From: Bernardetiaceae bacterium
GTDB lineage: Bacteria > Bacteroidota > Bacteroidia > Cytophagales > Thermoflexibacteraceae
Length of the DNA stretch: 64,000 bases
Direction of reading: 5' to 3'
NCBI GenBank assembly: GCA_025056255.1
Contig: JANWVT010000001.1
Location: 1 to 64,000, forward strand
Shown here: positions 1 to 64,000 of the stretch, piece after piece
How positions within the stretch are numbered: the stretch's first letter is position 1
Layout of the letters: the number at the start of each line of letters is the position of its first letter
Position numbers and translations under genes: made by a program
The notes under the pieces: generated by a model
The model's input: the letters and a program-made list of their open reading frames with translations, nothing else
Database searches by the model: none
What the model was told of the DNA's origin: nothing

Positions 1-185
1 CAAGGACACGAACGACGGCGGGGAAGAATTCCTCCGCCCTCCAAAATCCACATTCCACATTCCGCCCTCCGTTCACCGTGCTGTTGTGCGGCAATAAAGG
101 GCACAAACGCAGCAGTGTACCCACTGTTGCTTGCACCCCAAGTGAAATTCGCTAACTTTGGAGGCATATCCAACCCCCCAAATTC

Positions 186-1646
186 ATGATGAAACAATTA
201 GCTGTTACCTGTTTGTTTTGCTTGTGTTGCGGTTACTTAGTTGCACAAGACCGCAAAGCAATGAATGCCAAAGACCAAGAAAAGCTAGCCATTTGGCAAC
301 AGTTAGACAAGCAATTTCCTGCCTACGCACAAGTTGCCCGCGACATCTGGGCATTTGCAGAATTAGGCTATCAGGAGCAAAAGAGTAGCTCCTTATTGCA
401 AAAAAAATTAAGTGAAGCAGGCTTTAAGATAGAAAGCGGCGTGGCGGGCTTGCCCACTGCATTTGTAGCTACTTACGGCTCAGGCAGTCCTGTCATTGGC
501 ATTTTGGCAGAATTCGACGCCTTGCCGGGGCTTTCTCAGGATACTGTTCCTTATCGCAAGCCATTAGTAGCAGGAGGAAGTGGACACGGTTGTGGACACA
601 ATTTATTTGGAACAGCATCGGTTGCAGCCGCCATTGCTTTAAAAGAGCATCTGCAGCAAACTGGACTAAGAGGTACCCTCAAACTATTTGGTACACCAGC
701 CGAAGAAGGAGGCGCTGGCAAAGTGTTTATGGCGCGCGAAGGATATTTCACAGGGGTGGACGTAGTATTGCATTGGCATCCGGCAGCGGTCAACGCTGCC
801 AATGCGGAAAGTTGTTTGGCAATGGTAAGTGGCACGTTTCGCTTTTATGGGCAAAGCGCACATGCCGCAGGAAGCCCTGAGCGCGGACGTTCTGCCTTAG
901 ACGGACTGGAAGCCATGAACTACATGGTCAACCTCATGAGAGAGCACATGCCACAAGAAGCACGCATTCACTACGTTATTAAAAATGGCGGTGTGGCTGC
1001 TAATGTAGTGCCCGACTATGCCGAGGCAGAGTACGTTGTGCGCCTACCCGACCACAACGCTACAATGGAACTTTGGGAGCGCGTAATAAAAGCCGCAGAA
1101 GGAGCAGCCATTGGAACAGGTACAACAGTCAAATATGAAATCAATGCTGCTCATATGGGTTTGCTTCCCAACGAAACACTGGCAGCTATTATGCACAGCA
1201 ATTTGAGCAAAGTAGGCGGCGTGAAGTACGATGCAGCCGAGCTTTCTTTTGCAGAACAACTGCGCACCACAATGGGCAAAAACCTCCCCCCTCTTAAACA
1301 AGCCGAAGAGATTCAACCCTTCAAACAATCGTTTTTCCCTGCCTCTACCGATGTAGGCGATATCAGCTGGTTAGTACCTACCACGGGACTTTCCACCGCC
1401 ACTTGGGTACCGGGCACAGCAGCCCACACTTGGCAAGCAACCGCTACCGATGGCATGAGCATCGGCATGAAAGGCATGCTCAACGCCGCCAAAACCATAG
1501 CCGCTACCGGCTTAGATTTACTCAGCAATCCCAGCCTGATAGAAAAAGCTAAAACCGAGATGCAAAAACGACGCGGCGCCAATTTTGAATACAAAGCTAT
1601 GATTGGCAATATCAAGCCTCCACTGGACTATCGCAAAGGATTGTAA
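186..1646 (+). CDS. M20 family metallopeptidase / amidohydrolase (AbgB-like)
   Basis: 486-aa ORF with M20 motifs (GHGCGHNLFG, PAEEGGAGK, EFDALPG) and N-terminal signal peptide. Confidence 0.9.
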   Translation: MMKQLAVTCLFCLCCGYLVAQDRKAMNAKDQEKLAIWQQLDKQFPAYAQVARDIWAFAELGYQEQKSSSLLQKKLSEAGFKIESGVAGLPTAFVATYGSGSPVIGILAEFDALPGLSQDTVPYRKPLVAGGSGHGCGHNLFGTASVAAAIALKEHLQQTGLRGTLKLFGTPAEEGGAGKVFMAREGYFTGVDVVLHWHPAAVNAANAESCLAMVSGTFRFYGQSAHAAGSPERGRSALDGLEAMNYMVNLMREHMPQEARIHYVIKNGGVAANVVPDYAEAEYVVRLPDHNATMELWERVIKAAEGAAIGTGTTVKYEINAAHMGLLPNETLAAIMHSNLSKVGGVKYDAAELSFAEQLRTTMGKNLPPLKQAEEIQPFKQSFFPASTDVGDISWLVPTTGLSTATWVPGTAAHTWQATATDGMSIGMKGMLNAAKTIAATGLDLLSNPSLIEKAKTEMQKRRGANFEYKAMIGNIKPPLDYRKGL

Positions 1647-1819
1647 GCAAACACTGCCTTATAGACGGGGGTAGGCTTGGGGCACACCTGCTCGCCTTCC
1701 CATAAAATCTGCAATTTTTCCCTTCTCCGTTTCCTGTTTGGCTACAATGCCGTATTTTTGAACTCTTGCAACCAACACGCATTTTATAGAAACAACAAAA
1801 CAAAGCACAACATAAAGGT

Positions 1820-3421
1820 ATGGCTGAAATTATTCGCATGCCAAAAATGAGCGATACCATGACCGAAGGGGTCATTGCCTCATGGCTGAAAAAAGTAGGA
1901 GACAAAGTTAAATCGGGAGATATACTGGCAGAGGTAGAAACCGACAAAGCCACCATGGAGCTGGAAAGCTATCACGACGGCGTACTGCTCTACATTGGTG
2001 TACAGGAAAAACAGGCTGTACCTGTAGATGGCGTAATTGCTATTATTGGCCAAGCCGGAGAAGATATCAATGCTATTTTAGCTCAACTTGGTGGCAACTC
2101 GGCTGCTGCTCCTGTGGTTGCTGATGCCGTACCTGTACAACACAAGCCGGCTTCAAAAGCAAATGCTACTGTTATCCGCATGCCCAAAATGAGCGATACC
2201 ATGACCGAAGGGGTTATTGCCTCATGGCTGAAAAAGGTAGGCGACAAAGTTAAATCGGGAGATATACTGGCAGAGGTAGAAACCGACAAAGCCACTATGG
2301 AGCTGGAAAGCTATGAAGATGGCACCTTGCTCTACATTGGCGTAGAGGCAGGTAAATCGGTTCCAGTAAATGGCATTATTGCCATTATCGGCGAAGAAGG
2401 TGCTGACTACCAATCCCTTTTAAATCAACAGAGCGCTCCTGTTGTGCAAACATCGGCGCCTGCTCGCGAGGCAGCTCCTGCATCTGAACCGGTATCGGTT
2501 GCCGCTCCTGCCGTGGCTACCACTGCCCCGTCAACTACCGAGAGCGGACGGATTAAAGCCTCGCCACTGGCAAAACGCCTCGCCAAAGAACGGGGGGTAG
2601 ACATTGCACAAATCAAAGGCTCAGGCGAAAACGGACGCATCATTAAGCGCGACGTAGAGTCATTTGTGCCTGCCGCTGCACCTGCCCCACCAGTGAGCAG
2701 CCAACCTGCAACCGCACCGCAACGTTCGGCAGCCTACGAAGAACGCTTCACCGAAATACCGGTCAGCCAAATGCGCAAAACCATTGCCCGACGCCTAAGC
2801 GAAAGCGCATCTACCGCTCCACATTTTTATTTAACAGTAGCCATTAATATGGACAAAGCAATAGCAGCCCGCCAAAGCATTAACGAGGTAGCGCCTGTCA
2901 AAATCTCGTTTAACGATATGATTGTGAAGGCCTGTGCTATGGCTTTGCGCAAGCACCCTATGGTAAACGCTTCATGGCAGGGAGATAAAATCCGCATCAA
3001 TCACCACATTCACATAGGAGTAGCCGTAGCAGTAGAAGATGGGCTGTTAGTACCTGTTGTGCGTTTTGCCGATACCAAATCACTCTCAGAAATATCTGCT
3101 GAGGTGAAAGAGCTGAGCAGCAAGGCAAAAAACAAAAAACTGCAACCAGCAGACTGGGCGGGCAATACCTTCTCTATATCCAATTTGGGCATGTTTGGCA
3201 TTGAAGAATTTACTTCTATTATCAATCAGCCCGACTCTTGTATTTTGTCAGTAGGGGCTATTCGACAGGTGCCAGTAGTTGCCGATGGACAAATCCGAAT
3301 CGGTCATGTGATGAAGGTAACTCTTGCTTGCGACCATCGCGTAGTAGATGGCGCAACAGGTGCTGCTTTTTTGCAAACTCTGGTGCAACTAATGGAAGAC
3401 CCTGTACGCATACTAATCTAA
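1820..3421 (+). CDS. pdhC: Pyruvate dehydrogenase complex dihydrolipoamide acetyltransferase (E2) with two lipoyl domains
   Basis: Two lipoyl domains (ETDKATMELESY), E3-binding domain (ASPLAKRLAKERGVDIAQIKGSGENGRIIKRDV), catalytic domain ending DHRVVDGATGAAFL. Confidence 0.95.
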   Translation: MAEIIRMPKMSDTMTEGVIASWLKKVGDKVKSGDILAEVETDKATMELESYHDGVLLYIGVQEKQAVPVDGVIAIIGQAGEDINAILAQLGGNSAAAPVVADAVPVQHKPASKANATVIRMPKMSDTMTEGVIASWLKKVGDKVKSGDILAEVETDKATMELESYEDGTLLYIGVEAGKSVPVNGIIAIIGEEGADYQSLLNQQSAPVVQTSAPAREAAPASEPVSVAAPAVATTAPSTTESGRIKASPLAKRLAKERGVDIAQIKGSGENGRIIKRDVESFVPAAAPAPPVSSQPATAPQRSAAYEERFTEIPVSQMRKTIARRLSESASTAPHFYLTVAINMDKAIAARQSINEVAPVKISFNDMIVKACAMALRKHPMVNASWQGDKIRINHHIHIGVAVAVEDGLLVPVVRFADTKSLSEISAEVKELSSKAKNKKLQPADWAGNTFSISNLGMFGIEEFTSIINQPDSCILSVGAIRQVPVVADGQIRIGHVMKVTLACDHRVVDGATGAAFLQTLVQLMEDPVRILI

Positions 3422-3441
3422 GCGCATTTTATATGCATGAT

Positions 3442-3480
3442 GCCTCTGGCACGCTGCATTGCAGAGGTGCAGAGGCTTTT
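3442..3480 (+). terminator. Putative intrinsic terminator downstream of pdhC
   Basis: gcctctggca...tgcagaggc stem followed by tttt. Confidence 0.5.
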
Positions 3481-3616
3481 CTATTGCAGATGCAAAGAAA
3501 GGCAGCGGCATTTTATAGCATGCACTATGTTGTTGCGCATGTCCACGCGCATAATGTAGTGCTAAGTGATTTGGTGAGATACGCCCCCCGGCGACTGTGC
3601 AGGGCTATTTGTAGCT

Positions 3617-6010
3617 TTATCTTGCTACTATGATGTTGTTTCCGCTGGTGAGCGGATAGCTTTTTCCATTCCAGACCAATGCGCCTTCGGTATTGGCAGG
3701 TAGTTCAATTACAGCTTTGATGGCATTGCGCGGCAACCGTTCAAACGATACGCGAATCATGCCTTCGGGGTGTGGCATGGCAGCTGCTACGCTTTTGAGC
3801 ATTCCCAAAGCAGGAGCAATGCGCACTTTGGCAAACCCGGGGGCATCGGGCATAATGCCGCAAATAGTTGCCAAAAAATCGTAGTTCGGGCTTGCTGACC
3901 ATGCGTGGCAATCTGAACGCGTAGGTTCGCTCTTTTCGGCGAAGGTAGTAAGTCCCAATGCCAACATATCGCGCCAAGGCTGCAAGGAAGCATAGTAGAA
4001 ATCGGCTAAGCCGGCTCTGACCATGGCGCGGGTCAGGTAAAATCGGTAGTACAGACTTGCTTGGGTAACGGTGGGGTCTGCCAAGGCGCGCTCTATGAGG
4101 CTTGCCTGCTGCAAAAGAGGGGCGCCGCCACTGAGTACTGCCATAATTTGGGCGTGTTGGCTGAAGCTGGTTTTTTGGGGTGTGTCGGCTACCAGCCCTC
4201 TTTTTACATCGTAACAGGCATTGTAAGCCGCACGCGCCAATTTTTCTGCCTGTTGCAAATAGAGCGCTGCCTGTTCTTTTTGCTCATAATAGTCAAACAA
4301 TTCAGCAGCCTGCCGCAGCGTATAGGCATAATGGAAAGTCAAAATGGACGAATACCCTTTTTCAGCCCCATCTGGAACGCCTCCGATGCTGGTTTCGTTC
4401 AGATATTGCCATTGCTCCGTCCAGTCGGTGAAGTTCCACCAAGGCATTCCACCAAGCATATCTTTGCTGCGGTCTATGTTATCGGCAAACCACTGCAAAA
4501 CTTGCTGAATGCCGGGCAACATTTGCCGGACAAAATCATCGTCTTGGCGGTGCATCCAGTAGTCGTGCACCATAGAAACCCAATACAGCGAAAAAGGCGG
4601 AATGAACTGTTGCACGGCACTTGGGTAGCGCGCCTGTGTCAGTCCTTCGGGAACACGAGAGCGGTTGATGTCTTGAATGGCTTTGCGCACCAAGCGGTCG
4701 TCGCCACTGACATACAGGGCTATCAAAGCCTGAATGCGCGTATCGCCCACGTATTGGAGTTGTTCGTAGTAGGGGCAGTCAAAAAAGGTTTCATTGGCAC
4801 AAAGCCGTGCTGTGCGCCAACCTGTTTTCCATATTTTTTCCAACTCGGCATCGTCGCTGCTGAACCGTGCGTTTTCCTCCATCGGATAAGCTGTAAACTG
4901 ATGGCTGATATCGGAAATGACAAGTGGCTCTGCGGCAGTTTGGATGTCTACCTGTACGTAGCGAAAGGTGCGAAACCAAAGCGGACGGAAAAGCCGATTA
5001 GCGCCGCCATCGGGCAAAAAACGGTCTTTATAGCCGAATATTTGCAAGCCTTCCGTTCGGTCGCGGTGATGTTTTTGCAGTTTTTCATCTACTAATGCCT
5101 CTGCATAGGTCAGTTCTATCACCGCTCCTTTGCCGCCTTGTGTCATTATCTCGGGGTAGGCAGTGGTCAGTTGTTGGTTGTCTAACAAGACGGTGGCACG
5201 CGTATGAGCAGGAATTGGCAGCGGCTGCTTGCCTTTCAGCCAATTCTCAGGCACTTGGGCAATGCCTGCCAACCGCCGCACCTGCCGAAACCTTTCGGCT
5301 GTTTCTTGCCAAATGGGAATGGTCCGCGGCACAAGGTAGTACACAGCCCCTGTTCCCCTGCCTCGCGGCATTCCTTTGTACAAGGAGATGGCTTGCTGCC
5401 ATTGGCTGTCGTCATAAGTTTTTTCTTCCCAGCCCCATGGATAGCGGTTGCCGTCAACGGCTTCGCCCGGTCCAACCACAATAAATGTTCGCATTTCCTC
5501 CATACGCACGGGAATGGGGCTGATGGCATAGTTCGGCAAGGTTTTCCAAGTGGAATTGGTATTGACAACAGCTTCCGATTCGGTATTGCCCTGCAAAATA
5601 AAGCCTGTTTGATGGCTGATTTGCGCCCAAGCCATGTGCTCGGCAAAGTTCCAGACAACGGCAGCCAATGTATTGTTGCCCGCTTGCAAATAAGGAGCAA
5701 TATCAATCGTTTCAAAATACCAATAGGCAAGGTCGCCGCGAGCAGGACCATGTGCCACCGGCACACCGTTTACAAACAACCTGTACCGATTATCAGCCGA
5801 AACATGTATGACGAATTTGCTCGGTTGGGCTTCTAACCTAAATGATTTGCGAAAATGATACACCCCAAACGATTTCAGCGGCACACCGGGGCAGGCAATC
5901 CATGCGGCTTCCCATTCACGGTTTAGGATGCGCGGGTGAATGTCGGCGCTTTGTGCCCATACCAAGCAGGGCAGGCAGCAGATCCAACAATATAACAACA
6001 GTTTTTTCAT
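3617..6010 (-). CDS. Alpha-L-rhamnosidase-like glycoside hydrolase (GH78-like), secreted
   Basis: 797 aa, signal peptide, FRKSFRLEAQPSKFVIHVSADNRYRLFVNG N-terminal domain, (alpha/alpha)6 region with FDCPYYEQLQYVGDTRIQAL. Confidence 0.85.
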   Translation of the reverse strand: MKKLLLYCWICCLPCLVWAQSADIHPRILNREWEAAWIACPGVPLKSFGVYHFRKSFRLEAQPSKFVIHVSADNRYRLFVNGVPVAHGPARGDLAYWYFETIDIAPYLQAGNNTLAAVVWNFAEHMAWAQISHQTGFILQGNTESEAVVNTNSTWKTLPNYAISPIPVRMEEMRTFIVVGPGEAVDGNRYPWGWEEKTYDDSQWQQAISLYKGMPRGRGTGAVYYLVPRTIPIWQETAERFRQVRRLAGIAQVPENWLKGKQPLPIPAHTRATVLLDNQQLTTAYPEIMTQGGKGAVIELTYAEALVDEKLQKHHRDRTEGLQIFGYKDRFLPDGGANRLFRPLWFRTFRYVQVDIQTAAEPLVISDISHQFTAYPMEENARFSSDDAELEKIWKTGWRTARLCANETFFDCPYYEQLQYVGDTRIQALIALYVSGDDRLVRKAIQDINRSRVPEGLTQARYPSAVQQFIPPFSLYWVSMVHDYWMHRQDDDFVRQMLPGIQQVLQWFADNIDRSKDMLGGMPWWNFTDWTEQWQYLNETSIGGVPDGAEKGYSSILTFHYAYTLRQAAELFDYYEQKEQAALYLQQAEKLARAAYNACYDVKRGLVADTPQKTSFSQHAQIMAVLSGGAPLLQQASLIERALADPTVTQASLYYRFYLTRAMVRAGLADFYYASLQPWRDMLALGLTTFAEKSEPTRSDCHAWSASPNYDFLATICGIMPDAPGFAKVRIAPALGMLKSVAAAMPHPEGMIRVSFERLPRNAIKAVIELPANTEGALVWNGKSYPLTSGNNIIVAR

Positions 6011-6059
6011 GCCCGTCGGGTGAATCTATCGCGATAAGTTACGAAACTGAGATAAAAAC

Positions 6060-6090
6060 AAACAGGCTGCCCATTTAAGACAGCCTGTTT
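6060..6090 (-). terminator. Putative intrinsic terminator downstream of the truncated choice-of-anchor I gene
   Basis: aaacaggctg-N11-cagcctgttt inverted repeat with flanking A/T runs. Confidence 0.6.
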
Positions 6091-6109
6091 CTCATATGCA
6101 ACTTATTTG

Positions 6110-6340
6110 TTATTGTGCATCGGGCTGATAGATGTTCACTAAGCCGTCGCCTTCGCAGGTTACTATCAACAGGCTGCGCCCATTGGGGCTATCTTGCGGT
6201 TTAATGTACAACACTCCTTCGGGGGCATCGCCTGTGGTAAGCAACTTGACAAACTGCGGTGCGGCAGGATTTGTTACATCGTACACAGCCACTGCATCGG
6301 CACGCTCCATCCCCACAAAGGCAAGTGTAATAGATGCTTT
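6110..6340 (-). pseudogene. C-terminal remnant of a choice-of-anchor I-like (alkaline phosphatase-like) protein
   Basis: Readable frame ..PKASITLAFVGMERADAVAVYDVTNPAAPQFVKLLTTGDAPEGVLYI..; in-frame TAA immediately upstream is the stop codon of the adjacent nuclease ORF; no N-terminal part found nearby. Confidence 0.7.
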
Positions 6341-6343
6341 TGG

Positions 6344-7108
6344 TTACCTTTGTATTTCAAAATTTGCGCTTTTCAAGAGTTCTATGCTGTTGTAGTCTTT
6401 TTCATCTGTAAAACCAAATTCCCAAAATAAATATGCATTTTGTCGCTTTTCAAAGAAAAGTAGTTTTACTCTTTTCTTAGTATGAACTTGCCACTGGCGG
6501 AAGGGATAGTACAACTGTCTAATTATGACATTTCTTGTTTTAGCATTTTTAGCTTCTATTAGTACAATTTGATTTCTGCCTTCATAGCCTGCATCTACTT
6601 CTGTTTGTACGCTTTCAACCGTGATAAGCTGTTTGTGTTTTCCTGCATAAAACTCAAATGTTGGCGTGTATTTTCTACCCCGAATGGTCAAAACCAAACT
6701 TTCATCTTCCAACAAGCTACGTATCAAACTGGTAGCATAAGCAAAATCTAAGTGCTGCATTTCGGAATCTCCCACTAATGAAGTTTCTAGCTCAAAATCA
6801 AGTTTAGCTTGGTAAGCAACTGCTTGTGTTGTAATTTCAGGAACGTCCATGTAACCTTCACCCTGTAAAATGGCGTAGACGCCATTTTCAATAGGTAAAA
6901 TAAACAAATCATAATTTACAAAAACTTGTGGTCTGCTTTCTCTCGTGTCTTGTTTACACAAAACGCGAACTTCTCTTTCCGTAGTTCTTGTGAAATTTGC
7001 AGTTGCTTTTTTGATTTGTTTAGCTGTCAGAATAAATGGACTTTTTGAGAAATCATGTTCGTAAATGTTGTATGTATCAAAAATTGATTGCCAAGGTTTG
7101 TGGTTCAT
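6344..7108 (-). CDS. Putative type II restriction endonuclease, PD-(D/E)XK type
   Basis: 254 aa; TEVDAGYEGRNQIVLIEAKNA resembles a D-x(n)-ExK nuclease core; start overlaps the 3' end of the DNA methylase gene. Confidence 0.7.
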   Translation of the reverse strand: MNHKPWQSIFDTYNIYEHDFSKSPFILTAKQIKKATANFTRTTEREVRVLCKQDTRESRPQVFVNYDLFILPIENGVYAILQGEGYMDVPEITTQAVAYQAKLDFELETSLVGDSEMQHLDFAYATSLIRSLLEDESLVLTIRGRKYTPTFEFYAGKHKQLITVESVQTEVDAGYEGRNQIVLIEAKNAKTRNVIIRQLYYPFRQWQVHTKKRVKLLFFEKRQNAYLFWEFGFTDEKDYNSIELLKSANFEIQR

Positions 7109-8021
7109 ACGGATAGTTCGTAATTATTAGTTCATGAATTTTGCCGCGTTTGTTGCCATGGCAATTGATAGCCCTACTGGCTGAAACTCTAAAAATGTTG
7201 TATCCTACAAAAGCTCTTTCAAAAAAATCATCTTCTGATTTCTGGTTTTTAGGATCCGAATTAGAAAGCATCAATTTGGCTGCTTTTTCTTTGTCTAACT
7301 TTCGAAAGAATTGGGCTAACTGTAATTGTTCTTTGTCGGTAAATTCTGTTCCTGTATAAGTAGTAAAATTGGCTGTTCGGCTGATGGGTCTATAAGGCGG
7401 GTCGAAATAAACGAAGGTATTTTCATTTACTTTGTCAAAACAACTTGAATAATCTGCCTGTCGGATTTCGGCGTTTTGCAATACTTTTGAAACTGCTAAA
7501 ATGTTATATTCGTCAAAAATCATGACATTTTTGTACCTTCCATAAGGAACATTAAACTCTCCTTTTGAATTTAGCCGAAAAAGACCATTAAAGCATGTTT
7601 TATTCAAAAAAATAAATTGTGCTGCCCGGGGAATCCAGTTGTCAGACAACTTTTTATAGTTTATCTCGAATCGTTGTAAATTAAAGTGCTTGCGAATTGC
7701 CAAAAAAAGCTCATTTCGTTTTGCTTCTTCTGTTTGGTTGTAATCTTTTTGGTATTGTTCTAAGAAATCAAGCAAATCGTTAGGACGTTGCTGAATAACT
7801 TGATAAGTTAAAATCAAGTCTTTGTTGATATCTGATAGATATGCATTTTGAATTTTGTAGCGTTGGGCAATTGCAAAAAATAAAGCACCGCCACCTAAAA
7901 AAGGTTCAACATAGTTCTTAATGATACCTTTTCTAAGCTCGTTGGGATAGTAATTTTCAAACTGTTCTAAAAGTTGACTTTTGCCACCTGCCCATTTTAC
8001 AAATGGTCTTGCTTTTATCAT
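7077..8021 (-). CDS. DNA adenine methyltransferase, D12 class (Dam/M.DpnII-like)
   Basis: FVKWAGGKSQLL, EPFLGGGALFF, LNKTCFNGLFRLNSKGEFNVPYGRYKN and VYFDPPY motifs. Confidence 0.93.
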   Translation of the reverse strand: MIKARPFVKWAGGKSQLLEQFENYYPNELRKGIIKNYVEPFLGGGALFFAIAQRYKIQNAYLSDINKDLILTYQVIQQRPNDLLDFLEQYQKDYNQTEEAKRNELFLAIRKHFNLQRFEINYKKLSDNWIPRAAQFIFLNKTCFNGLFRLNSKGEFNVPYGRYKNVMIFDEYNILAVSKVLQNAEIRQADYSSCFDKVNENTFVYFDPPYRPISRTANFTTYTGTEFTDKEQLQLAQFFRKLDKEKAAKLMLSNSDPKNQKSEDDFFERAFVGYNIFRVSASRAINCHGNKRGKIHELIITNYPYEPQTLAINF

Positions 8022-8033
8022 CTTGTTTTTTTA

Positions 8034-8041
8034 CAAAGTTA
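8034..8041 (-). promoter_or_regulatory. Candidate Bacteroidota -7 element (TAACTTTG) upstream of the methylase gene
   Basis: caaagtta on + = TAACTTTG on -, 13 bp upstream of the methylase ATG; no clear -33 element. Confidence 0.4.
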
Positions 8042-8328
8042 AAACTTTTGCCACTTTTGTATGATTATGAACAACAAACAAATGCTTGGTACGCAGGTCA
8101 AAAGGCTTATATCGCCTCCGTGCGTGTGGCTACGTGCGCACCAAGCGGTTGCTTGCAAGGACGTGAAAAACGGCATAGGGAGTTTGAATGTGGGATTTCG
8201 GAATTTTCCGCTTCCCAAAATCTACATTTCGTATTCCACGCCAAACAGTTGTTTGTAAGACGCGAACAATTTCAATGGAGAACAAACGAAGGAATTTTTT
8301 AAATGCCTTAGTTGCCTATGCGTTTAAG

Positions 8329-9576
8329 TTATGAAGACAGTTGTTTTCTTACCAAATCGAGAATAGCGTTGGCTGTGAGGCTGATGTTGAGGCTGCGCTC
8401 TTGGGCAAGGGCTAATTTTTTGGCAATTGTCTGTGTGCCGTCGGCATAGCCAATCCAAACCGTTCCAACGGGTTTTTCAGGAGTGCCGCCGTCGGGTCCT
8501 GCAATGCCGGTAGTGGCAATGCCGATGCTTGCTCCGTAGCGAATCCGCACATTTTCAGCCATTTGTCGGACGGTTTCTTCGCTCACTGCCCCATGCGCCG
8601 CCAGCGTTTCGGGCAACACACCCAACTGCGATACTTTTACTTCGTTGCTGTAAGCCACAATACCGCCGACAAAGTAACGACTCGCGCCGGCGTGTTTGGT
8701 AAACTGATGGGCAATGTAGCCACCTGTGCAACTTTCGGCAGTGGCAATGGTTTTGCCTTGTTCGAGTAGCAAAGCAGCAACGGTAGTTTCTATTTCATCG
8801 TCATCGTAGCCGTAAAAATACTTGCCAATAATGGCTACTACTTTTTCGGTTTCGCGGTTGATGTCTGCCAGCAGCGCGTCTTTGTCTGTACCTATCCCTG
8901 TAAGGCGCAGGCGCACTTGCCCCATGCGCGGCAGATAGGCTAATTTCAGATGCGGCGGCAGTGCAAGCTCCCACGACTCTATCAGGTCGGAAAGCGTAGA
9001 TTCGGGGATATTGATGGTTTTTATCATCCGGTGAATGATGTACGGGGTTTCAAACTTGCTTTGCAACAAGGGTAATACCGTTTCAAGCATCATTCTTTTC
9101 ATTTCATACGGTACGCCGGGCATAGACACAAATACTTTTCCGTTGCGTTCAAACCACATACCCGGAGCTGTCCCGATAGGGTTTTGCAATACGGTGCAAT
9201 TGGCAGGCACATAGGCTTGTTGTTGGTTGGTGGGCGTAACCTCACGTCCGCGTGCACTGAACAGCCGTGTGATGTTGTCTAATACCGACTGGTCAAAAAT
9301 CAACTCAGCACCGAAATAGTCTGCCAGGGTGTGCTTGGTGATATCGTCTTTGGTAGGTCCCAGCCCGCCTGTTATCAGCACAATGTCTGCAATGGCTTCG
9401 GCAGCTTGCAAGGCATGTACAATGGCTTCCCGTGAGTCGCCAATAGCAGTTTTACGCACCGTGCGGATGCCGATTTTGTCTAATTCGGCACTCATCCATT
9501 GCGAATTGGTGTCGGTTATTTGCCCGTAGAGAATTTCATCGCCAATGGTAATAATTTCGGCAAGAACTTGTTTCAT
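8329..9576 (-). CDS. cinA: CinA family protein (competence/damage-inducible; nicotinamide-nucleotide amidohydrolase)
   Basis: AEIITIGDEILYGQITDTNSQW N-terminus and TAESCTGGYIAHQFT C-terminal amidase motif. Confidence 0.93.
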   Translation of the reverse strand: MKQVLAEIITIGDEILYGQITDTNSQWMSAELDKIGIRTVRKTAIGDSREAIVHALQAAEAIADIVLITGGLGPTKDDITKHTLADYFGAELIFDQSVLDNITRLFSARGREVTPTNQQQAYVPANCTVLQNPIGTAPGMWFERNGKVFVSMPGVPYEMKRMMLETVLPLLQSKFETPYIIHRMIKTINIPESTLSDLIESWELALPPHLKLAYLPRMGQVRLRLTGIGTDKDALLADINRETEKVVAIIGKYFYGYDDDEIETTVAALLLEQGKTIATAESCTGGYIAHQFTKHAGASRYFVGGIVAYSNEVKVSQLGVLPETLAAHGAVSEETVRQMAENVRIRYGASIGIATTGIAGPDGGTPEKPVGTVWIGYADGTQTIAKKLALAQERSLNISLTANAILDLVRKQLSS

Positions 9577-9630
9577 AATGAGTTGTTTTTGCGGGCATGA
9601 AATTATGCTTTTTGGCTCTGATTCGGATTG

Positions 9631-10503
9631 TTATAGCATAGTGAACCAAAGCAACAAGTAGAAGGTATTCAGGCATGTTGCCGAAAGCAAGTTGAGTCGC
9701 ATCGTATTGCGAAAGTTAGCAAGATGAGGGTTTGCAAATGCCTGCTTCATCCACCATAAAAAGAAAAGCAGCACTGGTGAAAGAGCAAGCAAGAAAGCCC
9801 AAGCCCATGTATGTGCAAAATAGTACCAGAAATAGACAACCAAACCGACTGTGGCAATGCTAAACACAAATAGTGTGTACAAAAATGTTCCTCTGATGCC
9901 CAGTAGCAAGCTAAACGTTTGGTCGCCGCGGCGCGCATCTTCTTCGTGTTGATAAATTTGCGTCATAGGATAGGAGCCAATGAGCATCAGCGACGAAAGA
10001 GCAGCGGGAATACACCAATACGCTTCTGCAACAAGCTCGCTCCACAATTTCCCAGTTAAAGCTTGTATAGAACTCATGAAAACAAAAAATCCTTGAAAAA
10101 TGCCGACAGTCAGTAAACTGAGCAAGGGATATTTTTTGAGGCGCACCAGTGGATGGCTGTATGCTTTGGAAATCAAACCGTAGATAAATAGCGCCAATGC
10201 AAACTGCCAACCCGCATATGTTCCTACAGCAATGCCTGCCACATCGAGCAGCAGCGAGGCGTTGTACAACTCCCGACTAACAGGAGGCGGCTTCTCTAAT
10301 CCGCCAATAGCGCCTTGGTCTTTATCGAAATACGAATTATAGCCATTGCTGGCAGGATAAATGAACAAATGCCATGCAATAAAAGCTACTATTACTGATT
10401 CTGAAACAGGACTGGCACGGCATACTGCACAAGCAAATAAGAAAACAGGCAACAAGAAAAAGGAAAAGGGCACTCGCAAATGCAATAGGGTAGCGCGATG
10501 CAT
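9631..10503 (-). CDS. UbiA-family prenyltransferase-like membrane protein
   Basis: Multi-TM; NGYNSYFDKDQGAIGGLEKPPP resembles the NxxxDxxxD motif; YQHEEDARRGDQTFSLLLG second Asp-rich motif. Confidence 0.75.
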   Translation of the reverse strand: MHRATLLHLRVPFSFFLLPVFLFACAVCRASPVSESVIVAFIAWHLFIYPASNGYNSYFDKDQGAIGGLEKPPPVSRELYNASLLLDVAGIAVGTYAGWQFALALFIYGLISKAYSHPLVRLKKYPLLSLLTVGIFQGFFVFMSSIQALTGKLWSELVAEAYWCIPAALSSLMLIGSYPMTQIYQHEEDARRGDQTFSLLLGIRGTFLYTLFVFSIATVGLVVYFWYYFAHTWAWAFLLALSPVLLFFLWWMKQAFANPHLANFRNTMRLNLLSATCLNTFYLLLWFTML

Positions 10504-10507
10504 ACTA

Positions 10508-12841
10508 TCAGGTTTTCGGTAAATATATGCGAAAAACCGAACCCTTGCCTACTTGGCTTTCTACTTCTATGCTGCCTCCCATTGCTTCTACTTGTTGCAT
10601 AGTGAGGTAAAGTCCTAATCCTTTACCCTCTTGTTGGCTACTGAGGCGGTTACCTATTCGGAAAAGTTTATCCCGATGTTGTTGCAGGTCTATGCCAATG
10701 CCGTTATCTATTACTTCTATCACTACCCATTCGCTCTTTTCATAGGCTTTAATTGTTATCTGGCAGGGTGTATCTGGGCGACTGTACTTGATGGCATTGC
10801 TCAGTAAATTGTATAGAATACTATCTAAATAGGCGGGTATAACCAGTATAGTCAAAGTGGTGGGCATTTGGAGACTGACTTGCACGTGTTCTGTATACTG
10901 GCTGTGCAAAAATGCCAAATTTTCCTGTACAGTTGCCAGTACATTAACCGGTTGTTTTTGCTGGTGCATCGCTAAACTTACGTCTAACAACTGGTTCATC
11001 TTGGCAATAACATTATCTAACCGACGGGCAGCCTGATGCAGCATTCCTAATAATTGCTCATCGTGCGGTGTGCTTAGCAGCAAGTCAGTTAGCGATAGCA
11101 TATTAGCTACAGCAGCGCGCAAATTGTGGGAAGTAATGTAAGTGTATTCTTTCAATTGCTCATTTTGACGTTCCGAGAGCTGAATGAGTTGTTCTAACTG
11201 CCGGTTGCGCTCTGAGAGCACTTTTTGTTGTTGCTGCAAAGCTAATTGAATGCGCTTTTGCTTGTCTATGTCTTGAAATGCACCATAAAGACGCACACAC
11301 CTGCCATTCTGCCACTCAGGAATGCCAATAGCCCTTACCCAAATAAGGTGCTGGTTGGCAGTTTGCAACTCAAGGGTTAAATCAAAGGGGATTCCTTGCT
11401 CAATTGCTTTTTGGACGGCGTCGCTTATTTGCTGACGGCTCTCGCCTTCTTTGTAGAAGGCAATGGCACTCTCTAAGGTGGGCTGAAAATCTGCTGCCAC
11501 TTCATGTATCATGCAAGTAACAGAGCTCCACGTAAGGTGGAGGTTGATAACATCGAGTTCCCATGTACCAATGCGGGCTGCTTTCCCAGTTTGTTCTAAC
11601 AAATCTTTAGCATGGAGCAGCGCTATTTCTGCTTCTTTCTCTTTGGTGATGTCTTTGGTAGCTCCAATAACGTAGCCCACAGTGTCGCTTGCTATGCTTA
11701 TCACACGGTTGTGGTCGCGTACCCAAATCCATTTTCCTGCTTTGGTTTTCACGCGATATTCTTTGCAGCTTTCAGCCTGTTGATGCAGCCGTTGGGCATG
11801 CAAAGTGAGCTTACATTGGTCGTCAGGATGCACAATAGACTGCCACATACCGGGTTGTTGTAACTCTTTTAACGAATAGCCCAAAATGCGCTCTATGTTA
11901 TCAGATGCCCACTCTATTTCGATGTGCTCGCCTTCTATTTTGAGGTTGTACACATAATCTGAGACAAGTTCAGTAACCATGCGGTAGCGCTCTTCGCTTT
12001 GTCGCATGCGCTCGGTGGCGTTCAGCTCTGCGGTAATATCTTTCCCAGAGGCAAAAATAAGTCCATCGGTTTTGCGGGCATTCCACTGGATGCTTCGATA
12101 ACTGCCATCGGCACAGCGATAGCGATTGACAAATCCTCTAATAGCCTCGCCATTGTTGAGTGCATCAAGAGCTCCCTGAGTGGAAGCTATATCAGCTGGG
12201 TGGATGAAAGAGAAGATACTGTTTCCAATTAATTTTTCAGCAGCATACTGCAATACGTTTTCCCACTCCGAATTTACACGCACTAACAAACCATCTGCTC
12301 TTACAATGCAAAGCATTTGAGGTGCCAGTTCAAAAAATGCTTCACTCAGCTGTTTTTGCGCCTGTAAAGAAAGTACCTCTACTGCCTGTTGGGCAAGCAG
12401 GCGCAGCATTTGCCGCTGATAATCATTGAGTTGGCGCAGCTGCTTATCTATTACACATAAAGTTCCTAATGCAGTGCCATTCGCATCTATTAAAGGTTGA
12501 CCTGCATAAAACCGAATTTGAGGTTCGCCCACAACAAACGGATTGTTGGCAAAGCGCACGTCTTTTGTGGCATTTTCTACTTCAAAAATATCCGGTTGCC
12601 GAATGGCATACGTGCAAAATGCATGTTCAATGGGGGTGCTATCTATGTTGATGCCAACCTTAGATTTAAGCCACTGGCGCTCTTGGCTGAGAAAGCTGAT
12701 GAGAGCAATAGGGGTTTGGCATATCAGAGCAGCCATTTGAGTTAGCCTATCAAGGGCTGATTGGTTGGTAGTATCAAAGATATTACAATGTTCTTGCAGC
12801 TGCTGCCTGTGAGTAATATGTCCATTTATGGCAGAATCCAT
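10508..12841 (-). CDS. GAF/multi-PAS sensor histidine kinase
   Basis: GAF region, PAS/PAC repeats, H-box ITSHNLRAAVANML, HATPase GIDLQQHRDKLFRIGNRLSSQQEGKGLGLYL. Confidence 0.9.
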   Translation of the reverse strand: MDSAINGHITHRQQLQEHCNIFDTTNQSALDRLTQMAALICQTPIALISFLSQERQWLKSKVGINIDSTPIEHAFCTYAIRQPDIFEVENATKDVRFANNPFVVGEPQIRFYAGQPLIDANGTALGTLCVIDKQLRQLNDYQRQMLRLLAQQAVEVLSLQAQKQLSEAFFELAPQMLCIVRADGLLVRVNSEWENVLQYAAEKLIGNSIFSFIHPADIASTQGALDALNNGEAIRGFVNRYRCADGSYRSIQWNARKTDGLIFASGKDITAELNATERMRQSEERYRMVTELVSDYVYNLKIEGEHIEIEWASDNIERILGYSLKELQQPGMWQSIVHPDDQCKLTLHAQRLHQQAESCKEYRVKTKAGKWIWVRDHNRVISIASDTVGYVIGATKDITKEKEAEIALLHAKDLLEQTGKAARIGTWELDVINLHLTWSSVTCMIHEVAADFQPTLESAIAFYKEGESRQQISDAVQKAIEQGIPFDLTLELQTANQHLIWVRAIGIPEWQNGRCVRLYGAFQDIDKQKRIQLALQQQQKVLSERNRQLEQLIQLSERQNEQLKEYTYITSHNLRAAVANMLSLTDLLLSTPHDEQLLGMLHQAARRLDNVIAKMNQLLDVSLAMHQQKQPVNVLATVQENLAFLHSQYTEHVQVSLQMPTTLTILVIPAYLDSILYNLLSNAIKYSRPDTPCQITIKAYEKSEWVVIEVIDNGIGIDLQQHRDKLFRIGNRLSSQQEGKGLGLYLTMQQVEAMGGSIEVESQVGKGSVFRIYLPKT

Positions 12842-13114
12842 TGTTGGTTGTTGAAGTTAGTTTGCTAAAAGCGCGTGTGCAGATTAGCTCCATAAGTGGC
12901 TAACCATGAGTAAAAATACAAAAGAGCGAGGAATATCTCCAAAATTTTTTACTTGTCAAAGAAATAGTTGCAGCTATATCCATGGTTCAACAGCGAGTAA
13001 CGCTGTGCAACCCTATCTGTACTATAGCAGCGCCAGTGAAGCGACAGGCATAACAGCACCTGCCTTAACTATTTTGGTTTGCATTCAGCCTAATGAATAG
13101 GCTGTCTAATAAAA

Positions 13115-13144
13115 AAATCCCTCCTGATTTTTCAGGAGGGATTT
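13115..13144 (-). terminator. Intrinsic terminator downstream of tRNA-fMet
   Basis: aaatccctcctga-tttt-tcaggagggattt perfect 13-bp stem. Confidence 0.75.
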
Positions 13145-13158
13145 CAACAACATTTTTG

Positions 13159-13231
<73 letters not shown>

Positions 13232-13320
13232 ATTTTGTGCTGCAAAATTATAGCACGCGAAAATAACATCCAAATACCTTAGACAAAAATTTTAAATCCA
13301 GCGATTCGGGTAAAAAAACG

Positions 13321-13328
13321 TACCTTTG
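13321..13328 (+). promoter_or_regulatory. Candidate Bacteroidota -7 element TACCTTTG just upstream of era
   Basis: TANNTTTG match ending 4 bp before the ATG at 13333. Confidence 0.5.
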
Positions 13329-13332
13329 TAGC

Positions 13333-14211
13333 ATGAATCACAAAGCCGGTTTTGTAAATATTATTGGCAGACCTAACGTAGGCAAATCTACACTCATGAA
13401 TGCTTTGGTTGGGGAGCCGCTATCTATTGTGTCGGCAAAAGCCCAAACCACACGCCAGCGCATCATGGGCATTTTGAGCGGAGACGATTTTCAGATTGTA
13501 TATTCCGATACGCCGGGTATCCTTACCCCTGCTTACGAGTTGCACAAAGTCATGATGCAATACGTGCATACGGCATTGGAAGATGCAGATATCATTTTGC
13601 TTGTAACAGAAATGGGAGACGTGGCAGATGACTACCCCCTGTTGCCCAATCTGATACAGTCTAACATTCCCCTTATCCTTGTTATCAATAAAATTGATTT
13701 GCATCAGCAAACAGCTGTTGTTGCCAAAATAGCTTACTGGAAAGAAAAACTGCCGCAAGCCGAAATTGTGCCCGTTTCTGCATTAGAAAAATTCAACTTG
13801 GAGCGATTATTTGCTGCCATCCTCGAGCGGTTACCCGAACACCCCCCTTACTTCGACAAGGAAGAACTGACCGATAAATCGGAGCGCTTTTTTGCCGCAG
13901 AAATTATCCGAGAAAAAATATTTTTAAACTATGCACAAGAAATCCCCTACTGTTGCGATGTAGGCATCATTTCTTTTAAAGAGTCGGACGACATCATTCG
14001 CATTAGTGCAGAAATCTACGTGGAACGCGAGTCGCAAAAAGGCATTTTAATAGGCAAAGGAGGCAACATGCTCAAAAAAGTAGGCATGCAAGCCCGTGCC
14101 GATATGGAAAAGTTTTTCCGGAAGAAAATATTTTTGGAACAACACGTTAAAGTGATGCCCGACTGGCGCAACCAAAAAAGCAAACTGGAAAGGTTAGGTT
14201 ATGTTGCCTGA
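13333..14211 (+). CDS. era: GTPase Era
   Basis: GRPNVGKSTLMNALVGEPLSIVSAKAQTTR, SDTPG, NKID and KH domain (GILIGKGGNMLKKVG). Confidence 0.97.
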   Translation: MNHKAGFVNIIGRPNVGKSTLMNALVGEPLSIVSAKAQTTRQRIMGILSGDDFQIVYSDTPGILTPAYELHKVMMQYVHTALEDADIILLVTEMGDVADDYPLLPNLIQSNIPLILVINKIDLHQQTAVVAKIAYWKEKLPQAEIVPVSALEKFNLERLFAAILERLPEHPPYFDKEELTDKSERFFAAEIIREKIFLNYAQEIPYCCDVGIISFKESDDIIRISAEIYVERESQKGILIGKGGNMLKKVGMQARADMEKFFRKKIFLEQHVKVMPDWRNQKSKLERLGYVA

Positions 14212-14256
14212 TTATTTGCAGCACGTTTTTTGAATAATTCAAATTAGAAAAAACGA

Positions 14257-15825
14257 TTGCTAATGATGTGGTTTGGAAAGCTACTTCTCTTGTTGTATCT
14301 ACTGGCTGGGCTCTTACCTGCTGCTTGTGCACAAACTAAATATTGGGTTTATTTTACAGACAAGCCCTTAGCAACCACTCACGTACCCGAACAAGCCCTA
14401 AGCCCCGCTGCCATCCAAAAGCGCAAGTTGCTGCAAATCAGTACATGGCAATGGACAGATGTGGCTGTTGCTCCTGAGTACATCGCTGCGCTGACCAATG
14501 TGGGGGCATCGGTAGTGGTAGTATCTAAATGGCTCAATGCTGTTAGTTGCTATGCCGACGCTGCTTCGCTGGCGCGCATGGAAGCCCTGCCTTTTGTAGC
14601 CAACATTGTTCCTTTGGCACCGCCTCTACGCTTATTGCGCCATTTGCCTCAGCACCCTGAGGAAAAGCAAAAGGAATTTGGCTTGGCTATTAAGCAAATG
14701 AATGCTACTGCCCTCATAGAGCGCCAGTTAACAGCTAAAGACATTCTCATTGGGGTAATTGATGCGGGGTTTTATGGGGCTGCCTCCGATGAATTTCTGA
14801 GGCACTTGTTTGAAGAAAACCGCATACTGGGCGTGCGCGACATGGTCTCCCCTAAACGCAGTACCGACTTTTTTAATGAACCAGAAACAGCCTCCGACGA
14901 CCACGGCACTACCGTTTTGCAAATGATTGCGGGGCTTGTCCCTGGTAAAAAGCAATATGGCTTGGCAACAGGCGCAAAGTTTTATCTTGCCCGCACCGAC
15001 CACGGCGAACGCGAATTTCGCGCCGAAGAAGACTACTGGATAGCTTCTGTGGAGTGGATGGACAGTTTGGGGGTGCGCATCATCAACACTTCATTGGGCT
15101 ATGCACAAGGTTTTGACAATCCTGAAGAAAACTATCGCCCCGAGCAAATGGATGGCAAAACAACTGCTGTCAGTCGTGCCGCTCGTATTGCCACCGAAGA
15201 AAAAGGTTTATTGCTTGTGGTCTCGGCTGGTAACGAGGGTAGTACCTATAACTGGCGTGTGGTGTCTGCACCAGCAGATGTGGAAGGAGTACTTTCTGTA
15301 GGAGCTACTACTCCAGCGGGCATTAAAACTTTTTACAGCAGCATCGGTCCGGAGTTTTTGCCCTATCTGAAACCCAACGTATCATGCCTACCGCAACTTT
15401 CCTCAGGGACTTCTTTCTCCGCTCCTATCATTACTGGACTGGCTGCTTGCTTGATGCAGTTTGCTCCTACTAAATCAGCAAAAGAAATTATAGCTACCAT
15501 AGAAAAAAGTGCCAATTTGTACCCTTTGGGCAATAATTTTATTGGATACGGCATTCCTAATGCCGAGCGCGCATTGAGCATTCTACAAGGCAATACTATT
15601 ACAAAAGACTACTATCAGGTCAGTGCCAAAGAGCAATATTTAATTGAACGACCCGCCAGAGAAAATCAGATTGTTGCAGTTTTTCACAAAAGCAACCCAA
15701 CTCAGGTAGTAGCCCAAGAAGTTCCACCCATTCACAAAACAGGCTTACTGGTTAAAAAGCACAAAGATGCAGTACGAACAACAGTAGTCATTGGTGAGGA
15801 ACTATGGGAAATTCTGTGGGAATAG
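14257..15825 (+). CDS. S8 (subtilisin-like) serine protease, secreted
   Basis: IGVIDAGFYGA, DDHGTTVLQMIAG, SSGTSFSAPIITGLAA catalytic motifs. Confidence 0.9.
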   Translation: MLMMWFGKLLLLLYLLAGLLPAACAQTKYWVYFTDKPLATTHVPEQALSPAAIQKRKLLQISTWQWTDVAVAPEYIAALTNVGASVVVVSKWLNAVSCYADAASLARMEALPFVANIVPLAPPLRLLRHLPQHPEEKQKEFGLAIKQMNATALIERQLTAKDILIGVIDAGFYGAASDEFLRHLFEENRILGVRDMVSPKRSTDFFNEPETASDDHGTTVLQMIAGLVPGKKQYGLATGAKFYLARTDHGEREFRAEEDYWIASVEWMDSLGVRIINTSLGYAQGFDNPEENYRPEQMDGKTTAVSRAARIATEEKGLLLVVSAGNEGSTYNWRVVSAPADVEGVLSVGATTPAGIKTFYSSIGPEFLPYLKPNVSCLPQLSSGTSFSAPIITGLAACLMQFAPTKSAKEIIATIEKSANLYPLGNNFIGYGIPNAERALSILQGNTITKDYYQVSAKEQYLIERPARENQIVAVFHKSNPTQVVAQEVPPIHKTGLLVKKHKDAVRTTVVIGEELWEILWE

Positions 15826-16798
15826 GCAGTTCGTTCATGCATTTAAAGTGTTTGCGTGGACAAGATTTAATTCCTGATTTAGAACAAGGACGGCACCTGA
15901 GCGCCTTATTTTCCATCACAACCGAATGTGGGCAAAAAGGTTTGAATCCCACAGGCGAGGTTGTTCCCCAAATGGAATAAACCGTTTGGTGAAATGCAGC
16001 GGCAATGTGCGTAAGCCCCGTATCGTGTCCAATTACCATAGCTGCCTGAGCTATCACAGAAGCAGAACGACTAATGCTCATTTTACCGCATAGGTCGACA
16101 ATGTGTTTGTTGTTGTTTTGGTAAAAATAGGCTGCTACCCTATTGCCTGTGTCCATGTCTTCCTTTCCGCCAATTAATGCAATAGTAGTGTAGGGGAGCT
16201 TTTGGCAAAGTTCAATCATTTTATGAAAAGGAAGTTTTTTGGTCGGCTCACTGCCACCTATTACATAAGCACAAAAAGGTTGATGGTGTAACTGGGGTAG
16301 CTCTTGCTGCAAGTCCACCCAGTGAGTAGGTGGTATGAAGTAATCCAGTCCTTTTCCGTCATAGCGAATGCCAAGCGGGGCGACGGTTTGCATGTAGCGC
16401 TCTACAACGTGTAGCGGTTCGCCATTAGCTTTGCGGGGCATGCAGTCTATCTGAAATTGCGTTAGCAAAAAACGCTGCCAAGTAAGTTTGTTGTATGTAA
16501 AACTTTTTTTGCCCAATGCCCAGCAAATCCGTATGCTGCGGAAGTTTTTATGCAAATCAACAACGTAGTCAAAGTTTTCTTCTTGGAGTTCGCTGATTAA
16601 CTTACTTAGGCTTCCGCGCAACAAGTGTATTTTATCTACGTAAGGATTTGCCTCCCACATTTCGGCGTATTGGCTTTTGGTGCATACGTGCAACTGGCAA
16701 CCAGTAAGTTGTTGCTTGAGGCAACGCACCACTGGGCTTGTCCAGACAATATCGCCAATGGCTGAAAATCGTATCACTAACACTTTGTTCATTGGCAA
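15788..16798 (-). CDS. Glycosyltransferase family 9 (heptosyltransferase-like)
   Basis: VLVIRFSAIGDIVWTSPVVRCLK N-terminus; GHDTGLTHIAAAF motif. Confidence 0.9.
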   Translation of the reverse strand: MPMNKVLVIRFSAIGDIVWTSPVVRCLKQQLTGCQLHVCTKSQYAEMWEANPYVDKIHLLRGSLSKLISELQEENFDYVVDLHKNFRSIRICWALGKKSFTYNKLTWQRFLLTQFQIDCMPRKANGEPLHVVERYMQTVAPLGIRYDGKGLDYFIPPTHWVDLQQELPQLHHQPFCAYVIGGSEPTKKLPFHKMIELCQKLPYTTIALIGGKEDMDTGNRVAAYFYQNNNKHIVDLCGKMSISRSASVIAQAAMVIGHDTGLTHIAAAFHQTVYSIWGTTSPVGFKPFCPHSVVMENKALRCRPCSKSGIKSCPRKHFKCMNELPIPTEFPIVPHQ

Positions 16799-16870
16799 AA
16801 CAAAAACATAATCACACTTTTCATAGTGCTTAATTTTGCGTTAGCAAATAGCAATGAGCAGTAGTAGGTT

Positions 16871-17179
16871 TCAAGCTGCTTTTCGTAGTACAGGGCGCAA
16901 GATTCGCGTAAGCCAGTAGCATGCTGTAAAAACCACTATCTCGACGGCGCAAAACCGCAACAGTGCCATTCCAAAGTTTGGCACGCCTACTTGGATACCA
17001 AAAGGCAACAGTATGAGCCAAATAGGCGTTAAGATGCAGCCAAAAATAGTGAGTGCCATCAGATTAGCAGCTAAACCTATTAACAGCGCTTTGCCAAAAC
17101 AGACGTCGTCTGACTTAGTGCCGTAGAAAATGCCACATCCAATAAAGCAGCAATAGCCAAAAATTTCTTCCATATTCAT
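16871..17179 (-). CDS. Small hydrophobic membrane protein of unknown function
   Basis: 102-aa ORF, 2-3 predicted TM stretches, no overlap with other genes. Confidence 0.5.
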   Translation of the reverse strand: MNMEEIFGYCCFIGCGIFYGTKSDDVCFGKALLIGLAANLMALTIFGCILTPIWLILLPFGIQVGVPNFGMALLRFCAVEIVVFTACYWLTRILRPVLRKAA

Positions 17180-17561
17180 AGTAACACGCCTGTAAAAACT
17201 TTGCCTAACTTACACTAACACACTTTCACAGAAGCAAAAGTAACGAATCGTTTGTTGCTACTGGATAGAAATGTAGCTGTGCAGTTTTTTTCAAATCAAC
17301 TTAAAGCTGAATAGCCAAGTTAATCAGGAGTGGCACAAGAAGCTGGCTGGTTTTGGAAATCTGTTGGGTACTTTTTTGCAAGCTACGTGGCTCAATATTT
17401 AAAAACCTCTATTTGCCTACTGCTGTACACATTTCATTATTGGTGTCTCACGCACAACGGCTTCGTTTTCGAGCTAATTCTTACTTGTTGCTGCTATCCA
17501 ACAACTACCAAGCTGTTATTGTACAAACAACATCAGTAGCATTTTGGTAGCAAGCAGCGTG

Positions 17562-17569
17562 TATATTTG
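17562..17569 (+). promoter_or_regulatory. Candidate -7 element TATATTTG upstream of hemE
   Basis: TANNTTTG match about 30 bp upstream of the probable hemE ATG, with TTTG at 17543. Confidence 0.35.
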
Positions 17570-17598
17570 CAACTATTTATTTGGCATTTGTACGTATA

Positions 17599-18624
17599 AT
17601 GATGTTGCAAAACGATTTGTTGCTTCGCGCTGCACGCGGTCAGTATGTAGAGCGTCCGCCTGTATGGCTCATGCGTCAGGCTGGAAGGGTATTACCTGAA
17701 TACCGCGCTGTGCGGGAGCGATTGAAAAATTTTATTGAATTAGTGACTACACCCGAATTGGCAGCAGAGGTAACTATTCAGCCCGTAGATTTGTTGGGAG
17801 TAGATGCAGCTATTATTTTCTCCGATATTTTAGTTATCCCTGAGGCAATGGGGCTGCCCTATGAAATGCTGGAAAAGCGAGGACCTATCTTTCCGCAAAC
17901 CATTCGCTCAGAACAAGACTTGCAAAAAATCCGTGTTGCCGATGCTCCGTCGGACTTAGGCTATGTGGCAGAAGCTATCCGGATTACAAAGCGGGCGCTT
18001 AGCGGACGTGTTCCGCTAATCGGTTTTGCAGGTGCTCCGTTTACTATTTTTGCCTACATGACCGAGGGCAGTGGCTCTAAAACGTTTTCAACTGCCAAAA
18101 AAATCCTGTATCGCTCGCCTGAACTTTCACATAAGCTGCTGCAAATGATTACCGACAGCACTATTGGCTATTTGAAAATGCAAATTGCAGCAGGGGCAGA
18201 CTTAGTACAACTTTTCGACTCTTGGGCTGGTATTCTCTCCCCTGCACAATATCGTACTTTTGCGCTACCTTACATTGCACAAATTTGCAACGCCATTAAC
18301 GAGGTTCCTGTAACTATATTTGCCAAAGGAGCATTTTTTGCCCTAACCGAGTTTGCTCAGCTCAAGTGCCATGTAATTGGTTTGGACTGGAATATAGAGC
18401 CAACCACCGCACGCCAACAAATTGGCAATCAGAAAACCTTACAAGGTAATTTAGACCCTTGCACACTTTATGCTGATTTTGATACCATTCGTAAAGAAAC
18501 GCAAAAAATGGTAGCAGCATTTGGCAAGCAACACTACATAGCCAACTTAGGACATGGATTGTACCCAGACATAGAACCAGACCATGTGCGCTGTTTCGTA
18601 GATACTATTAAAAGCTTGGCTTAG
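17599..18624 (+). CDS. hemE: Uroporphyrinogen decarboxylase
   Basis: [47 protein letters not shown] track starts at 17581 but the [14 protein letters not shown] start is more plausible. Confidence 0.95.
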
Positions 18625-18681
18625 CCAATAGCAGATAAGCTGTGCAATGAAGCACTTGAAAAGCACCATTTCCAAGATAGC

Positions 18682-18748
18682 ATTGCACGCCGCCATTGCA
18701 CGTTGCTGTTGTTTGTGTATGTACGAACAACCTGCCAATATAGCGGCA
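18682..18748 (-). repeat. Interspersed intergenic element copy C: two 13-bp units, box, small stem-loop
   Basis: attgcacgccgcc/attgcacgttgct/gttgtttgtgtat in 13-bp phase; tgcc...ggca at 18733-18748. Confidence 0.55.
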
Positions 18749-18911
18749 AGTATTTTTTTGCAAATGGCAAAATACAAGCGCATTTTTTGCTTTCAATCTC
18801 CTTTGTTTTGTGTGAGAAGCTACACAGCAAAGATTGACTTATCAAGCGAAGTCTGAACAATTCGCGGTATTGACCCTAAATGTAACCCAGTAGCTATCCA
18901 CCCAATCAGTT

Positions 18912-21900
18912 TTAGTGGGACTCTCTCTCTAAGTAGTGGCGCGTTACACCCATTGAAAGATAAATTTGGTCTTGTACTTTCACGCGAATGTTCTGCTCAA
19001 TAAGGCGCCAGTTTCTTGCATTGGGATAGGTGCGGTTAGATAAAAATACGTATACTAAGTTATATTGTGGGTCTACCCATACACCTACGCCAGTAAATCC
19101 ATTATGTCCGTAGGTAGCAGGCGAACAATAAGCTGAGGTGGGTCCTCCGCTTCCTCTAATGGGCTTATCCCAACCTAAGCCCCTGCGATTGTGGGGCACC
19201 GTTCGCTTCTCGGTAAAGAAAGGCACTGTTTGGGCTTGATTAAAAAACTTTTTGCCTCCATAGTAGCCATTTTGTAAATTCATTTGCATTAAAATAGCCA
19301 CATCGTTGGCATTGCTGAAAACCCCTGCATGTCCAGCTACTCCTCCTTGCAAGGCAGCGTCGGGGTCGTGTACTACACCTTGAATGCGTTTTTTACGAAA
19401 GTACTTGTCTTCCTCTGTGGGCGCAATGCGCGATTTTTCTATTCGATTGAGTGGCAAGTAGCCCATAGTAGACAATCCTAATGGTCGATAAAAATATTGT
19501 TCTACAAACTGGTCTAAACACTGCCCGGTTTGCTGTTCTACAATTTGTTTAAGCAGGTAAAATGGTACATCGGAATAAAAATAGCCGTACAAGCCGTTGG
19601 AGGCTTTGTTGCTGCGCAGAGGGCTTTCTCTGAGCCACTTCCAAACCTCTGCATGAATTTTAGCAGAGGCATACAGGTTCTCGTCTACGGGGATAGTGTG
19701 TTGCTCTGTCATTTGGCTGGAATAGTACTCTGGCTTGTACTTTCCTTTTTCCATTGTATGCCACCAATGCGGAACGCGCTGAATAAGCCCTGCCTGATGC
19801 AATAAGATGTCGCGCAAAATTAGGTCGGCTTTATTAGTTCCTTGAAGCTCTGGCAAGTAATCAGCTACTTTTTTGTTGATATCTAATAGCCCGCGGTCGT
19901 GCAAATACATCACGGCTTGCATAGTGGCTGTTACTTTGGTCAACGAGGCTAAGTCATAAACAGTCTCATCATCAACCAAAGCAGCTGAGGGCTCATAGGT
20001 TAAGTGCCCATAGTTGCGGTTGAATACCACATTGCCGTTGCGGGCTACTAGTATTTGACAGCCGGGCATAGCATGGCTAGCAATAGCCTGATTGACAATG
20101 CTATCTATCTTATCCAGTATATAGCTGCTCATGTGCTCTTGTTCTGGCAGAAAGGTGTATTTCAGGCGGTTGAGCGAAAATATCGAGCACCCTGCCCCTG
20201 CTTGAATATTGGGAGAAACGCTTACCGGCAGTCTGGCATTGGTAGTAACCGCCCCAAAGAGTACTTGGGGCACTACAATTTGTACATCGCTGTTGTTTTC
20301 GTATGCACATACTAAATAAGAGGCATCATCGAAAAATTTCAGACTGTACGGATTGCCGAATACGACCGGTATCACTTTCGTATACTCAGATAACTTTTTA
20401 ATGAAGTTGCGGCTTGCCTGCGAAATGCCAAAATCATTTTCTATGCGATTGGTAGTGCTTACGCCAAGTAAACCAACAATTACTACTTTTTTATTCTTCA
20501 ACTTAGGAAGTAAAGCATCGTAAGTAGCGTCGCCAGCAGTTTTATCGGCAATTTGGTAATGTTCAAACGGAGCGTACTTACCCAAAATGCGTTGGAAGTC
20601 ATTGTTTTGCTTGGCACCAATTACTACTGAGGCAAAAGAAAGTTCTTCTAAGTTTTTGAATGGTATCAGGCTGTCGGCATTGCGTACTACGGTAACGGCT
20701 TGCTCATACAGTTTCATGCGCAGCGCTTTTGCCTGAGGCGTGTTTAAGTCTTCTATCAGGTTTGGGATGGGAATAGGTTTGTATTGGTGCAAGCCAGCGA
20801 AATATTTTGCCATGAGTATTTTTTTAACACGACGCTCTATTTCTGCCATGCTAATCTCGCCGGCAGCAATTGCCTCTTTTATTTTGGCAACCCCCTTGGG
20901 AACATCAAGAGGGAAAAGGAGGCAGTCGTTACCGGCTTTTAACGCTAACAAATCTGTTTCTCCGGGCGAATAGTTTGCCGAAACTCCTTTCATATTCAGC
21001 GCATCGGTAAAAATCAACCCCTGAAAGCCGAGTTGATACCTGAGCAAGTCAGTTACAACGGCTTGTGAGAGTGTAGTAGGCTTTTTAGGGTCGGCATCGT
21101 AGGCTGGCAAGTTAATGTGCGCTACCATGATGCTCATCACGCTGTCCTGAATCAGCTTGCGGAAGGGATATAGTTCAACTTCTTCTATTCGTCGGCGGTC
21201 GTGTTTAATAATAGGCAAGGCATAATGAGAGTCGGTATCGGTATCTCCGTGTCCGGGGAAATGCTTGGCGTTGGCAATAATGCCATTTTGCTGCATACCA
21301 CGCATGTAGCTAAGTGCCTTTTCAGCTACTTTTTCTTTGTTTTCGCCAAAGGAGCGAATTCCGATAACTGGATTGGCGGGATTTACATTTACATCGGCTA
21401 CGGGTGCAAAGTTGATGTGGATACCCATTCTTTTCAACTGACGGGCTATTTCCGCTCCCATGTCATAGATTAGTTTGTTGTCGCCAATAGCTCCAAGTGT
21501 CATGGCTTTGGGGAAGCTGATTGTGCTGTCTAAGCGCATGCCCAGTCCCCATTCGCCATCTATGGAAATGAGCAGGGGAATTTTGGCAAGTCGTTGGTAC
21601 CGGTTGGTTAGCAGCGCTTGCCTTACTGGACCTCCTTGAAAAAAAATCAGTCCGCCAATATGATATTGGCTTACAAGTCGGTCAATTTCTCTGTAATGTG
21701 ACTCGTCGCGGTTGGAGTAGGCTGCTACCATAAACAATTGCCCAATTTTCTGCTCGTCGGTCATGGTTCGCAAAACGCTGTCTGCCCATTCGTGCTGTTG
21801 CCTGAGTTTTTCCAGATAAGCAGGGTCGAGCTGCCTTACCTCCCCTTTCGTTGATGGAGCAGGCACATCAATGCTTTTTGCACTTAGTAAAAACAACAAT

Positions 21901-22082
21901 AACCAAAAAAACGATAACCGCTTAGCCATTGGAATAATTCTGAACAAGCCCCTAAAACAATTAAGCATGACAAAAAAACAGAGGCATGAAACATGCCACA
22001 TCTGTAGCGCATCACAAAAGAATCGTTTTTTGCCAACAAACGCTGTTGGGGCAGAAAATTTTCCCCTGTAATTTTTTCGCAA
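18912..22082 (-). CDS. Fusion of GH3 N-terminal (NagZ-like beta-N-acetylhexosaminidase) and serine hydrolase (beta-lactamase/PBP-like) domains
   Basis: KHFPGHGDTDTDSHYALP GH3 motif; SLTKVTATMQ SxxK and YFYSDVPF YxN-like motifs; true start is probably the internal MAKRLSFFWLLLFLL signal peptide near 21.93 kb. Confidence 0.9.
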   Translation of the reverse strand: MRKNYRGKFSAPTAFVGKKRFFCDALQMWHVSCLCFFVMLNCFRGLFRIIPMAKRLSFFWLLLFLLSAKSIDVPAPSTKGEVRQLDPAYLEKLRQQHEWADSVLRTMTDEQKIGQLFMVAAYSNRDESHYREIDRLVSQYHIGGLIFFQGGPVRQALLTNRYQRLAKIPLLISIDGEWGLGMRLDSTISFPKAMTLGAIGDNKLIYDMGAEIARQLKRMGIHINFAPVADVNVNPANPVIGIRSFGENKEKVAEKALSYMRGMQQNGIIANAKHFPGHGDTDTDSHYALPIIKHDRRRIEEVELYPFRKLIQDSVMSIMVAHINLPAYDADPKKPTTLSQAVVTDLLRYQLGFQGLIFTDALNMKGVSANYSPGETDLLALKAGNDCLLFPLDVPKGVAKIKEAIAAGEISMAEIERRVKKILMAKYFAGLHQYKPIPIPNLIEDLNTPQAKALRMKLYEQAVTVVRNADSLIPFKNLEELSFASVVIGAKQNNDFQRILGKYAPFEHYQIADKTAGDATYDALLPKLKNKKVVIVGLLGVSTTNRIENDFGISQASRNFIKKLSEYTKVIPVVFGNPYSLKFFDDASYLVCAYENNSDVQIVVPQVLFGAVTTNARLPVSVSPNIQAGAGCSIFSLNRLKYTFLPEQEHMSSYILDKIDSIVNQAIASHAMPGCQILVARNGNVVFNRNYGHLTYEPSAALVDDETVYDLASLTKVTATMQAVMYLHDRGLLDINKKVADYLPELQGTNKADLILRDILLHQAGLIQRVPHWWHTMEKGKYKPEYYSSQMTEQHTIPVDENLYASAKIHAEVWKWLRESPLRSNKASNGLYGYFYSDVPFYLLKQIVEQQTGQCLDQFVEQYFYRPLGLSTMGYLPLNRIEKSRIAPTEEDKYFRKKRIQGVVHDPDAALQGGVAGHAGVFSNANDVAILMQMNLQNGYYGGKKFFNQAQTVPFFTEKRTVPHNRRGLGWDKPIRGSGGPTSAYCSPATYGHNGFTGVGVWVDPQYNLVYVFLSNRTYPNARNWRLIEQNIRVKVQDQIYLSMGVTRHYLERESH

Positions 22083-22135
22083 AGTAAAAATTTCGCGTAG
22101 TTTAGAAATAGTTTATTTCATTAACTATTTGAATT

Positions 22136-25100
22136 ATGAATGGCGCAAAACTACCTCAAAGCTCGGCACTCGCAAAACGACTGATTTTCTTAGGATTGTT
22201 TTGGAGTGTTACTGCTTACGCGCTTGCACAACAGGTGCAGATGTACACCATCAGCGGGCGCATCACTGAAACAAGTACCAACCAGCCTTTGATTGGCGCA
22301 AACGTTCAGCTGAAAGGCACTTCTACGGGTACTATTACCGACGTAGAGGGAAAGTTTACCATGACCGTTAGCACCGCCCCGGGCGATTACATCCTTGTAG
22401 TCAGCTTTGTGGGGTACGGACGTCGGGAGCAAAAAATCACGTTGGGCAGTCAAACTGCTGTTAGCGTAGACGTTAGCTTGCAAGAGGATTTCATTGGTTT
22501 GGAAGAGGTGGTAGTAACCGGTACATCGATTGCTACCAGTAAAAAGCAATTGGGCAATTCTATTCACACGGTTTCTGCTCGGCAAATGCAAAACGTAGGT
22601 ACGCCCAGTTTATCAGCAGCCTTACAGGGTAAAATTGCTGGTGCACAAATTATGCAGAACTCCGGAGACCCTGCCGGAGGCGTTTCTATTCGCTTGCGTG
22701 GTGCCAGTTCTATCAATTCTTCTTCTGAGCCGCTTTATATCATAGACGGTGTCATTGTGAACAACAATACCAACAACGTTACCAATCTGGCTGTAAGTAT
22801 TAGTGGCAACAACGACTTTCAACCCGGACAAAACCGCCTGTTAGATATCAACCCAAACGATATTGAACGCATTGAAGTGCTCAACGGAGCAGCAGCAGCC
22901 GCCATCTATGGCTCGCGTGCTAACAACGGAGTAATTCAAATTTTTACTAAGCGCGGTAGTGCGGGAAAACCCAAACTAACTTTTTCTACCTCTTTCATGA
23001 TTAGCCAGTTGCGCAAAGAGTTTCCACTCAACATGCATCCCGAGCGATTCGGTCCACCAGTAACACGCACCGGCTTTGGTAACGACCAGCGTCTCACAAC
23101 TATTTTGCTGTTTAACCGCTTGTTCACGGAAAAAACACCTGTAACCCGCTACAACTACTGGGACGATATTTTCCAAACGGCATTAGGAACAGATAACTAT
23201 GTCTCCGTAGCAGGTGGTAAAGACGATACCAAGTATTTCTTCTCTACTTCTTACTTCAAAAACCAAGGTATTGTTCGCAATACTGACTTTGAACGCATCA
23301 CGGGTCGGTTGCGAATTGACCAAAAAATGACCGACTGGGCAAAGTTTTCAGCAGGTTTGAGCTATACGCGTAGCTTTGCCAACGAAAAACCCGACGCTAA
23401 TACATTCAATAGCCCAATTAACTCGGTATTTATTACAGATAACGTTTATAACCTAAGAGAGCGCGACGCCAATGGCAACTTGCTGCCCGTAGAGCCTGTG
23501 CGCATCAATCCACTTAGTGTGATTGAAGACTTGAAACAGACTAACCAAACCAATCGCACTATTGGCGACTTTCAGCTAAACCTTGCTCCGCTAAAAGGAT
23601 TGGGCATAGACTACATCTTTGGTTTTGATACCTATACACAATTGGGGCAAAACTTCTTCCCGCGCATTCCCTATGCAGGGGTCAGCGCTGCTTTGTTTCC
23701 CGATGGCTACGCCGCTACTGCAACTGCACAGGTATTGCAAATCAACAACGACCTCAACATGAGCTATCAGGCAGACCTGAGTGAAAAGCTCAAATCTACC
23801 ACCCAACTGGGGGCTACTTGGCAATACGATCGCAGCAATTTTGCCCAAGCACAAGGACGCGACATGGTGCCTTTTGTAGAAACCATCAGCGGTGCTACTA
23901 ATTTGTTCACCCCTGCTACTGAGGTGCGAACTGAGCGCAGTATTCAAGGTTACTTTTTGCAACAAACTTTTAACTACGGCGATTTTCTGTTTTTAACAGC
24001 AGCAGGCAGAATGGATGCCTCATCGGTGTTTGGTCCTAACAGTCGTTGGCAGTTCTTTCCCAAAGCCTCTGCCAACCTGATTGTATCGGAAATGGACTTT
24101 TGGAAAAACGCCTCTTTTGCCGAAAAAGTTAGTACCTTCAAATTGCGCACTGCCTACGGCGAATCGGGCAACCTTACTGGCATAGGACCCTACGACCGTT
24201 TCAGCAACACTATTCCGGTGCAGTTAGTAGGGCGCCAATCGTTAATTCGCAGCGTGGTACTGGGCAACCCAGACGTGAAGCCTGAACGCCAAGCAGAAAT
24301 TGAAATAGGAACAGACATCTATTTTCTCAACAATCGCTTTGGGGTGGAACTGACTTGGTACAACAAAGAAGTTCGCGATTTGTTATTGGAGCGCACTATT
24401 GCTCCATCAGAAGGCGGTGCCTCCATCAATGCCAACGTGGGTAGTATGACCAACAAAGGAATCGAACTGGCATTGCGCGCAAATATTTTGAAAAACAAAG
24501 ATTGGAACTGGAATGCTACCCTTATTTACAGCCGCAACCGCAACAAAGTCAACATTCCGCAAGAAGTGATTCGCTTCTCTGCCGACGCTAATAGAATGAG
24601 CAGCGCGGTGAATGGCTTCCCACTGGGCGTGTTCTATGGCACAGCTTATGCCCGCAATCCAGATGGTTCGCTGTTGCTGACCAACCGTCCGCAAACTATT
24701 GGCGGGGTAACCTTGCAAGCAGGATTGCCGCAGCCCGAGCGCGTAGGGCGCAATTCGGAAGGACAACCCACAGGTGCTTTGGTAAACCGCGTACTTGGCG
24801 ACCCCAACCCGCGCTACATTGCTTCCTTGTCTAACGACATCAGTTGGAAGAATTTCAACTTCCGCATACTATTCGATGCTGTACAAGGTTTTCAAGTGAA
24901 TAACCTCAACTGGACAACAGCCAACAACGTAGGTATTGGTCCGTTGGCGGTGCAGGAATTGCGCGGCGAATTACCTCGCGGCTGGGTAAGCTTAGTAGGT
25001 GGATTTGGCGGCGAGCGCATCCGCGAAGAAATGATTAAAGACGGCTCTTTTGTGAAGTTGCGTGAAATAGCTCTTTCTTATACGCTGGCTCCCAAACTAC

Positions 25101-25279
25101 TTGGCGTAAGCAACCTTACCATAGGGGTTTCAGGTCGCAACCTGATTTCGTGGGACAACTACCCAGGCTTTGACCCTGAGGTGAACTCTGGCGGACAAAG
25201 CAACCGCATCCGCGGCGACGACTTCGGTACTGTTCCTATTCCACGTACTTTCCAGTTGAACCTTTCTGCACAGTTCTGA
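22136..25279 (+). CDS. SusC/RagA-family TonB-linked outer membrane protein
   Basis: Carboxypeptidase-like N-domain, plug (LRGASSINSSSEPLYIIDGVIVNN, ERIEVLNGAAAAAIYGSRANNGVIQIFTKRG), beta-barrel. Confidence 0.95.
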   Translation: MNGAKLPQSSALAKRLIFLGLFWSVTAYALAQQVQMYTISGRITETSTNQPLIGANVQLKGTSTGTITDVEGKFTMTVSTAPGDYILVVSFVGYGRREQKITLGSQTAVSVDVSLQEDFIGLEEVVVTGTSIATSKKQLGNSIHTVSARQMQNVGTPSLSAALQGKIAGAQIMQNSGDPAGGVSIRLRGASSINSSSEPLYIIDGVIVNNNTNNVTNLAVSISGNNDFQPGQNRLLDINPNDIERIEVLNGAAAAAIYGSRANNGVIQIFTKRGSAGKPKLTFSTSFMISQLRKEFPLNMHPERFGPPVTRTGFGNDQRLTTILLFNRLFTEKTPVTRYNYWDDIFQTALGTDNYVSVAGGKDDTKYFFSTSYFKNQGIVRNTDFERITGRLRIDQKMTDWAKFSAGLSYTRSFANEKPDANTFNSPINSVFITDNVYNLRERDANGNLLPVEPVRINPLSVIEDLKQTNQTNRTIGDFQLNLAPLKGLGIDYIFGFDTYTQLGQNFFPRIPYAGVSAALFPDGYAATATAQVLQINNDLNMSYQADLSEKLKSTTQLGATWQYDRSNFAQAQGRDMVPFVETISGATNLFTPATEVRTERSIQGYFLQQTFNYGDFLFLTAAGRMDASSVFGPNSRWQFFPKASANLIVSEMDFWKNASFAEKVSTFKLRTAYGESGNLTGIGPYDRFSNTIPVQLVGRQSLIRSVVLGNPDVKPERQAEIEIGTDIYFLNNRFGVELTWYNKEVRDLLLERTIAPSEGGASINANVGSMTNKGIELALRANILKNKDWNWNATLIYSRNRNKVNIPQEVIRFSADANRMSSAVNGFPLGVFYGTAYARNPDGSLLLTNRPQTIGGVTLQAGLPQPERVGRNSEGQPTGALVNRVLGDPNPRYIASLSNDISWKNFNFRILFDAVQGFQVNNLNWTTANNVGIGPLAVQELRGELPRGWVSLVGGFGGERIREEMIKDGSFVKLREIALSYTLAPKLLGVSNLTIGVSGRNLISWDNYPGFDPEVNSGGQSNRIRGDDFGTVPIPRTFQLNLSAQF

Positions 25280-25300
25280 GCAACCCTACAACAACTTTAA

Positions 25301-26614
25301 ATGTGTAATCGTATGAAACTCATCCATATCAAAAAAGTCCTATTTTGTGGATTATTGGTCATTGTGCTAATAACTCCTTCTTGCACATTGGATTATGTAA
25401 ATCCTAATGCGGCAACCGAAGATGCTGTGTTGAGCAATACTTCAGGGTTATTGGCTTTTTCCAACGGCTTGCGTCGGCGCTACATTGTAGGTGGGGCAAG
25501 CCCGTTGTACACGGTTATTACTACCTCTGGCTTGGCTACCAACGAGTTGCGGGTAGTGAATGCTGGTAACGCCGATATTGCAGCTTTGGCAAATGGCAGA
25601 GATAATGTAAACGGTCTCAATCCGGTGATTATCAACATGTGGCAAAACCTCAATATCCTCAACGCCGACTGTGACCGCATTATTGCCAATGTGCGCAACA
25701 TTCCCGACCGTGCTACTGCTGCTGCCGTGCAAGCACACGCTCACCTTTACAAGGCATTGGCACTGGGCTGGCTGGCAACGTTCTGGGAACAGGCTCCTAT
25801 TACAACAGGTAAAAATGCTACTTTTAGCAGTCGTACAGCCGTTTTGGAAACAGCTGTGCGCCTGTGCGATGAGGCTGTTACCTTGTTAGCCGCCAACCCC
25901 GTTCCGGCAACTTTTACCAACGTGGTAGGCAACGATATAGACTTGCCCAATGCTTTAAACGCACTTTCTGCCCGCTATAACCTCATGTTAGGACGCCACC
26001 AACAAGCATTTGAAGCAGCAGGGCGTGTATCGCTTACCTCCCGCTCCCGCTTTGTGTTTGATAATGTTTCACAGAATCCCATTTTTCGCACTTCCTTTGT
26101 AACCAACAACGTACACGAAGCACAAACCAATTTAGGTTTGCCGCCCGCTCTTGCTCCTGCTGCCAACGACCAGCGCGTACCGTTCTATATCACCTCGGCA
26201 GTGCCACCACGCGGGCGAGGATTCTTTCTATCCGATGACACAGCTATCCCACTATATCTGCCCGGCGAAATGATATTGATTCGCGCCGAAGCACAAGCTC
26301 GACAAAACAGACTTGCTGAAGCTGTTGCAGAGTTAAATCGCGTATTAACCAAAACCCCCGCCCAAGATATTTACGGCGTAGGGGCTGGATTGCCTCCCTA
26401 TGCCGGTCCGATGACGCAAGATGCTATCTTAACGGAAATTTACAGAAACCGCTGTATCGAATTGTATTTAACTGGCATGCGCTTGGAAGACAGCCGTCGT
26501 TTTGGACGTCCCGGTCCTTCTACTCCTAATGCTGAGCGAAACCGCAATTTTTATCCCTACCCATTTACGGAGCGCGACAACAACCCAAGTACGCCCCCCG
26601 ACCCAGCAAGCTAA
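25301..26614 (+). CDS. SusD/RagB-family nutrient-binding lipoprotein
   Basis: Immediately follows susC; lipobox SCTLDYVNPN; C-terminal EIYRNRCIELYLTGMRLEDSRRFG. Confidence 0.9.
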   Translation: MCNRMKLIHIKKVLFCGLLVIVLITPSCTLDYVNPNAATEDAVLSNTSGLLAFSNGLRRRYIVGGASPLYTVITTSGLATNELRVVNAGNADIAALANGRDNVNGLNPVIINMWQNLNILNADCDRIIANVRNIPDRATAAAVQAHAHLYKALALGWLATFWEQAPITTGKNATFSSRTAVLETAVRLCDEAVTLLAANPVPATFTNVVGNDIDLPNALNALSARYNLMLGRHQQAFEAAGRVSLTSRSRFVFDNVSQNPIFRTSFVTNNVHEAQTNLGLPPALAPAANDQRVPFYITSAVPPRGRGFFLSDDTAIPLYLPGEMILIRAEAQARQNRLAEAVAELNRVLTKTPAQDIYGVGAGLPPYAGPMTQDAILTEIYRNRCIELYLTGMRLEDSRRFGRPGPSTPNAERNRNFYPYPFTERDNNPSTPPDPAS

Positions 26615-26640
26615 GTCAGCTGCATACCGCCAACCCACAC

Positions 26641-26676
26641 AACAACCGAGTGTGCAAAAAAGCACTCGGTTGTTTT
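26641..26676 (+). terminator. Intrinsic terminator downstream of susD
   Basis: aacaaccgagtg-N10-cactcggttgtt 12-bp perfect stem followed by ttc. Confidence 0.8.
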
Positions 26677-26894
26677 CTTGCGCCGAGTTAAAGCATGTGA
26701 ACAATTCAATTCCTATGCGCAGTAGCTTTCCTACGGAACAGCTCAGTCAATAGCAGCACATAGAGCACACCACACGGGGTTGGTAGCACTAATAGACCCA
26801 ACAGACTTCCCACGTTTTGCGGAACTTACCCAGTAGCATAGCCAATATTGCATTTTCTCAACTCAACCTTATTGGTCTCTAATTGGGGAAGAGA

Positions 26895-28058
26895 CTATCG
26901 TTTGTACAATTTTGGCGGGAAGAGGTAGCCCACCCTTATGTCCATAAAATCTGCTGTTCGCGTATGCGCTTTCAGGTTGAGCCCTCCAAAAATGCCATTT
27001 GGCGCCTTGTAGGTAAGTTCATAGCGCTGGTAAACCGGATGCATGGCTTTGTAGGGAGCATAAATGTAAATACCTAATTGTTGTGCAAAGCCAAAGCGTC
27101 CTACAAGCAACTCATGCCCCAGTAAAATGCCAGCTCTGGTAAACTCATGGCTCCGCTCAGGTTCATAACGACGCAACCACTCGCGCAATGAATAGTCTAC
27201 CGTTACTTCCATGCCTAAGCCGAGTGCACTAATTCTACCCACTCGACGCGAAAGATCAGTAGTAGCTCCTAAAATCCAATATCGCTCCGCATCGTTGCGC
27301 TCAGCAGTTTTAGCAGTCGTATAAAAAGCTGCCCGGTATTGCCATCTGATTGGATATTCTTCTCGCCAATCGCTTTTTTGAAATACAGGAAATGTGAATT
27401 TTTGCGGTACATAATCAACAGCCAAGCCCAGAGTAGGGAAATTGATTCCCTTATTAGGCTGTTTAAGCCCTCCGTTAGAAATGTGGTTGAAATTGCCATG
27501 CGCCCGCAAGGTAATGTGCGAAGTTAAGCGGTAGTTGATACTCAGGTTCATGAGCAGGTTAAAACTGATAGGGGTGCTGTAAAACAAGTTGAGCGGATTG
27601 TGGACCGGATGAAAAACGCGATTGAGATAGCTAAAACCAGCCCCTAATCGATAAGAAACACTTAGCCGAGCAGGAGCAGCCATGAAAGGTTCTACAAATG
27701 CTGTTGCTGACCAAGCACTGCCCAAAATTGAGGGGTTGTCGAAACTGAAATAGCCCGCCGAGATGCCAATTCGCGGATAACAAGAACAATATTGCCAATA
27801 TTGCCGACGCAACAATTGCCGACTAACCTCCATTTCTACCCCGCGTGGACGAGAAAAAGAAATACTCCTAATCTCCTCAGAATGTGGTAAAATAACCCCA
27901 TAATGAGCTCTAATACCCCAAGCAAGAGGTTGTGCAATGGTTGAATCGGACTGTTGGGCTTGAATACAATTAGAAAAAAAAGTGTGCATGCCAACTGCTA
28001 TCAACTGTAATAAGCGCTGCATCATGTTCCCATCAGATTGTGCTATTGTAAAACGCAC
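26895..28058 (-). CDS. Acyloxyacyl hydrolase / PagL-like outer membrane lipid A deacylase family
   Basis: YPRIGISAGYFSFDNPSILGSAWSATAFVEPFM and NFNHISNGGLKQPNKGINFPTLGLAVDY (HxSNxG) motifs. Confidence 0.75.
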   Translation of the reverse strand: MRFTIAQSDGNMMQRLLQLIAVGMHTFFSNCIQAQQSDSTIAQPLAWGIRAHYGVILPHSEEIRSISFSRPRGVEMEVSRQLLRRQYWQYCSCYPRIGISAGYFSFDNPSILGSAWSATAFVEPFMAAPARLSVSYRLGAGFSYLNRVFHPVHNPLNLFYSTPISFNLLMNLSINYRLTSHITLRAHGNFNHISNGGLKQPNKGINFPTLGLAVDYVPQKFTFPVFQKSDWREEYPIRWQYRAAFYTTAKTAERNDAERYWILGATTDLSRRVGRISALGLGMEVTVDYSLREWLRRYEPERSHEFTRAGILLGHELLVGRFGFAQQLGIYIYAPYKAMHPVYQRYELTYKAPNGIFGGLNLKAHTRTADFMDIRVGYLFPPKLYKR

Positions 28059-28170
28059 GGTTTTTCATTAGGGTTATCAAAACATTTTTTGTAAAACCTG
28101 CGTAAATCGGAAAGAATTTTCTAACTTTCGTTCAGTCAACCATCATCCGAAACCTTAAAAGCCAAACAAT

Positions 28171-28560
28171 ATGACTCACTTTGAGAAAGTAAAACATTAC
28201 CTGCAGGAATTGGGTTACGACATTGCCCGTGAGGATGTAATAGACCAAATTTACGTTATCAATGCGCCAGAAGATGGCATCCAAAACCTCGTTGTGGACT
28301 GTAACGAACCTATTTTGGTTTTAGAACAATACCTGTTTGATATTGACAGTAGCGATGCAAAGGTGCTCAAATCTCTATTGCAGAAAAACCGGGAGATTGT
28401 TCACGGTGCGTTTGTATTAGACGATACAGGCAAACGCTTGCTTTTCCGCGATACGTTGCAGTTAGAAAATCTTGACTTGAACGAAATAGAAGCCAGTATT
28501 AACTCTCTCAAACTACTCATGGCAGAGTATGCCGATGAGATGCTTGAATTTGCCAAATAA
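28171..28560 (+). CDS. YbjN/type III secretion chaperone-like small protein
   Basis: 129-aa acidic protein directly upstream of pspA; fold-level resemblance only. Confidence 0.6.
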   Translation: MTHFEKVKHYLQELGYDIAREDVIDQIYVINAPEDGIQNLVVDCNEPILVLEQYLFDIDSSDAKVLKSLLQKNREIVHGAFVLDDTGKRLLFRDTLQLENLDLNEIEASINSLKLLMAEYADEMLEFAK

Positions 28561-28599
28561 CACTTCCATTCATTTATCACAAACAACCAGTTTTCACAT

Positions 28600-29346
28600 A
28601 TGGGAATTTTCAAAAGACTTTTCAGCATTGGCAAAGCAGAAGCGCACAGCGTTCTGGATAAACTGGAAGACCCCATCAAAATGACAGAGCAGGGTATCCG
28701 CGATTTAAAAGAAGATTTGAACAAAAGCCTACAAGGGTTGGCAGAGATTAAAGCACTTGCCATTCGTGCCAAAAATGATAATGCTAAGTTTATTAACGAC
28801 GCCAAAACCTACGAACAAAAAGCCATTATGCTGCTACAGCGCGCTCAAACAGGGCAGCTTGCTCCTGCCGAAGCAGACCGTTTAGCCAGCGAAATGCTCC
28901 GCATGAAAGAAACGGCTGAACAGGAAGCACAACGAACTGCTAAAGAATTGGCAATGCACGAGCGAAGCGTAGCTACTGTGGAGCAAAACATTAACAAACT
29001 AAAGAGCAAGATCAGTACCTACGAAAACGAACTGCGAACATTGAAGGCACGTGCTAAGGTAAGTGAGGCTACTAAAAACATCAACAAGCAGTTGGCACAA
29101 ATCGACTCGAGCAGCACCATTGCCATGCTGGAACGCATGAAAGAAAAAGTTGCCCGAGACGAAGCCCTTGCACAGTCCTATGGTGCTATTGCTTTGGAAG
29201 GCAAAACAATTGATGAAGAGGTAGATAAAGTACTAGGAACAAGCACTCAAACTGATGCCTTGTTGGAATTAAAAGCTAAAATGGGACTACTGCCTCCTAC
29301 TACCCCACCTGCAGAGAGCGGCTCTTCCACACCACCCACACCGTAA
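28600..29346 (+). CDS. pspA: PspA/IM30 family protein
   Basis: GIFKRLFSIGKAEAHSVLDKLEDPIKMTEQGIRDLKEDL and long coiled coil. Confidence 0.92.
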   Translation: MGIFKRLFSIGKAEAHSVLDKLEDPIKMTEQGIRDLKEDLNKSLQGLAEIKALAIRAKNDNAKFINDAKTYEQKAIMLLQRAQTGQLAPAEADRLASEMLRMKETAEQEAQRTAKELAMHERSVATVEQNINKLKSKISTYENELRTLKARAKVSEATKNINKQLAQIDSSSTIAMLERMKEKVARDEALAQSYGAIALEGKTIDEEVDKVLGTSTQTDALLELKAKMGLLPPTTPPAESGSSTPPTP

Positions 29347-29363
29347 ATTGCGTTTCAATACAT

Positions 29364-29399
29364 AAAACAGCCATCCTATTATTGAGGGATGGCTGTTTT
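29364..29399 (+). terminator. Intrinsic terminator downstream of pspA
   Basis: aaaacagccatcc-N10-ggatggctgtttt. Confidence 0.8.
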
Positions 29400-29515
29400 G
29401 TTACTCTTGGGTGAGGTTTGCCTTCTTAAAGATAACACAGCAGCAAGTGTAAGACAGTAGCATAAGGTTCGGCTTTACCCTTATTACTTTTTACCAAGCC
29501 CCTATACTTAATGCA

Positions 29516-29547
29516 AAAAAGGCTACCTCTGAAAAGGTAGCCTTTTT
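29516..29547 (-). terminator. Intrinsic terminator downstream of rpsC
   Basis: aaaaaggctacct-N6-aggtagccttttt. Confidence 0.8.
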
Positions 29548-29555
29548 CGAAAAGA

Positions 29556-30341
29556 TTACTTGCGCTTACCGCCGCGATTGTTACGTCCGCCGCGTCCACT
29601 GCGTCCGCGTTCGTTGCCACCACTGCGGCGGCGTTCTGCGGGGCGCTCCTCTCCACCGGATGCTCCTCCTGAGTCGCTACGAGGCAGTGTTCCCGTAACA
29701 GGCGATAAATCAGGACGACCGTATATTTCACCCTTAAATATCCATACCTTAATACCAATTTTACCGTACACGGTTTGAGCCTCAGTGACAGCGTAGTCAA
29801 TGTCGGCACGAAGGGTGTGCAAAGGCACACGTCCTTCTTTATACTCTTCGCTGCGTGCCATTTCAGCACCACCTAAGCGACCTGAGAGGCGTATTTTGAT
29901 ACCTTGGGCTCCTACACGCATGGCGTCGCTAATGGCTTTTTTCATAGCACGGCGGAAAGAGATGCGGGCTTCTAACTGCTGCGCAATAGTTTGACCCACC
30001 AAGCGTGCATCAATTTCAGGGCGCTTAATTTCAAAGATGTTGATTTGCACATCTTTTTTGGTAATTTTTTTCAACTCCTCTTTGATTTTATCAACCTCTG
30101 CTCCCTGCTTGCCAATCACTACTCCCGGACGAGCGGTATTAATCGTAATGGTCAGACGCTTGAGTGTGCGCTCTATAATAATACGCGAGATGCCGCCTTT
30201 GGGGATACGGGCATTCAAATATTTTCTGATTTGCTCGTCTTCTACTAGCTTTTCAGAAAAGTCTTTGCCACCATACCAATTAGAGTCCCATCCTTTAATG
30301 ATACCTAATCTAAGACCTATAGGATTAACTTTTTGTCCCAT
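29556..30341 (-). CDS. rpsC: 30S ribosomal protein S3 with Gly/Arg-rich C-terminal extension
   Basis: [28 protein letters not shown]; ends [22 protein letters not shown]. Confidence 0.98.
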
Positions 30342-30358
30342 CGATTTGAATCCCCCTT

Positions 30359-30751
30359 TTAAGCGTTGGTTTGAGTTTGTTCTTGAACAGGCGCTGCAAC
30401 ATCTACCCCTATCATTTCATCTACCACAATGGTAACGTGGTTAGAGCGCTTGCGGATGCGGTGTGCGCGACCTTGTGGTGCCGGACGAAGGCGTTTGAGC
30501 ATTTTGCCTTCGTTTACAAAAATGGTCTTCACGTACAGGTTAGCATTTTCAATTTTTTTGTCGGGATTTTTTTGTTCCCAGTTAGCAATAGCCGACAACA
30601 AGAGTTTCTCTAATTTGGCGGCACCTGAGCGTGGCTCGTATTTGAGTATGCTTAATGCCCGACTTACCTTCTGACCTCTTATCATATCGGCAACCATGCG
30701 CATTTTGCGAGGCGAGGTAGGGCAATTATTCAACTTTGCAATTGCTTCCAT
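30359..30751 (-). CDS. rplV: 50S ribosomal protein L22
   Basis: [26 protein letters not shown]; internal ATG preferred to the 30811 ORF start, which overlaps rpsS. Confidence 0.96.
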
Positions 30752-30752
30752 C

Positions 30753-31031
30753 TTACTTTTTGCCTTTGTCTTTTTTGGCGGTATGTCCTTTGAAGGTGCG
30801 GGTAGGAGCAAACTCGCCGAGTTTATGCCCTACCATGTTCTCTGTTACATAAACAGGAATAAACTTGTTGCCATTGTGTACGGCAAAAGTGTGTCCGATA
30901 AAATCGGGAGAAATCATTGAGCGGCGAGACCAGGTTTTAATAACGGCTTTTTTATTAGAAGCATTCATTGCTTCTACTTTTTTTGCCAAGTTGTGGTCTA
31001 TGTACGGTCCTTTTTTAAGCGAACGTCCCAT
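30753..31031 (-). CDS. rpsS: 30S ribosomal protein S19
   Basis: [23 protein letters not shown]. Confidence 0.98.
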
Positions 31032-31033
31032 AA

Positions 31034-31858
31034 TTATTTTTTCCTTCTGCTAATAATGAAACGATTTGAATACTTCTTAGGCGAACGTGTCTTTTTACCT
31101 TTGGCATACAAGCCCTTGCGTGAACGAGGATGTCCACCAGAAGCGCGACCCTCGCCACCGCCCATGGGGTGGTCTACAGGGTTCATCGCTACGCCGCGTG
31201 TACGAGGACGGATACCTTTCCAACGGTTACGACCAGCTTTGCCAATGCTTTCATTCATATGGTCGCTGTTGGAAACTGTGCCTACAGTGGCATAGCAGCT
31301 AGCTAAAACGAGGCGTGTTTCGCCTGAAGGCATTCGCAAAGAAGCATACTTGCCATCTCGACCTAACAATTGGGCATAGGAGCCTGCACTGCGAGCAATG
31401 TTGCCACCAGCACCAGGTCTTAACTCAATGTTGTGTACAATGGTACCTACCGGAATGGCTGATAGAGGAAGTGCATTGCCCAGTTCGGGCGCAACATTTG
31501 CCCCAGACATAACGGTTTGTCCTACTTTGATGCCTTCCGGAGCGATGATGTAGCGTTTCTCACCGTCTTCATATTTCAGAAGTGCGATGCGTGCAGTACG
31601 GTTAGGATCGTACTCGATAGCCTCCACGACTGCAGGAATGTCGTGTTTGTCTCGCTTAAAATCGATGATGCGATACTTACGCTTATGACCGCCGCCAATG
31701 TAGCGCATGGTCATCTTACCGGTGTTGTTTCGTCCGCCGGTTTTTTTCAGAGGTTCAGTCAACGACTTTTCGGGCGTTGATTTGGTAATCTCACTGAAAG
31801 TGGGCGCGATACGAAAACGAGTACCCGGTGTAACAGGTCTCAGTTTTTTTACTGCCAT
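31034..31858 (-). CDS. rplB: 50S ribosomal protein L2
   Basis: [44 protein letters not shown]. Confidence 0.98.
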
Positions 31859-31914
31859 AAAATTTTAGTATTTAGCCCCCTAATAGGGCAACGGTTTACT
31901 ACTTTACACCGCAA

Positions 31915-33138
31915 TTGAAAATCAGGCTGCAAAGTTATGCAAAACTCCTTACCTCACAACACTTTACACATTTATTTTGCAATTTTACTGTCTCATTTTG
32001 GCTATTAGGCTGCTTTATGACCTTGCCTCTGCTCTTAGAAAGTGTTCACGGTTACCGTTTTACACATGCGGGCAATAGTTTTTCCAGCATGTCGTCGGTT
32101 ATTTTCAACGACTTGCAGGCTTTGCCCGAGTGGCAATCAATAGACATTGCTTTGCTCACTGTTGGCTGGCAGGCATCGGCAGAAGATGCTTTCCGACGCG
32201 CTTTTTACAATTTGCGACAGAGTAACAAAACATATCGCATCGCCGATTTGGGCTGCCTCAGAGCAGGTGTTGATGCCGTTGAAACATGTTTGCGCTTACA
32301 AGATGTGTGTGCCTTTCTTTTACAAAAACAGGTTACTCCTTGCATTGTAGCCGACCGGCATGAATTAGACATCGGACAGTTCAGGGCTTACCAACAAACC
32401 GGACAGTTGATATATGTGCTGCAAGTAGACCAAACACTGGATTTGAAAATTCAGGGTGACGCGCTGCAACATCTGGATGAAATGATTACTTGGCAGCCTA
32501 ATTTTTTACTTGGCGCTGGACTATTAGCCTACCAACAACATTTGACTGACTCGGCTCATTTGGAACTTTGGCAGCAATTGGGCTTCGACCTAATGAGTCT
32601 TGGCAAAATGCGCGACGATATGAAAGCTGCTGAGCCCCTAATTCGCTCCGCACATATGATCAGCTTCGATGTAGCAGCGCTTCGTCCTTTTTTTACCCCC
32701 CCGCATCAGCCTTTCCCTTTTGGGCTACATCCGGAAGAAGCCTGTCAGATTGCTTGGTATGCGGGCAACAGTGAGCATTTGTCGTCGCTGGGCTTGTATG
32801 GCTATCACCCTGAAAAAGACCCGCACGGACTAATGGCGGCGCTACTGGCAACAATGGTTTGGTATTTCATAGAAGGATATGACAAGAGTAATAAGAGCCT
32901 CAATTTTTCAGACAGCCGCTTTGTAAAGTACGTAGTGCCTATTGGCACATCTTATCAGTTGGTTTTCTATAAGCACGTACACAACGAAAAATGGTGGATG
33001 GAACTGCCCGCCGATGAGTCTGCCCTGCTCAACTCGGGTAAGCCTCGTGCCATACCTTGCAGCTATGCTGATTACTTAACAGCCTGTTCCGGAGTTCCAC
33101 CTGACTGCTGGGTAAGACTTTCTGCTCGTTTAGGATAA
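31915..33138 (+). CDS. Arginase/formimidoylglutamase-superfamily protein with degenerate metal-binding motifs
   Basis: Ureohydrolase-like order of motifs (ADRHE, VDQTLD, SFDVAALRP), HPEEACQIAWYAG; start uncertain. Confidence 0.75.
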   Translation: MKIRLQSYAKLLTSQHFTHLFCNFTVSFWLLGCFMTLPLLLESVHGYRFTHAGNSFSSMSSVIFNDLQALPEWQSIDIALLTVGWQASAEDAFRRAFYNLRQSNKTYRIADLGCLRAGVDAVETCLRLQDVCAFLLQKQVTPCIVADRHELDIGQFRAYQQTGQLIYVLQVDQTLDLKIQGDALQHLDEMITWQPNFLLGAGLLAYQQHLTDSAHLELWQQLGFDLMSLGKMRDDMKAAEPLIRSAHMISFDVAALRPFFTPPHQPFPFGLHPEEACQIAWYAGNSEHLSSLGLYGYHPEKDPHGLMAALLATMVWYFIEGYDKSNKSLNFSDSRFVKYVVPIGTSYQLVFYKHVHNEKWWMELPADESALLNSGKPRAIPCSYADYLTACSGVPPDCWVRLSARLG

Positions 33139-33161
33139 TGCCCTAGTGTTTGTTGGCTGCT

Positions 33162-33417
33162 ACCTGAGCACACGCGTATGTTCATGTAGCTCAGGTGAAT
33201 TGGTGTTGGCTTATTTGTCTCAACATGAAAGTAGCGCAGTAAAGAGATTTTTGGGGGTTACCGAATAATATCCTGCAATCTCATCGGCAAACATGATGGA
33301 TAAAGCCTCAATCATTGTTTCAACAGGATGGCAGTATTGAGAGGCTGAAAAACAACCTTGCTAACAGTAGCACTTGTCCTTACTGGCAACAGGGTTGCCT
33401 GTGAGGACACAAACAAC
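33162..33417 (+). repeat. Interspersed intergenic element copy D: two stem-loops and a GAGGACACAAACAAC box
   Basis: acctgagc...gctcaggt (33162-33195); tgtccttactggcaac-agg-gttgcctgtgaggaca (33375-33409) abutting the box at 33403-33417. Confidence 0.5.
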
Positions 33418-33506
33418 AATGAGTTTGCCTTTATAAATGCGCATTTGGCAAAATCAACCCTATCAATACCTAAACAGCCACTAAGCTGAATCTATGAAAT
33501 TGCCAA

Positions 33507-34166
33507 TTATTTAATTTCAAGTATCATAAATCCGTGCATAGAAGTAACCTGACTATTGCACTTAAAAAAATTATTTTTAGTAAAGATGCAAATGAGGTTG
33601 CTGTTAGCAAAGTAATAGGCTTTGTCGATGCTGTAGTTAAAATACAAGCCATCAGGGGAGTAATATAAAAGTTTGAGTTGCAGTTTACCGTTTACAGTGG
33701 GCAAATCAATACCTGCTTCGCGGGTGGCATCGTTCCACTTGCGTGCACACTCAGCACTAAAGTCGCGCAAGTAGTCTTTTTCCAAACTTTGATTGCGGTC
33801 TGGGGTAACAAGCCTTGCATTTCGCTTCCTAAGCAAAAGAACGCCGTTCTCTGGCAATATTTCAATTGGTTCCTCATACTCAATTGCATTTTGCAATTGT
33901 TGTTTTAACTGCACCCAACTGTTGAAATCTCGCAACGCAGTTTGCCTTGCAATGGGTTTGTCGTGTTCCAAATCTACCTGTATCAAATTAGCATGACTGC
34001 ACTCGCCGTCAAGGGTTTCGGCTATCCACAAAACATTTTGGTTTTGCTCTTTTAAAATCAAAAAATAAGACTGCTCGCAATTACCAGAGCTAACTTGGTG
34101 TGTAATGGGGTAAAGTTTGGGTAAAATTGTGAGCCCAATCCATAAAACTTCGACAAACAAACACAT
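33507..34166 (-). CDS. Hypothetical protein
   Basis: ORF in the 33507-34319 track; internal start MCLFVEVLWIGL avoids overlap with dapB. Confidence 0.6.
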   Translation of the reverse strand: MCLFVEVLWIGLTILPKLYPITHQVSSGNCEQSYFLILKEQNQNVLWIAETLDGECSHANLIQVDLEHDKPIARQTALRDFNSWVQLKQQLQNAIEYEEPIEILPENGVLLLRKRNARLVTPDRNQSLEKDYLRDFSAECARKWNDATREAGIDLPTVNGKLQLKLLYYSPDGLYFNYSIDKAYYFANSNLICIFTKNNFFKCNSQVTSMHGFMILEIK

Positions 34167-34191
34167 GACTTTCGTAATTGTACGGTTTACA

Positions 34192-34908
34192 TTAAAAGCG
34201 AAGCATATCTTGCATGCCAAATATACCTTGTTTGCCCTGTAGCCAAATAGCCGCCTGTAAAGCGCCGCGCGCAAATCCTTCTCTGCTATGTGCAGTGTGC
34301 TTAATTTCAATAGTATCAATAGCAGAAGAATAGCTAACCACGTGCGTACCCGGCACCGCTGCCTGACGAACAGCCGTAATAGGCAAATACGCCTGGCTTG
34401 TAGGGGGTGCCAGTTGCCAACCTCTCAGATGCGAATAGGCAGACAAAACACCTTCGGCTAAGGTAAGCGCTGTACCACTGGGGGCATCTTTTTTCTCTGT
34501 GTGATGTATTTCTGTAATAGCCGGTACATAGCTTGACTGCATTGAAGTCCACCGCGCCAACAATCGGTTGATTTCGAAGAAAATATGAACGCCAATGCTA
34601 TAATTGGAAGCGTAAAACAAAGCTCCTTTTTCTTCTTGAAATCTTCGGGTAATGTATTCCCAGTGCTGCAGCCAGCCAGTAGTGCCACAAACTACGGGCA
34701 AGTGGTTTTGCAAGCAAAATTCTAAATTGCTCACTGCCGACTCAGGATTGGTGAACTCGATAGCAACATCAGCATCGCCTAATTGATAGCTGGTTAACTC
34801 ATGGCGACTTTCAGCGGTAATGCGGTGTGTAATGGTATGACCTTCTGCAAGGGCAATATTTTCAATGGCTTTACCCATTTTGCCATACCCCAATAGCATA
34901 ATTTTCAT
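34192..34908 (-). CDS. dapB: 4-hydroxy-tetrahydrodipicolinate reductase
   Basis: MKIMLLGYGKMGKAIE, CGTTGW, EIHHTEKKDAPSGTALTLAE. Confidence 0.95.
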   Translation of the reverse strand: MKIMLLGYGKMGKAIENIALAEGHTITHRITAESRHELTSYQLGDADVAIEFTNPESAVSNLEFCLQNHLPVVCGTTGWLQHWEYITRRFQEEKGALFYASNYSIGVHIFFEINRLLARWTSMQSSYVPAITEIHHTEKKDAPSGTALTLAEGVLSAYSHLRGWQLAPPTSQAYLPITAVRQAAVPGTHVVSYSSAIDTIEIKHTAHSREGFARGALQAAIWLQGKQGIFGMQDMLRF

Positions 34909-35110
34909 AACTAAACAATCAACTAATAACAAAGTTAAGCAGTTGTGTATATGCGATTAGCAGTTTTACAATAAATAATTGTAGCTGCTTTGCTTGCGGT
35001 TGCTCATAGTTCGCGTGTTATTGGGCGGCTTTGAAAACTAAATTTATGCATGATTAACTCTGCAAACAGTATATAATGCCACTGATGCCATTAAAAAGTG
35101 GCAAGATTGA

Positions 35111-35210
35111 GTTTGATGTTGCCGTTGCACGCTGCCGTTGCACGATGCCGTTGCACGCTGCCGTTGCACGTTGCCGTTGTTTATGTCTTTTTGAACCTCC
35201 CAGCTTGTCG
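35111..35210 (-). repeat. Interspersed intergenic element copy B: five 13-bp units plus box
   Basis: gtttgatgttgcc/gttgcacgctgcc/gttgcacgatgcc/gttgcacgctgcc/gttgcacgttgcc then gttgtttatgtct in the same phase. Confidence 0.75.
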
Positions 35211-35366
35211 CATGTGGGAACTCTTGCAAGGGTGTGGTGTTTTAAGTGCAAGAAATAATAAAAAGGGCATGCTTTTTCAGCTATGCTGAGTTTTAAATTA
35301 CAAGCATTGGCTGATTAAGCTAATAAATCTGTGTGTTAAAGAATTGCTTAAAATTTTTCTTTGCGT

Positions 35367-36512
35367 TTACCAACACTGCCGCAATAGTGCAAAGTGCTGC
35401 AACAATTCTCTGAATCGGTTGATAAAATTAGCTTGGGAACGTGCCACTGCAATATGTTTGCCTTTGGCAATCATTTGGCGGCGCAGCGACTCGTTGCCGT
35501 ACAGTTGCAAAACGGCTGCTGCCATCTGCTCCGCCGATGTAGGTGCAAATAGCAGAGCAGCATCTTGCATTTGTTCATGTGCCCCTGCAACGGCAGATGC
35601 CAGCACGGGGCAACCCAGCGCAAAAGCCTCTAACGGCGGCAGGTTTTCCGGTCCGAAATGGGTTGGGTAAATTAATGCGACGGCATGTTGATAGAGCGCA
35701 ACTAACTCATTTTCAGCTACAAAACCCGGGAAATGTACAAATTCGGCAAGTCCCAAGTTGGCAGCGGTTTGCCGAACGTATGCCTTGTTACCTTTGTCCG
35801 AACCTGTCAGTATCAGGTGTAGTTTTTTGCCCTGCGCATGGAGCTGCGCTAATGCCTGTAACAGCGTGATGTGGTTTTTATGCGGCCAGAATTGTGCAGG
35901 ATAAAAGAGGTATTCACCCGCAGGCAGCCATTGCGGACGTGGTTGCGGTTGGTTGGCATATTGCAGCGCAAACTGCGGGGTCAGGTGCGGAATCTGAAAA
36001 ATGCGCTCAGGATGCACACCATAAAACAACGAAATCTCGTCTGCCCCCGCCTGATTGCCGATGATGACAAAGGCTGCTTTGGGCAAATATTTGCGATAGT
36101 AGCCTTCGCGCTTCTCCCACTCGCCATTGGCACTTACTTCGGGGAAAAAGGGCTGTCGGCGGTGCTGCAAGTCCCAAACAATGTTGATGTAGGGCACATC
36201 TACCTGAAAATTTTCCCAAGGCGAAAGGTAAAAAATAACGTCAGGACGGCTTGCCAGCACAACATCTTGCAAAGGATGCCGTTTGCGCAAACCAGCCTTG
36301 AACAATGCCCGCTGCAACAGGGGCGTATCAATATTGCAAAGGCTGAAATGAGCGCTTTCACCAATTTTCAACTGATGCTTGTGCGCGTAAAGGATGAATT
36401 GATGTTCGCCTTCGGCAGCCAGCAAGCGGATGGCTTCTAACATTTCGCGCTCAATAGTAAACCCTCCGCCTTCTTCTGCCCGCAAACTGCCTGAATATAG
36501 CCCTACTCTCAT
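35367..36512 (-). CDS. Glycosyltransferase family 4
   Basis: MRVGLYSGSLRAEEGGGFTIERE; LALYQHAVALIYPTHFGPENLPPLEAFALGCPVLAS. Confidence 0.9.
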   Translation of the reverse strand: MRVGLYSGSLRAEEGGGFTIEREMLEAIRLLAAEGEHQFILYAHKHQLKIGESAHFSLCNIDTPLLQRALFKAGLRKRHPLQDVVLASRPDVIFYLSPWENFQVDVPYINIVWDLQHRRQPFFPEVSANGEWEKREGYYRKYLPKAAFVIIGNQAGADEISLFYGVHPERIFQIPHLTPQFALQYANQPQPRPQWLPAGEYLFYPAQFWPHKNHITLLQALAQLHAQGKKLHLILTGSDKGNKAYVRQTAANLGLAEFVHFPGFVAENELVALYQHAVALIYPTHFGPENLPPLEAFALGCPVLASAVAGAHEQMQDAALLFAPTSAEQMAAAVLQLYGNESLRRQMIAKGKHIAVARSQANFINRFRELLQHFALLRQCW

Positions 36513-37291
36513 GGTTTTTGTGCAATGGTCAGTACATGCCAAGTATCGGCATCAATGGCAGTGCTGTGGCTGTATCCGCGCAGCGACTCGCGCACCTGAA
36601 AACCTGCTTCTTCTAAAAATGCGCACATTTCCTGCACCAAAAAAAAGCGGTTGCGGTGCGTTTCGGTGTAGCTGTGCGCCTTGCCATTGTTGAAAATTTG
36701 ATGCACCGTAAAGCGGATCTCGGCTATTTGCGTGCGGTAGTCCAACTGTGTTTCCGAAAAGCGCACCACCTCTCCGTCAGGCACTTGCCAGCGACGAATG
36801 CGGGCTTCTTCGTAGTGTCGCGCCATAGTTGCACCATGCCAATACTCTATGATAAAAATACCACCCGATTTAAGTTTGTCGTAAATGCCGTGCAGTGTTT
36901 TGCGGATGGCAGCGTTGGTCAGCACATAGCCCAGCGAATCAAACAAACAGAGCGCCGCATCAAAGTTACTTCCCACTTGTGGCGGCAATTCAGACATATC
37001 CGCCTGCATAAATGACAACATTCCCACAGGCAACCTGCCGCCCCGTTCCCATTCCTGCTGTTTGGCACGCGCTTGCAAAATCATGTCGGCAGAAAGGTCA
37101 GTAGCCGTTATCCGATAGCCCAGCGCAGCCAGTCGCAAGGCATGGTTACCCGTTCCACAGGCAAGTTCCAGTACATTTTTAGCGCCATAAGCTGCTAATT
37201 TTTCATGCAAAAAATCAACTTCTTGCTGATAGGGCTTCTGTTCGTAGAAAAGGTCGTACAGTTCGGCAAAAACAGACTGATAAGCACTCAT
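36509..37291 (-). CDS. Class I SAM-dependent methyltransferase
   Basis: VLELACGTGNHALRLAALGYRITATDLSADMI. Confidence 0.9.
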   Translation of the reverse strand: MSAYQSVFAELYDLFYEQKPYQQEVDFLHEKLAAYGAKNVLELACGTGNHALRLAALGYRITATDLSADMILQARAKQQEWERGGRLPVGMLSFMQADMSELPPQVGSNFDAALCLFDSLGYVLTNAAIRKTLHGIYDKLKSGGIFIIEYWHGATMARHYEEARIRRWQVPDGEVVRFSETQLDYRTQIAEIRFTVHQIFNNGKAHSYTETHRNRFFLVQEMCAFLEEAGFQVRESLRGYSHSTAIDADTWHVLTIAQKP

Positions 37292-38397
37292 GGGCGAATT
37301 GTTCGGATGATTTGGGCAATATGTGCAATGGTTTCCTCGCTCAAAGAATGACTGGAAGGCAAGTAAAGTCCTGTTTCCCAGAGCTTTTCAGCAACAGGGC
37401 AAGGCTCTTGTCGGAAACCTTCTACCAACTGCAAGCAAGGCTGTAAATTCATCGGGCAGAAAAAGGTGCGCGTTTCTACGCCGTTTTGGTATAATTTTTC
37501 GGCAAAAACGTCGCGATTCATGCCAAATTCTTTTTCATCAATTAGGATGCCGTACATCCAGTAAACATGTTTTGCCCAGGGTTCGCAATGCGGCAAAGTC
37601 AGCCCGGGAATATCGGTCAAATACTGATTGTACCAAGCTGCCATTTGAATTTTTTGACCAATGATGCGGTCTAACTTGCGGGTTTGCGCCAATCCCATCG
37701 CCGCCTGCATCCCTGTCATGCGGAAGTTATAGCCGGCTATCTCATGCCGGAATCGGGGTTTGGTAAAGGCAAGGTTTCGTAGAAGGCGTAATTGGTCAGC
37801 CAAGTGGTCATCATTGGTCAGCACCATACCGCCTTCTCCTGTGGTGATAATTTTATTGGCATAAAAACTGAAACAGTTCATATGTCCAAATGAACCTGCT
37901 CGCCTGCCACGTACCTCTGCTCCGTGTGCCTCTGCTGCATCTTCAATCACAACCAAATTATGCCGATTGGCAATTTCCATGAGCCTGTCCATATCCACCG
38001 GATGCCCGTAAAGATGTACGGGAATAATGGCTTTGGTGCGCGGCGTGATTTTAGATTCCAGTAAATCCAGGTCCAGATTCCACGTAACAGCCTCACTGTC
38101 AACAGGAACGGGAATAGCGCCGTTGTAAATAACCGCCAGTGCGGTAGCAATATTGGTACTTGCGCTCAACAGCACCTCATCGCCTTTGCCAATACCCGCC
38201 GCACGAACAGCTAATTGCAGCGCGGTAGTGCCGCTGCTGACTGCCACGCCGTGCTTCATGCCGCAGTAGTCGGCAAAAGCCCGCTCAAAATCGGGGATAT
38301 ATCGCCCAAACGAGCCGGATATTTCACCGCGTTGCAGCGCATCGGCTACGGCAGCTTTTTCTTCGTCGGCTATTTCGGGTTCAAAAACCGGAATCAT
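37288..38397 (-). CDS. DegT/DnrJ/EryC1/StrS-family PLP aminotransferase
   Basis: VSSGTTALQLAVRAAGIGKGDEVLLSA, EDAAEAHGAEVRG, FSFYANKIITTGEGGMVLT. Confidence 0.95.
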   Translation of the reverse strand: MIPVFEPEIADEEKAAVADALQRGEISGSFGRYIPDFERAFADYCGMKHGVAVSSGTTALQLAVRAAGIGKGDEVLLSASTNIATALAVIYNGAIPVPVDSEAVTWNLDLDLLESKITPRTKAIIPVHLYGHPVDMDRLMEIANRHNLVVIEDAAEAHGAEVRGRRAGSFGHMNCFSFYANKIITTGEGGMVLTNDDHLADQLRLLRNLAFTKPRFRHEIAGYNFRMTGMQAAMGLAQTRKLDRIIGQKIQMAAWYNQYLTDIPGLTLPHCEPWAKHVYWMYGILIDEKEFGMNRDVFAEKLYQNGVETRTFFCPMNLQPCLQLVEGFRQEPCPVAEKLWETGLYLPSSHSLSEETIAHIAQIIRTIRP

Positions 38398-38825
38398 GTG
38401 TTTTTCTTTTGAAAATTCACAAATACTTTGTCGTTTTCATCGCCGAGGAAAGGTCCTTGCTTCACGCTGATGCACTGCATATCTTCTATCACCCGGATGG
38501 CATGAACACCATGAATTAGTACGATGCCATCGCCTTGCCGCAGGGTTACTTCGCGCAGCAGTTCACCCTCGTCGCTGTACAGTTCCACAACCACTACACC
38601 GCGCTGCACCACAAACATCTGTTGCAAGTCGTGGATTTCGCGTTTGAAGGGCTTGTGGTAGTGTGGTGGCTCAATAAAGCCAGCCTCGTGTGCCAGCAAA
38701 CCGAACTGAAACGACGATTCGGGCGGCGAAAAGAAGGTCGTTTTCTCTACGCGAATATCCGCCCAAATGATTTCGGCATACTTGGTGCCGTTGTATTCAA
38801 TGATTTCTACTTGGTTGCGGGACAT
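38394..38825 (-). CDS. Cupin-domain protein
   Basis: PHYHKP...EIHDLQQMFVVQRGVVVVELYS cupin motifs. Confidence 0.75.
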   Translation of the reverse strand: MSRNQVEIIEYNGTKYAEIIWADIRVEKTTFFSPPESSFQFGLLAHEAGFIEPPHYHKPFKREIHDLQQMFVVQRGVVVVELYSDEGELLREVTLRQGDGIVLIHGVHAIRVIEDMQCISVKQGPFLGDENDKVFVNFQKKNT

Positions 38826-40137
38826 GGTTTTGTTTCAAAGAAAATGCAATACCGAAATAAGTTACAGTTAGAATAAGGCACATGATAGATTCTATAAAAT
38901 TGATATCGCCAAATAGCCCTTTCAACATTAAAATATGCTTAACTAATGGATAAAATAGAATTATCAAGCCTGTTATAGTATAACAAATAAGCAAAGCAAC
39001 AGCTTGCTGGCTTGAACAATATTTACAAAGGATAAGAATACAGACAATAAATGCCATATTCATTCTGTCAACACCACTTGTAATTAATACTAAAACAATA
39101 AAAATCCATAATAAATTACCACAAAACAAGTCAACTTTTTTAAAACTATCTCTAAATGCATCCTTAGCAGATAATAGAAATAATCCTAAAACTGAGATAA
39201 TTTGCATTATTCGCCAATGCTCGGGCAAGAGTAGGTGAAATACTCGCCAAACAGATGAATGTAACGGCATAGAAGCAGATGAACCATGTTCAAAACGTTG
39301 TATCATTGGATATAATACTTCGGGAATAAAAGGTAAAAAAGAAATGAACACTATTGAAAAAGTAATTATTCCGAATATAAATGACATTTTAATGAATGAA
39401 TGCATATCAGACTTCTTTTGCCATAATCTTATAATTGCTATGGGTATCAAAAAAGCAGCAACAGCCTTATAGGCAATAGCTACCCCTATAACTAAGGCAC
39501 TCCAATACAAGAAATTAGTTTTTGAATTATCATATATCAACAATAAGAATAGCAGCATTAGAAGTGTTTCGGTACCTTTATCTCCCGGATTTACAATACT
39601 CCAACTAATAAGAAAAGGCGAGCAAATACCTACTACTATATTAGCAAAGAACTTTATATTATCCTTTAATTTCCAATTTTTAATGATGAACAAGTATATT
39701 ATTCCACATAAAATAGCATCAAAAAAAGCAAAGTAATATCTAAACCCTTCGGGTGAGTAAAACAGTTTATATATCAGTGCTAAATTGAGTTGTGTTAAAG
39801 GCAAATGACTGGCTGCACAATAATCCCATATTTCCTGACTTTGTGCAGTGTAATCTTGATAAGCATAGTCATCTTTTCTAAGCTGGTTTCTTATTTCTTT
39901 TGAATCTTCGTAGTCATAAGGATTAATTCCCATTGCAGTCAGCTGCCCTCCATCCATGTACATTAATAAGTCTATATTTGTATTAAGTTCAGGAGTAAAC
40001 CATATTAACCACCATCTCAATGCAAGACTTATTAGTGTAGTCCCAAAGAATGCTACTAAGGTATTTTGCTTACTAATAAGCCACGCCAACGGTAGTATGA
40101 GAATTAATACAATTAATAACTCCAAATAGGCGCTCAT
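38797..40137 (-). CDS. Multi-TM membrane protein, putative GT-C glycosyltransferase
   Basis: About 10 hydrophobic segments; GINPYDYEDSKEIRNQLRKDD resembles GT-C/mannosyltransferase luminal loop. Confidence 0.6.
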   Translation of the reverse strand: MSAYLELLIVLILILPLAWLISKQNTLVAFFGTTLISLALRWWLIWFTPELNTNIDLLMYMDGGQLTAMGINPYDYEDSKEIRNQLRKDDYAYQDYTAQSQEIWDYCAASHLPLTQLNLALIYKLFYSPEGFRYYFAFFDAILCGIIYLFIIKNWKLKDNIKFFANIVVGICSPFLISWSIVNPGDKGTETLLMLLFLLLIYDNSKTNFLYWSALVIGVAIAYKAVAAFLIPIAIIRLWQKKSDMHSFIKMSFIFGIITFSIVFISFLPFIPEVLYPMIQRFEHGSSASMPLHSSVWRVFHLLLPEHWRIMQIISVLGLFLLSAKDAFRDSFKKVDLFCGNLLWIFIVLVLITSGVDRMNMAFIVCILILCKYCSSQQAVALLICYTITGLIILFYPLVKHILMLKGLFGDINFIESIMCLILTVTYFGIAFSLKQNHVPQPSRNH

Positions 40138-41651
40138 TTTACTAATAAAAATATTCTAAGTTTTGGATTAATACTCTGTAAGTATTCTCTTTCTTTAAAA
40201 CTTAATCCCTCGTAGGAGTATACGTAATAAGATTGAAAATGAGGCTTTTCAAAGATTAATTCTTTATATTGTAGAGAGCGATAAGAATCTATAACAATAG
40301 GATGAAAATATGCAAAATTTACAAAAAAAAACTTTTGTTGAGAAGCTGTTAGCGTACTCTTTGGACGGTAGGCTACATTTTCTATTTCAAATGCCAAGTT
40401 ATTATTATAATTTTCCTTTTCAATAGAAGTATCTACCCATTTGTCTATTCCATAGGTTAGTAACACATCTCTGGGATAAGCAATATTAATAAAAGCATTA
40501 TTTTTAATAAGAAAATCAACAAAAACGATTAACACAAAAACTAATATAATTCTTAGAAAAAAGATGATACGTACCTTCTCAATTATATAATTTATTGTAA
40601 TACAAAATGATATAGCGAAAAGCGGCATAAACATGTGAAGTATTCTGCCATAAAAAACCATTTTTCTCAGGAAATAACATTGTAATGCATACATGATTAA
40701 AAATAAAAATGCAATAGTGCTGATTATAAGAATATAGCTTGACGAATGATTTTTTTTTAAGTTTAAAAAAATAGGTATAAACATCATTAAAATTAATACC
40801 CAACCTGTAAAGTATTCTACTTGCCAAAGATATAGAAAAGGATAAACAAGACCTTCATCAAAACTTCCTTGTGTAATGGTACCCGATAAATTTTTCAAAG
40901 AGCTAATATACGAATATCCTCCTATTCTTGTAACGATTTCCCAAAAAGCCAGCACAGAAAAAATACCAACGGCTAATTTAAAAAAGTTTTGTAAATTGCT
41001 GTCAAAGATTGATTTAACGAAAATAGCAGTAGATATTATCCCTACAAACAAAAAATAACCCGGATAAATAGTGAACCCCAACCCCAATAGGAATCCTACA
41101 AACCAATAGTTAATAAAACTCCTAATAGGGAGTGTGAAATATATAGCAGCTAAAAAAAAGCACAATGAATTATCGTAAGGTAGCAAGTGCCTAATATAAA
41201 AACCATGATTCAATAACCCACAATAAACAATTGTGCATACCAAAGATATTAGGCGCTGGCATGATTGTTCTTTGGAGTAATAAAGACATATTTTATAAAA
41301 TAAAAAGGTGTTTAACAAAACAACTAAATAATTTTGAAACTGCGGTATAAAGTTAGAACGATTTACAGGTAAGCCCGTTAATTTGTACCATATTACTTGA
41401 ATGATAGCAAATGGGAAACGAACTAATAGTTCAGCAGGGCGACCATTGGTGTCTATTAACGCTTTACAGAATTTGTCATAGTCTCCTTGTTTAATTGCTT
41501 CTATTAAACCAAATACTAAGTCATATCTCCACTCGTCTGTAATCGCATAAGCGCCTATACCGATATAGAAAAACTTAAATAATAACATAATTAGAATAAG
41601 TACCCATAGTACATATTCTACTTTTTTCACATTCAAGAAATTTACATTCAT
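40134..41651 (-). CDS. Multi-TM membrane protein of the glycan cluster, function unknown
   Basis: 505 aa, more than 10 TM stretches; start/stop overlaps with both neighbours. Confidence 0.6.
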   Translation of the reverse strand: MNVNFLNVKKVEYVLWVLILIMLLFKFFYIGIGAYAITDEWRYDLVFGLIEAIKQGDYDKFCKALIDTNGRPAELLVRFPFAIIQVIWYKLTGLPVNRSNFIPQFQNYLVVLLNTFLFYKICLYYSKEQSCQRLISLVCTIVYCGLLNHGFYIRHLLPYDNSLCFFLAAIYFTLPIRSFINYWFVGFLLGLGFTIYPGYFLFVGIISTAIFVKSIFDSNLQNFFKLAVGIFSVLAFWEIVTRIGGYSYISSLKNLSGTITQGSFDEGLVYPFLYLWQVEYFTGWVLILMMFIPIFLNLKKNHSSSYILIISTIAFLFLIMYALQCYFLRKMVFYGRILHMFMPLFAISFCITINYIIEKVRIIFFLRIILVFVLIVFVDFLIKNNAFINIAYPRDVLLTYGIDKWVDTSIEKENYNNNLAFEIENVAYRPKSTLTASQQKFFFVNFAYFHPIVIDSYRSLQYKELIFEKPHFQSYYVYSYEGLSFKEREYLQSINPKLRIFLLVK

Positions 41652-42574
41652 AATTTGAATATTTGCCCACTTATAACCTCTACCACCTCACACCCCTTGA
41701 TAGCTTCCAGACGTGCCTCGCCAATCAAAAAGGTCAGATTTCCTGCCACATCGCGCGACTCGCGGAAACGCGACTCTACAAAACCTTGCCGAGCGGTGAG
41801 CGGCGGCAATACATTGCGGTCTTTGCGGATAAAATAAGCATTATTTCCTGCACTGTTGCAACCGACAAAATCGTAGCCTTTTTGCTCGGCTAAGTAGCAA
41901 AAGGCAGCCAGCGAAGCCCCCCAGTACAAGCCTGTAAAATGCGCCCGATGACGCTGAAAATCAGGTTGATAGGGTACAGATATAGCCCTTTCCGCACCAA
42001 AAACACTGTTGTATTCGGCAATGACTATCACGGGGTTTACCGCCTCAATTGCTTGCCAAACCCAATAGTCGTTGCCGTCTATGTCTATGCTGAGCAAGCC
42101 AATTTCGCCTGTGAAGCCGTTTTTTACAAAAATATTATTGATGTTTTCGCGGGTAATAAATGCACCTACGGCGGTTAAATCGTAGCGCCAGCAGAGGTCG
42201 CTGCGGCGTACTGCTGCCATCAGGTCGCTGTCGCCGTCTATAATCAGCCCGCGCCAATTGTTGTGCATCAACAAAAAGCGGGTATTGGCTTCTTTGTAGC
42301 TTTCTACGCCAAACTCTATGAAAATTTCAGGCAGCGGTTTGAGTTTTTCAATCAAAAATTGGATGATGCCATCGTCACCAAACTGCGAAAACACCTGAAA
42401 TTCAGCATCTTGCAGTGTTGCTATGCTATTGCCTCGTACCTGCTCGCGCAATTGACGTGCTGCCATGCTACCCAGCAAAAAGCGATTGGCAAGTGTGGCT
42501 CGTTCCACGTTGTCTAAACGTGAAAGCAGGTCAGTTTGCAGTTTATGTACTATTTTTTTGATGAGGCTTTTCAT
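41648..42574 (-). CDS. FkbM-like putative methyltransferase/glycan-cluster protein
   Basis: FIEFGVESYKEANTRFLLMHNNWRGLIIDGD and LLSIDIDGNDYWVWQAI resemble FkbM-type motifs. Confidence 0.55.
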   Translation of the reverse strand: MKSLIKKIVHKLQTDLLSRLDNVERATLANRFLLGSMAARQLREQVRGNSIATLQDAEFQVFSQFGDDGIIQFLIEKLKPLPEIFIEFGVESYKEANTRFLLMHNNWRGLIIDGDSDLMAAVRRSDLCWRYDLTAVGAFITRENINNIFVKNGFTGEIGLLSIDIDGNDYWVWQAIEAVNPVIVIAEYNSVFGAERAISVPYQPDFQRHRAHFTGLYWGASLAAFCYLAEQKGYDFVGCNSAGNNAYFIRKDRNVLPPLTARQGFVESRFRESRDVAGNLTFLIGEARLEAIKGCEVVEVISGQIFKL

Positions 42575-42608
42575 GTTTGAATTTTTTACCGCAAATGGCG
42601 CTGAGATT

Positions 42609-43439
42609 TTACCGCAAGGTACGCTGAGGGGTGTTTTTCATGAAACACAACCAACAAAAGTTATGAAACCAGCGCGGCAGTCCTGCAACGCGGGCTGCAA
42701 TGTTATCTAATGATTTTCCTTCTGCAAGCAATTGATAATCAGGTGTAAACTGTGCCAGAAAATGCTGCTGGCTGAATATCCAGCTTGGAAAACTTGTTCT
42801 AAAATTTTTATCCTGTTGTATAAACTGACAAGTAATTAAATTTTTACTCCCGTCGTATAATGGGATGCGATGAACAAAGCAGTAGTAAGGTTCAACCGAC
42901 AATAATTGTTGAATAAAGTTTTGGTAATTCTCAATATAATTAAAAACTCCCGAAGCAAGTACAAAAAGCCCTGCTTTCTCGGGAATATCGGCTGCCTGAT
43001 AATAAAATTGCAGCACTTTATCACCCTGAAACAGTTCTTGCCCCAGTGCGACATAGTGCGGCTGTTCTACCACATACCACTGAATATCAAGCCCTTGCAG
43101 CAATGCCCGATGCTGAAACCAAGTGCTGCCGAGCGACCCGCCAAAGTCTAATACGCGCAGTTTCCCATTGTTTTCTAACGCGGCTTTTAATAAGAAGCTA
43201 AGCAGCGGATAGTCATAAAATGGCTTGTAAAACAACTTGCCGTCCCGTTCAAACAATGCCTTACCTTCTTTCACTGCCATTGCTGCCTTTTTAATGCGCT
43301 CTAAAATAGCAGCGTCATCATAGCCCTTTGCCTGCTGCATAGCAGTTTCCCAGTCGGGAAAATTGCCTTTCCAATAAATCGGATAGGTCTGCTCAAAGAA
43401 GAAAGTATCGCGGATTTTATGGATGATGCGCTGTATCAT
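42609..43439 (-). CDS. Putative methyltransferase, TIGR04325-like family
   Basis: LRVLDFGGSLGSTWFQHRALL, WYVVEQPHYVALGQELF, FVHRIPL. Confidence 0.75.
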   Translation of the reverse strand: MIQRIIHKIRDTFFFEQTYPIYWKGNFPDWETAMQQAKGYDDAAILERIKKAAMAVKEGKALFERDGKLFYKPFYDYPLLSFLLKAALENNGKLRVLDFGGSLGSTWFQHRALLQGLDIQWYVVEQPHYVALGQELFQGDKVLQFYYQAADIPEKAGLFVLASGVFNYIENYQNFIQQLLSVEPYYCFVHRIPLYDGSKNLITCQFIQQDKNFRTSFPSWIFSQQHFLAQFTPDYQLLAEGKSLDNIAARVAGLPRWFHNFCWLCFMKNTPQRTLR

Positions 43440-44383
43440 TTGCCTGTGTTAGCATTCAAAGATAGCATTTTTTTAATGCGCCCAATGTATTTTTTCCAGA
43501 GCGGCGGCATGTAGTTTTGGGCGGCTAGGTATTGTACAATTGCCGCTCGGGCTGCTTGGTTCGGGACAGGCGGCTGAGGCTGCACTTCTATTGGATGAGC
43601 AGCTAATTGTACTCGATAAAAATCTTCACTGCCAGCATGTGTGCCGCTTTCATCGTTGCCAATATTTTCAACTAAAGTTTTACCCGGATAGAGGGTTAGT
43701 TTTTCTGCCAGAAACAGCGAGGCATACCAACGAATTGCCCAAGAGTCATTTTTGCCATTTACTTGGTCGGCAAGCATGTTGTAGTACGGGTATGTATTGT
43801 CATAGTTAAAACGACTTATTAGTTGCCGACGCTTGAGTTCTTGCATCAAATATTTACCATCAGGGTTGAACAGTTGCCATGCACGCTGCCAAGTAGCCCA
43901 ACCCCAGCATCCCGGGTCGTTCAGGAAAAAAGTTTCGGGCAGATTCGGGATGTCGTAAATGTAGGCAGTAACAGCAGCTACTTCGAGCGTGTGTGCATAG
44001 CATTGCAGTGCATTGTTCATGTAGCGCAAAAAATACGGCGAAGTTACTATGTCATCTTCTAGCACGATAACTTGCCCATGGCAATTGACCACTTGTGTTA
44101 CGCCTGCAACAATAGAATTAGCAAGCCCTTGATTTTCAGCCTTTTCTTCAACAATAATTTCCTTAAATCGCCAATTTTGGCGAATGAGGCGACGAACAGC
44201 AGCAATATTGGTTTGATCAGTTTCCGAAGCATCGGGTTTGGCACCATCTGCAAAAATATAGAGCATACTTTCCGCTGCACCTTCGTTTTGTTGCAGCGTT
44301 TCTAGCGTTCTTTGCAAATGCCAAGGACGCTTGTAGCAAAACAAAGCTATTGGGGCATAGTTCATTTCTTGATAACTACGCAT
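43436..44383 (-). CDS. Glycosyltransferase (GT2-like fold)
   Basis: PIALFCYKRPWHLQRTLETLQQN, VIVLEDDIVTSPYFL, DPGCWGWATWQRAW. Confidence 0.85.
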   Translation of the reverse strand: MRSYQEMNYAPIALFCYKRPWHLQRTLETLQQNEGAAESMLYIFADGAKPDASETDQTNIAAVRRLIRQNWRFKEIIVEEKAENQGLANSIVAGVTQVVNCHGQVIVLEDDIVTSPYFLRYMNNALQCYAHTLEVAAVTAYIYDIPNLPETFFLNDPGCWGWATWQRAWQLFNPDGKYLMQELKRRQLISRFNYDNTYPYYNMLADQVNGKNDSWAIRWYASLFLAEKLTLYPGKTLVENIGNDESGTHAGSEDFYRVQLAAHPIEVQPQPPVPNQAARAAIVQYLAAQNYMPPLWKKYIGRIKKMLSLNANTGK

Positions 44384-45516
44384 TGAATACTTCGCTCAAA
44401 CTCAGAGTGAAAGGCATAATCTGCTATGCTTTCCTGATTGTCGGCAATAAAGTAAAATAAAAAGTCGCGCACATTAGCAAAGGTTACCCATTCGGTTTCA
44501 AAGGTAAAATACTCCGTTACCCGATAGGAAACCGATAGCTTTTCCAATAAGCGATTGATTTTTTGGAACAATCCCGCCAACCGCGCGTTCTCTGTGGCAC
44601 GAATGGGGTCAAAGGTTTGTCGAACTATTAGTGCTGCCTCCGAAGGCAAACTATGGAACCTCTTTGCAAAAGCAACATATGACTGCAAAGTGGGGTATTC
44701 AAAGGTGAATGTTGTTGTGCCATCAGCAAGCGCTGTATCTATATTCTCGAAAATTGTCAACGCTGGGCGTCGTGGTTCTTGCAATGCTTGGTTCAAATAG
44801 GGTGTCTTGATTTCGGTTTTGCGCTTTTCGTATTTTTCCATTGCTTTGAGCCAAAGCACAGGCATCAGTTCTTCGGTAGAGGCAGGTGGATGCCATTGGT
44901 GAAAGGTTGGCGCTTCTTGTATGGAAAGTACTTTGCGGACTAAACCAATTTTGCGCAAGCGTTTTTTCAAATCCATATCTTCTACGCCCCACACCTTGAA
45001 GTACTCGTCAAAGCCGCCGATTTCGTACATGGCTTTTCGGGGTACAACAACAAGCCCACCGCTTTCGCTAATGGAATTAACAGGATAGCTGTAAGATTTA
45101 TCAAAGCGCAACTGTTCAAAGTTTGTCTGCTCGGGCGGTAGATAATAGCACTGATACTGTAGAAAAGAATGGTCATCTATTTTTTCTAATGCGGCTTGTG
45201 CAAAATGAGGCGGATAAATCAAGTCTACGTCCACTATAGCCAAATAATGTCCTTTTGCAGCTCTTATACCAATGTTGATGGCATGTGCCCTCGACCAAAA
45301 TTGCCTGCGTGCGTTGTAGTAAATGTAGATGATGCCTTTACTTTGGCAAAGCGATGCAATAGCTTGTTGCTCAGCATCGTTGCTGCCGTAATCGGTCAGA
45401 ATAATTTCAAAGTTACCATCCAATTTTTGGTTTTGAAGAGAATGTAAACACCTTGTTACACGCTCTATTTCACGGTTGCGATAGGGTATAATGAATGATA
45501 AATCCATGCTATGCAA
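44362..45516 (-). CDS. Glycosyltransferase family 2 with galactosyltransferase-like C-terminus
   Basis: SFIIPYRNREIERVTRCLHSL, LAIVDVDLIYPPHF, VWGVEDMDLKKRLRKIGL. Confidence 0.88.
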   Translation of the reverse strand: MHSMDLSFIIPYRNREIERVTRCLHSLQNQKLDGNFEIILTDYGSNDAEQQAIASLCQSKGIIYIYYNARRQFWSRAHAINIGIRAAKGHYLAIVDVDLIYPPHFAQAALEKIDDHSFLQYQCYYLPPEQTNFEQLRFDKSYSYPVNSISESGGLVVVPRKAMYEIGGFDEYFKVWGVEDMDLKKRLRKIGLVRKVLSIQEAPTFHQWHPPASTEELMPVLWLKAMEKYEKRKTEIKTPYLNQALQEPRRPALTIFENIDTALADGTTTFTFEYPTLQSYVAFAKRFHSLPSEAALIVRQTFDPIRATENARLAGLFQKINRLLEKLSVSYRVTEYFTFETEWVTFANVRDFLFYFIADNQESIADYAFHSEFERSIQCVVIKK

Positions 45517-47392
45517 TCTGACGTTCTACAGAAGGATACCTTCTTTTGATAACCGCTTTTTCCCAAAGATAGGGCATGAGGGCTGTCCATGCCTGTTCGC
45601 CATCTGTAAATTTTGCCTTAGGATTTTGCACGATATTTAGAATCTTTTCTCGCACCTGAGCAGGACTAATCAAATTAGAATGGTTAAAGTCGGTGCTATG
45701 GACTGTGTCTAACAACGACTCCCGCCAGGCGCCACGCATCCAATCTACTACTGGCGTATTAAAGCCAATTTTACTTTTGCGCATGCGTACTTCCTCTGGT
45801 ATTCGTCCTTGCATGGCATCGCGGATAATGGCTTTGGTGTAACCATTTCGCACTTTGCTATGCCAAGGTAACGAAAAGCTGTAAGCTACCACCCTATAGT
45901 CCATAAAAGGCATTCTGATTTCTATGCCATTAGCCATAGAATACCGGTCGTAGTTACGCAGCAGCGTAGGCAATATGGTTTGGTGAAATATTTTGTACAA
46001 TTCGCTGTTAAATCTGCCAAGTTTGCCTTCATGCGGTTTTTCTTTGGCAAAAAGTTGTTTCAAACTACTGCTAGGAGAATGTCTTATTTGCGACAAGATA
46101 AACCGCAGAGCACTCCACCACGTTTGCGGCTGTTTATCTATCTGCTCCGATTCTATATCATTAAAGCCATTGATAGCATCTATGATGTTGCAAAAGTTTT
46201 TAAGATTCAATGCGCAGTCCATTAGTGCCAGTATAATGTGCCCATAGCCACTCATTAGTTCATCAGCCCCATGTCCATCTATGCTTACCGTGATACCATG
46301 TTGGCGAATGGCTTTATAAGTTTCCATCATAGGCAGGGGGCTTGTCAGGTAGAGTTCTTCAAACAAATACAGATACTCATTCATTTCTTCAAGACTTCGC
46401 CCTGCACTAACTTGTATGTAAGTAGCGGGTATAGCAAGGTGTTCAGCTACTTTTTGCGCATAATACCGCTCATCTAAAAACGTGCCAGGAAAAGTAGCTA
46501 CAAACACGTGTTGCCAGTCGGAGGAAAGCCTTTGCGCAATAAAATTTTTTTCATTTCGGGCAATCCAAGCAATAGTGCCGGCAATAGCGCTGGAGTCTAA
46601 CCCTCCACTGAGGGCTGTTCCAATGGGCACATCTGCTCGCATGCGGATGCGGCAGGCATCAGTAAAGATATCTTTGAACTGTTCTACTTGCTCTTCGTAG
46701 CGCTTGGGCACTTGTACCAAGTGTTGCATCGTATCCCAATAGCGAATGGGGTGCAAAGTGCGTTCAGTGAGTTTAAGGTAGGCATAATGACCTGCGGGGA
46801 AGCGTTTAATGCCAGCAATAAGGCAGTGCTCAGTAGCTTCGTAATCGAATAGATGCGATTTGAGATAGTCAAAATTATCGGCAACGCGCAATTCGGGCAG
46901 AAAAGGAATGAGTGCTTTCATTTCTGAGGCAAAGGCAAATCTATTATTGGCAAACGTGTAGTATAGTGGTTTTACGCCAAATCGGTCTCGGCTCAGAAAA
47001 AGGCGTGACTCTACCTTATCCCAAATAGCAAATGCCCACATACCATTAAACCTTAGTAAGCAATGCTCGCCCCATTGGTGGAATGCTGCAATAATTACTT
47101 CGGTATCGGTATCGGACAAAAAGCGGTAACCTTTAGCAAGCAACTCCTTTCTGATTTCCAGAAAGTTATAGATTTCGCCGTTGAAAGTAATCACATAGCG
47201 CTCAGTTTCCATCGGTTGATGCCCTTTGGCGCTTAAATCTAAAATAGCCAACCTACGATGCCCAATTGTGAGGAGTTGTTCAGGGGCTTGCCAAACACCA
47301 AAACTATCCGGTCCGCGATGTGCTAATAATTGAAGTACTTCTGTGAAAGATTCGGTTGATATAGCGGGCATGGTGCCCAAAATGCCGCACAT
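45509..47392 (-). CDS. asnB: Asparagine synthase (glutamine-hydrolysing)
   Basis: MCGILG N-terminal Cys, HRRLAILDLS, TFNGEIYN, GTALSGGLDSSAIAG. Confidence 0.95.
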   Translation of the reverse strand: MCGILGTMPAISTESFTEVLQLLAHRGPDSFGVWQAPEQLLTIGHRRLAILDLSAKGHQPMETERYVITFNGEIYNFLEIRKELLAKGYRFLSDTDTEVIIAAFHQWGEHCLLRFNGMWAFAIWDKVESRLFLSRDRFGVKPLYYTFANNRFAFASEMKALIPFLPELRVADNFDYLKSHLFDYEATEHCLIAGIKRFPAGHYAYLKLTERTLHPIRYWDTMQHLVQVPKRYEEQVEQFKDIFTDACRIRMRADVPIGTALSGGLDSSAIAGTIAWIARNEKNFIAQRLSSDWQHVFVATFPGTFLDERYYAQKVAEHLAIPATYIQVSAGRSLEEMNEYLYLFEELYLTSPLPMMETYKAIRQHGITVSIDGHGADELMSGYGHIILALMDCALNLKNFCNIIDAINGFNDIESEQIDKQPQTWWSALRFILSQIRHSPSSSLKQLFAKEKPHEGKLGRFNSELYKIFHQTILPTLLRNYDRYSMANGIEIRMPFMDYRVVAYSFSLPWHSKVRNGYTKAIIRDAMQGRIPEEVRMRKSKIGFNTPVVDWMRGAWRESLLDTVHSTDFNHSNLISPAQVREKILNIVQNPKAKFTDGEQAWTALMPYLWEKAVIKRRYPSVERQIA

Positions 47393-47409
47393 AAATTTGT
47401 TTAAGGGGT

Positions 47410-48294
47410 TTAATAAATACCTCCCGTATGCAAAATTAGCAACCTACTGCCGTCTGCAAAATATTTTTTGCACAACAAGTCGGTCAATGCGTAAAACAGT
47501 TTACCTGTGTAGACAGGCTCAAGCGGGATGTGGTACCGACTCATAAAGTCTCTAATAAAATTATTCAAAGCAGGAGTTGTACGGGCGTAGCCACCAAAGT
47601 GATAATCTTCTATCACCTCCCAGTGACCAACCCGAGGCGGAGGCACTTCGGTTAGCAGCTGTTGAACAGTTGCTGTTAAAAAATTGCCTTTTAGCACGCT
47701 CACGCCTAACACTTTTACATCAGGATTGCCAAGTACCAACCCCGCCAGTGTGCAACCTGTTCCGCAAGCACAAAGCGCATAATCAAAATTCTCCGACACA
47801 TATTGCCAAATTTCAGCACAGCCCTTTATTGCTAAGGCATTAGAGCCTCCCTCTGGCAAAATATAGCAATCATCAAAACACTCGTTAGGGAAACGTACTT
47901 GCAACCAAGCAAGCATATCTTGCTGCTGGTGAATGCTGCGATAGTCGTTTCGGCTGAGGTAGCGCAGTTCCATGCCCATTTGGCATGCAAACTGCAAAAC
48001 AGGGTTAAGCGATGCTGTGGGTTCGCCGCGCACATAGCCTATGGTGTGAAAGCCAAAGTAGTGCCCAGCAGCAGCTGTTGCCCGCAGGTGATTAGAGTAC
48101 GCTCCGCCAAAAGTGAGCAATGTAGTTTTGCCCTCTACTTGTGCTTGTTGTAAGTTATATTTTAGCTTAAACCACTTATTGCCATGTATATGCGGATGAA
48201 GCAAATCCAAACGCAAAACACTAACTTGACAAGTGCCTGAAAATGAAGCAGGCAACGGCTGTAAAAGCGGTGCAGACACATTGTTGAACAACAT
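47410..48294 (-). CDS. 1-aminocyclopropane-1-carboxylate deaminase / D-cysteine desulfhydrase-like PLP enzyme
   Basis: VLRLDLLHPHIHGNKWFKLKYNL, TFGGAYSNHLRATAAAG, CGTGCTLAGLVLG; internal start MLFNNVSAP. Confidence 0.88.
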   Translation of the reverse strand: MLFNNVSAPLLQPLPASFSGTCQVSVLRLDLLHPHIHGNKWFKLKYNLQQAQVEGKTTLLTFGGAYSNHLRATAAAGHYFGFHTIGYVRGEPTASLNPVLQFACQMGMELRYLSRNDYRSIHQQQDMLAWLQVRFPNECFDDCYILPEGGSNALAIKGCAEIWQYVSENFDYALCACGTGCTLAGLVLGNPDVKVLGVSVLKGNFLTATVQQLLTEVPPPRVGHWEVIEDYHFGGYARTTPALNNFIRDFMSRYHIPLEPVYTGKLFYALTDLLCKKYFADGSRLLILHTGGIY

Positions 48295-48373
48295 TAACAA
48301 TTCATTCACAATATTTGATGCTGTTTTTTTGTTTATAGTATAGCGAAAACTTAAATTAGCAGCGCGATAAAGC

Positions 48374-48796
48374 ATGCACTTATTTTTTGCCTTGAAGGAA
48401 CCCAATTATTGTTATCGGAAAATTCTTCTTGCACTTGCCAAGCAAGCAAGTCTTTGGTTGTTTTTACTCAGCTTTATCGCCCAAACGCATCCGCTGTTTT
48501 TTGCTGACCTTTTCTACAAAGATAAAATTGAGCAAACAAGCGATGACTCGAGCATTGAGAATGAATCGGACAACAGCAGCGTAGCGGATTCCTTATGGTT
48601 GAAGAAAAACAAGTGTGCAAAGAAAAAATTACCACTTGGGCTACCCCCCGATATTTGCATACCTGTTATTAATACCAACAACTTTTTGTGGTACAATTGT
48701 TTTTTTGCAGCTATTGCCAGTTGTACTAACGATTTTATTTTCATTAAAACTCCTCGTTACATCGCGTTTCAATCACTTATTTTTTACGAAGAGTAG
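48374..48796 (+). CDS. Hypothetical small protein, possible N-terminal TM/signal
   Basis: 140-aa ORF in the gap between divergent genes; no homology recognised. Confidence 0.35.
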   Translation: MHLFFALKEPNYCYRKILLALAKQASLWLFLLSFIAQTHPLFFADLFYKDKIEQTSDDSSIENESDNSSVADSLWLKKNKCAKKKLPLGLPPDICIPVINTNNFLWYNCFFAAIASCTNDFIFIKTPRYIAFQSLIFYEE

Positions 48797-48970
48797 CTAA
48801 TTCCCCTCTTACAGGAAATACCTCGTATTGATGCTATCTTTTGTACGAGTGTGGTGCTGTACACAACGGTGCCGCAAGCACTTACCTTGCTCGGGAAATA
48901 ATGCACTTATCCATATTCAAACAATTTTCAACCTACCGTTTACATTACATCATTTTTAAAGTTTCTATTC

Positions 48971-50062
48971 ATGAAAAACTATCATTTTCGTGTTCTACTG
49001 TTTGGGTTGAGCAGCTTGTTGTTTTACACGGCTTGTGAACATCAAGAGCATCACCACGATTTAGGTACCTATCAGGCTACACAGCCCGTTAGAAAAGACA
49101 CTACCACACTCAAAGAGTATGTTTGCCAAATTCGCTCTCATCAGCATATTGAACTGCGAGCATTGGAACGGGGCTATCTGCAAGACATTTATGTAGATGA
49201 AGGCAAACGAGTGAAAAAAGGGCAGCTCATGTTTCGCATTATGCCGTTGGTCTATCAGGCAGAGGTGCAAAAAGCTGAGGCTGAAGCTAAGTTTGTAGAG
49301 GTAGAATATTTGAACACCAAGCAGTTGGCTGAGCAGAATATTGTTTCGCAAAGCGAGTTAGCATTAGCCAAAGCTAAGTTAGAAAAAGCTAAGGCTGAAT
49401 TGGCATTAGCCAAAACCCACTTGAATTTTACTGAAATCCGCGCACCTTTCGACGGTATCATGGGGCGTTTCAACGTGCGCTTAGGCAGCTTAGTAGAAGA
49501 AGGCGAACTGCTCACTACACTTTCCGACAACAGCAAAGTGTGGGTATATTTCAACGTACCGGAAGCTGAATACTTAGACTTTTTTGGCGCCAACCAAAAG
49601 AATAATCTGCCCAAAGTGCAGTTGCAGATGGCTAACCGTCAGCTGTTTGACCAGTTAGGTACTATCGAAACCATTGAGGCAGATTTCAACAACGAAACAG
49701 GCAATATTGCTTTTCGCGCCACTTTCGCTAACCCGCAAGGACTGCTCCGGCATGGCGAAACGGGCAACATCTTGATGCCAGTAGCCCTTAAAAACGTGCT
49801 GCTCATTCCGCAAAAAGCCACCTTTGAGATTCTGGGCAAAAAGTATGTGTTCGTGATTGGAGCAAATAATATGGTAACCATGCGCGAGATTACAGTTTCA
49901 GGGGAAATGCCTCATTTGTTTGTAGTAGCTAATGGACTGCAAGACAACGAAAAAATCTTAATAGAAGGATTGCGGAAAGTAAAAAATGGCGACGTAGTTA
50001 AATATACCCTTGTGCCCATGTCTCGCATCCTTGCTGAGTTAAACCGCTTACATGCTGAATAA
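48971..50062 (+). CDS. RND efflux periplasmic adaptor (membrane fusion protein)
   Basis: LRALERGYLQDIYVDEGKRVKKGQLMFRI; coiled-coil; IRAPFDGIMGRFNVRLGSLVEEG. Confidence 0.95.
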   Translation: MKNYHFRVLLFGLSSLLFYTACEHQEHHHDLGTYQATQPVRKDTTTLKEYVCQIRSHQHIELRALERGYLQDIYVDEGKRVKKGQLMFRIMPLVYQAEVQKAEAEAKFVEVEYLNTKQLAEQNIVSQSELALAKAKLEKAKAELALAKTHLNFTEIRAPFDGIMGRFNVRLGSLVEEGELLTTLSDNSKVWVYFNVPEAEYLDFFGANQKNNLPKVQLQMANRQLFDQLGTIETIEADFNNETGNIAFRATFANPQGLLRHGETGNILMPVALKNVLLIPQKATFEILGKKYVFVIGANNMVTMREITVSGEMPHLFVVANGLQDNEKILIEGLRKVKNGDVVKYTLVPMSRILAELNRLHAE

Positions 50063-50083
50063 TCTTTTCTACTAATACCTACC

Positions 50084-53000
50084 ATGTTTTCAAAATTTAT
50101 TCACCGACCTGTTTTAGCCATTTCTATATCCATTGCCATTGTTTTCTTGGGTCTTTTGGCAATGAATCGTTTGCCTGTTTCGCAATTTCCGGAAATAGCC
50201 CCCCCTCGTGTATCAGTTTTTATTGACTACCCGGGTGCCAGTGCCGACGTATTGGTTCAATCTACCCTCATCCCCTTAGAGCGTGCCATTAACGGCGTAC
50301 AAGGAATGCAATACATCATTTCCGACGCTACCAGTGCAGGGGAGGCAACTATTCAAGTTGTATTTGAACCCGGCACCGACCCTAATGCAGCCGTTGTCAA
50401 TGTGAAAACAAGGGTTGACCAAGTGATGAATAACTTGCCGCCATTGGTGCAGCGCGAAGGAGTTATCATCACCCCTATCCAGCCCAGTATGCTCATGTAC
50501 GTGAATCTGTATAGCACCGACAAAAATGCAGATGAAAAATTTCTATTCAACTATGCTTATGTCAATATTTTGCCGGAGCTACAACGCATCAAGGGCATGG
50601 GGCGGGCACAGATTTTGGGTAGTAGGCAATTTGCCATGCGCATTTGGCTCAAACCCGACCGCATGAGGGCTTACAATATTTCAACCGAAGAGGTGATGAA
50701 AGCTCTTGAAGAACAGAGTGTGATTGGTCGCCCAGGTAGGCTGGGGCAAAGTTCTGGCAAAACACCGCAGTCGCTTGAATATGTGCTGGTATATAAAGGC
50801 AGGTTTAATAAACCCGAAGAATACGAAGACATTATTGTCCGCGCTAACCCAGACGGCGAAATTCTGAAATTGAAAGACATAGCCGATGCCGAACTGGGCA
50901 GTGAATTTGTCAACATCTATTCCAACAAAGATGGTTACCCTTCTGCTTCCATTGTGTTGAAACAAAACGTAGGCAGTAATGCTCAAGAAGTGATTGCGCA
51001 GGTAAAGGAAAAACTGGCAGAACTCAAACGAGACTTTCCGCCCGGCATGAACTATGAAATTAGCTACGATGTTTCCAAGTTTGTAGACGCTTCTATTGAG
51101 CAAGTATTACACACTTTATTAGAAGCCTTCATTCTGGTGGCACTGGTGGTATTTGTATTTTTAGGCGATTGGCGTTCTACGCTCATTCCCATTATTGCCG
51201 TGCCTGTTTCGCTTGTGGGTGCGTTTGTCTTCATGCAATTTTTAGGCTTGACTATCAACCTGATAACACTTTTTGCCTTAGTGCTTGCTATTGGTATTGT
51301 GGTAGACGATGCTATTGTGGTAGTAGAAGCCGTACACGAAAAAATGGAGTCTGAGCACCTGTCGCCCTATCAGGCAGTCAAAAAAGTGTTAGGTGAAATT
51401 AGCGGAGCAGTAATAGCCATTACGCTTGTGATGGTATCGGTGTTCGTACCCATTGCATTTATGCCCGGTCCGGTGGGAGTGTTTTATCGCCAGTTTTCTA
51501 TTACTATGGCAAGTTCCATTGTGCTTTCGGGCATAGTAGCGCTCACACTTACTCCTGTCCTTTCTGCCATGATACTCAAAAACCATCACAACAAACCGCG
51601 GCGACACAATCCTGTCAGTTGGTTTTTAAATGGTTTTAATCGCACATTTGAGCAAGTAACGGCTAAATATACAGGGCTGCTCCGGCATATTGTTCACCGC
51701 AGATTAGTTACACTGGGTATTCTATTAGCGTTTGGTTGGGGCATTTATGCAGTTAATAAAATATTACCTGCTGGATTTATTCCCAACGAAGACCAAGGCA
51801 TGATTTACGCCATCATCCAAACCCCTCCCGGCTCTACGCTGGAACGCACCAACGAGGTTTCAAGGCAATTGCAAAAAATAGCGGAGGAAATAGAAGGGAT
51901 TCAGTCAGTAACTTCTTTGGCTGGTTATGAAATCTTGACCGAAGGGCGCGGTTCTAATGCGGGCACTTGCTTAATCAATTTGAAGGATTGGGACAAACGC
52001 AAGCAAACTGTTAAAGACATAATAGAACAATTAGAAGAAAAAACCAAAAATTTAGGTGCGGTAATAGAGTTCTTCGAGCCTCCTGCTGTGCCCGGCTATG
52101 GCTCCTCCGATGGATTCTCACTTCGCATGATAGACAAGAATCCCACCGTTGACTATCAGGAGTTCGACAAAATCAACACGCAGTTTATGGAAGCCCTTAA
52201 AAAGCGCAAAGAGTTGACCGGGCTGTTCACTTTTTATGCTGCCAACTATCCACAATACGAATTGATAATTGATAATCAGGCTGCTATGCAGAAGGGGGTT
52301 TCTATTGGCAAAGCTATGGAAAACTTAGACATCTTAATAGGCAGCACCTACGAACAAGGCTTCACGCGCTTCAACAACTTTTTCAAGGTGTACACCCAAG
52401 CTGCACCCGAGTACCGGCGAATGCCTTCTGACCTACTCAACCTATTCATTAAAAACGAGAGTGGCGAAATGGTGCCTTATTCCTCGTTCATGAAACTCAA
52501 AAAAACCCAAGGACCTAACGAAATTACGCGCTTTAACTTGTACATGTCCTCTGCCATTCGCGGAGTGCCTGCACCCGGCTATACCTCGGGCGATGCTATT
52601 CGCGCCATTCAAGAAGTAGCCGAACAAACTTTGCCACAAGGTTACGATATTGCTTGGGAAGGGCTTTCCTACGACGAAGCACGGCGTGGCAACGAAGCAG
52701 TGTATATTCTGGCAGTAGTGCTCATTTTTGTTTACTTAGTACTTGCTGCCCAATATGAGAGTTTCATTATCCCACTGGCGGTACTTTTTTCCCTGCCTCC
52801 GGGGATCTTTGGTTCGTTTTTGCTGCTCAAATGGATGGGGTTGGCAAACGATATTTATGCACAAATCGGCTTGATTATGCTCATTGGTCTATTGGGCAAA
52901 AATGCTGTGCTGATTGTAGAGTTTGCTGTTCAGCGACACCATCAAGGTTTGAGCATCATGGAAGCTGCCATAGAAGGGGCTAAAATGCGCTTCCGTCCGA

Positions 53001-53332
53001 TTTTAATGACCTCCTTCGCTTTTATTGCCGGACTCATTCCGTTAGTACGCGCAACTGGGGCAGGTGCAGTGGGCAACCACACCATTGGGGCTTCGGCATT
53101 GGGCGGCATGTTATTGGGGACCGTATTCGGAGTCATCATTGTACCGGGGTTGTACTACATATTCGGCAAATTGGCAGAAGGAAAAAAACTCATCCGCGAT
53201 GAAGAACTAAATCCGCTTACCGAAGACATCGCAGAACACTATCCTAATGGAGAAAACAACATAAGTAACAAAAAACTGGCAAGTCTGATAAAAAAATTGC
53301 TAAAAAAAGATGAAATGCAAGATAAAGCATAG
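50084..53332 (+). CDS. RND efflux pump permease (AcrB/HAE1 family)
   Basis: MFSKFIHRPVLAISISIAIVFLGLLAMNRLPVSQFPEIAPP; GIVVDDAIVVVEAV. Confidence 0.96.
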   Translation: MFSKFIHRPVLAISISIAIVFLGLLAMNRLPVSQFPEIAPPRVSVFIDYPGASADVLVQSTLIPLERAINGVQGMQYIISDATSAGEATIQVVFEPGTDPNAAVVNVKTRVDQVMNNLPPLVQREGVIITPIQPSMLMYVNLYSTDKNADEKFLFNYAYVNILPELQRIKGMGRAQILGSRQFAMRIWLKPDRMRAYNISTEEVMKALEEQSVIGRPGRLGQSSGKTPQSLEYVLVYKGRFNKPEEYEDIIVRANPDGEILKLKDIADAELGSEFVNIYSNKDGYPSASIVLKQNVGSNAQEVIAQVKEKLAELKRDFPPGMNYEISYDVSKFVDASIEQVLHTLLEAFILVALVVFVFLGDWRSTLIPIIAVPVSLVGAFVFMQFLGLTINLITLFALVLAIGIVVDDAIVVVEAVHEKMESEHLSPYQAVKKVLGEISGAVIAITLVMVSVFVPIAFMPGPVGVFYRQFSITMASSIVLSGIVALTLTPVLSAMILKNHHNKPRRHNPVSWFLNGFNRTFEQVTAKYTGLLRHIVHRRLVTLGILLAFGWGIYAVNKILPAGFIPNEDQGMIYAIIQTPPGSTLERTNEVSRQLQKIAEEIEGIQSVTSLAGYEILTEGRGSNAGTCLINLKDWDKRKQTVKDIIEQLEEKTKNLGAVIEFFEPPAVPGYGSSDGFSLRMIDKNPTVDYQEFDKINTQFMEALKKRKELTGLFTFYAANYPQYELIIDNQAAMQKGVSIGKAMENLDILIGSTYEQGFTRFNNFFKVYTQAAPEYRRMPSDLLNLFIKNESGEMVPYSSFMKLKKTQGPNEITRFNLYMSSAIRGVPAPGYTSGDAIRAIQEVAEQTLPQGYDIAWEGLSYDEARRGNEAVYILAVVLIFVYLVLAAQYESFIIPLAVLFSLPPGIFGSFLLLKWMGLANDIYAQIGLIMLIGLLGKNAVLIVEFAVQRHHQGLSIMEAAIEGAKMRFRPILMTSFAFIAGLIPLVRATGAGAVGNHTIGASALGGMLLGTVFGVIIVPGLYYIFGKLAEGKKLIRDEELNPLTEDIAEHYPNGENNISNKKLASLIKKLLKKDEMQDKA

Positions 53333-54743
53333 CCTCATTGCTGTAGGAGTAGTTTTACTGGGGCAGTCGTGTGTGCCTACATTACCTACTCAGCGCAATG
53401 CCCAAGTAGCATTGCCTACTCAGTTTCAACCTACATCTGTGGCTGACACCCTTACCCTTGCCCAACTGCAGTGGAAAGAGTACTTCAACGATGGCAACTT
53501 AGCAGCGCTAATTGAAGAGGCACTGCAAAACAACCAAGAGTTGAATATTGTCATGCAGGAAATTGAAATCAGCCGCAATGAAATCACAGCGCGCAAGGGA
53601 GAATACCTGCCGTTTGTGGGGCTGCGTGCTGGTGCTGCCGTAGATAAAGTTGGTAAATATACCCGCATGGGTGCAGTGGAAGAGGGGCTGGAAATTATGC
53701 CCGAAAAACATTTTCCCACCCCTCTCTCCGACTTTATAGCAAACGCTGCTGCTTCTTGGGAGTTGGACGTATGGCGAAAACTACGCAATGCCAAAAAAGT
53801 AGCAGCATTAAAATACTTAGCTACCACAGAAGGAAAAAACTTTTTGGTCACCAATTTGGTAGCCGAAATTGCCTACTCCTACTACGAGCTACTGGCGTTA
53901 GACAATTTGTTAGAAATTATTCAGCAAAACATCGAAATCCAAAATAACGCTTACCAAATTGTCAAAAAGGAGAAAGAAAGTGCCAAAGCCAGTCAGTTGG
54001 CTGTTAATCGGTTTGAAGCACAGTTGCTCAACACCCAAAACCTGCAATATGCCGTTATGCAACGTATCACAGAAGCAGAAAACCGCATCAATTTTTTATT
54101 GGGACGCCCTCCGCAGCCTATTGCTCGCCATTCTCAACAGTTTTTTGATATTTCACTAGGCAGTATCCAAGCCGGCATTCCTTCGCAACTACTTGTCAAT
54201 CGCCCCGACATTCGGCAGGCAGAACTGGAGTTGCAAGCGGCGCGTTTGAATGTACAAGTAGCCAAAGCCAACTTTTACCCTGCTTTCCGCATTACCGCCG
54301 GTATAGGTTTTCAAGCATTCCAACCTGCTTATTTGCTCGGTCCAGAGTCGGTAATATACTCGCTGGCAGGCGATGCAGTAGCGCCACTGATTAATCGGAA
54401 TGCTATTAAGGCAGCTTATTTTAATGCCAATGCCCAGCAGATTCAGGCATTGTATCGCTATGGACAAACGGTGCTCAATGGCTATGTGGAGGTACTCAAC
54501 CAGTTGGCAAAAGCCAATAACTACAGCAAGAGCTATCAAACTAAAAAACGCGAAGTAGATATTCTCATTCAATCTGTGGACATTGCTAACAGTCTGTACC
54601 GCTCTGCACGAGCAGATTACATGGAAGTATTACTGACTCAGCGCGAAGCGCTTAACGAAAAATTAGAACTTGTGGAAGTAAAGGCAAAGTTATTGGAAAG
54701 CAAGGTAGGGCTCTACCGCGCTCTGGGCGGCGGTTGGCGATAA
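53310..54743 (+). CDS. Outer membrane efflux lipoprotein (TolC/OprM/NodT family)
   Basis: Lipobox GQSCVPT; INFLLGRPPQPI, LLVNRPDIRQAELELQAARLNVQVAKANFYPAF. Confidence 0.95.
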   Translation: MKCKIKHSLIAVGVVLLGQSCVPTLPTQRNAQVALPTQFQPTSVADTLTLAQLQWKEYFNDGNLAALIEEALQNNQELNIVMQEIEISRNEITARKGEYLPFVGLRAGAAVDKVGKYTRMGAVEEGLEIMPEKHFPTPLSDFIANAAASWELDVWRKLRNAKKVAALKYLATTEGKNFLVTNLVAEIAYSYYELLALDNLLEIIQQNIEIQNNAYQIVKKEKESAKASQLAVNRFEAQLLNTQNLQYAVMQRITEAENRINFLLGRPPQPIARHSQQFFDISLGSIQAGIPSQLLVNRPDIRQAELELQAARLNVQVAKANFYPAFRITAGIGFQAFQPAYLLGPESVIYSLAGDAVAPLINRNAIKAAYFNANAQQIQALYRYGQTVLNGYVEVLNQLAKANNYSKSYQTKKREVDILIQSVDIANSLYRSARADYMEVLLTQREALNEKLELVEVKAKLLESKVGLYRALGGGWR

Positions 54744-54773
54744 GTACACATTGCGCGTACCTGTACTTGTAAC

Positions 54774-54911
54774 AACTCTGTTTGTAGCACGTGAGAACAT
54801 GCGCTACAAACAGAGTTATGAGTTGTGTGTAGAGACACGAACAACAGTGGTGTGCAACGGCGACGTGCAACGGCAGCGTGCAACGGCAGCGTGCAACGGC
54901 AGCGTGTACAC
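54774..54911 (+). repeat. Interspersed intergenic element copy A: 15-bp stem-loop, AGAGACACGAACAAC box, four 13-bp units
   Basis: aactctgtttgtagc-N14-gctacaaacagagtt; box 54831-54845; units at 54852, 54865, 54878, 54891, the last three identical (gtgcaacggcagc). Confidence 0.8.
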
Positions 54912-54942
54912 TAAATTTTTCAAATGCTCAATGGTGCGTGGG

Positions 54943-56148
54943 TTAAATGACAACTGCCTCTAAGCAACGAGTAATGCGTTGAAAAATATCTTCTATATCA
55001 TTGTCCAATCCAACCGAAATACGCACCAGCCCATCGGTAAGTCCCATTTGGAGGCGTTCTGCTTCGGGTATTTCCGAAGAGGTACTGCTGCCCGGCGAAC
55101 TGAACAAGGTGCGGAAAAAGCCCAAACTCACTGCCAAATAGCCCACTTTTTCCTCTTGCATGGCTTCCATCAGCTCGTAAGCGGCTTGTTTTGTGCCCAT
55201 GTCAATTACCACCATGCCGCCGTAGCCATAGCCCGGGTTCAGCAGGCGGGTAAACAGTTGGTGCTGTGGATGGGTGTGAAGTCCCAGATAAATTGTGCGG
55301 ATACCCATATTGGCGAAAGATTGCGCAAGATAGGATGCGTTGGCACTGTGTTGCTTCATGCGAACGTGCAAGCTGCGCAAATTTTTTAATACACTTGCCG
55401 AACGCAAGCTATCCATCACCGGACCAAGCAACATGCTTGCCCCAAAGTTGACATCGGTTAAACTGCCAATAAAGGCTTTACTTCCGCAAATAGCACCTGC
55501 TACCGTATCACTTGTGCCGTTGATATATTTAGTAAGGCTGTGAATCACAATGTCTGCACCTAACCGAGCCGGAGAAACCAGCATAGGGGCAAAGGTGTTG
55601 TCTACTACCAACTGTAAGCCGTTTGCATGTGCTATTTGAGCCAACGTAGGAATATCGGCAACTTCCAAAAGCGGATTGCTGACCGTTTCGCAATAAATCA
55701 CTTTGGTGCGCGGGTTGATGGCTTGCCGAATTTTATCGGGATTGGTAATGTCTACAAAGCGCGTAATAATGCCAAAACGCGGCAGGAAATTTTTCAACAG
55801 CGCATAGGTACCGCCATAGACCATGCGCCCGCAAATGATTTCATCGCCATGGCTGCAAAGTTGCATGAGTGCTGTGCTAATAGCAGCCATGCCCGAGGCT
55901 GTAACTTGTGCTGCCTCTGTGCCTTCCATGGCTGCCAATGCATCGGAGAGGTAGCGATTCATCGGATTCCAGTGGCGTGAATACAGGTAACAACCTGCCA
56001 ATTCTTGCTCAAACATTTCTTCCATTTTGCTGGCATTGAGGAAAGTATAGGTTGCCGAGTCTTCAATGGAAGGATTCACCCCCCCAAATTCGCCGAAATA
56101 TTGGAGGTCTTGCAGGCGCATAGCAGGGTCTTGGCTTTGCATAGTCAT
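54943..56148 (-). CDS. Trans-sulfuration family PLP enzyme (methionine gamma-lyase-like)
   Basis: YSRHWNPMNRYLSDALAAMEGTEAAQVTASGMAAIS; VIHSLTKYINGTSDTVAGAI; start MTMQSQDPAMR. Confidence 0.92.
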   Translation of the reverse strand: MTMQSQDPAMRLQDLQYFGEFGGVNPSIEDSATYTFLNASKMEEMFEQELAGCYLYSRHWNPMNRYLSDALAAMEGTEAAQVTASGMAAISTALMQLCSHGDEIICGRMVYGGTYALLKNFLPRFGIITRFVDITNPDKIRQAINPRTKVIYCETVSNPLLEVADIPTLAQIAHANGLQLVVDNTFAPMLVSPARLGADIVIHSLTKYINGTSDTVAGAICGSKAFIGSLTDVNFGASMLLGPVMDSLRSASVLKNLRSLHVRMKQHSANASYLAQSFANMGIRTIYLGLHTHPQHQLFTRLLNPGYGYGGMVVIDMGTKQAAYELMEAMQEEKVGYLAVSLGFFRTLFSSPGSSTSSEIPEAERLQMGLTDGLVRISVGLDNDIEDIFQRITRCLEAVVI

Positions 56149-56272
56149 GTGTTGTTTACTGGTGAAGGATTCTTTGCCAACGCTAAACAAAGCAAGCAAA
56201 AATTCCCTTTATTTTTTCTGAGGCAGCAAAAAATGCTGCATATTGGCACTAAACAGAAAAAATTACTGCCCA

Positions 56273-56755
56273 ATGGAAGATTTGGATGCCACAGACCTAA
56301 AAATTTTACAAATGCTGCAAGCTGATGCCCGCTTGACGCACAAACAACTTGCCGCTGCCTTAGACTTAACTATCACGCCTGTATTTGAACGAGTGAAAAA
56401 ATTGGAACGACGCGGTTTTATTCGCGGCTATGTGGCGCTATTAGAGCCCCAAAAAGTAGGCAAGGGCTTGATTGTATTTCTCACCATTCGCCTTACACAA
56501 CACAAAAGCGAGGTTTTGCAAAGTTTGCGCGAGGAGGTAATGCGCCTGCCAGAAGTAATGGAATGTTACCACATAGCAGGCGAGGAGGATTACTTGCTCA
56601 AAGTCATGGTGCGCGACATTGCCGCCTACGAGCAATTTCTTACCAACAAGCTAACCAAAATTGCTCACATTAGCCATGTGAAAAGCAGTTTTGTGATGTC
56701 GGTAGTGAAACATACCACTGCTTTCACATTTTCTTCCGAAAACTTTAAGTCGTGA
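56273..56755 (+). CDS. Lrp/AsnC family transcriptional regulator
   Basis: MEDLDATDLKILQMLQADARLTHKQLAAALDLTITPVFERVKKLERRGFI. Confidence 0.94.
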   Translation: MEDLDATDLKILQMLQADARLTHKQLAAALDLTITPVFERVKKLERRGFIRGYVALLEPQKVGKGLIVFLTIRLTQHKSEVLQSLREEVMRLPEVMECYHIAGEEDYLLKVMVRDIAAYEQFLTNKLTKIAHISHVKSSFVMSVVKHTTAFTFSSENFKS

Positions 56756-56897
56756 AGTTTTTTTTGTAAATTCCAATGAGTCGAACCCCTGCCAAATTAA
56801 ACCCTTCTCATAAGCAAGTCATTAACAAGTGAATTTTGACAAAAACTCAGGAGAGGGCTCACTCGCCTGTGAATAATGATTACAAGCTGTAATAATT

Positions 56898-57620
56898 ATG
56901 AAACAAATATCATTTTGGGCTGCTGCACATCCTGCAATTGCCCGCTTTTTAATTGGGTTTAGCCACATTTTTTTGATGATGAATGCCCTTTGGTTGGGCT
57001 TTTTATTGTATGCAACAGATGTAGCAGTTCCACCTACGCTAACCATAGGGCTTGCCATGCTATTCACAATTGTTTACTGGTGCTACCCTACGAAGTACTA
57101 CATGGCGAAGTTTTACACATTTGCTTGGCGGAAAACGGCTGACGCGTTGCTTGTAGCTTCGCATGTATTCGCCCTGAGTGGCTATTTCAATGCAAGGTGT
57201 TTTTGGGAAGAAAAGCAAGAATATCTGGCAGCAAGCCATCGCGTCAGCTTTATACAAGTAGCTAACCGCGCATACGAACATGTTACCTCTCAGCCTTTTG
57301 TTGTAGCACAAGTCAAACAATGGCGCAAAGTAATGCGAGCTACTTTGCGCACTTTCAAAGAAGAAATTAAACCTATTGCGCTTGGACTGAAAGTGCTGCT
57401 CATTGCTCTCTCGGTGTTAGCTTCACTTTGGTTGGTTTTGCTAATCACTTTACTTGCCTGCCACATTGCTTGTTCTGGCTATGAAGGACTGGCAACCGTT
57501 ATGCTCATTTTAGGTTGGGCAGGAGTTGTATTTTTGGCTATTTGGCTCATCCGTTTGATTAGTCGCCACCCTACTAAGCGCAAAGAAAATGCCGTAGCAC
57601 CGCAAACAAACGATAGGTAG
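56898..57620 (+). CDS. Hypothetical membrane protein
   Basis: 240 aa with two or more hydrophobic clusters; isolated ORF. Confidence 0.6.
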   Translation: MKQISFWAAAHPAIARFLIGFSHIFLMMNALWLGFLLYATDVAVPPTLTIGLAMLFTIVYWCYPTKYYMAKFYTFAWRKTADALLVASHVFALSGYFNARCFWEEKQEYLAASHRVSFIQVANRAYEHVTSQPFVVAQVKQWRKVMRATLRTFKEEIKPIALGLKVLLIALSVLASLWLVLLITLLACHIACSGYEGLATVMLILGWAGVVFLAIWLIRLISRHPTKRKENAVAPQTNDR

Positions 57621-57626
57621 CCTGTT

Positions 57627-59168
57627 TTACCGCTGCATTTGGGAGACGCGTTCCAACAGAGGCTTCAAATGTAGTGCTCTTGGATTGATGCGCAAGGCTT
57701 GCTCAAAACAATAGGCTGCCTGCGAATAGTTACCCAAAAGAGCAAGCGAGCGCCCGTAGTATTCCCAAATGTTAGGGTCTTCGGCATCTAACTGCACAGC
57801 TTTTTCAAAGTAAGGCAAGGCTTGTTGCAGCAGGTAAACATTGTTTTGCGCTTCTGCTTTTTTGTATAATTCCAAGCCCATTGTTGCATTGAGCAGGTAG
57901 CTTTGCGGCGATGTTGCCAGGTCGGTTTGGGCTATGGTGAAGTTGTCTGCCCAAGCCCTGTTGCGCACAATAGTTTTGAGCGATGCGGCTACCAACATAA
58001 ACACAAACACTCCCATTGCCAAAGGACGACTGTATGCCGAGAGTTTTTGCAGCCCATAGCCACCCGCCATACAAATCCCAATGGAGGGAATAAGCAGAAA
58101 ACGCTCGCTCAGCGCTGCCGTGTAGAAATAAAACATCAAAAAATTGCTGAACATTGCCAGCGTAATGCCGTAGAAAGCAACAGCAAAACCCAAAGGATGA
58201 CGAGCCGGCACATAACGAACCACTGCATAACCCAGTATGCCATAGGCAAATGCAGATAGCAAACTTTTCCAGTGCCAAACGGGCAGCAAGGGCAGGTCGT
58301 TGTAGAAATAGCTACTGGTAAGGGTATGCGGCACAACAGACAGTTGCAAATATTTGCCCAGTACATACAGTTTAGTGCCGAGTGCCGTTATCCACGAGTC
58401 TGCCAATAAAATAGGATTGTTCCAATGGTCAGGTTTGGGCTGCGGCACAACCTGCGCCGTAACTAAGCTGCGCCCCAGCCAAACCAAGGCAAAGGTAAGC
58501 AAGAAAAGGCTTGTCCAACGAAGTATTTTCTGGGCACCCAGCGGTGCAGACGGATGATAGAATAGTACAAGCGGAAAAACCAGTATCCAAGCTGCCAAAC
58601 TTTCTTTGCAAAGAAGCCCTAAGGCGTATAAAAATGCCGAAAATATTAGCCAAGCACGGTTGTTTTGAGTAACGCTGCGCACAAGCGCAAGCAAAGAGGC
58701 AAGCCCGAAAAGCAGCGCCATCAACTCATCGCGATTTTTCAGATTGGCAATGCTTTCTGTATGCACCGGATGTACCACAAAAAGCAAACTTGCAAAAAAT
58801 ACAAGTTGCGAGTATTGTGGAAACAATCGTCGTAAAAACTGCCACAGCAGTAAACAAACGCCTGCATAAAGCAAGGTATTGACTACATGGCTCACGTCGG
58901 GGCGCAAACTGCCCAAAAGCGCATATTCGGCGGCAAAAGTGGCATGTGCCAGCGGGCGATAGCTGTTTACGCTTTCATAGCCGTCGTAGCCAAACCAAAG
59001 CGTATGGCGAAACATTTCGGGGATTCCTGACCAGCCCATCTGTACCAACCGATTTTGCGAAATAGTGGCAATATCATCTAAAACATAGCCATGCTGCCAT
59101 GTATTGGCATATAAAACAACCGACAGGATGCAGATAAGCCCAATTTGCAGGCGATAGTTTTGTTCCAT
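57627..59168 (-). CDS. TPR-containing multi-TM protein (TMTC/O-mannosyltransferase-like)
   Basis: HGYVLDDIATISQNRLVQMGWSGIPEMFRHT; FVVHPVHTESIANLKNRDELMALLFG; C-terminal TPR; start MEQNYR leaves the upstream terminator intergenic. Confidence 0.82.
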   Translation of the reverse strand: MEQNYRLQIGLICILSVVLYANTWQHGYVLDDIATISQNRLVQMGWSGIPEMFRHTLWFGYDGYESVNSYRPLAHATFAAEYALLGSLRPDVSHVVNTLLYAGVCLLLWQFLRRLFPQYSQLVFFASLLFVVHPVHTESIANLKNRDELMALLFGLASLLALVRSVTQNNRAWLIFSAFLYALGLLCKESLAAWILVFPLVLFYHPSAPLGAQKILRWTSLFLLTFALVWLGRSLVTAQVVPQPKPDHWNNPILLADSWITALGTKLYVLGKYLQLSVVPHTLTSSYFYNDLPLLPVWHWKSLLSAFAYGILGYAVVRYVPARHPLGFAVAFYGITLAMFSNFLMFYFYTAALSERFLLIPSIGICMAGGYGLQKLSAYSRPLAMGVFVFMLVAASLKTIVRNRAWADNFTIAQTDLATSPQSYLLNATMGLELYKKAEAQNNVYLLQQALPYFEKAVQLDAEDPNIWEYYGRSLALLGNYSQAAYCFEQALRINPRALHLKPLLERVSQMQR

Positions 59169-59185
59169 TAGGCAAAAATGAGAAA

Positions 59186-59214
59186 ATCCCGACTGCTTTA
59201 AAAGCGGTCGGGAT
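59186..59214 (-). terminator. Intrinsic terminator downstream of the TonB receptor gene
   Basis: atcccgactgcttt-a-aaagcggtcgggat. Confidence 0.65.
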
Positions 59215-59237
59215 GAGGTTGCTTGTAAAAAGGACAA

Positions 59238-61805
59238 TTATTTCGCCAAACGCACATTCAGACGGGCATAGTAGAACGCACCATTGTTCCCCATTTGTAC
59301 AGGGTCCCATGCGCCGCCCGATTCGGTCAAGCTGGGCAGAGAGCGGTCAGGATAGACATTGAAAATATTGTTTGCCCCAATAGCAAGAGCCACTACTTTG
59401 TTGAACGTATAACGCAAGCCCAAATCGGTAGTTACTTTGGGTGAATAAACGTCAAGGTCGTTCTCATCGTAGTTCCAGTTGGCAAGTACCACCTCGCCGA
59501 AGCGAACAAAGCGCAGCAGCGCACTGAATTTTTCTATGGTGTAGTCAAAGGTGAGGTTGATTTTAGAGTTTGGAGCAGCGGCTTTTGCAAAATAGCGCTC
59601 GCGCAGGTCAAAGTAGATGTCTTCTTTACCTGCCAACCGCGGGCTTGTTTTCACTTGGTCAATGGTCAGCCGGTTAAAATTCATAGCGAGCGTGGAGAGC
59701 AATTTACCCTTGCCAATATTGGCTTGGTGCGTTGCCACTACGTCTAACCCTTGCGTGGTAGTGCTGATGGCATTGGTGAAAAACTGGGCTTTGCCAACGC
59801 GCAGGCGTCGCAACTCTTGACCGATATCGGGGTCGTCGTCGCTGAACTGACCAGTTAGCACCACGCGGTTGTCAATTTTCACATAGTAGCCGTCTACTGT
59901 CACGGTCAGATTGCTCACAGGGGTAAGTGTTAGTCCTAAGCTACCATTGAGAGAAGTTTCTTGTTTGAGTGAAGGAATGCCTAATGCTCGTGTTACAGGG
60001 CTGTTGTTGCGGGCAATCAGCACTTCAACAGGCTGGGCATTGACAAAGTTGGTAACCGTGGAGTTAAAGTAAATCTGTGGCAGCGAGGGAGCGCGGAAAC
60101 CTGTGCTGAGCGTTCCGCGAATGGCAAACTTTTCGCCCAGAGCCAGCCGCGAAGCAATTTTTCCGTTCAAAGTGCTACCGAAGTCGCTATAATTTTCAAA
60201 GCGCAGCGCTGCGCCAATCATAAACGAACGGGTGATGTCTGCTTCTGCATCGGCAAATACGCCTATGTTGCTGCGGTTAGCGCGTATCTCATCCGCAGGT
60301 CGGAAGCCGGGAAATCCTTGTGAGCCGCCGGGAAAGCGTGGGTCATAGTTATCCCACGACTCGCGCTGACCTGCTACAATATTGTAGTGTTCGGCGCGAA
60401 ATTCCGTTCCAAAAGCGATGTTCAACCCTTTGAACGTGTTCTTAAAAAAGCGATTGAACTTAACCCCGCTGTTGAATTGTCCCAGTCCGAAACCGCCTGC
60501 ATCAAAGTTGCGCGGAGTGGCTGTTCCCATAGAGCGATTCAGCGTATTGCTAACCGAATACATAAACCGATTGTGTCCATAAGTGGCAAACAGGTCAATG
60601 TCCCATGCTTTGGCAAGGGTGCGCAATCCGAGCGTATAGCCGTGGTCGGTGATATCAGAACCAATGATAGGGTCAAAGCCATTGGGGTAAATAGAAGGGA
60701 TGTTGCGTTCGCTGTCGGCAAAGCGTGTCCATGCGTAGGCTTCGCCTTTGCGCAGGTTAGAGCCGCCAAAAGCATACACATAACTTTTAGGGCTAAGCGG
60801 TAAGCGTGCGTTCAGATATAGCGAAGCATTGCGTATGCGTGGGTCGCCGTATTCACGGCGTGCCAAGTCGTCGGGGTTCGTGTTGGCACGGTTGGTATGG
60901 TCGCGGAAGTTAAAATCGCCTGTCAAGTTCACAAACCCTTTCTGCCCAACGGTAAAGCCATAGTTGGCGTTGATGTTGTAGTTAAGCCCGTCAAAGTTTT
61001 TATTGTCAAAGCGGTATTGCGCTTGGTGCATCCCTGCATTGGCATTAACGGTCAGTTCGTTGGTAGATTGTTTAAGCACGATATTAATAACACCCGCAAT
61101 GGCATCCGAACCGTATTGTGCGGCAGCACCGTCGCGCAGAATCTCGATGCGCTCTATGGCAGCGGCAGGGATGGTATTGAGGTCTGTACCCGTGTTGCCG
61201 CGTCCGCGAGTGCCGTAAATGTTCACCAATGAGGACTGATGACGACGCTTTCCGTTGATAAGTACCAGTGTTTGGTCAGGTCCTAATCCGCGCAGCGAGG
61301 CAGGGTCAACGTGGTCGGTGCCATCTGAGCCGGTCTGGCGGTTAGAGTTAAACGAAGGGGCTACAAATTGCAGCAGTTGGTTGATGTCTAACTGTCCCGT
61401 TTTAGCAGTGATAGCACTGATATCAATTACATCTACGGGTGCGGGTGTTTCCGTAACGGTGCGGTTCAGGCTGCGCGTGCCTACAATTTCCAGTTCGGCA
61501 AGTTGTGTTACGTCTTCTTCCATCGTAATGTCCAATGTTGCACCGTCTTGCCCGACAACTACTTCGCGAATTTGCACAGCATAGCCTACAAAACTGAATC
61601 GCACCCGATAGTTGCCCGGTTTGAGCGATAGGCTGTAAACCCCTTCCGAATTGGTAACAGTGTTTTTGTTGGCATCTAATACGCTGACGTAAACGCCCGG
61701 CAAAGGTTCGTTGTTTGCTCCTATTACTTTTCCTTTCAGTTCTTGTGCATGGGCTTGCAGCAAAAAGCCCACCGCACAAACAATGATGAGTAGTAGTTTG
61801 CGCAT
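59238..61805 (-). CDS. TonB-dependent receptor with carboxypeptidase-like N-domain
   Basis: LRGLGPDQTLVLINGKRRHQSSLVNIYGTRGRGNTGTDLNTIPAAAIERIEILRDGAAAQYGSDAIAGVINIVLK. Confidence 0.95.
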   Translation of the reverse strand: MRKLLLIIVCAVGFLLQAHAQELKGKVIGANNEPLPGVYVSVLDANKNTVTNSEGVYSLSLKPGNYRVRFSFVGYAVQIREVVVGQDGATLDITMEEDVTQLAELEIVGTRSLNRTVTETPAPVDVIDISAITAKTGQLDINQLLQFVAPSFNSNRQTGSDGTDHVDPASLRGLGPDQTLVLINGKRRHQSSLVNIYGTRGRGNTGTDLNTIPAAAIERIEILRDGAAAQYGSDAIAGVINIVLKQSTNELTVNANAGMHQAQYRFDNKNFDGLNYNINANYGFTVGQKGFVNLTGDFNFRDHTNRANTNPDDLARREYGDPRIRNASLYLNARLPLSPKSYVYAFGGSNLRKGEAYAWTRFADSERNIPSIYPNGFDPIIGSDITDHGYTLGLRTLAKAWDIDLFATYGHNRFMYSVSNTLNRSMGTATPRNFDAGGFGLGQFNSGVKFNRFFKNTFKGLNIAFGTEFRAEHYNIVAGQRESWDNYDPRFPGGSQGFPGFRPADEIRANRSNIGVFADAEADITRSFMIGAALRFENYSDFGSTLNGKIASRLALGEKFAIRGTLSTGFRAPSLPQIYFNSTVTNFVNAQPVEVLIARNNSPVTRALGIPSLKQETSLNGSLGLTLTPVSNLTVTVDGYYVKIDNRVVLTGQFSDDDPDIGQELRRLRVGKAQFFTNAISTTTQGLDVVATHQANIGKGKLLSTLAMNFNRLTIDQVKTSPRLAGKEDIYFDLRERYFAKAAAPNSKINLTFDYTIEKFSALLRFVRFGEVVLANWNYDENDLDVYSPKVTTDLGLRYTFNKVVALAIGANNIFNVYPDRSLPSLTESGGAWDPVQMGNNGAFYYARLNVRLAK

Positions 61806-62049
61806 AAAAGTTAGGGTTGAAATGTGTTAAAGAAAGCCGATTGACTTATGCAATCGGCAACCAATCTACAAAAATTATCTGCATGTACAAGTAAAAAATC
61901 AAACTTACATTCGTAAACGGCATTATCAGCTGCTTAGCCATGAGCACCTGAACAAGTATACTTGTCACACTCAGTCTCGGTTCTAACTACAAAAATTATT
62001 TGGCTGCATGTGCCCCCAAATTATCCGATTGATTACCCAAGTTGCAACG

Positions 62050-62634
62050 CTATTCAGGGATGCCTACAAAATTTTCATTTAACCATTCAGCAATTTGCCG
62101 GGCAGTTAGTACTTGGTCTATGGTAGCAAGTTGCATAGCAGCACGTGGCATGGTGTCAATCATGCAGTCGGCGGGGTCTTGTACGGCGGTGATGCCTCCG
62201 GCGTCTTTCAGTAATTTCATGCCCATGGCACCGTCTTGGTTGGCACCTGTCAGTAAAATGCCCAGTGTATTTTGGCGATATACATCGGCGGCAGAAAAAA
62301 ACAACACGTCTATTGAAGGACGCGAATAGTGCACCAAGGGGCTGTCGGAGAGCGCTAATGTTTTGTTAGGCTCTACTACCAAGTGCCGGTTGGGCGGCGC
62401 CAAATATATATGCTGCGGCAAGGGGCGCGTTCCTGCTTTGGGTTCTACAATAGGCATTCTACAAGCGCTTTGCAATACTGATTGCAGGTTAGACTGCGGG
62501 TCTTGTGCCGGACGGTGTAATACCATGAGAATAGGAACAGGCATAGCCTCCAAATGTTGGAAAATGGTACGCACTGCCCGAATACTACCAGCAGAACCTC
62601 CTATTACAATTAGTTCGATATGATGTAGCCCCAT
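62050..62634 (-). CDS. Stand-alone CheB-type protein-glutamate methylesterase domain
   Basis: VIGGSAGSIRAVRTIF; VLHRPAQDPQS; ILLTGANQDGAMGMKLLKDAGG. Confidence 0.9.
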   Translation of the reverse strand: MGLHHIELIVIGGSAGSIRAVRTIFQHLEAMPVPILMVLHRPAQDPQSNLQSVLQSACRMPIVEPKAGTRPLPQHIYLAPPNRHLVVEPNKTLALSDSPLVHYSRPSIDVLFFSAADVYRQNTLGILLTGANQDGAMGMKLLKDAGGITAVQDPADCMIDTMPRAAMQLATIDQVLTARQIAEWLNENFVGIPE

Positions 62635-62635
62635 G

Positions 62636-63046
62636 TCAAACCTTCTGAGTACGATAGTGTTGTAATAAGATAATGAGTTCGGAAATTACTTGGTGCAAAT
62701 AAGTCAGACACATTTCGCTTTTCACCAAATAATTGAAAACTCCTAAGGCTTGTACTTCCGCTAACACATCCATGTCGCGTTGAGCAGAAACTACTACAAC
62801 GCGAATGTGTGGATTGAATGCCCGAATTTTTTTGATAAGTTCAACACCGCTCATATCGGGTAAAATCAAATCTACCAAGACAATATCGGGCTGTTCAGAT
62901 AAGTGTTCGAGCAGCTGCCCAGCAGTAGAGAAGGTTTGGATATGTAAGTGCTTGATTTCCGACAGTGCCAGCTGGAGCAGCATGCTTTCTGTGCGGTTGT
63001 CTTCTATGACAAAAAGTTTGAATAACTGGTTATCAGAAGGTTGCAT
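62636..63046 (-). CDS. Single-domain response regulator
   Basis: LFVIEDNRTESMLL; PDIVLVDLILPDMSGVELIKKI; VVSAQRD. Confidence 0.92.
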   Translation of the reverse strand: MQPSDNQLFKLFVIEDNRTESMLLQLALSEIKHLHIQTFSTAGQLLEHLSEQPDIVLVDLILPDMSGVELIKKIRAFNPHIRVVVVSAQRDMDVLAEVQALGVFNYLVKSEMCLTYLHQVISELIILLQHYRTQKV

Positions 63047-63058
63047 AGACTAAACATT

Positions 63059-64000
63059 TTACTGTGCCAATGTATGAGAAAAATATTCTTGGCGCACTAC
63101 TTGTGCAGTAACGTCCATCAATTGAAAAAGTTGCACTAATTGTTCGTTCGTAAGCAAATGCGGCTGCTCGGAGGCTTGTCTGTACAAAGAACTGGTATAT
63201 TCGAACAGTTTGGCAGCACCTATGGTACCACAAAGACCTTTTAAGGTATGCAAGGCACGTGTCATTTCTCCATACTGGGCTTGGGCATGTGTTTGGCTGA
63301 TTTTTTGCCGGAGCTGTGCAATATCGGTAATAAAGCTTTCCAGCAGCCCTTGTAGCATGCCGACGTTGTTGCCTGCCAATTTTTTAATGTTTGCTATCAC
63401 TGTTGCATTTATAATAGGCGTATCGTTACTATTTGCAAGTTCCGAAGCAACTTCTTGCTGTGCAACGGCTATCAAGGTGCGCTCCATGCAGTTGGGCAGA
63501 AACCGGTACAAGGTTTTGTATAAGTCTTCGGGAGTAATGGGTTTGGCTAAATAATCGTCCATACCTTGTGCCATAAAGCGTTCTGGATCGCCTGCCATGG
63601 CATTGGCACTCATGCCAACAATAGGAGGTACGACACTGAGAGCTGCTCGAATGTTTTGCACTGCCGTAATACCGTCCATTACAGGCATGTTGATATCCAT
63701 AATGATTAAATCGAAAGCGCCTGTTTTTGCTTGCTCACATGCTTCCTGTCCATTGGCGACTACGGTTACCTGCCCTCCTATTTCCTCTATCATCCATTTT
63801 ACTACCTCCTGATTCACGCTTACATCTTCAGCTAACAGGATTTGGGCTGGTTGAATAAATCGATATTGGTATTGGTAGTGTTCTTGGGGGGTAGTTTGGA
63901 TAGCTTGCTGTTTAGCGCGCCAAGCCTTGAAAGTAAACCAAAACTCGCTGCCTTTGTTTAATTGGCTATTTACACCTATTTCGCCTTCTAACAGTTGCAC
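63059..64000 (-). CDS. Hybrid sensor histidine kinase C-terminus (receiver + Hpt), truncated by the window edge
   Basis: EGEIGVNSQLNKGSEFWFTF (HATPase end), LIIMDINMPVMDGITAV receiver, MTRALHTLKGLCGTIGA Hpt. Confidence 0.92.
   Translation of the reverse strand: MQLLEGEIGVNSQLNKGSEFWFTFKAWRAKQQAIQTTPQEHYQYQYRFIQPAQILLAEDVSVNQEVVKWMIEEIGGQVTVVANGQEACEQAKTGAFDLIIMDINMPVMDGITAVQNIRAALSVVPPIVGMSANAMAGDPERFMAQGMDDYLAKPITPEDLYKTLYRFLPNCMERTLIAVAQQEVASELANSNDTPIINATVIANIKKLAGNNVGMLQGLLESFITDIAQLRQKISQTHAQAQYGEMTRALHTLKGLCGTIGAAKLFEYTSSLYRQASEQPHLLTNEQLVQLFQLMDVTAQVVRQEYFSHTLAQ

Follow-up and report, generated by a model that had tools for sequence, protein, structure and literature searches.

REP-like repeats are known best from Proteobacteria and Cyanobacteria; the boxB unit of the pneumococcal BOX element is about 45 bp long. 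The REP super-families GTAG and CGTC are defined by an unpaired foot tag (Di Nocera et al. 2013, PMC3733652), with the CGTC repeats lacking a known dedicated transposase, and a preference of REPs for convergent and downstream positions has been reported (PMC3733652); for BOX, enrichment between convergent genes has been reported (PMC3049150). The locus described here lies at 54.8 kb of the window—the first 64000 bp of one contig (G000:C19:1-64000) of a draft genome of 3.39 Mb in 107 contigs. We consider it probable that the locus represents a copy of a dispersed, modular, non-coding REP-like repeat, built from a GGC-footed hairpin, units derived from the hairpin arm and an AT-rich tail, and shaped by spread in trans, decay and slippage.

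Layout of the 54.8 kb locus and its relatives in the window

The element fills the gap between a TolC-like gene (53310-54743, forward strand) and a convergent gene for a trans-sulfuration enzyme (reverse strand, stop codon at 54943); these two names, and that of the HemE-like gene discussed below, were given by eye or taken from the original prediction. Following the forward strand, we see a first hairpin (54774-54817), with arms of 20 nt at 90% complementarity and the centre GTG-AGAA-CAT, that contains the 15-bp inverted repeat AACTCTGTTTGTAGC/GCTACAAACAGAGTT (54774-54788/54803-54817) noticed earlier. The sequence GTAGAGACACGAACAAC lies between this hairpin and the array of units. A second hairpin (54822-54845), the core of the family, is decayed at this locus (GTTGTGTGTA-GAGA-CACGAACAAC); the AGAGACACGAACAAC box, originally taken for a motif in its own right, is indeed present at 54831-54845, where it forms the right arm of this second hairpin. 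The foot and linker (54846-54851) read AGTGGT rather than the family form GGC + GRC, and lead into four 13-bp units (54852-54903), which can be read directly from the sequence just as first described: one GTGCAACGGCGAC (54852-54864) followed by three GTGCAACGGCAGC (54865-54903). The tail (GTGTACACTAAATTTTTCAAATGCTCAATGG...; 54904-54942) adjoins the stop codon of the convergent gene; the conserved tail thus moves the end of the element from 54911 to about 54942. Stems resembling the first hairpin precede the core in some other copies, but the first stem-loop is not the constant part of the family it was proposed to be. In all, the 54.8 kb locus is a decayed, ordinary family member.

The reverse complement of the 13-mer, recognised earlier at 35.1 kb, belongs to a full array of four units (35118-35169, reverse strand) within a second copy (35070-35209, reverse strand) that also comprises a decayed hairpin arm and a tail. 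A third copy, also decayed, had been missed: it occupies 296 bp between convergent genes (18625-18920, reverse strand), with a hairpin running down from 18731, two decayed units from about 18701 down, and then a tail. Allowing one mismatch, the 13-mer occurs seven times in the window against 0.17 expected from shuffles, none of 100 shuffles reaching seven. A related dispersed repeat of about 200 bp (33286-33494, forward strand) includes a variant core hairpin, GTTGCCTGTGAGGACACAAACAAC, and has many copies in the genome at 71-78% identity; the array copy at locus L053 seems to be preceded by sequence related to it. The window also holds two direct copies of a 258-nt stretch (1830-2087 and 2172-2429; 82% identity) and a 21-bp tandem repeat of about three units (49349-49414).

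A dispersed family of hairpins, units and tails

The existence of a dispersed hairpin repeat is well supported. Genome-wide, the two-unit pattern gives 96 matches at up to one mismatch and 119 overlapping matches at up to two (9 and 35, respectively, for the reversed control), arrays with at least two units number 52 or more in the 3.39 Mb, and BLAST with a 199-bp query finds 43 places. A covariance model of the hairpin plus two units returns 121 matches at E≤0.1, and a sequence profile about 108 non-redundant matches in the genome stretches retrieved, both counts including copies used in model building; three of the profile matches fall inside predicted genes. The original inference of a dispersed, structured repeat family is thereby borne out, with copies throughout the genome, conserved flanking modules, a covarying stem and a site that is near-empty in two congeners; neither of the two outcomes named beforehand as refuting it was seen. 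Beyond this group, the array pattern has only two single exact matches, in Pseudomonas and Burkholderia, in a wider genome-contig collection that may omit records close to this genome, and these we take as chance; no similar DNA was found in the plasmids and phages searched.

The core hairpin has the consensus GTTGTTNGTG-NRRA-CACNAACAAC, alternatively spelled GTTGTTCGTG-AAGA-CACGAACAAC-GGC, with GGC forming an unpaired foot. Its stem is conserved through compensatory change: within the set of loci recovered by the family model or pattern, selecting on the right side only gives an exactly complementary left arm in 77 of 92 cases, spanning eight arm types; this one-sided selection gave a clear signal, whereas a first covariation test on a MAFFT alignment was weak. 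The loops are mostly NRRA, and their orientation therefore agrees with that of the foot. Of the distinct hairpins centred on GTG-N4-CAC, some 80-90% carry GGC close to one end (counts with and without the foot being halved, since each palindrome is seen on both strands), and GGC also follows the majority of hairpins from other genera. Elsewhere in the order, families often have the arm GTTGTTGGTG/CACCAACAAC, with GGC after it again in most copies. An exact search with relaxed arms finds the hairpin in 44 of 293 genomes of the order, the reversed-pattern control giving 0 among the matches listed. A stricter pattern that includes GGC is matched within the phylum in 4 of 249 genomes: the present one, two more from the order (few matches, some of their stems imperfect) and one from elsewhere in the class (perfect stems). 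About 187 genomes outside the class gave no match. Hairpins also occur as inverted and tandem pairs and, in the congener G007, in dense clusters.

A full copy in this species has the form hairpin - (GTGCAACGGCRRC)1-6 - AT-rich tail. About 20-30 copies carry the tail (consensus GTGCAAATTGAATTTTTCAAATGCTTAATTGCATC) after their units, irrespective of unit number, many of the single E-values being weak. Several modules can precede the hairpin on its 5' side, and one of these, ACGCAAAAAGCAAGG...CTTTTCAAAGAAAATACTCGCCGCCATGCTGCTGGGTTGT, is common to this genome (L039, L038, L072) and G007 (L083, L086, L087, L100). In one frame this shared module gives FSKKILAAMLLGC, which resembles a lipoprotein signal peptide; in G007 the 5' module is repeated in tandem together with the hairpin.

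Arrays of two, three, four, five and six units number 18, 15, 11, 5 and 3, and single-unit copies exist (e.g. L124) between the same hairpin and tail. The period is 13 in 102 steps and 12 in 12 steps, and the two linker bases of the unit are nearly always purines. Set against the hairpin arm plus foot (GAACAACGGCGGC), the unit (GTGCAACGGCGGC) is identical at 11 of 13 positions; at L102 of G004, a genome of another genus, tandem copies of the right arm GACACGAACAACGGC, one differing by a single change, come directly after the hairpin; and in this genome the period of the first unit can be predicted from the length of the arm linker (Fisher p 0.0009). Taken together, these sequence relationships lead us to conclude that the arrays represent reiterated copies of arm plus foot, for which slippage would be the simplest mechanism of growth. 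In comparisons that take one genome per species, G007 and a second congener, G008, have few arrays or none, and hairpins are abundant in G007; a third congener, G006, has arrays with no recognisable hairpin, which our reading can explain only by supposing that the hairpin has decayed. No hairpins built from the unit itself (GTTGCAC...GTGCAAC) were found in the sequence retrieved.

Proposed spread and decay, and alternative explanations

Most copies lie at the 3' ends of genes. With a gene on both sides of 94 matches, 48 sit between convergent genes (enrichment p 6e-5) and four between divergent genes (depletion p 0.05) when judged against the gene pairs of this one window; the gene calls come from a simple codon-usage script, and single context assignments are therefore approximate. 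At the positions compared, the element is absent from congeners. The one clean comparison of an occupied with a near-empty site is that at 18.6 kb, where the gap between the HemE-like gene and its convergent neighbour measures 296 bp here (18625-18920) and 17 bp in both G006 and G008. The extra stretch holds hairpin, units and tail, and has CCAAT at both ends, a possible 5-bp duplication that is too short to prove; terminal inverted repeats, which together with a target-site duplication would mark a MITE, were not recognised. G006 lacks the element of the 54.8 kb site, and its copy of the enzyme gene (89% protein identity) stands beside another neighbour. The sequence of G006 and G008 contains no array upstream of the 35.4 kb gene. 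At C41:89.6 kb, both congeners carry a gene in place of array and hairpin, so that there is no simple empty site. In G006 this gene, of about 1.1 kb (L243, ~340-1480, reverse strand), looks by eye like a fatty-acid desaturase; it is probably present also in G008 and seems to have been lost or replaced in this genome. The five array loci of G006 have no flanking genes in common with the copies retrieved from this genome.

A search for a mobilising enzyme centred on the Y1 transposase domain Y1_Tnp (PF01797), which is absent from this genome, from G008 and from G007, the copy-richest congener, and present once in G006. Across 62 genomes of the order, the presence of Y1 fails to distinguish genomes with the hairpin from those without it (28 of 31 versus 25 of 31), and none of the 42 Y1 loci examined has a family hairpin within about 1.5 kb. 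As far as tested, an association with RAYT therefore fails and RAYT is not supported as the mobilising partner, while in its other features the family behaves as a REP does. Separately, one Y1 transposase gene (L197, in G116) is flanked on both sides by a different hairpin, GTAGCGAGGGGTTTCATACCCCTCGC, and looks like a canonical GTAG REP-RAYT unit within the same order.

By analogy with what REP and REPIN elements are thought to do, we suggest that the hairpin would have been copied in trans to new intergenic sites by an enzyme that reads the folded strand and foot rather than the arm sequence. Most copies, that at 54.8 kb included, would now be decaying relics, in which the 13-bp array may have grown later by replication slippage at the arm and foot; any present-day effect, be it on the stability of mRNA 3' ends or on convergent read-through, would stem from the hairpin in the 3' region. 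A bolder version, which we put forward as speculation and think rather unlikely, is that GGC-footed hairpins make up a further tagged REP-like super-family of the order, served by an enzyme other than Y1/RAYT, with arm reiteration belonging to the copying mechanism itself in some genera.

The compensatory stem changes and the convergent and downstream preference could also be expected of a functional RNA element, its 3'-region hairpins stabilising, attenuating or terminating and being kept by selection instead of mobility; the arrays in co-directional gaps, mostly sense (14 to 4), point the same way. This bias, however, is gone in the full set (24 to 18), positions are not common to congeners at the sites compared, and the copying of diverse hairpin subfamilies would also yield covariation. 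At the element there is no terminator-like site with the family hairpin, and Rfam 15 returns just miRNA-precursor models, far below cut-off (its sole match in the window is a tRNA elsewhere). Such an RNA element strikes us as improbable. Contrary to the original statement, a 13-bp period does not exclude an open coding repeat: three units make 39 nt, no unit frame contains a stop, and ORF 54799-54963 is open straight across the array. Together with the lipoprotein-like signal in one 5' module, and an open frame in 40 of 52 copies (31 ± 3 with shuffled flanks), this could suggest a family of small coding sequences for short lipoprotein-like or array-encoded peptides, although the phase from hairpin to tail is spread evenly over three frames (6/6/5), units of 12 and 13 bp are mixed, and the spacing of the G007 5' module (about 87-89 bp) does not keep to multiples of three; we give the idea little credence.

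Much the same low probability attaches to the arrays serving a DNA-binding protein (nucleoid, segregation or regulator) as binding sites, the hairpins being incidental: whilst the units do keep a well conserved GTGCAACGGC core at a regular 13-bp spacing, their number varies freely from 1 to 6, and arrays are scarce where, as in G007, hairpins abound. Least credible of all is an assembly artefact or chance low-complexity sequence. It could draw on three tiny contigs from two species (L084, L090 and L091; G007:C38, G000:C82 and G000:C104), consisting almost wholly of near-identical clusters of related repeats, which reflect either shared recent repeats or carry-over of contigs between assemblies and from which we deduce that assemblies break at the repeats; copy numbers, though, are far above those in shuffles and reversed controls, and the majority of copies are found deep within long contigs and between different genes.

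Relationship to described repeat systems

A hairpin family found across an order, bearing a foot tag of its own, with no RAYT partner found and with arms growing into minisatellites, would broaden current ideas on the spread and decay of small hairpin DNA. For strain typing, the arrays offer candidate variable-number markers; the clusters of repeats break assemblies, and comparison of occupied and empty sites makes the question of the mobilising enzyme testable. Literature searches with the consensus strings returned unrelated papers only, and no paper on this hairpin family was found in the open-access texts covered; the GGC foot tag is apparently undescribed.

Among known systems, the subterminal hairpins of IS200/IS605 elements (PMC6006769) resemble the core in being short, with a few unpaired foot bases where a guide would lie; unlike them, our family inhabits a genome without a Y1_Tnp gene, and no IS ends were recognised. 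The resemblance to BOX of Streptococcus pneumoniae (PMC3049150) is one of layout, two distinct end modules enclosing a variable number (1 to 6) of tandem units, and of enrichment between convergent genes. The sequences are unrelated as compared by eye; the unit here is 13 bp as against the much longer boxB and derives, as we read it, from the neighbouring hairpin arm, and neither inverted terminal repeats nor a parent IS could be shown. Closest are the REPs (PMC3733652) and REPIN doublets (PMC3116915). Here, as there, we find a short, high-copy, dispersed and mainly extragenic palindrome with covarying stem subfamilies and a few conserved unpaired foot bases, arranged as singles, pairs and clusters with a preference for convergent and downstream positions, and, as with the CGTC REPs, without a known dedicated transposase. 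Unlike the GTAG and CGTC super-families, these hairpins bear the tag GGC at the 3' foot (read on the other strand, GCC at the 5' side), both in this genus and in further families of the order; and unlike REPs, the hairpin has no RAYT beside it in 42 Y1 loci and, in this genus, is extended by an array of units and a tail.
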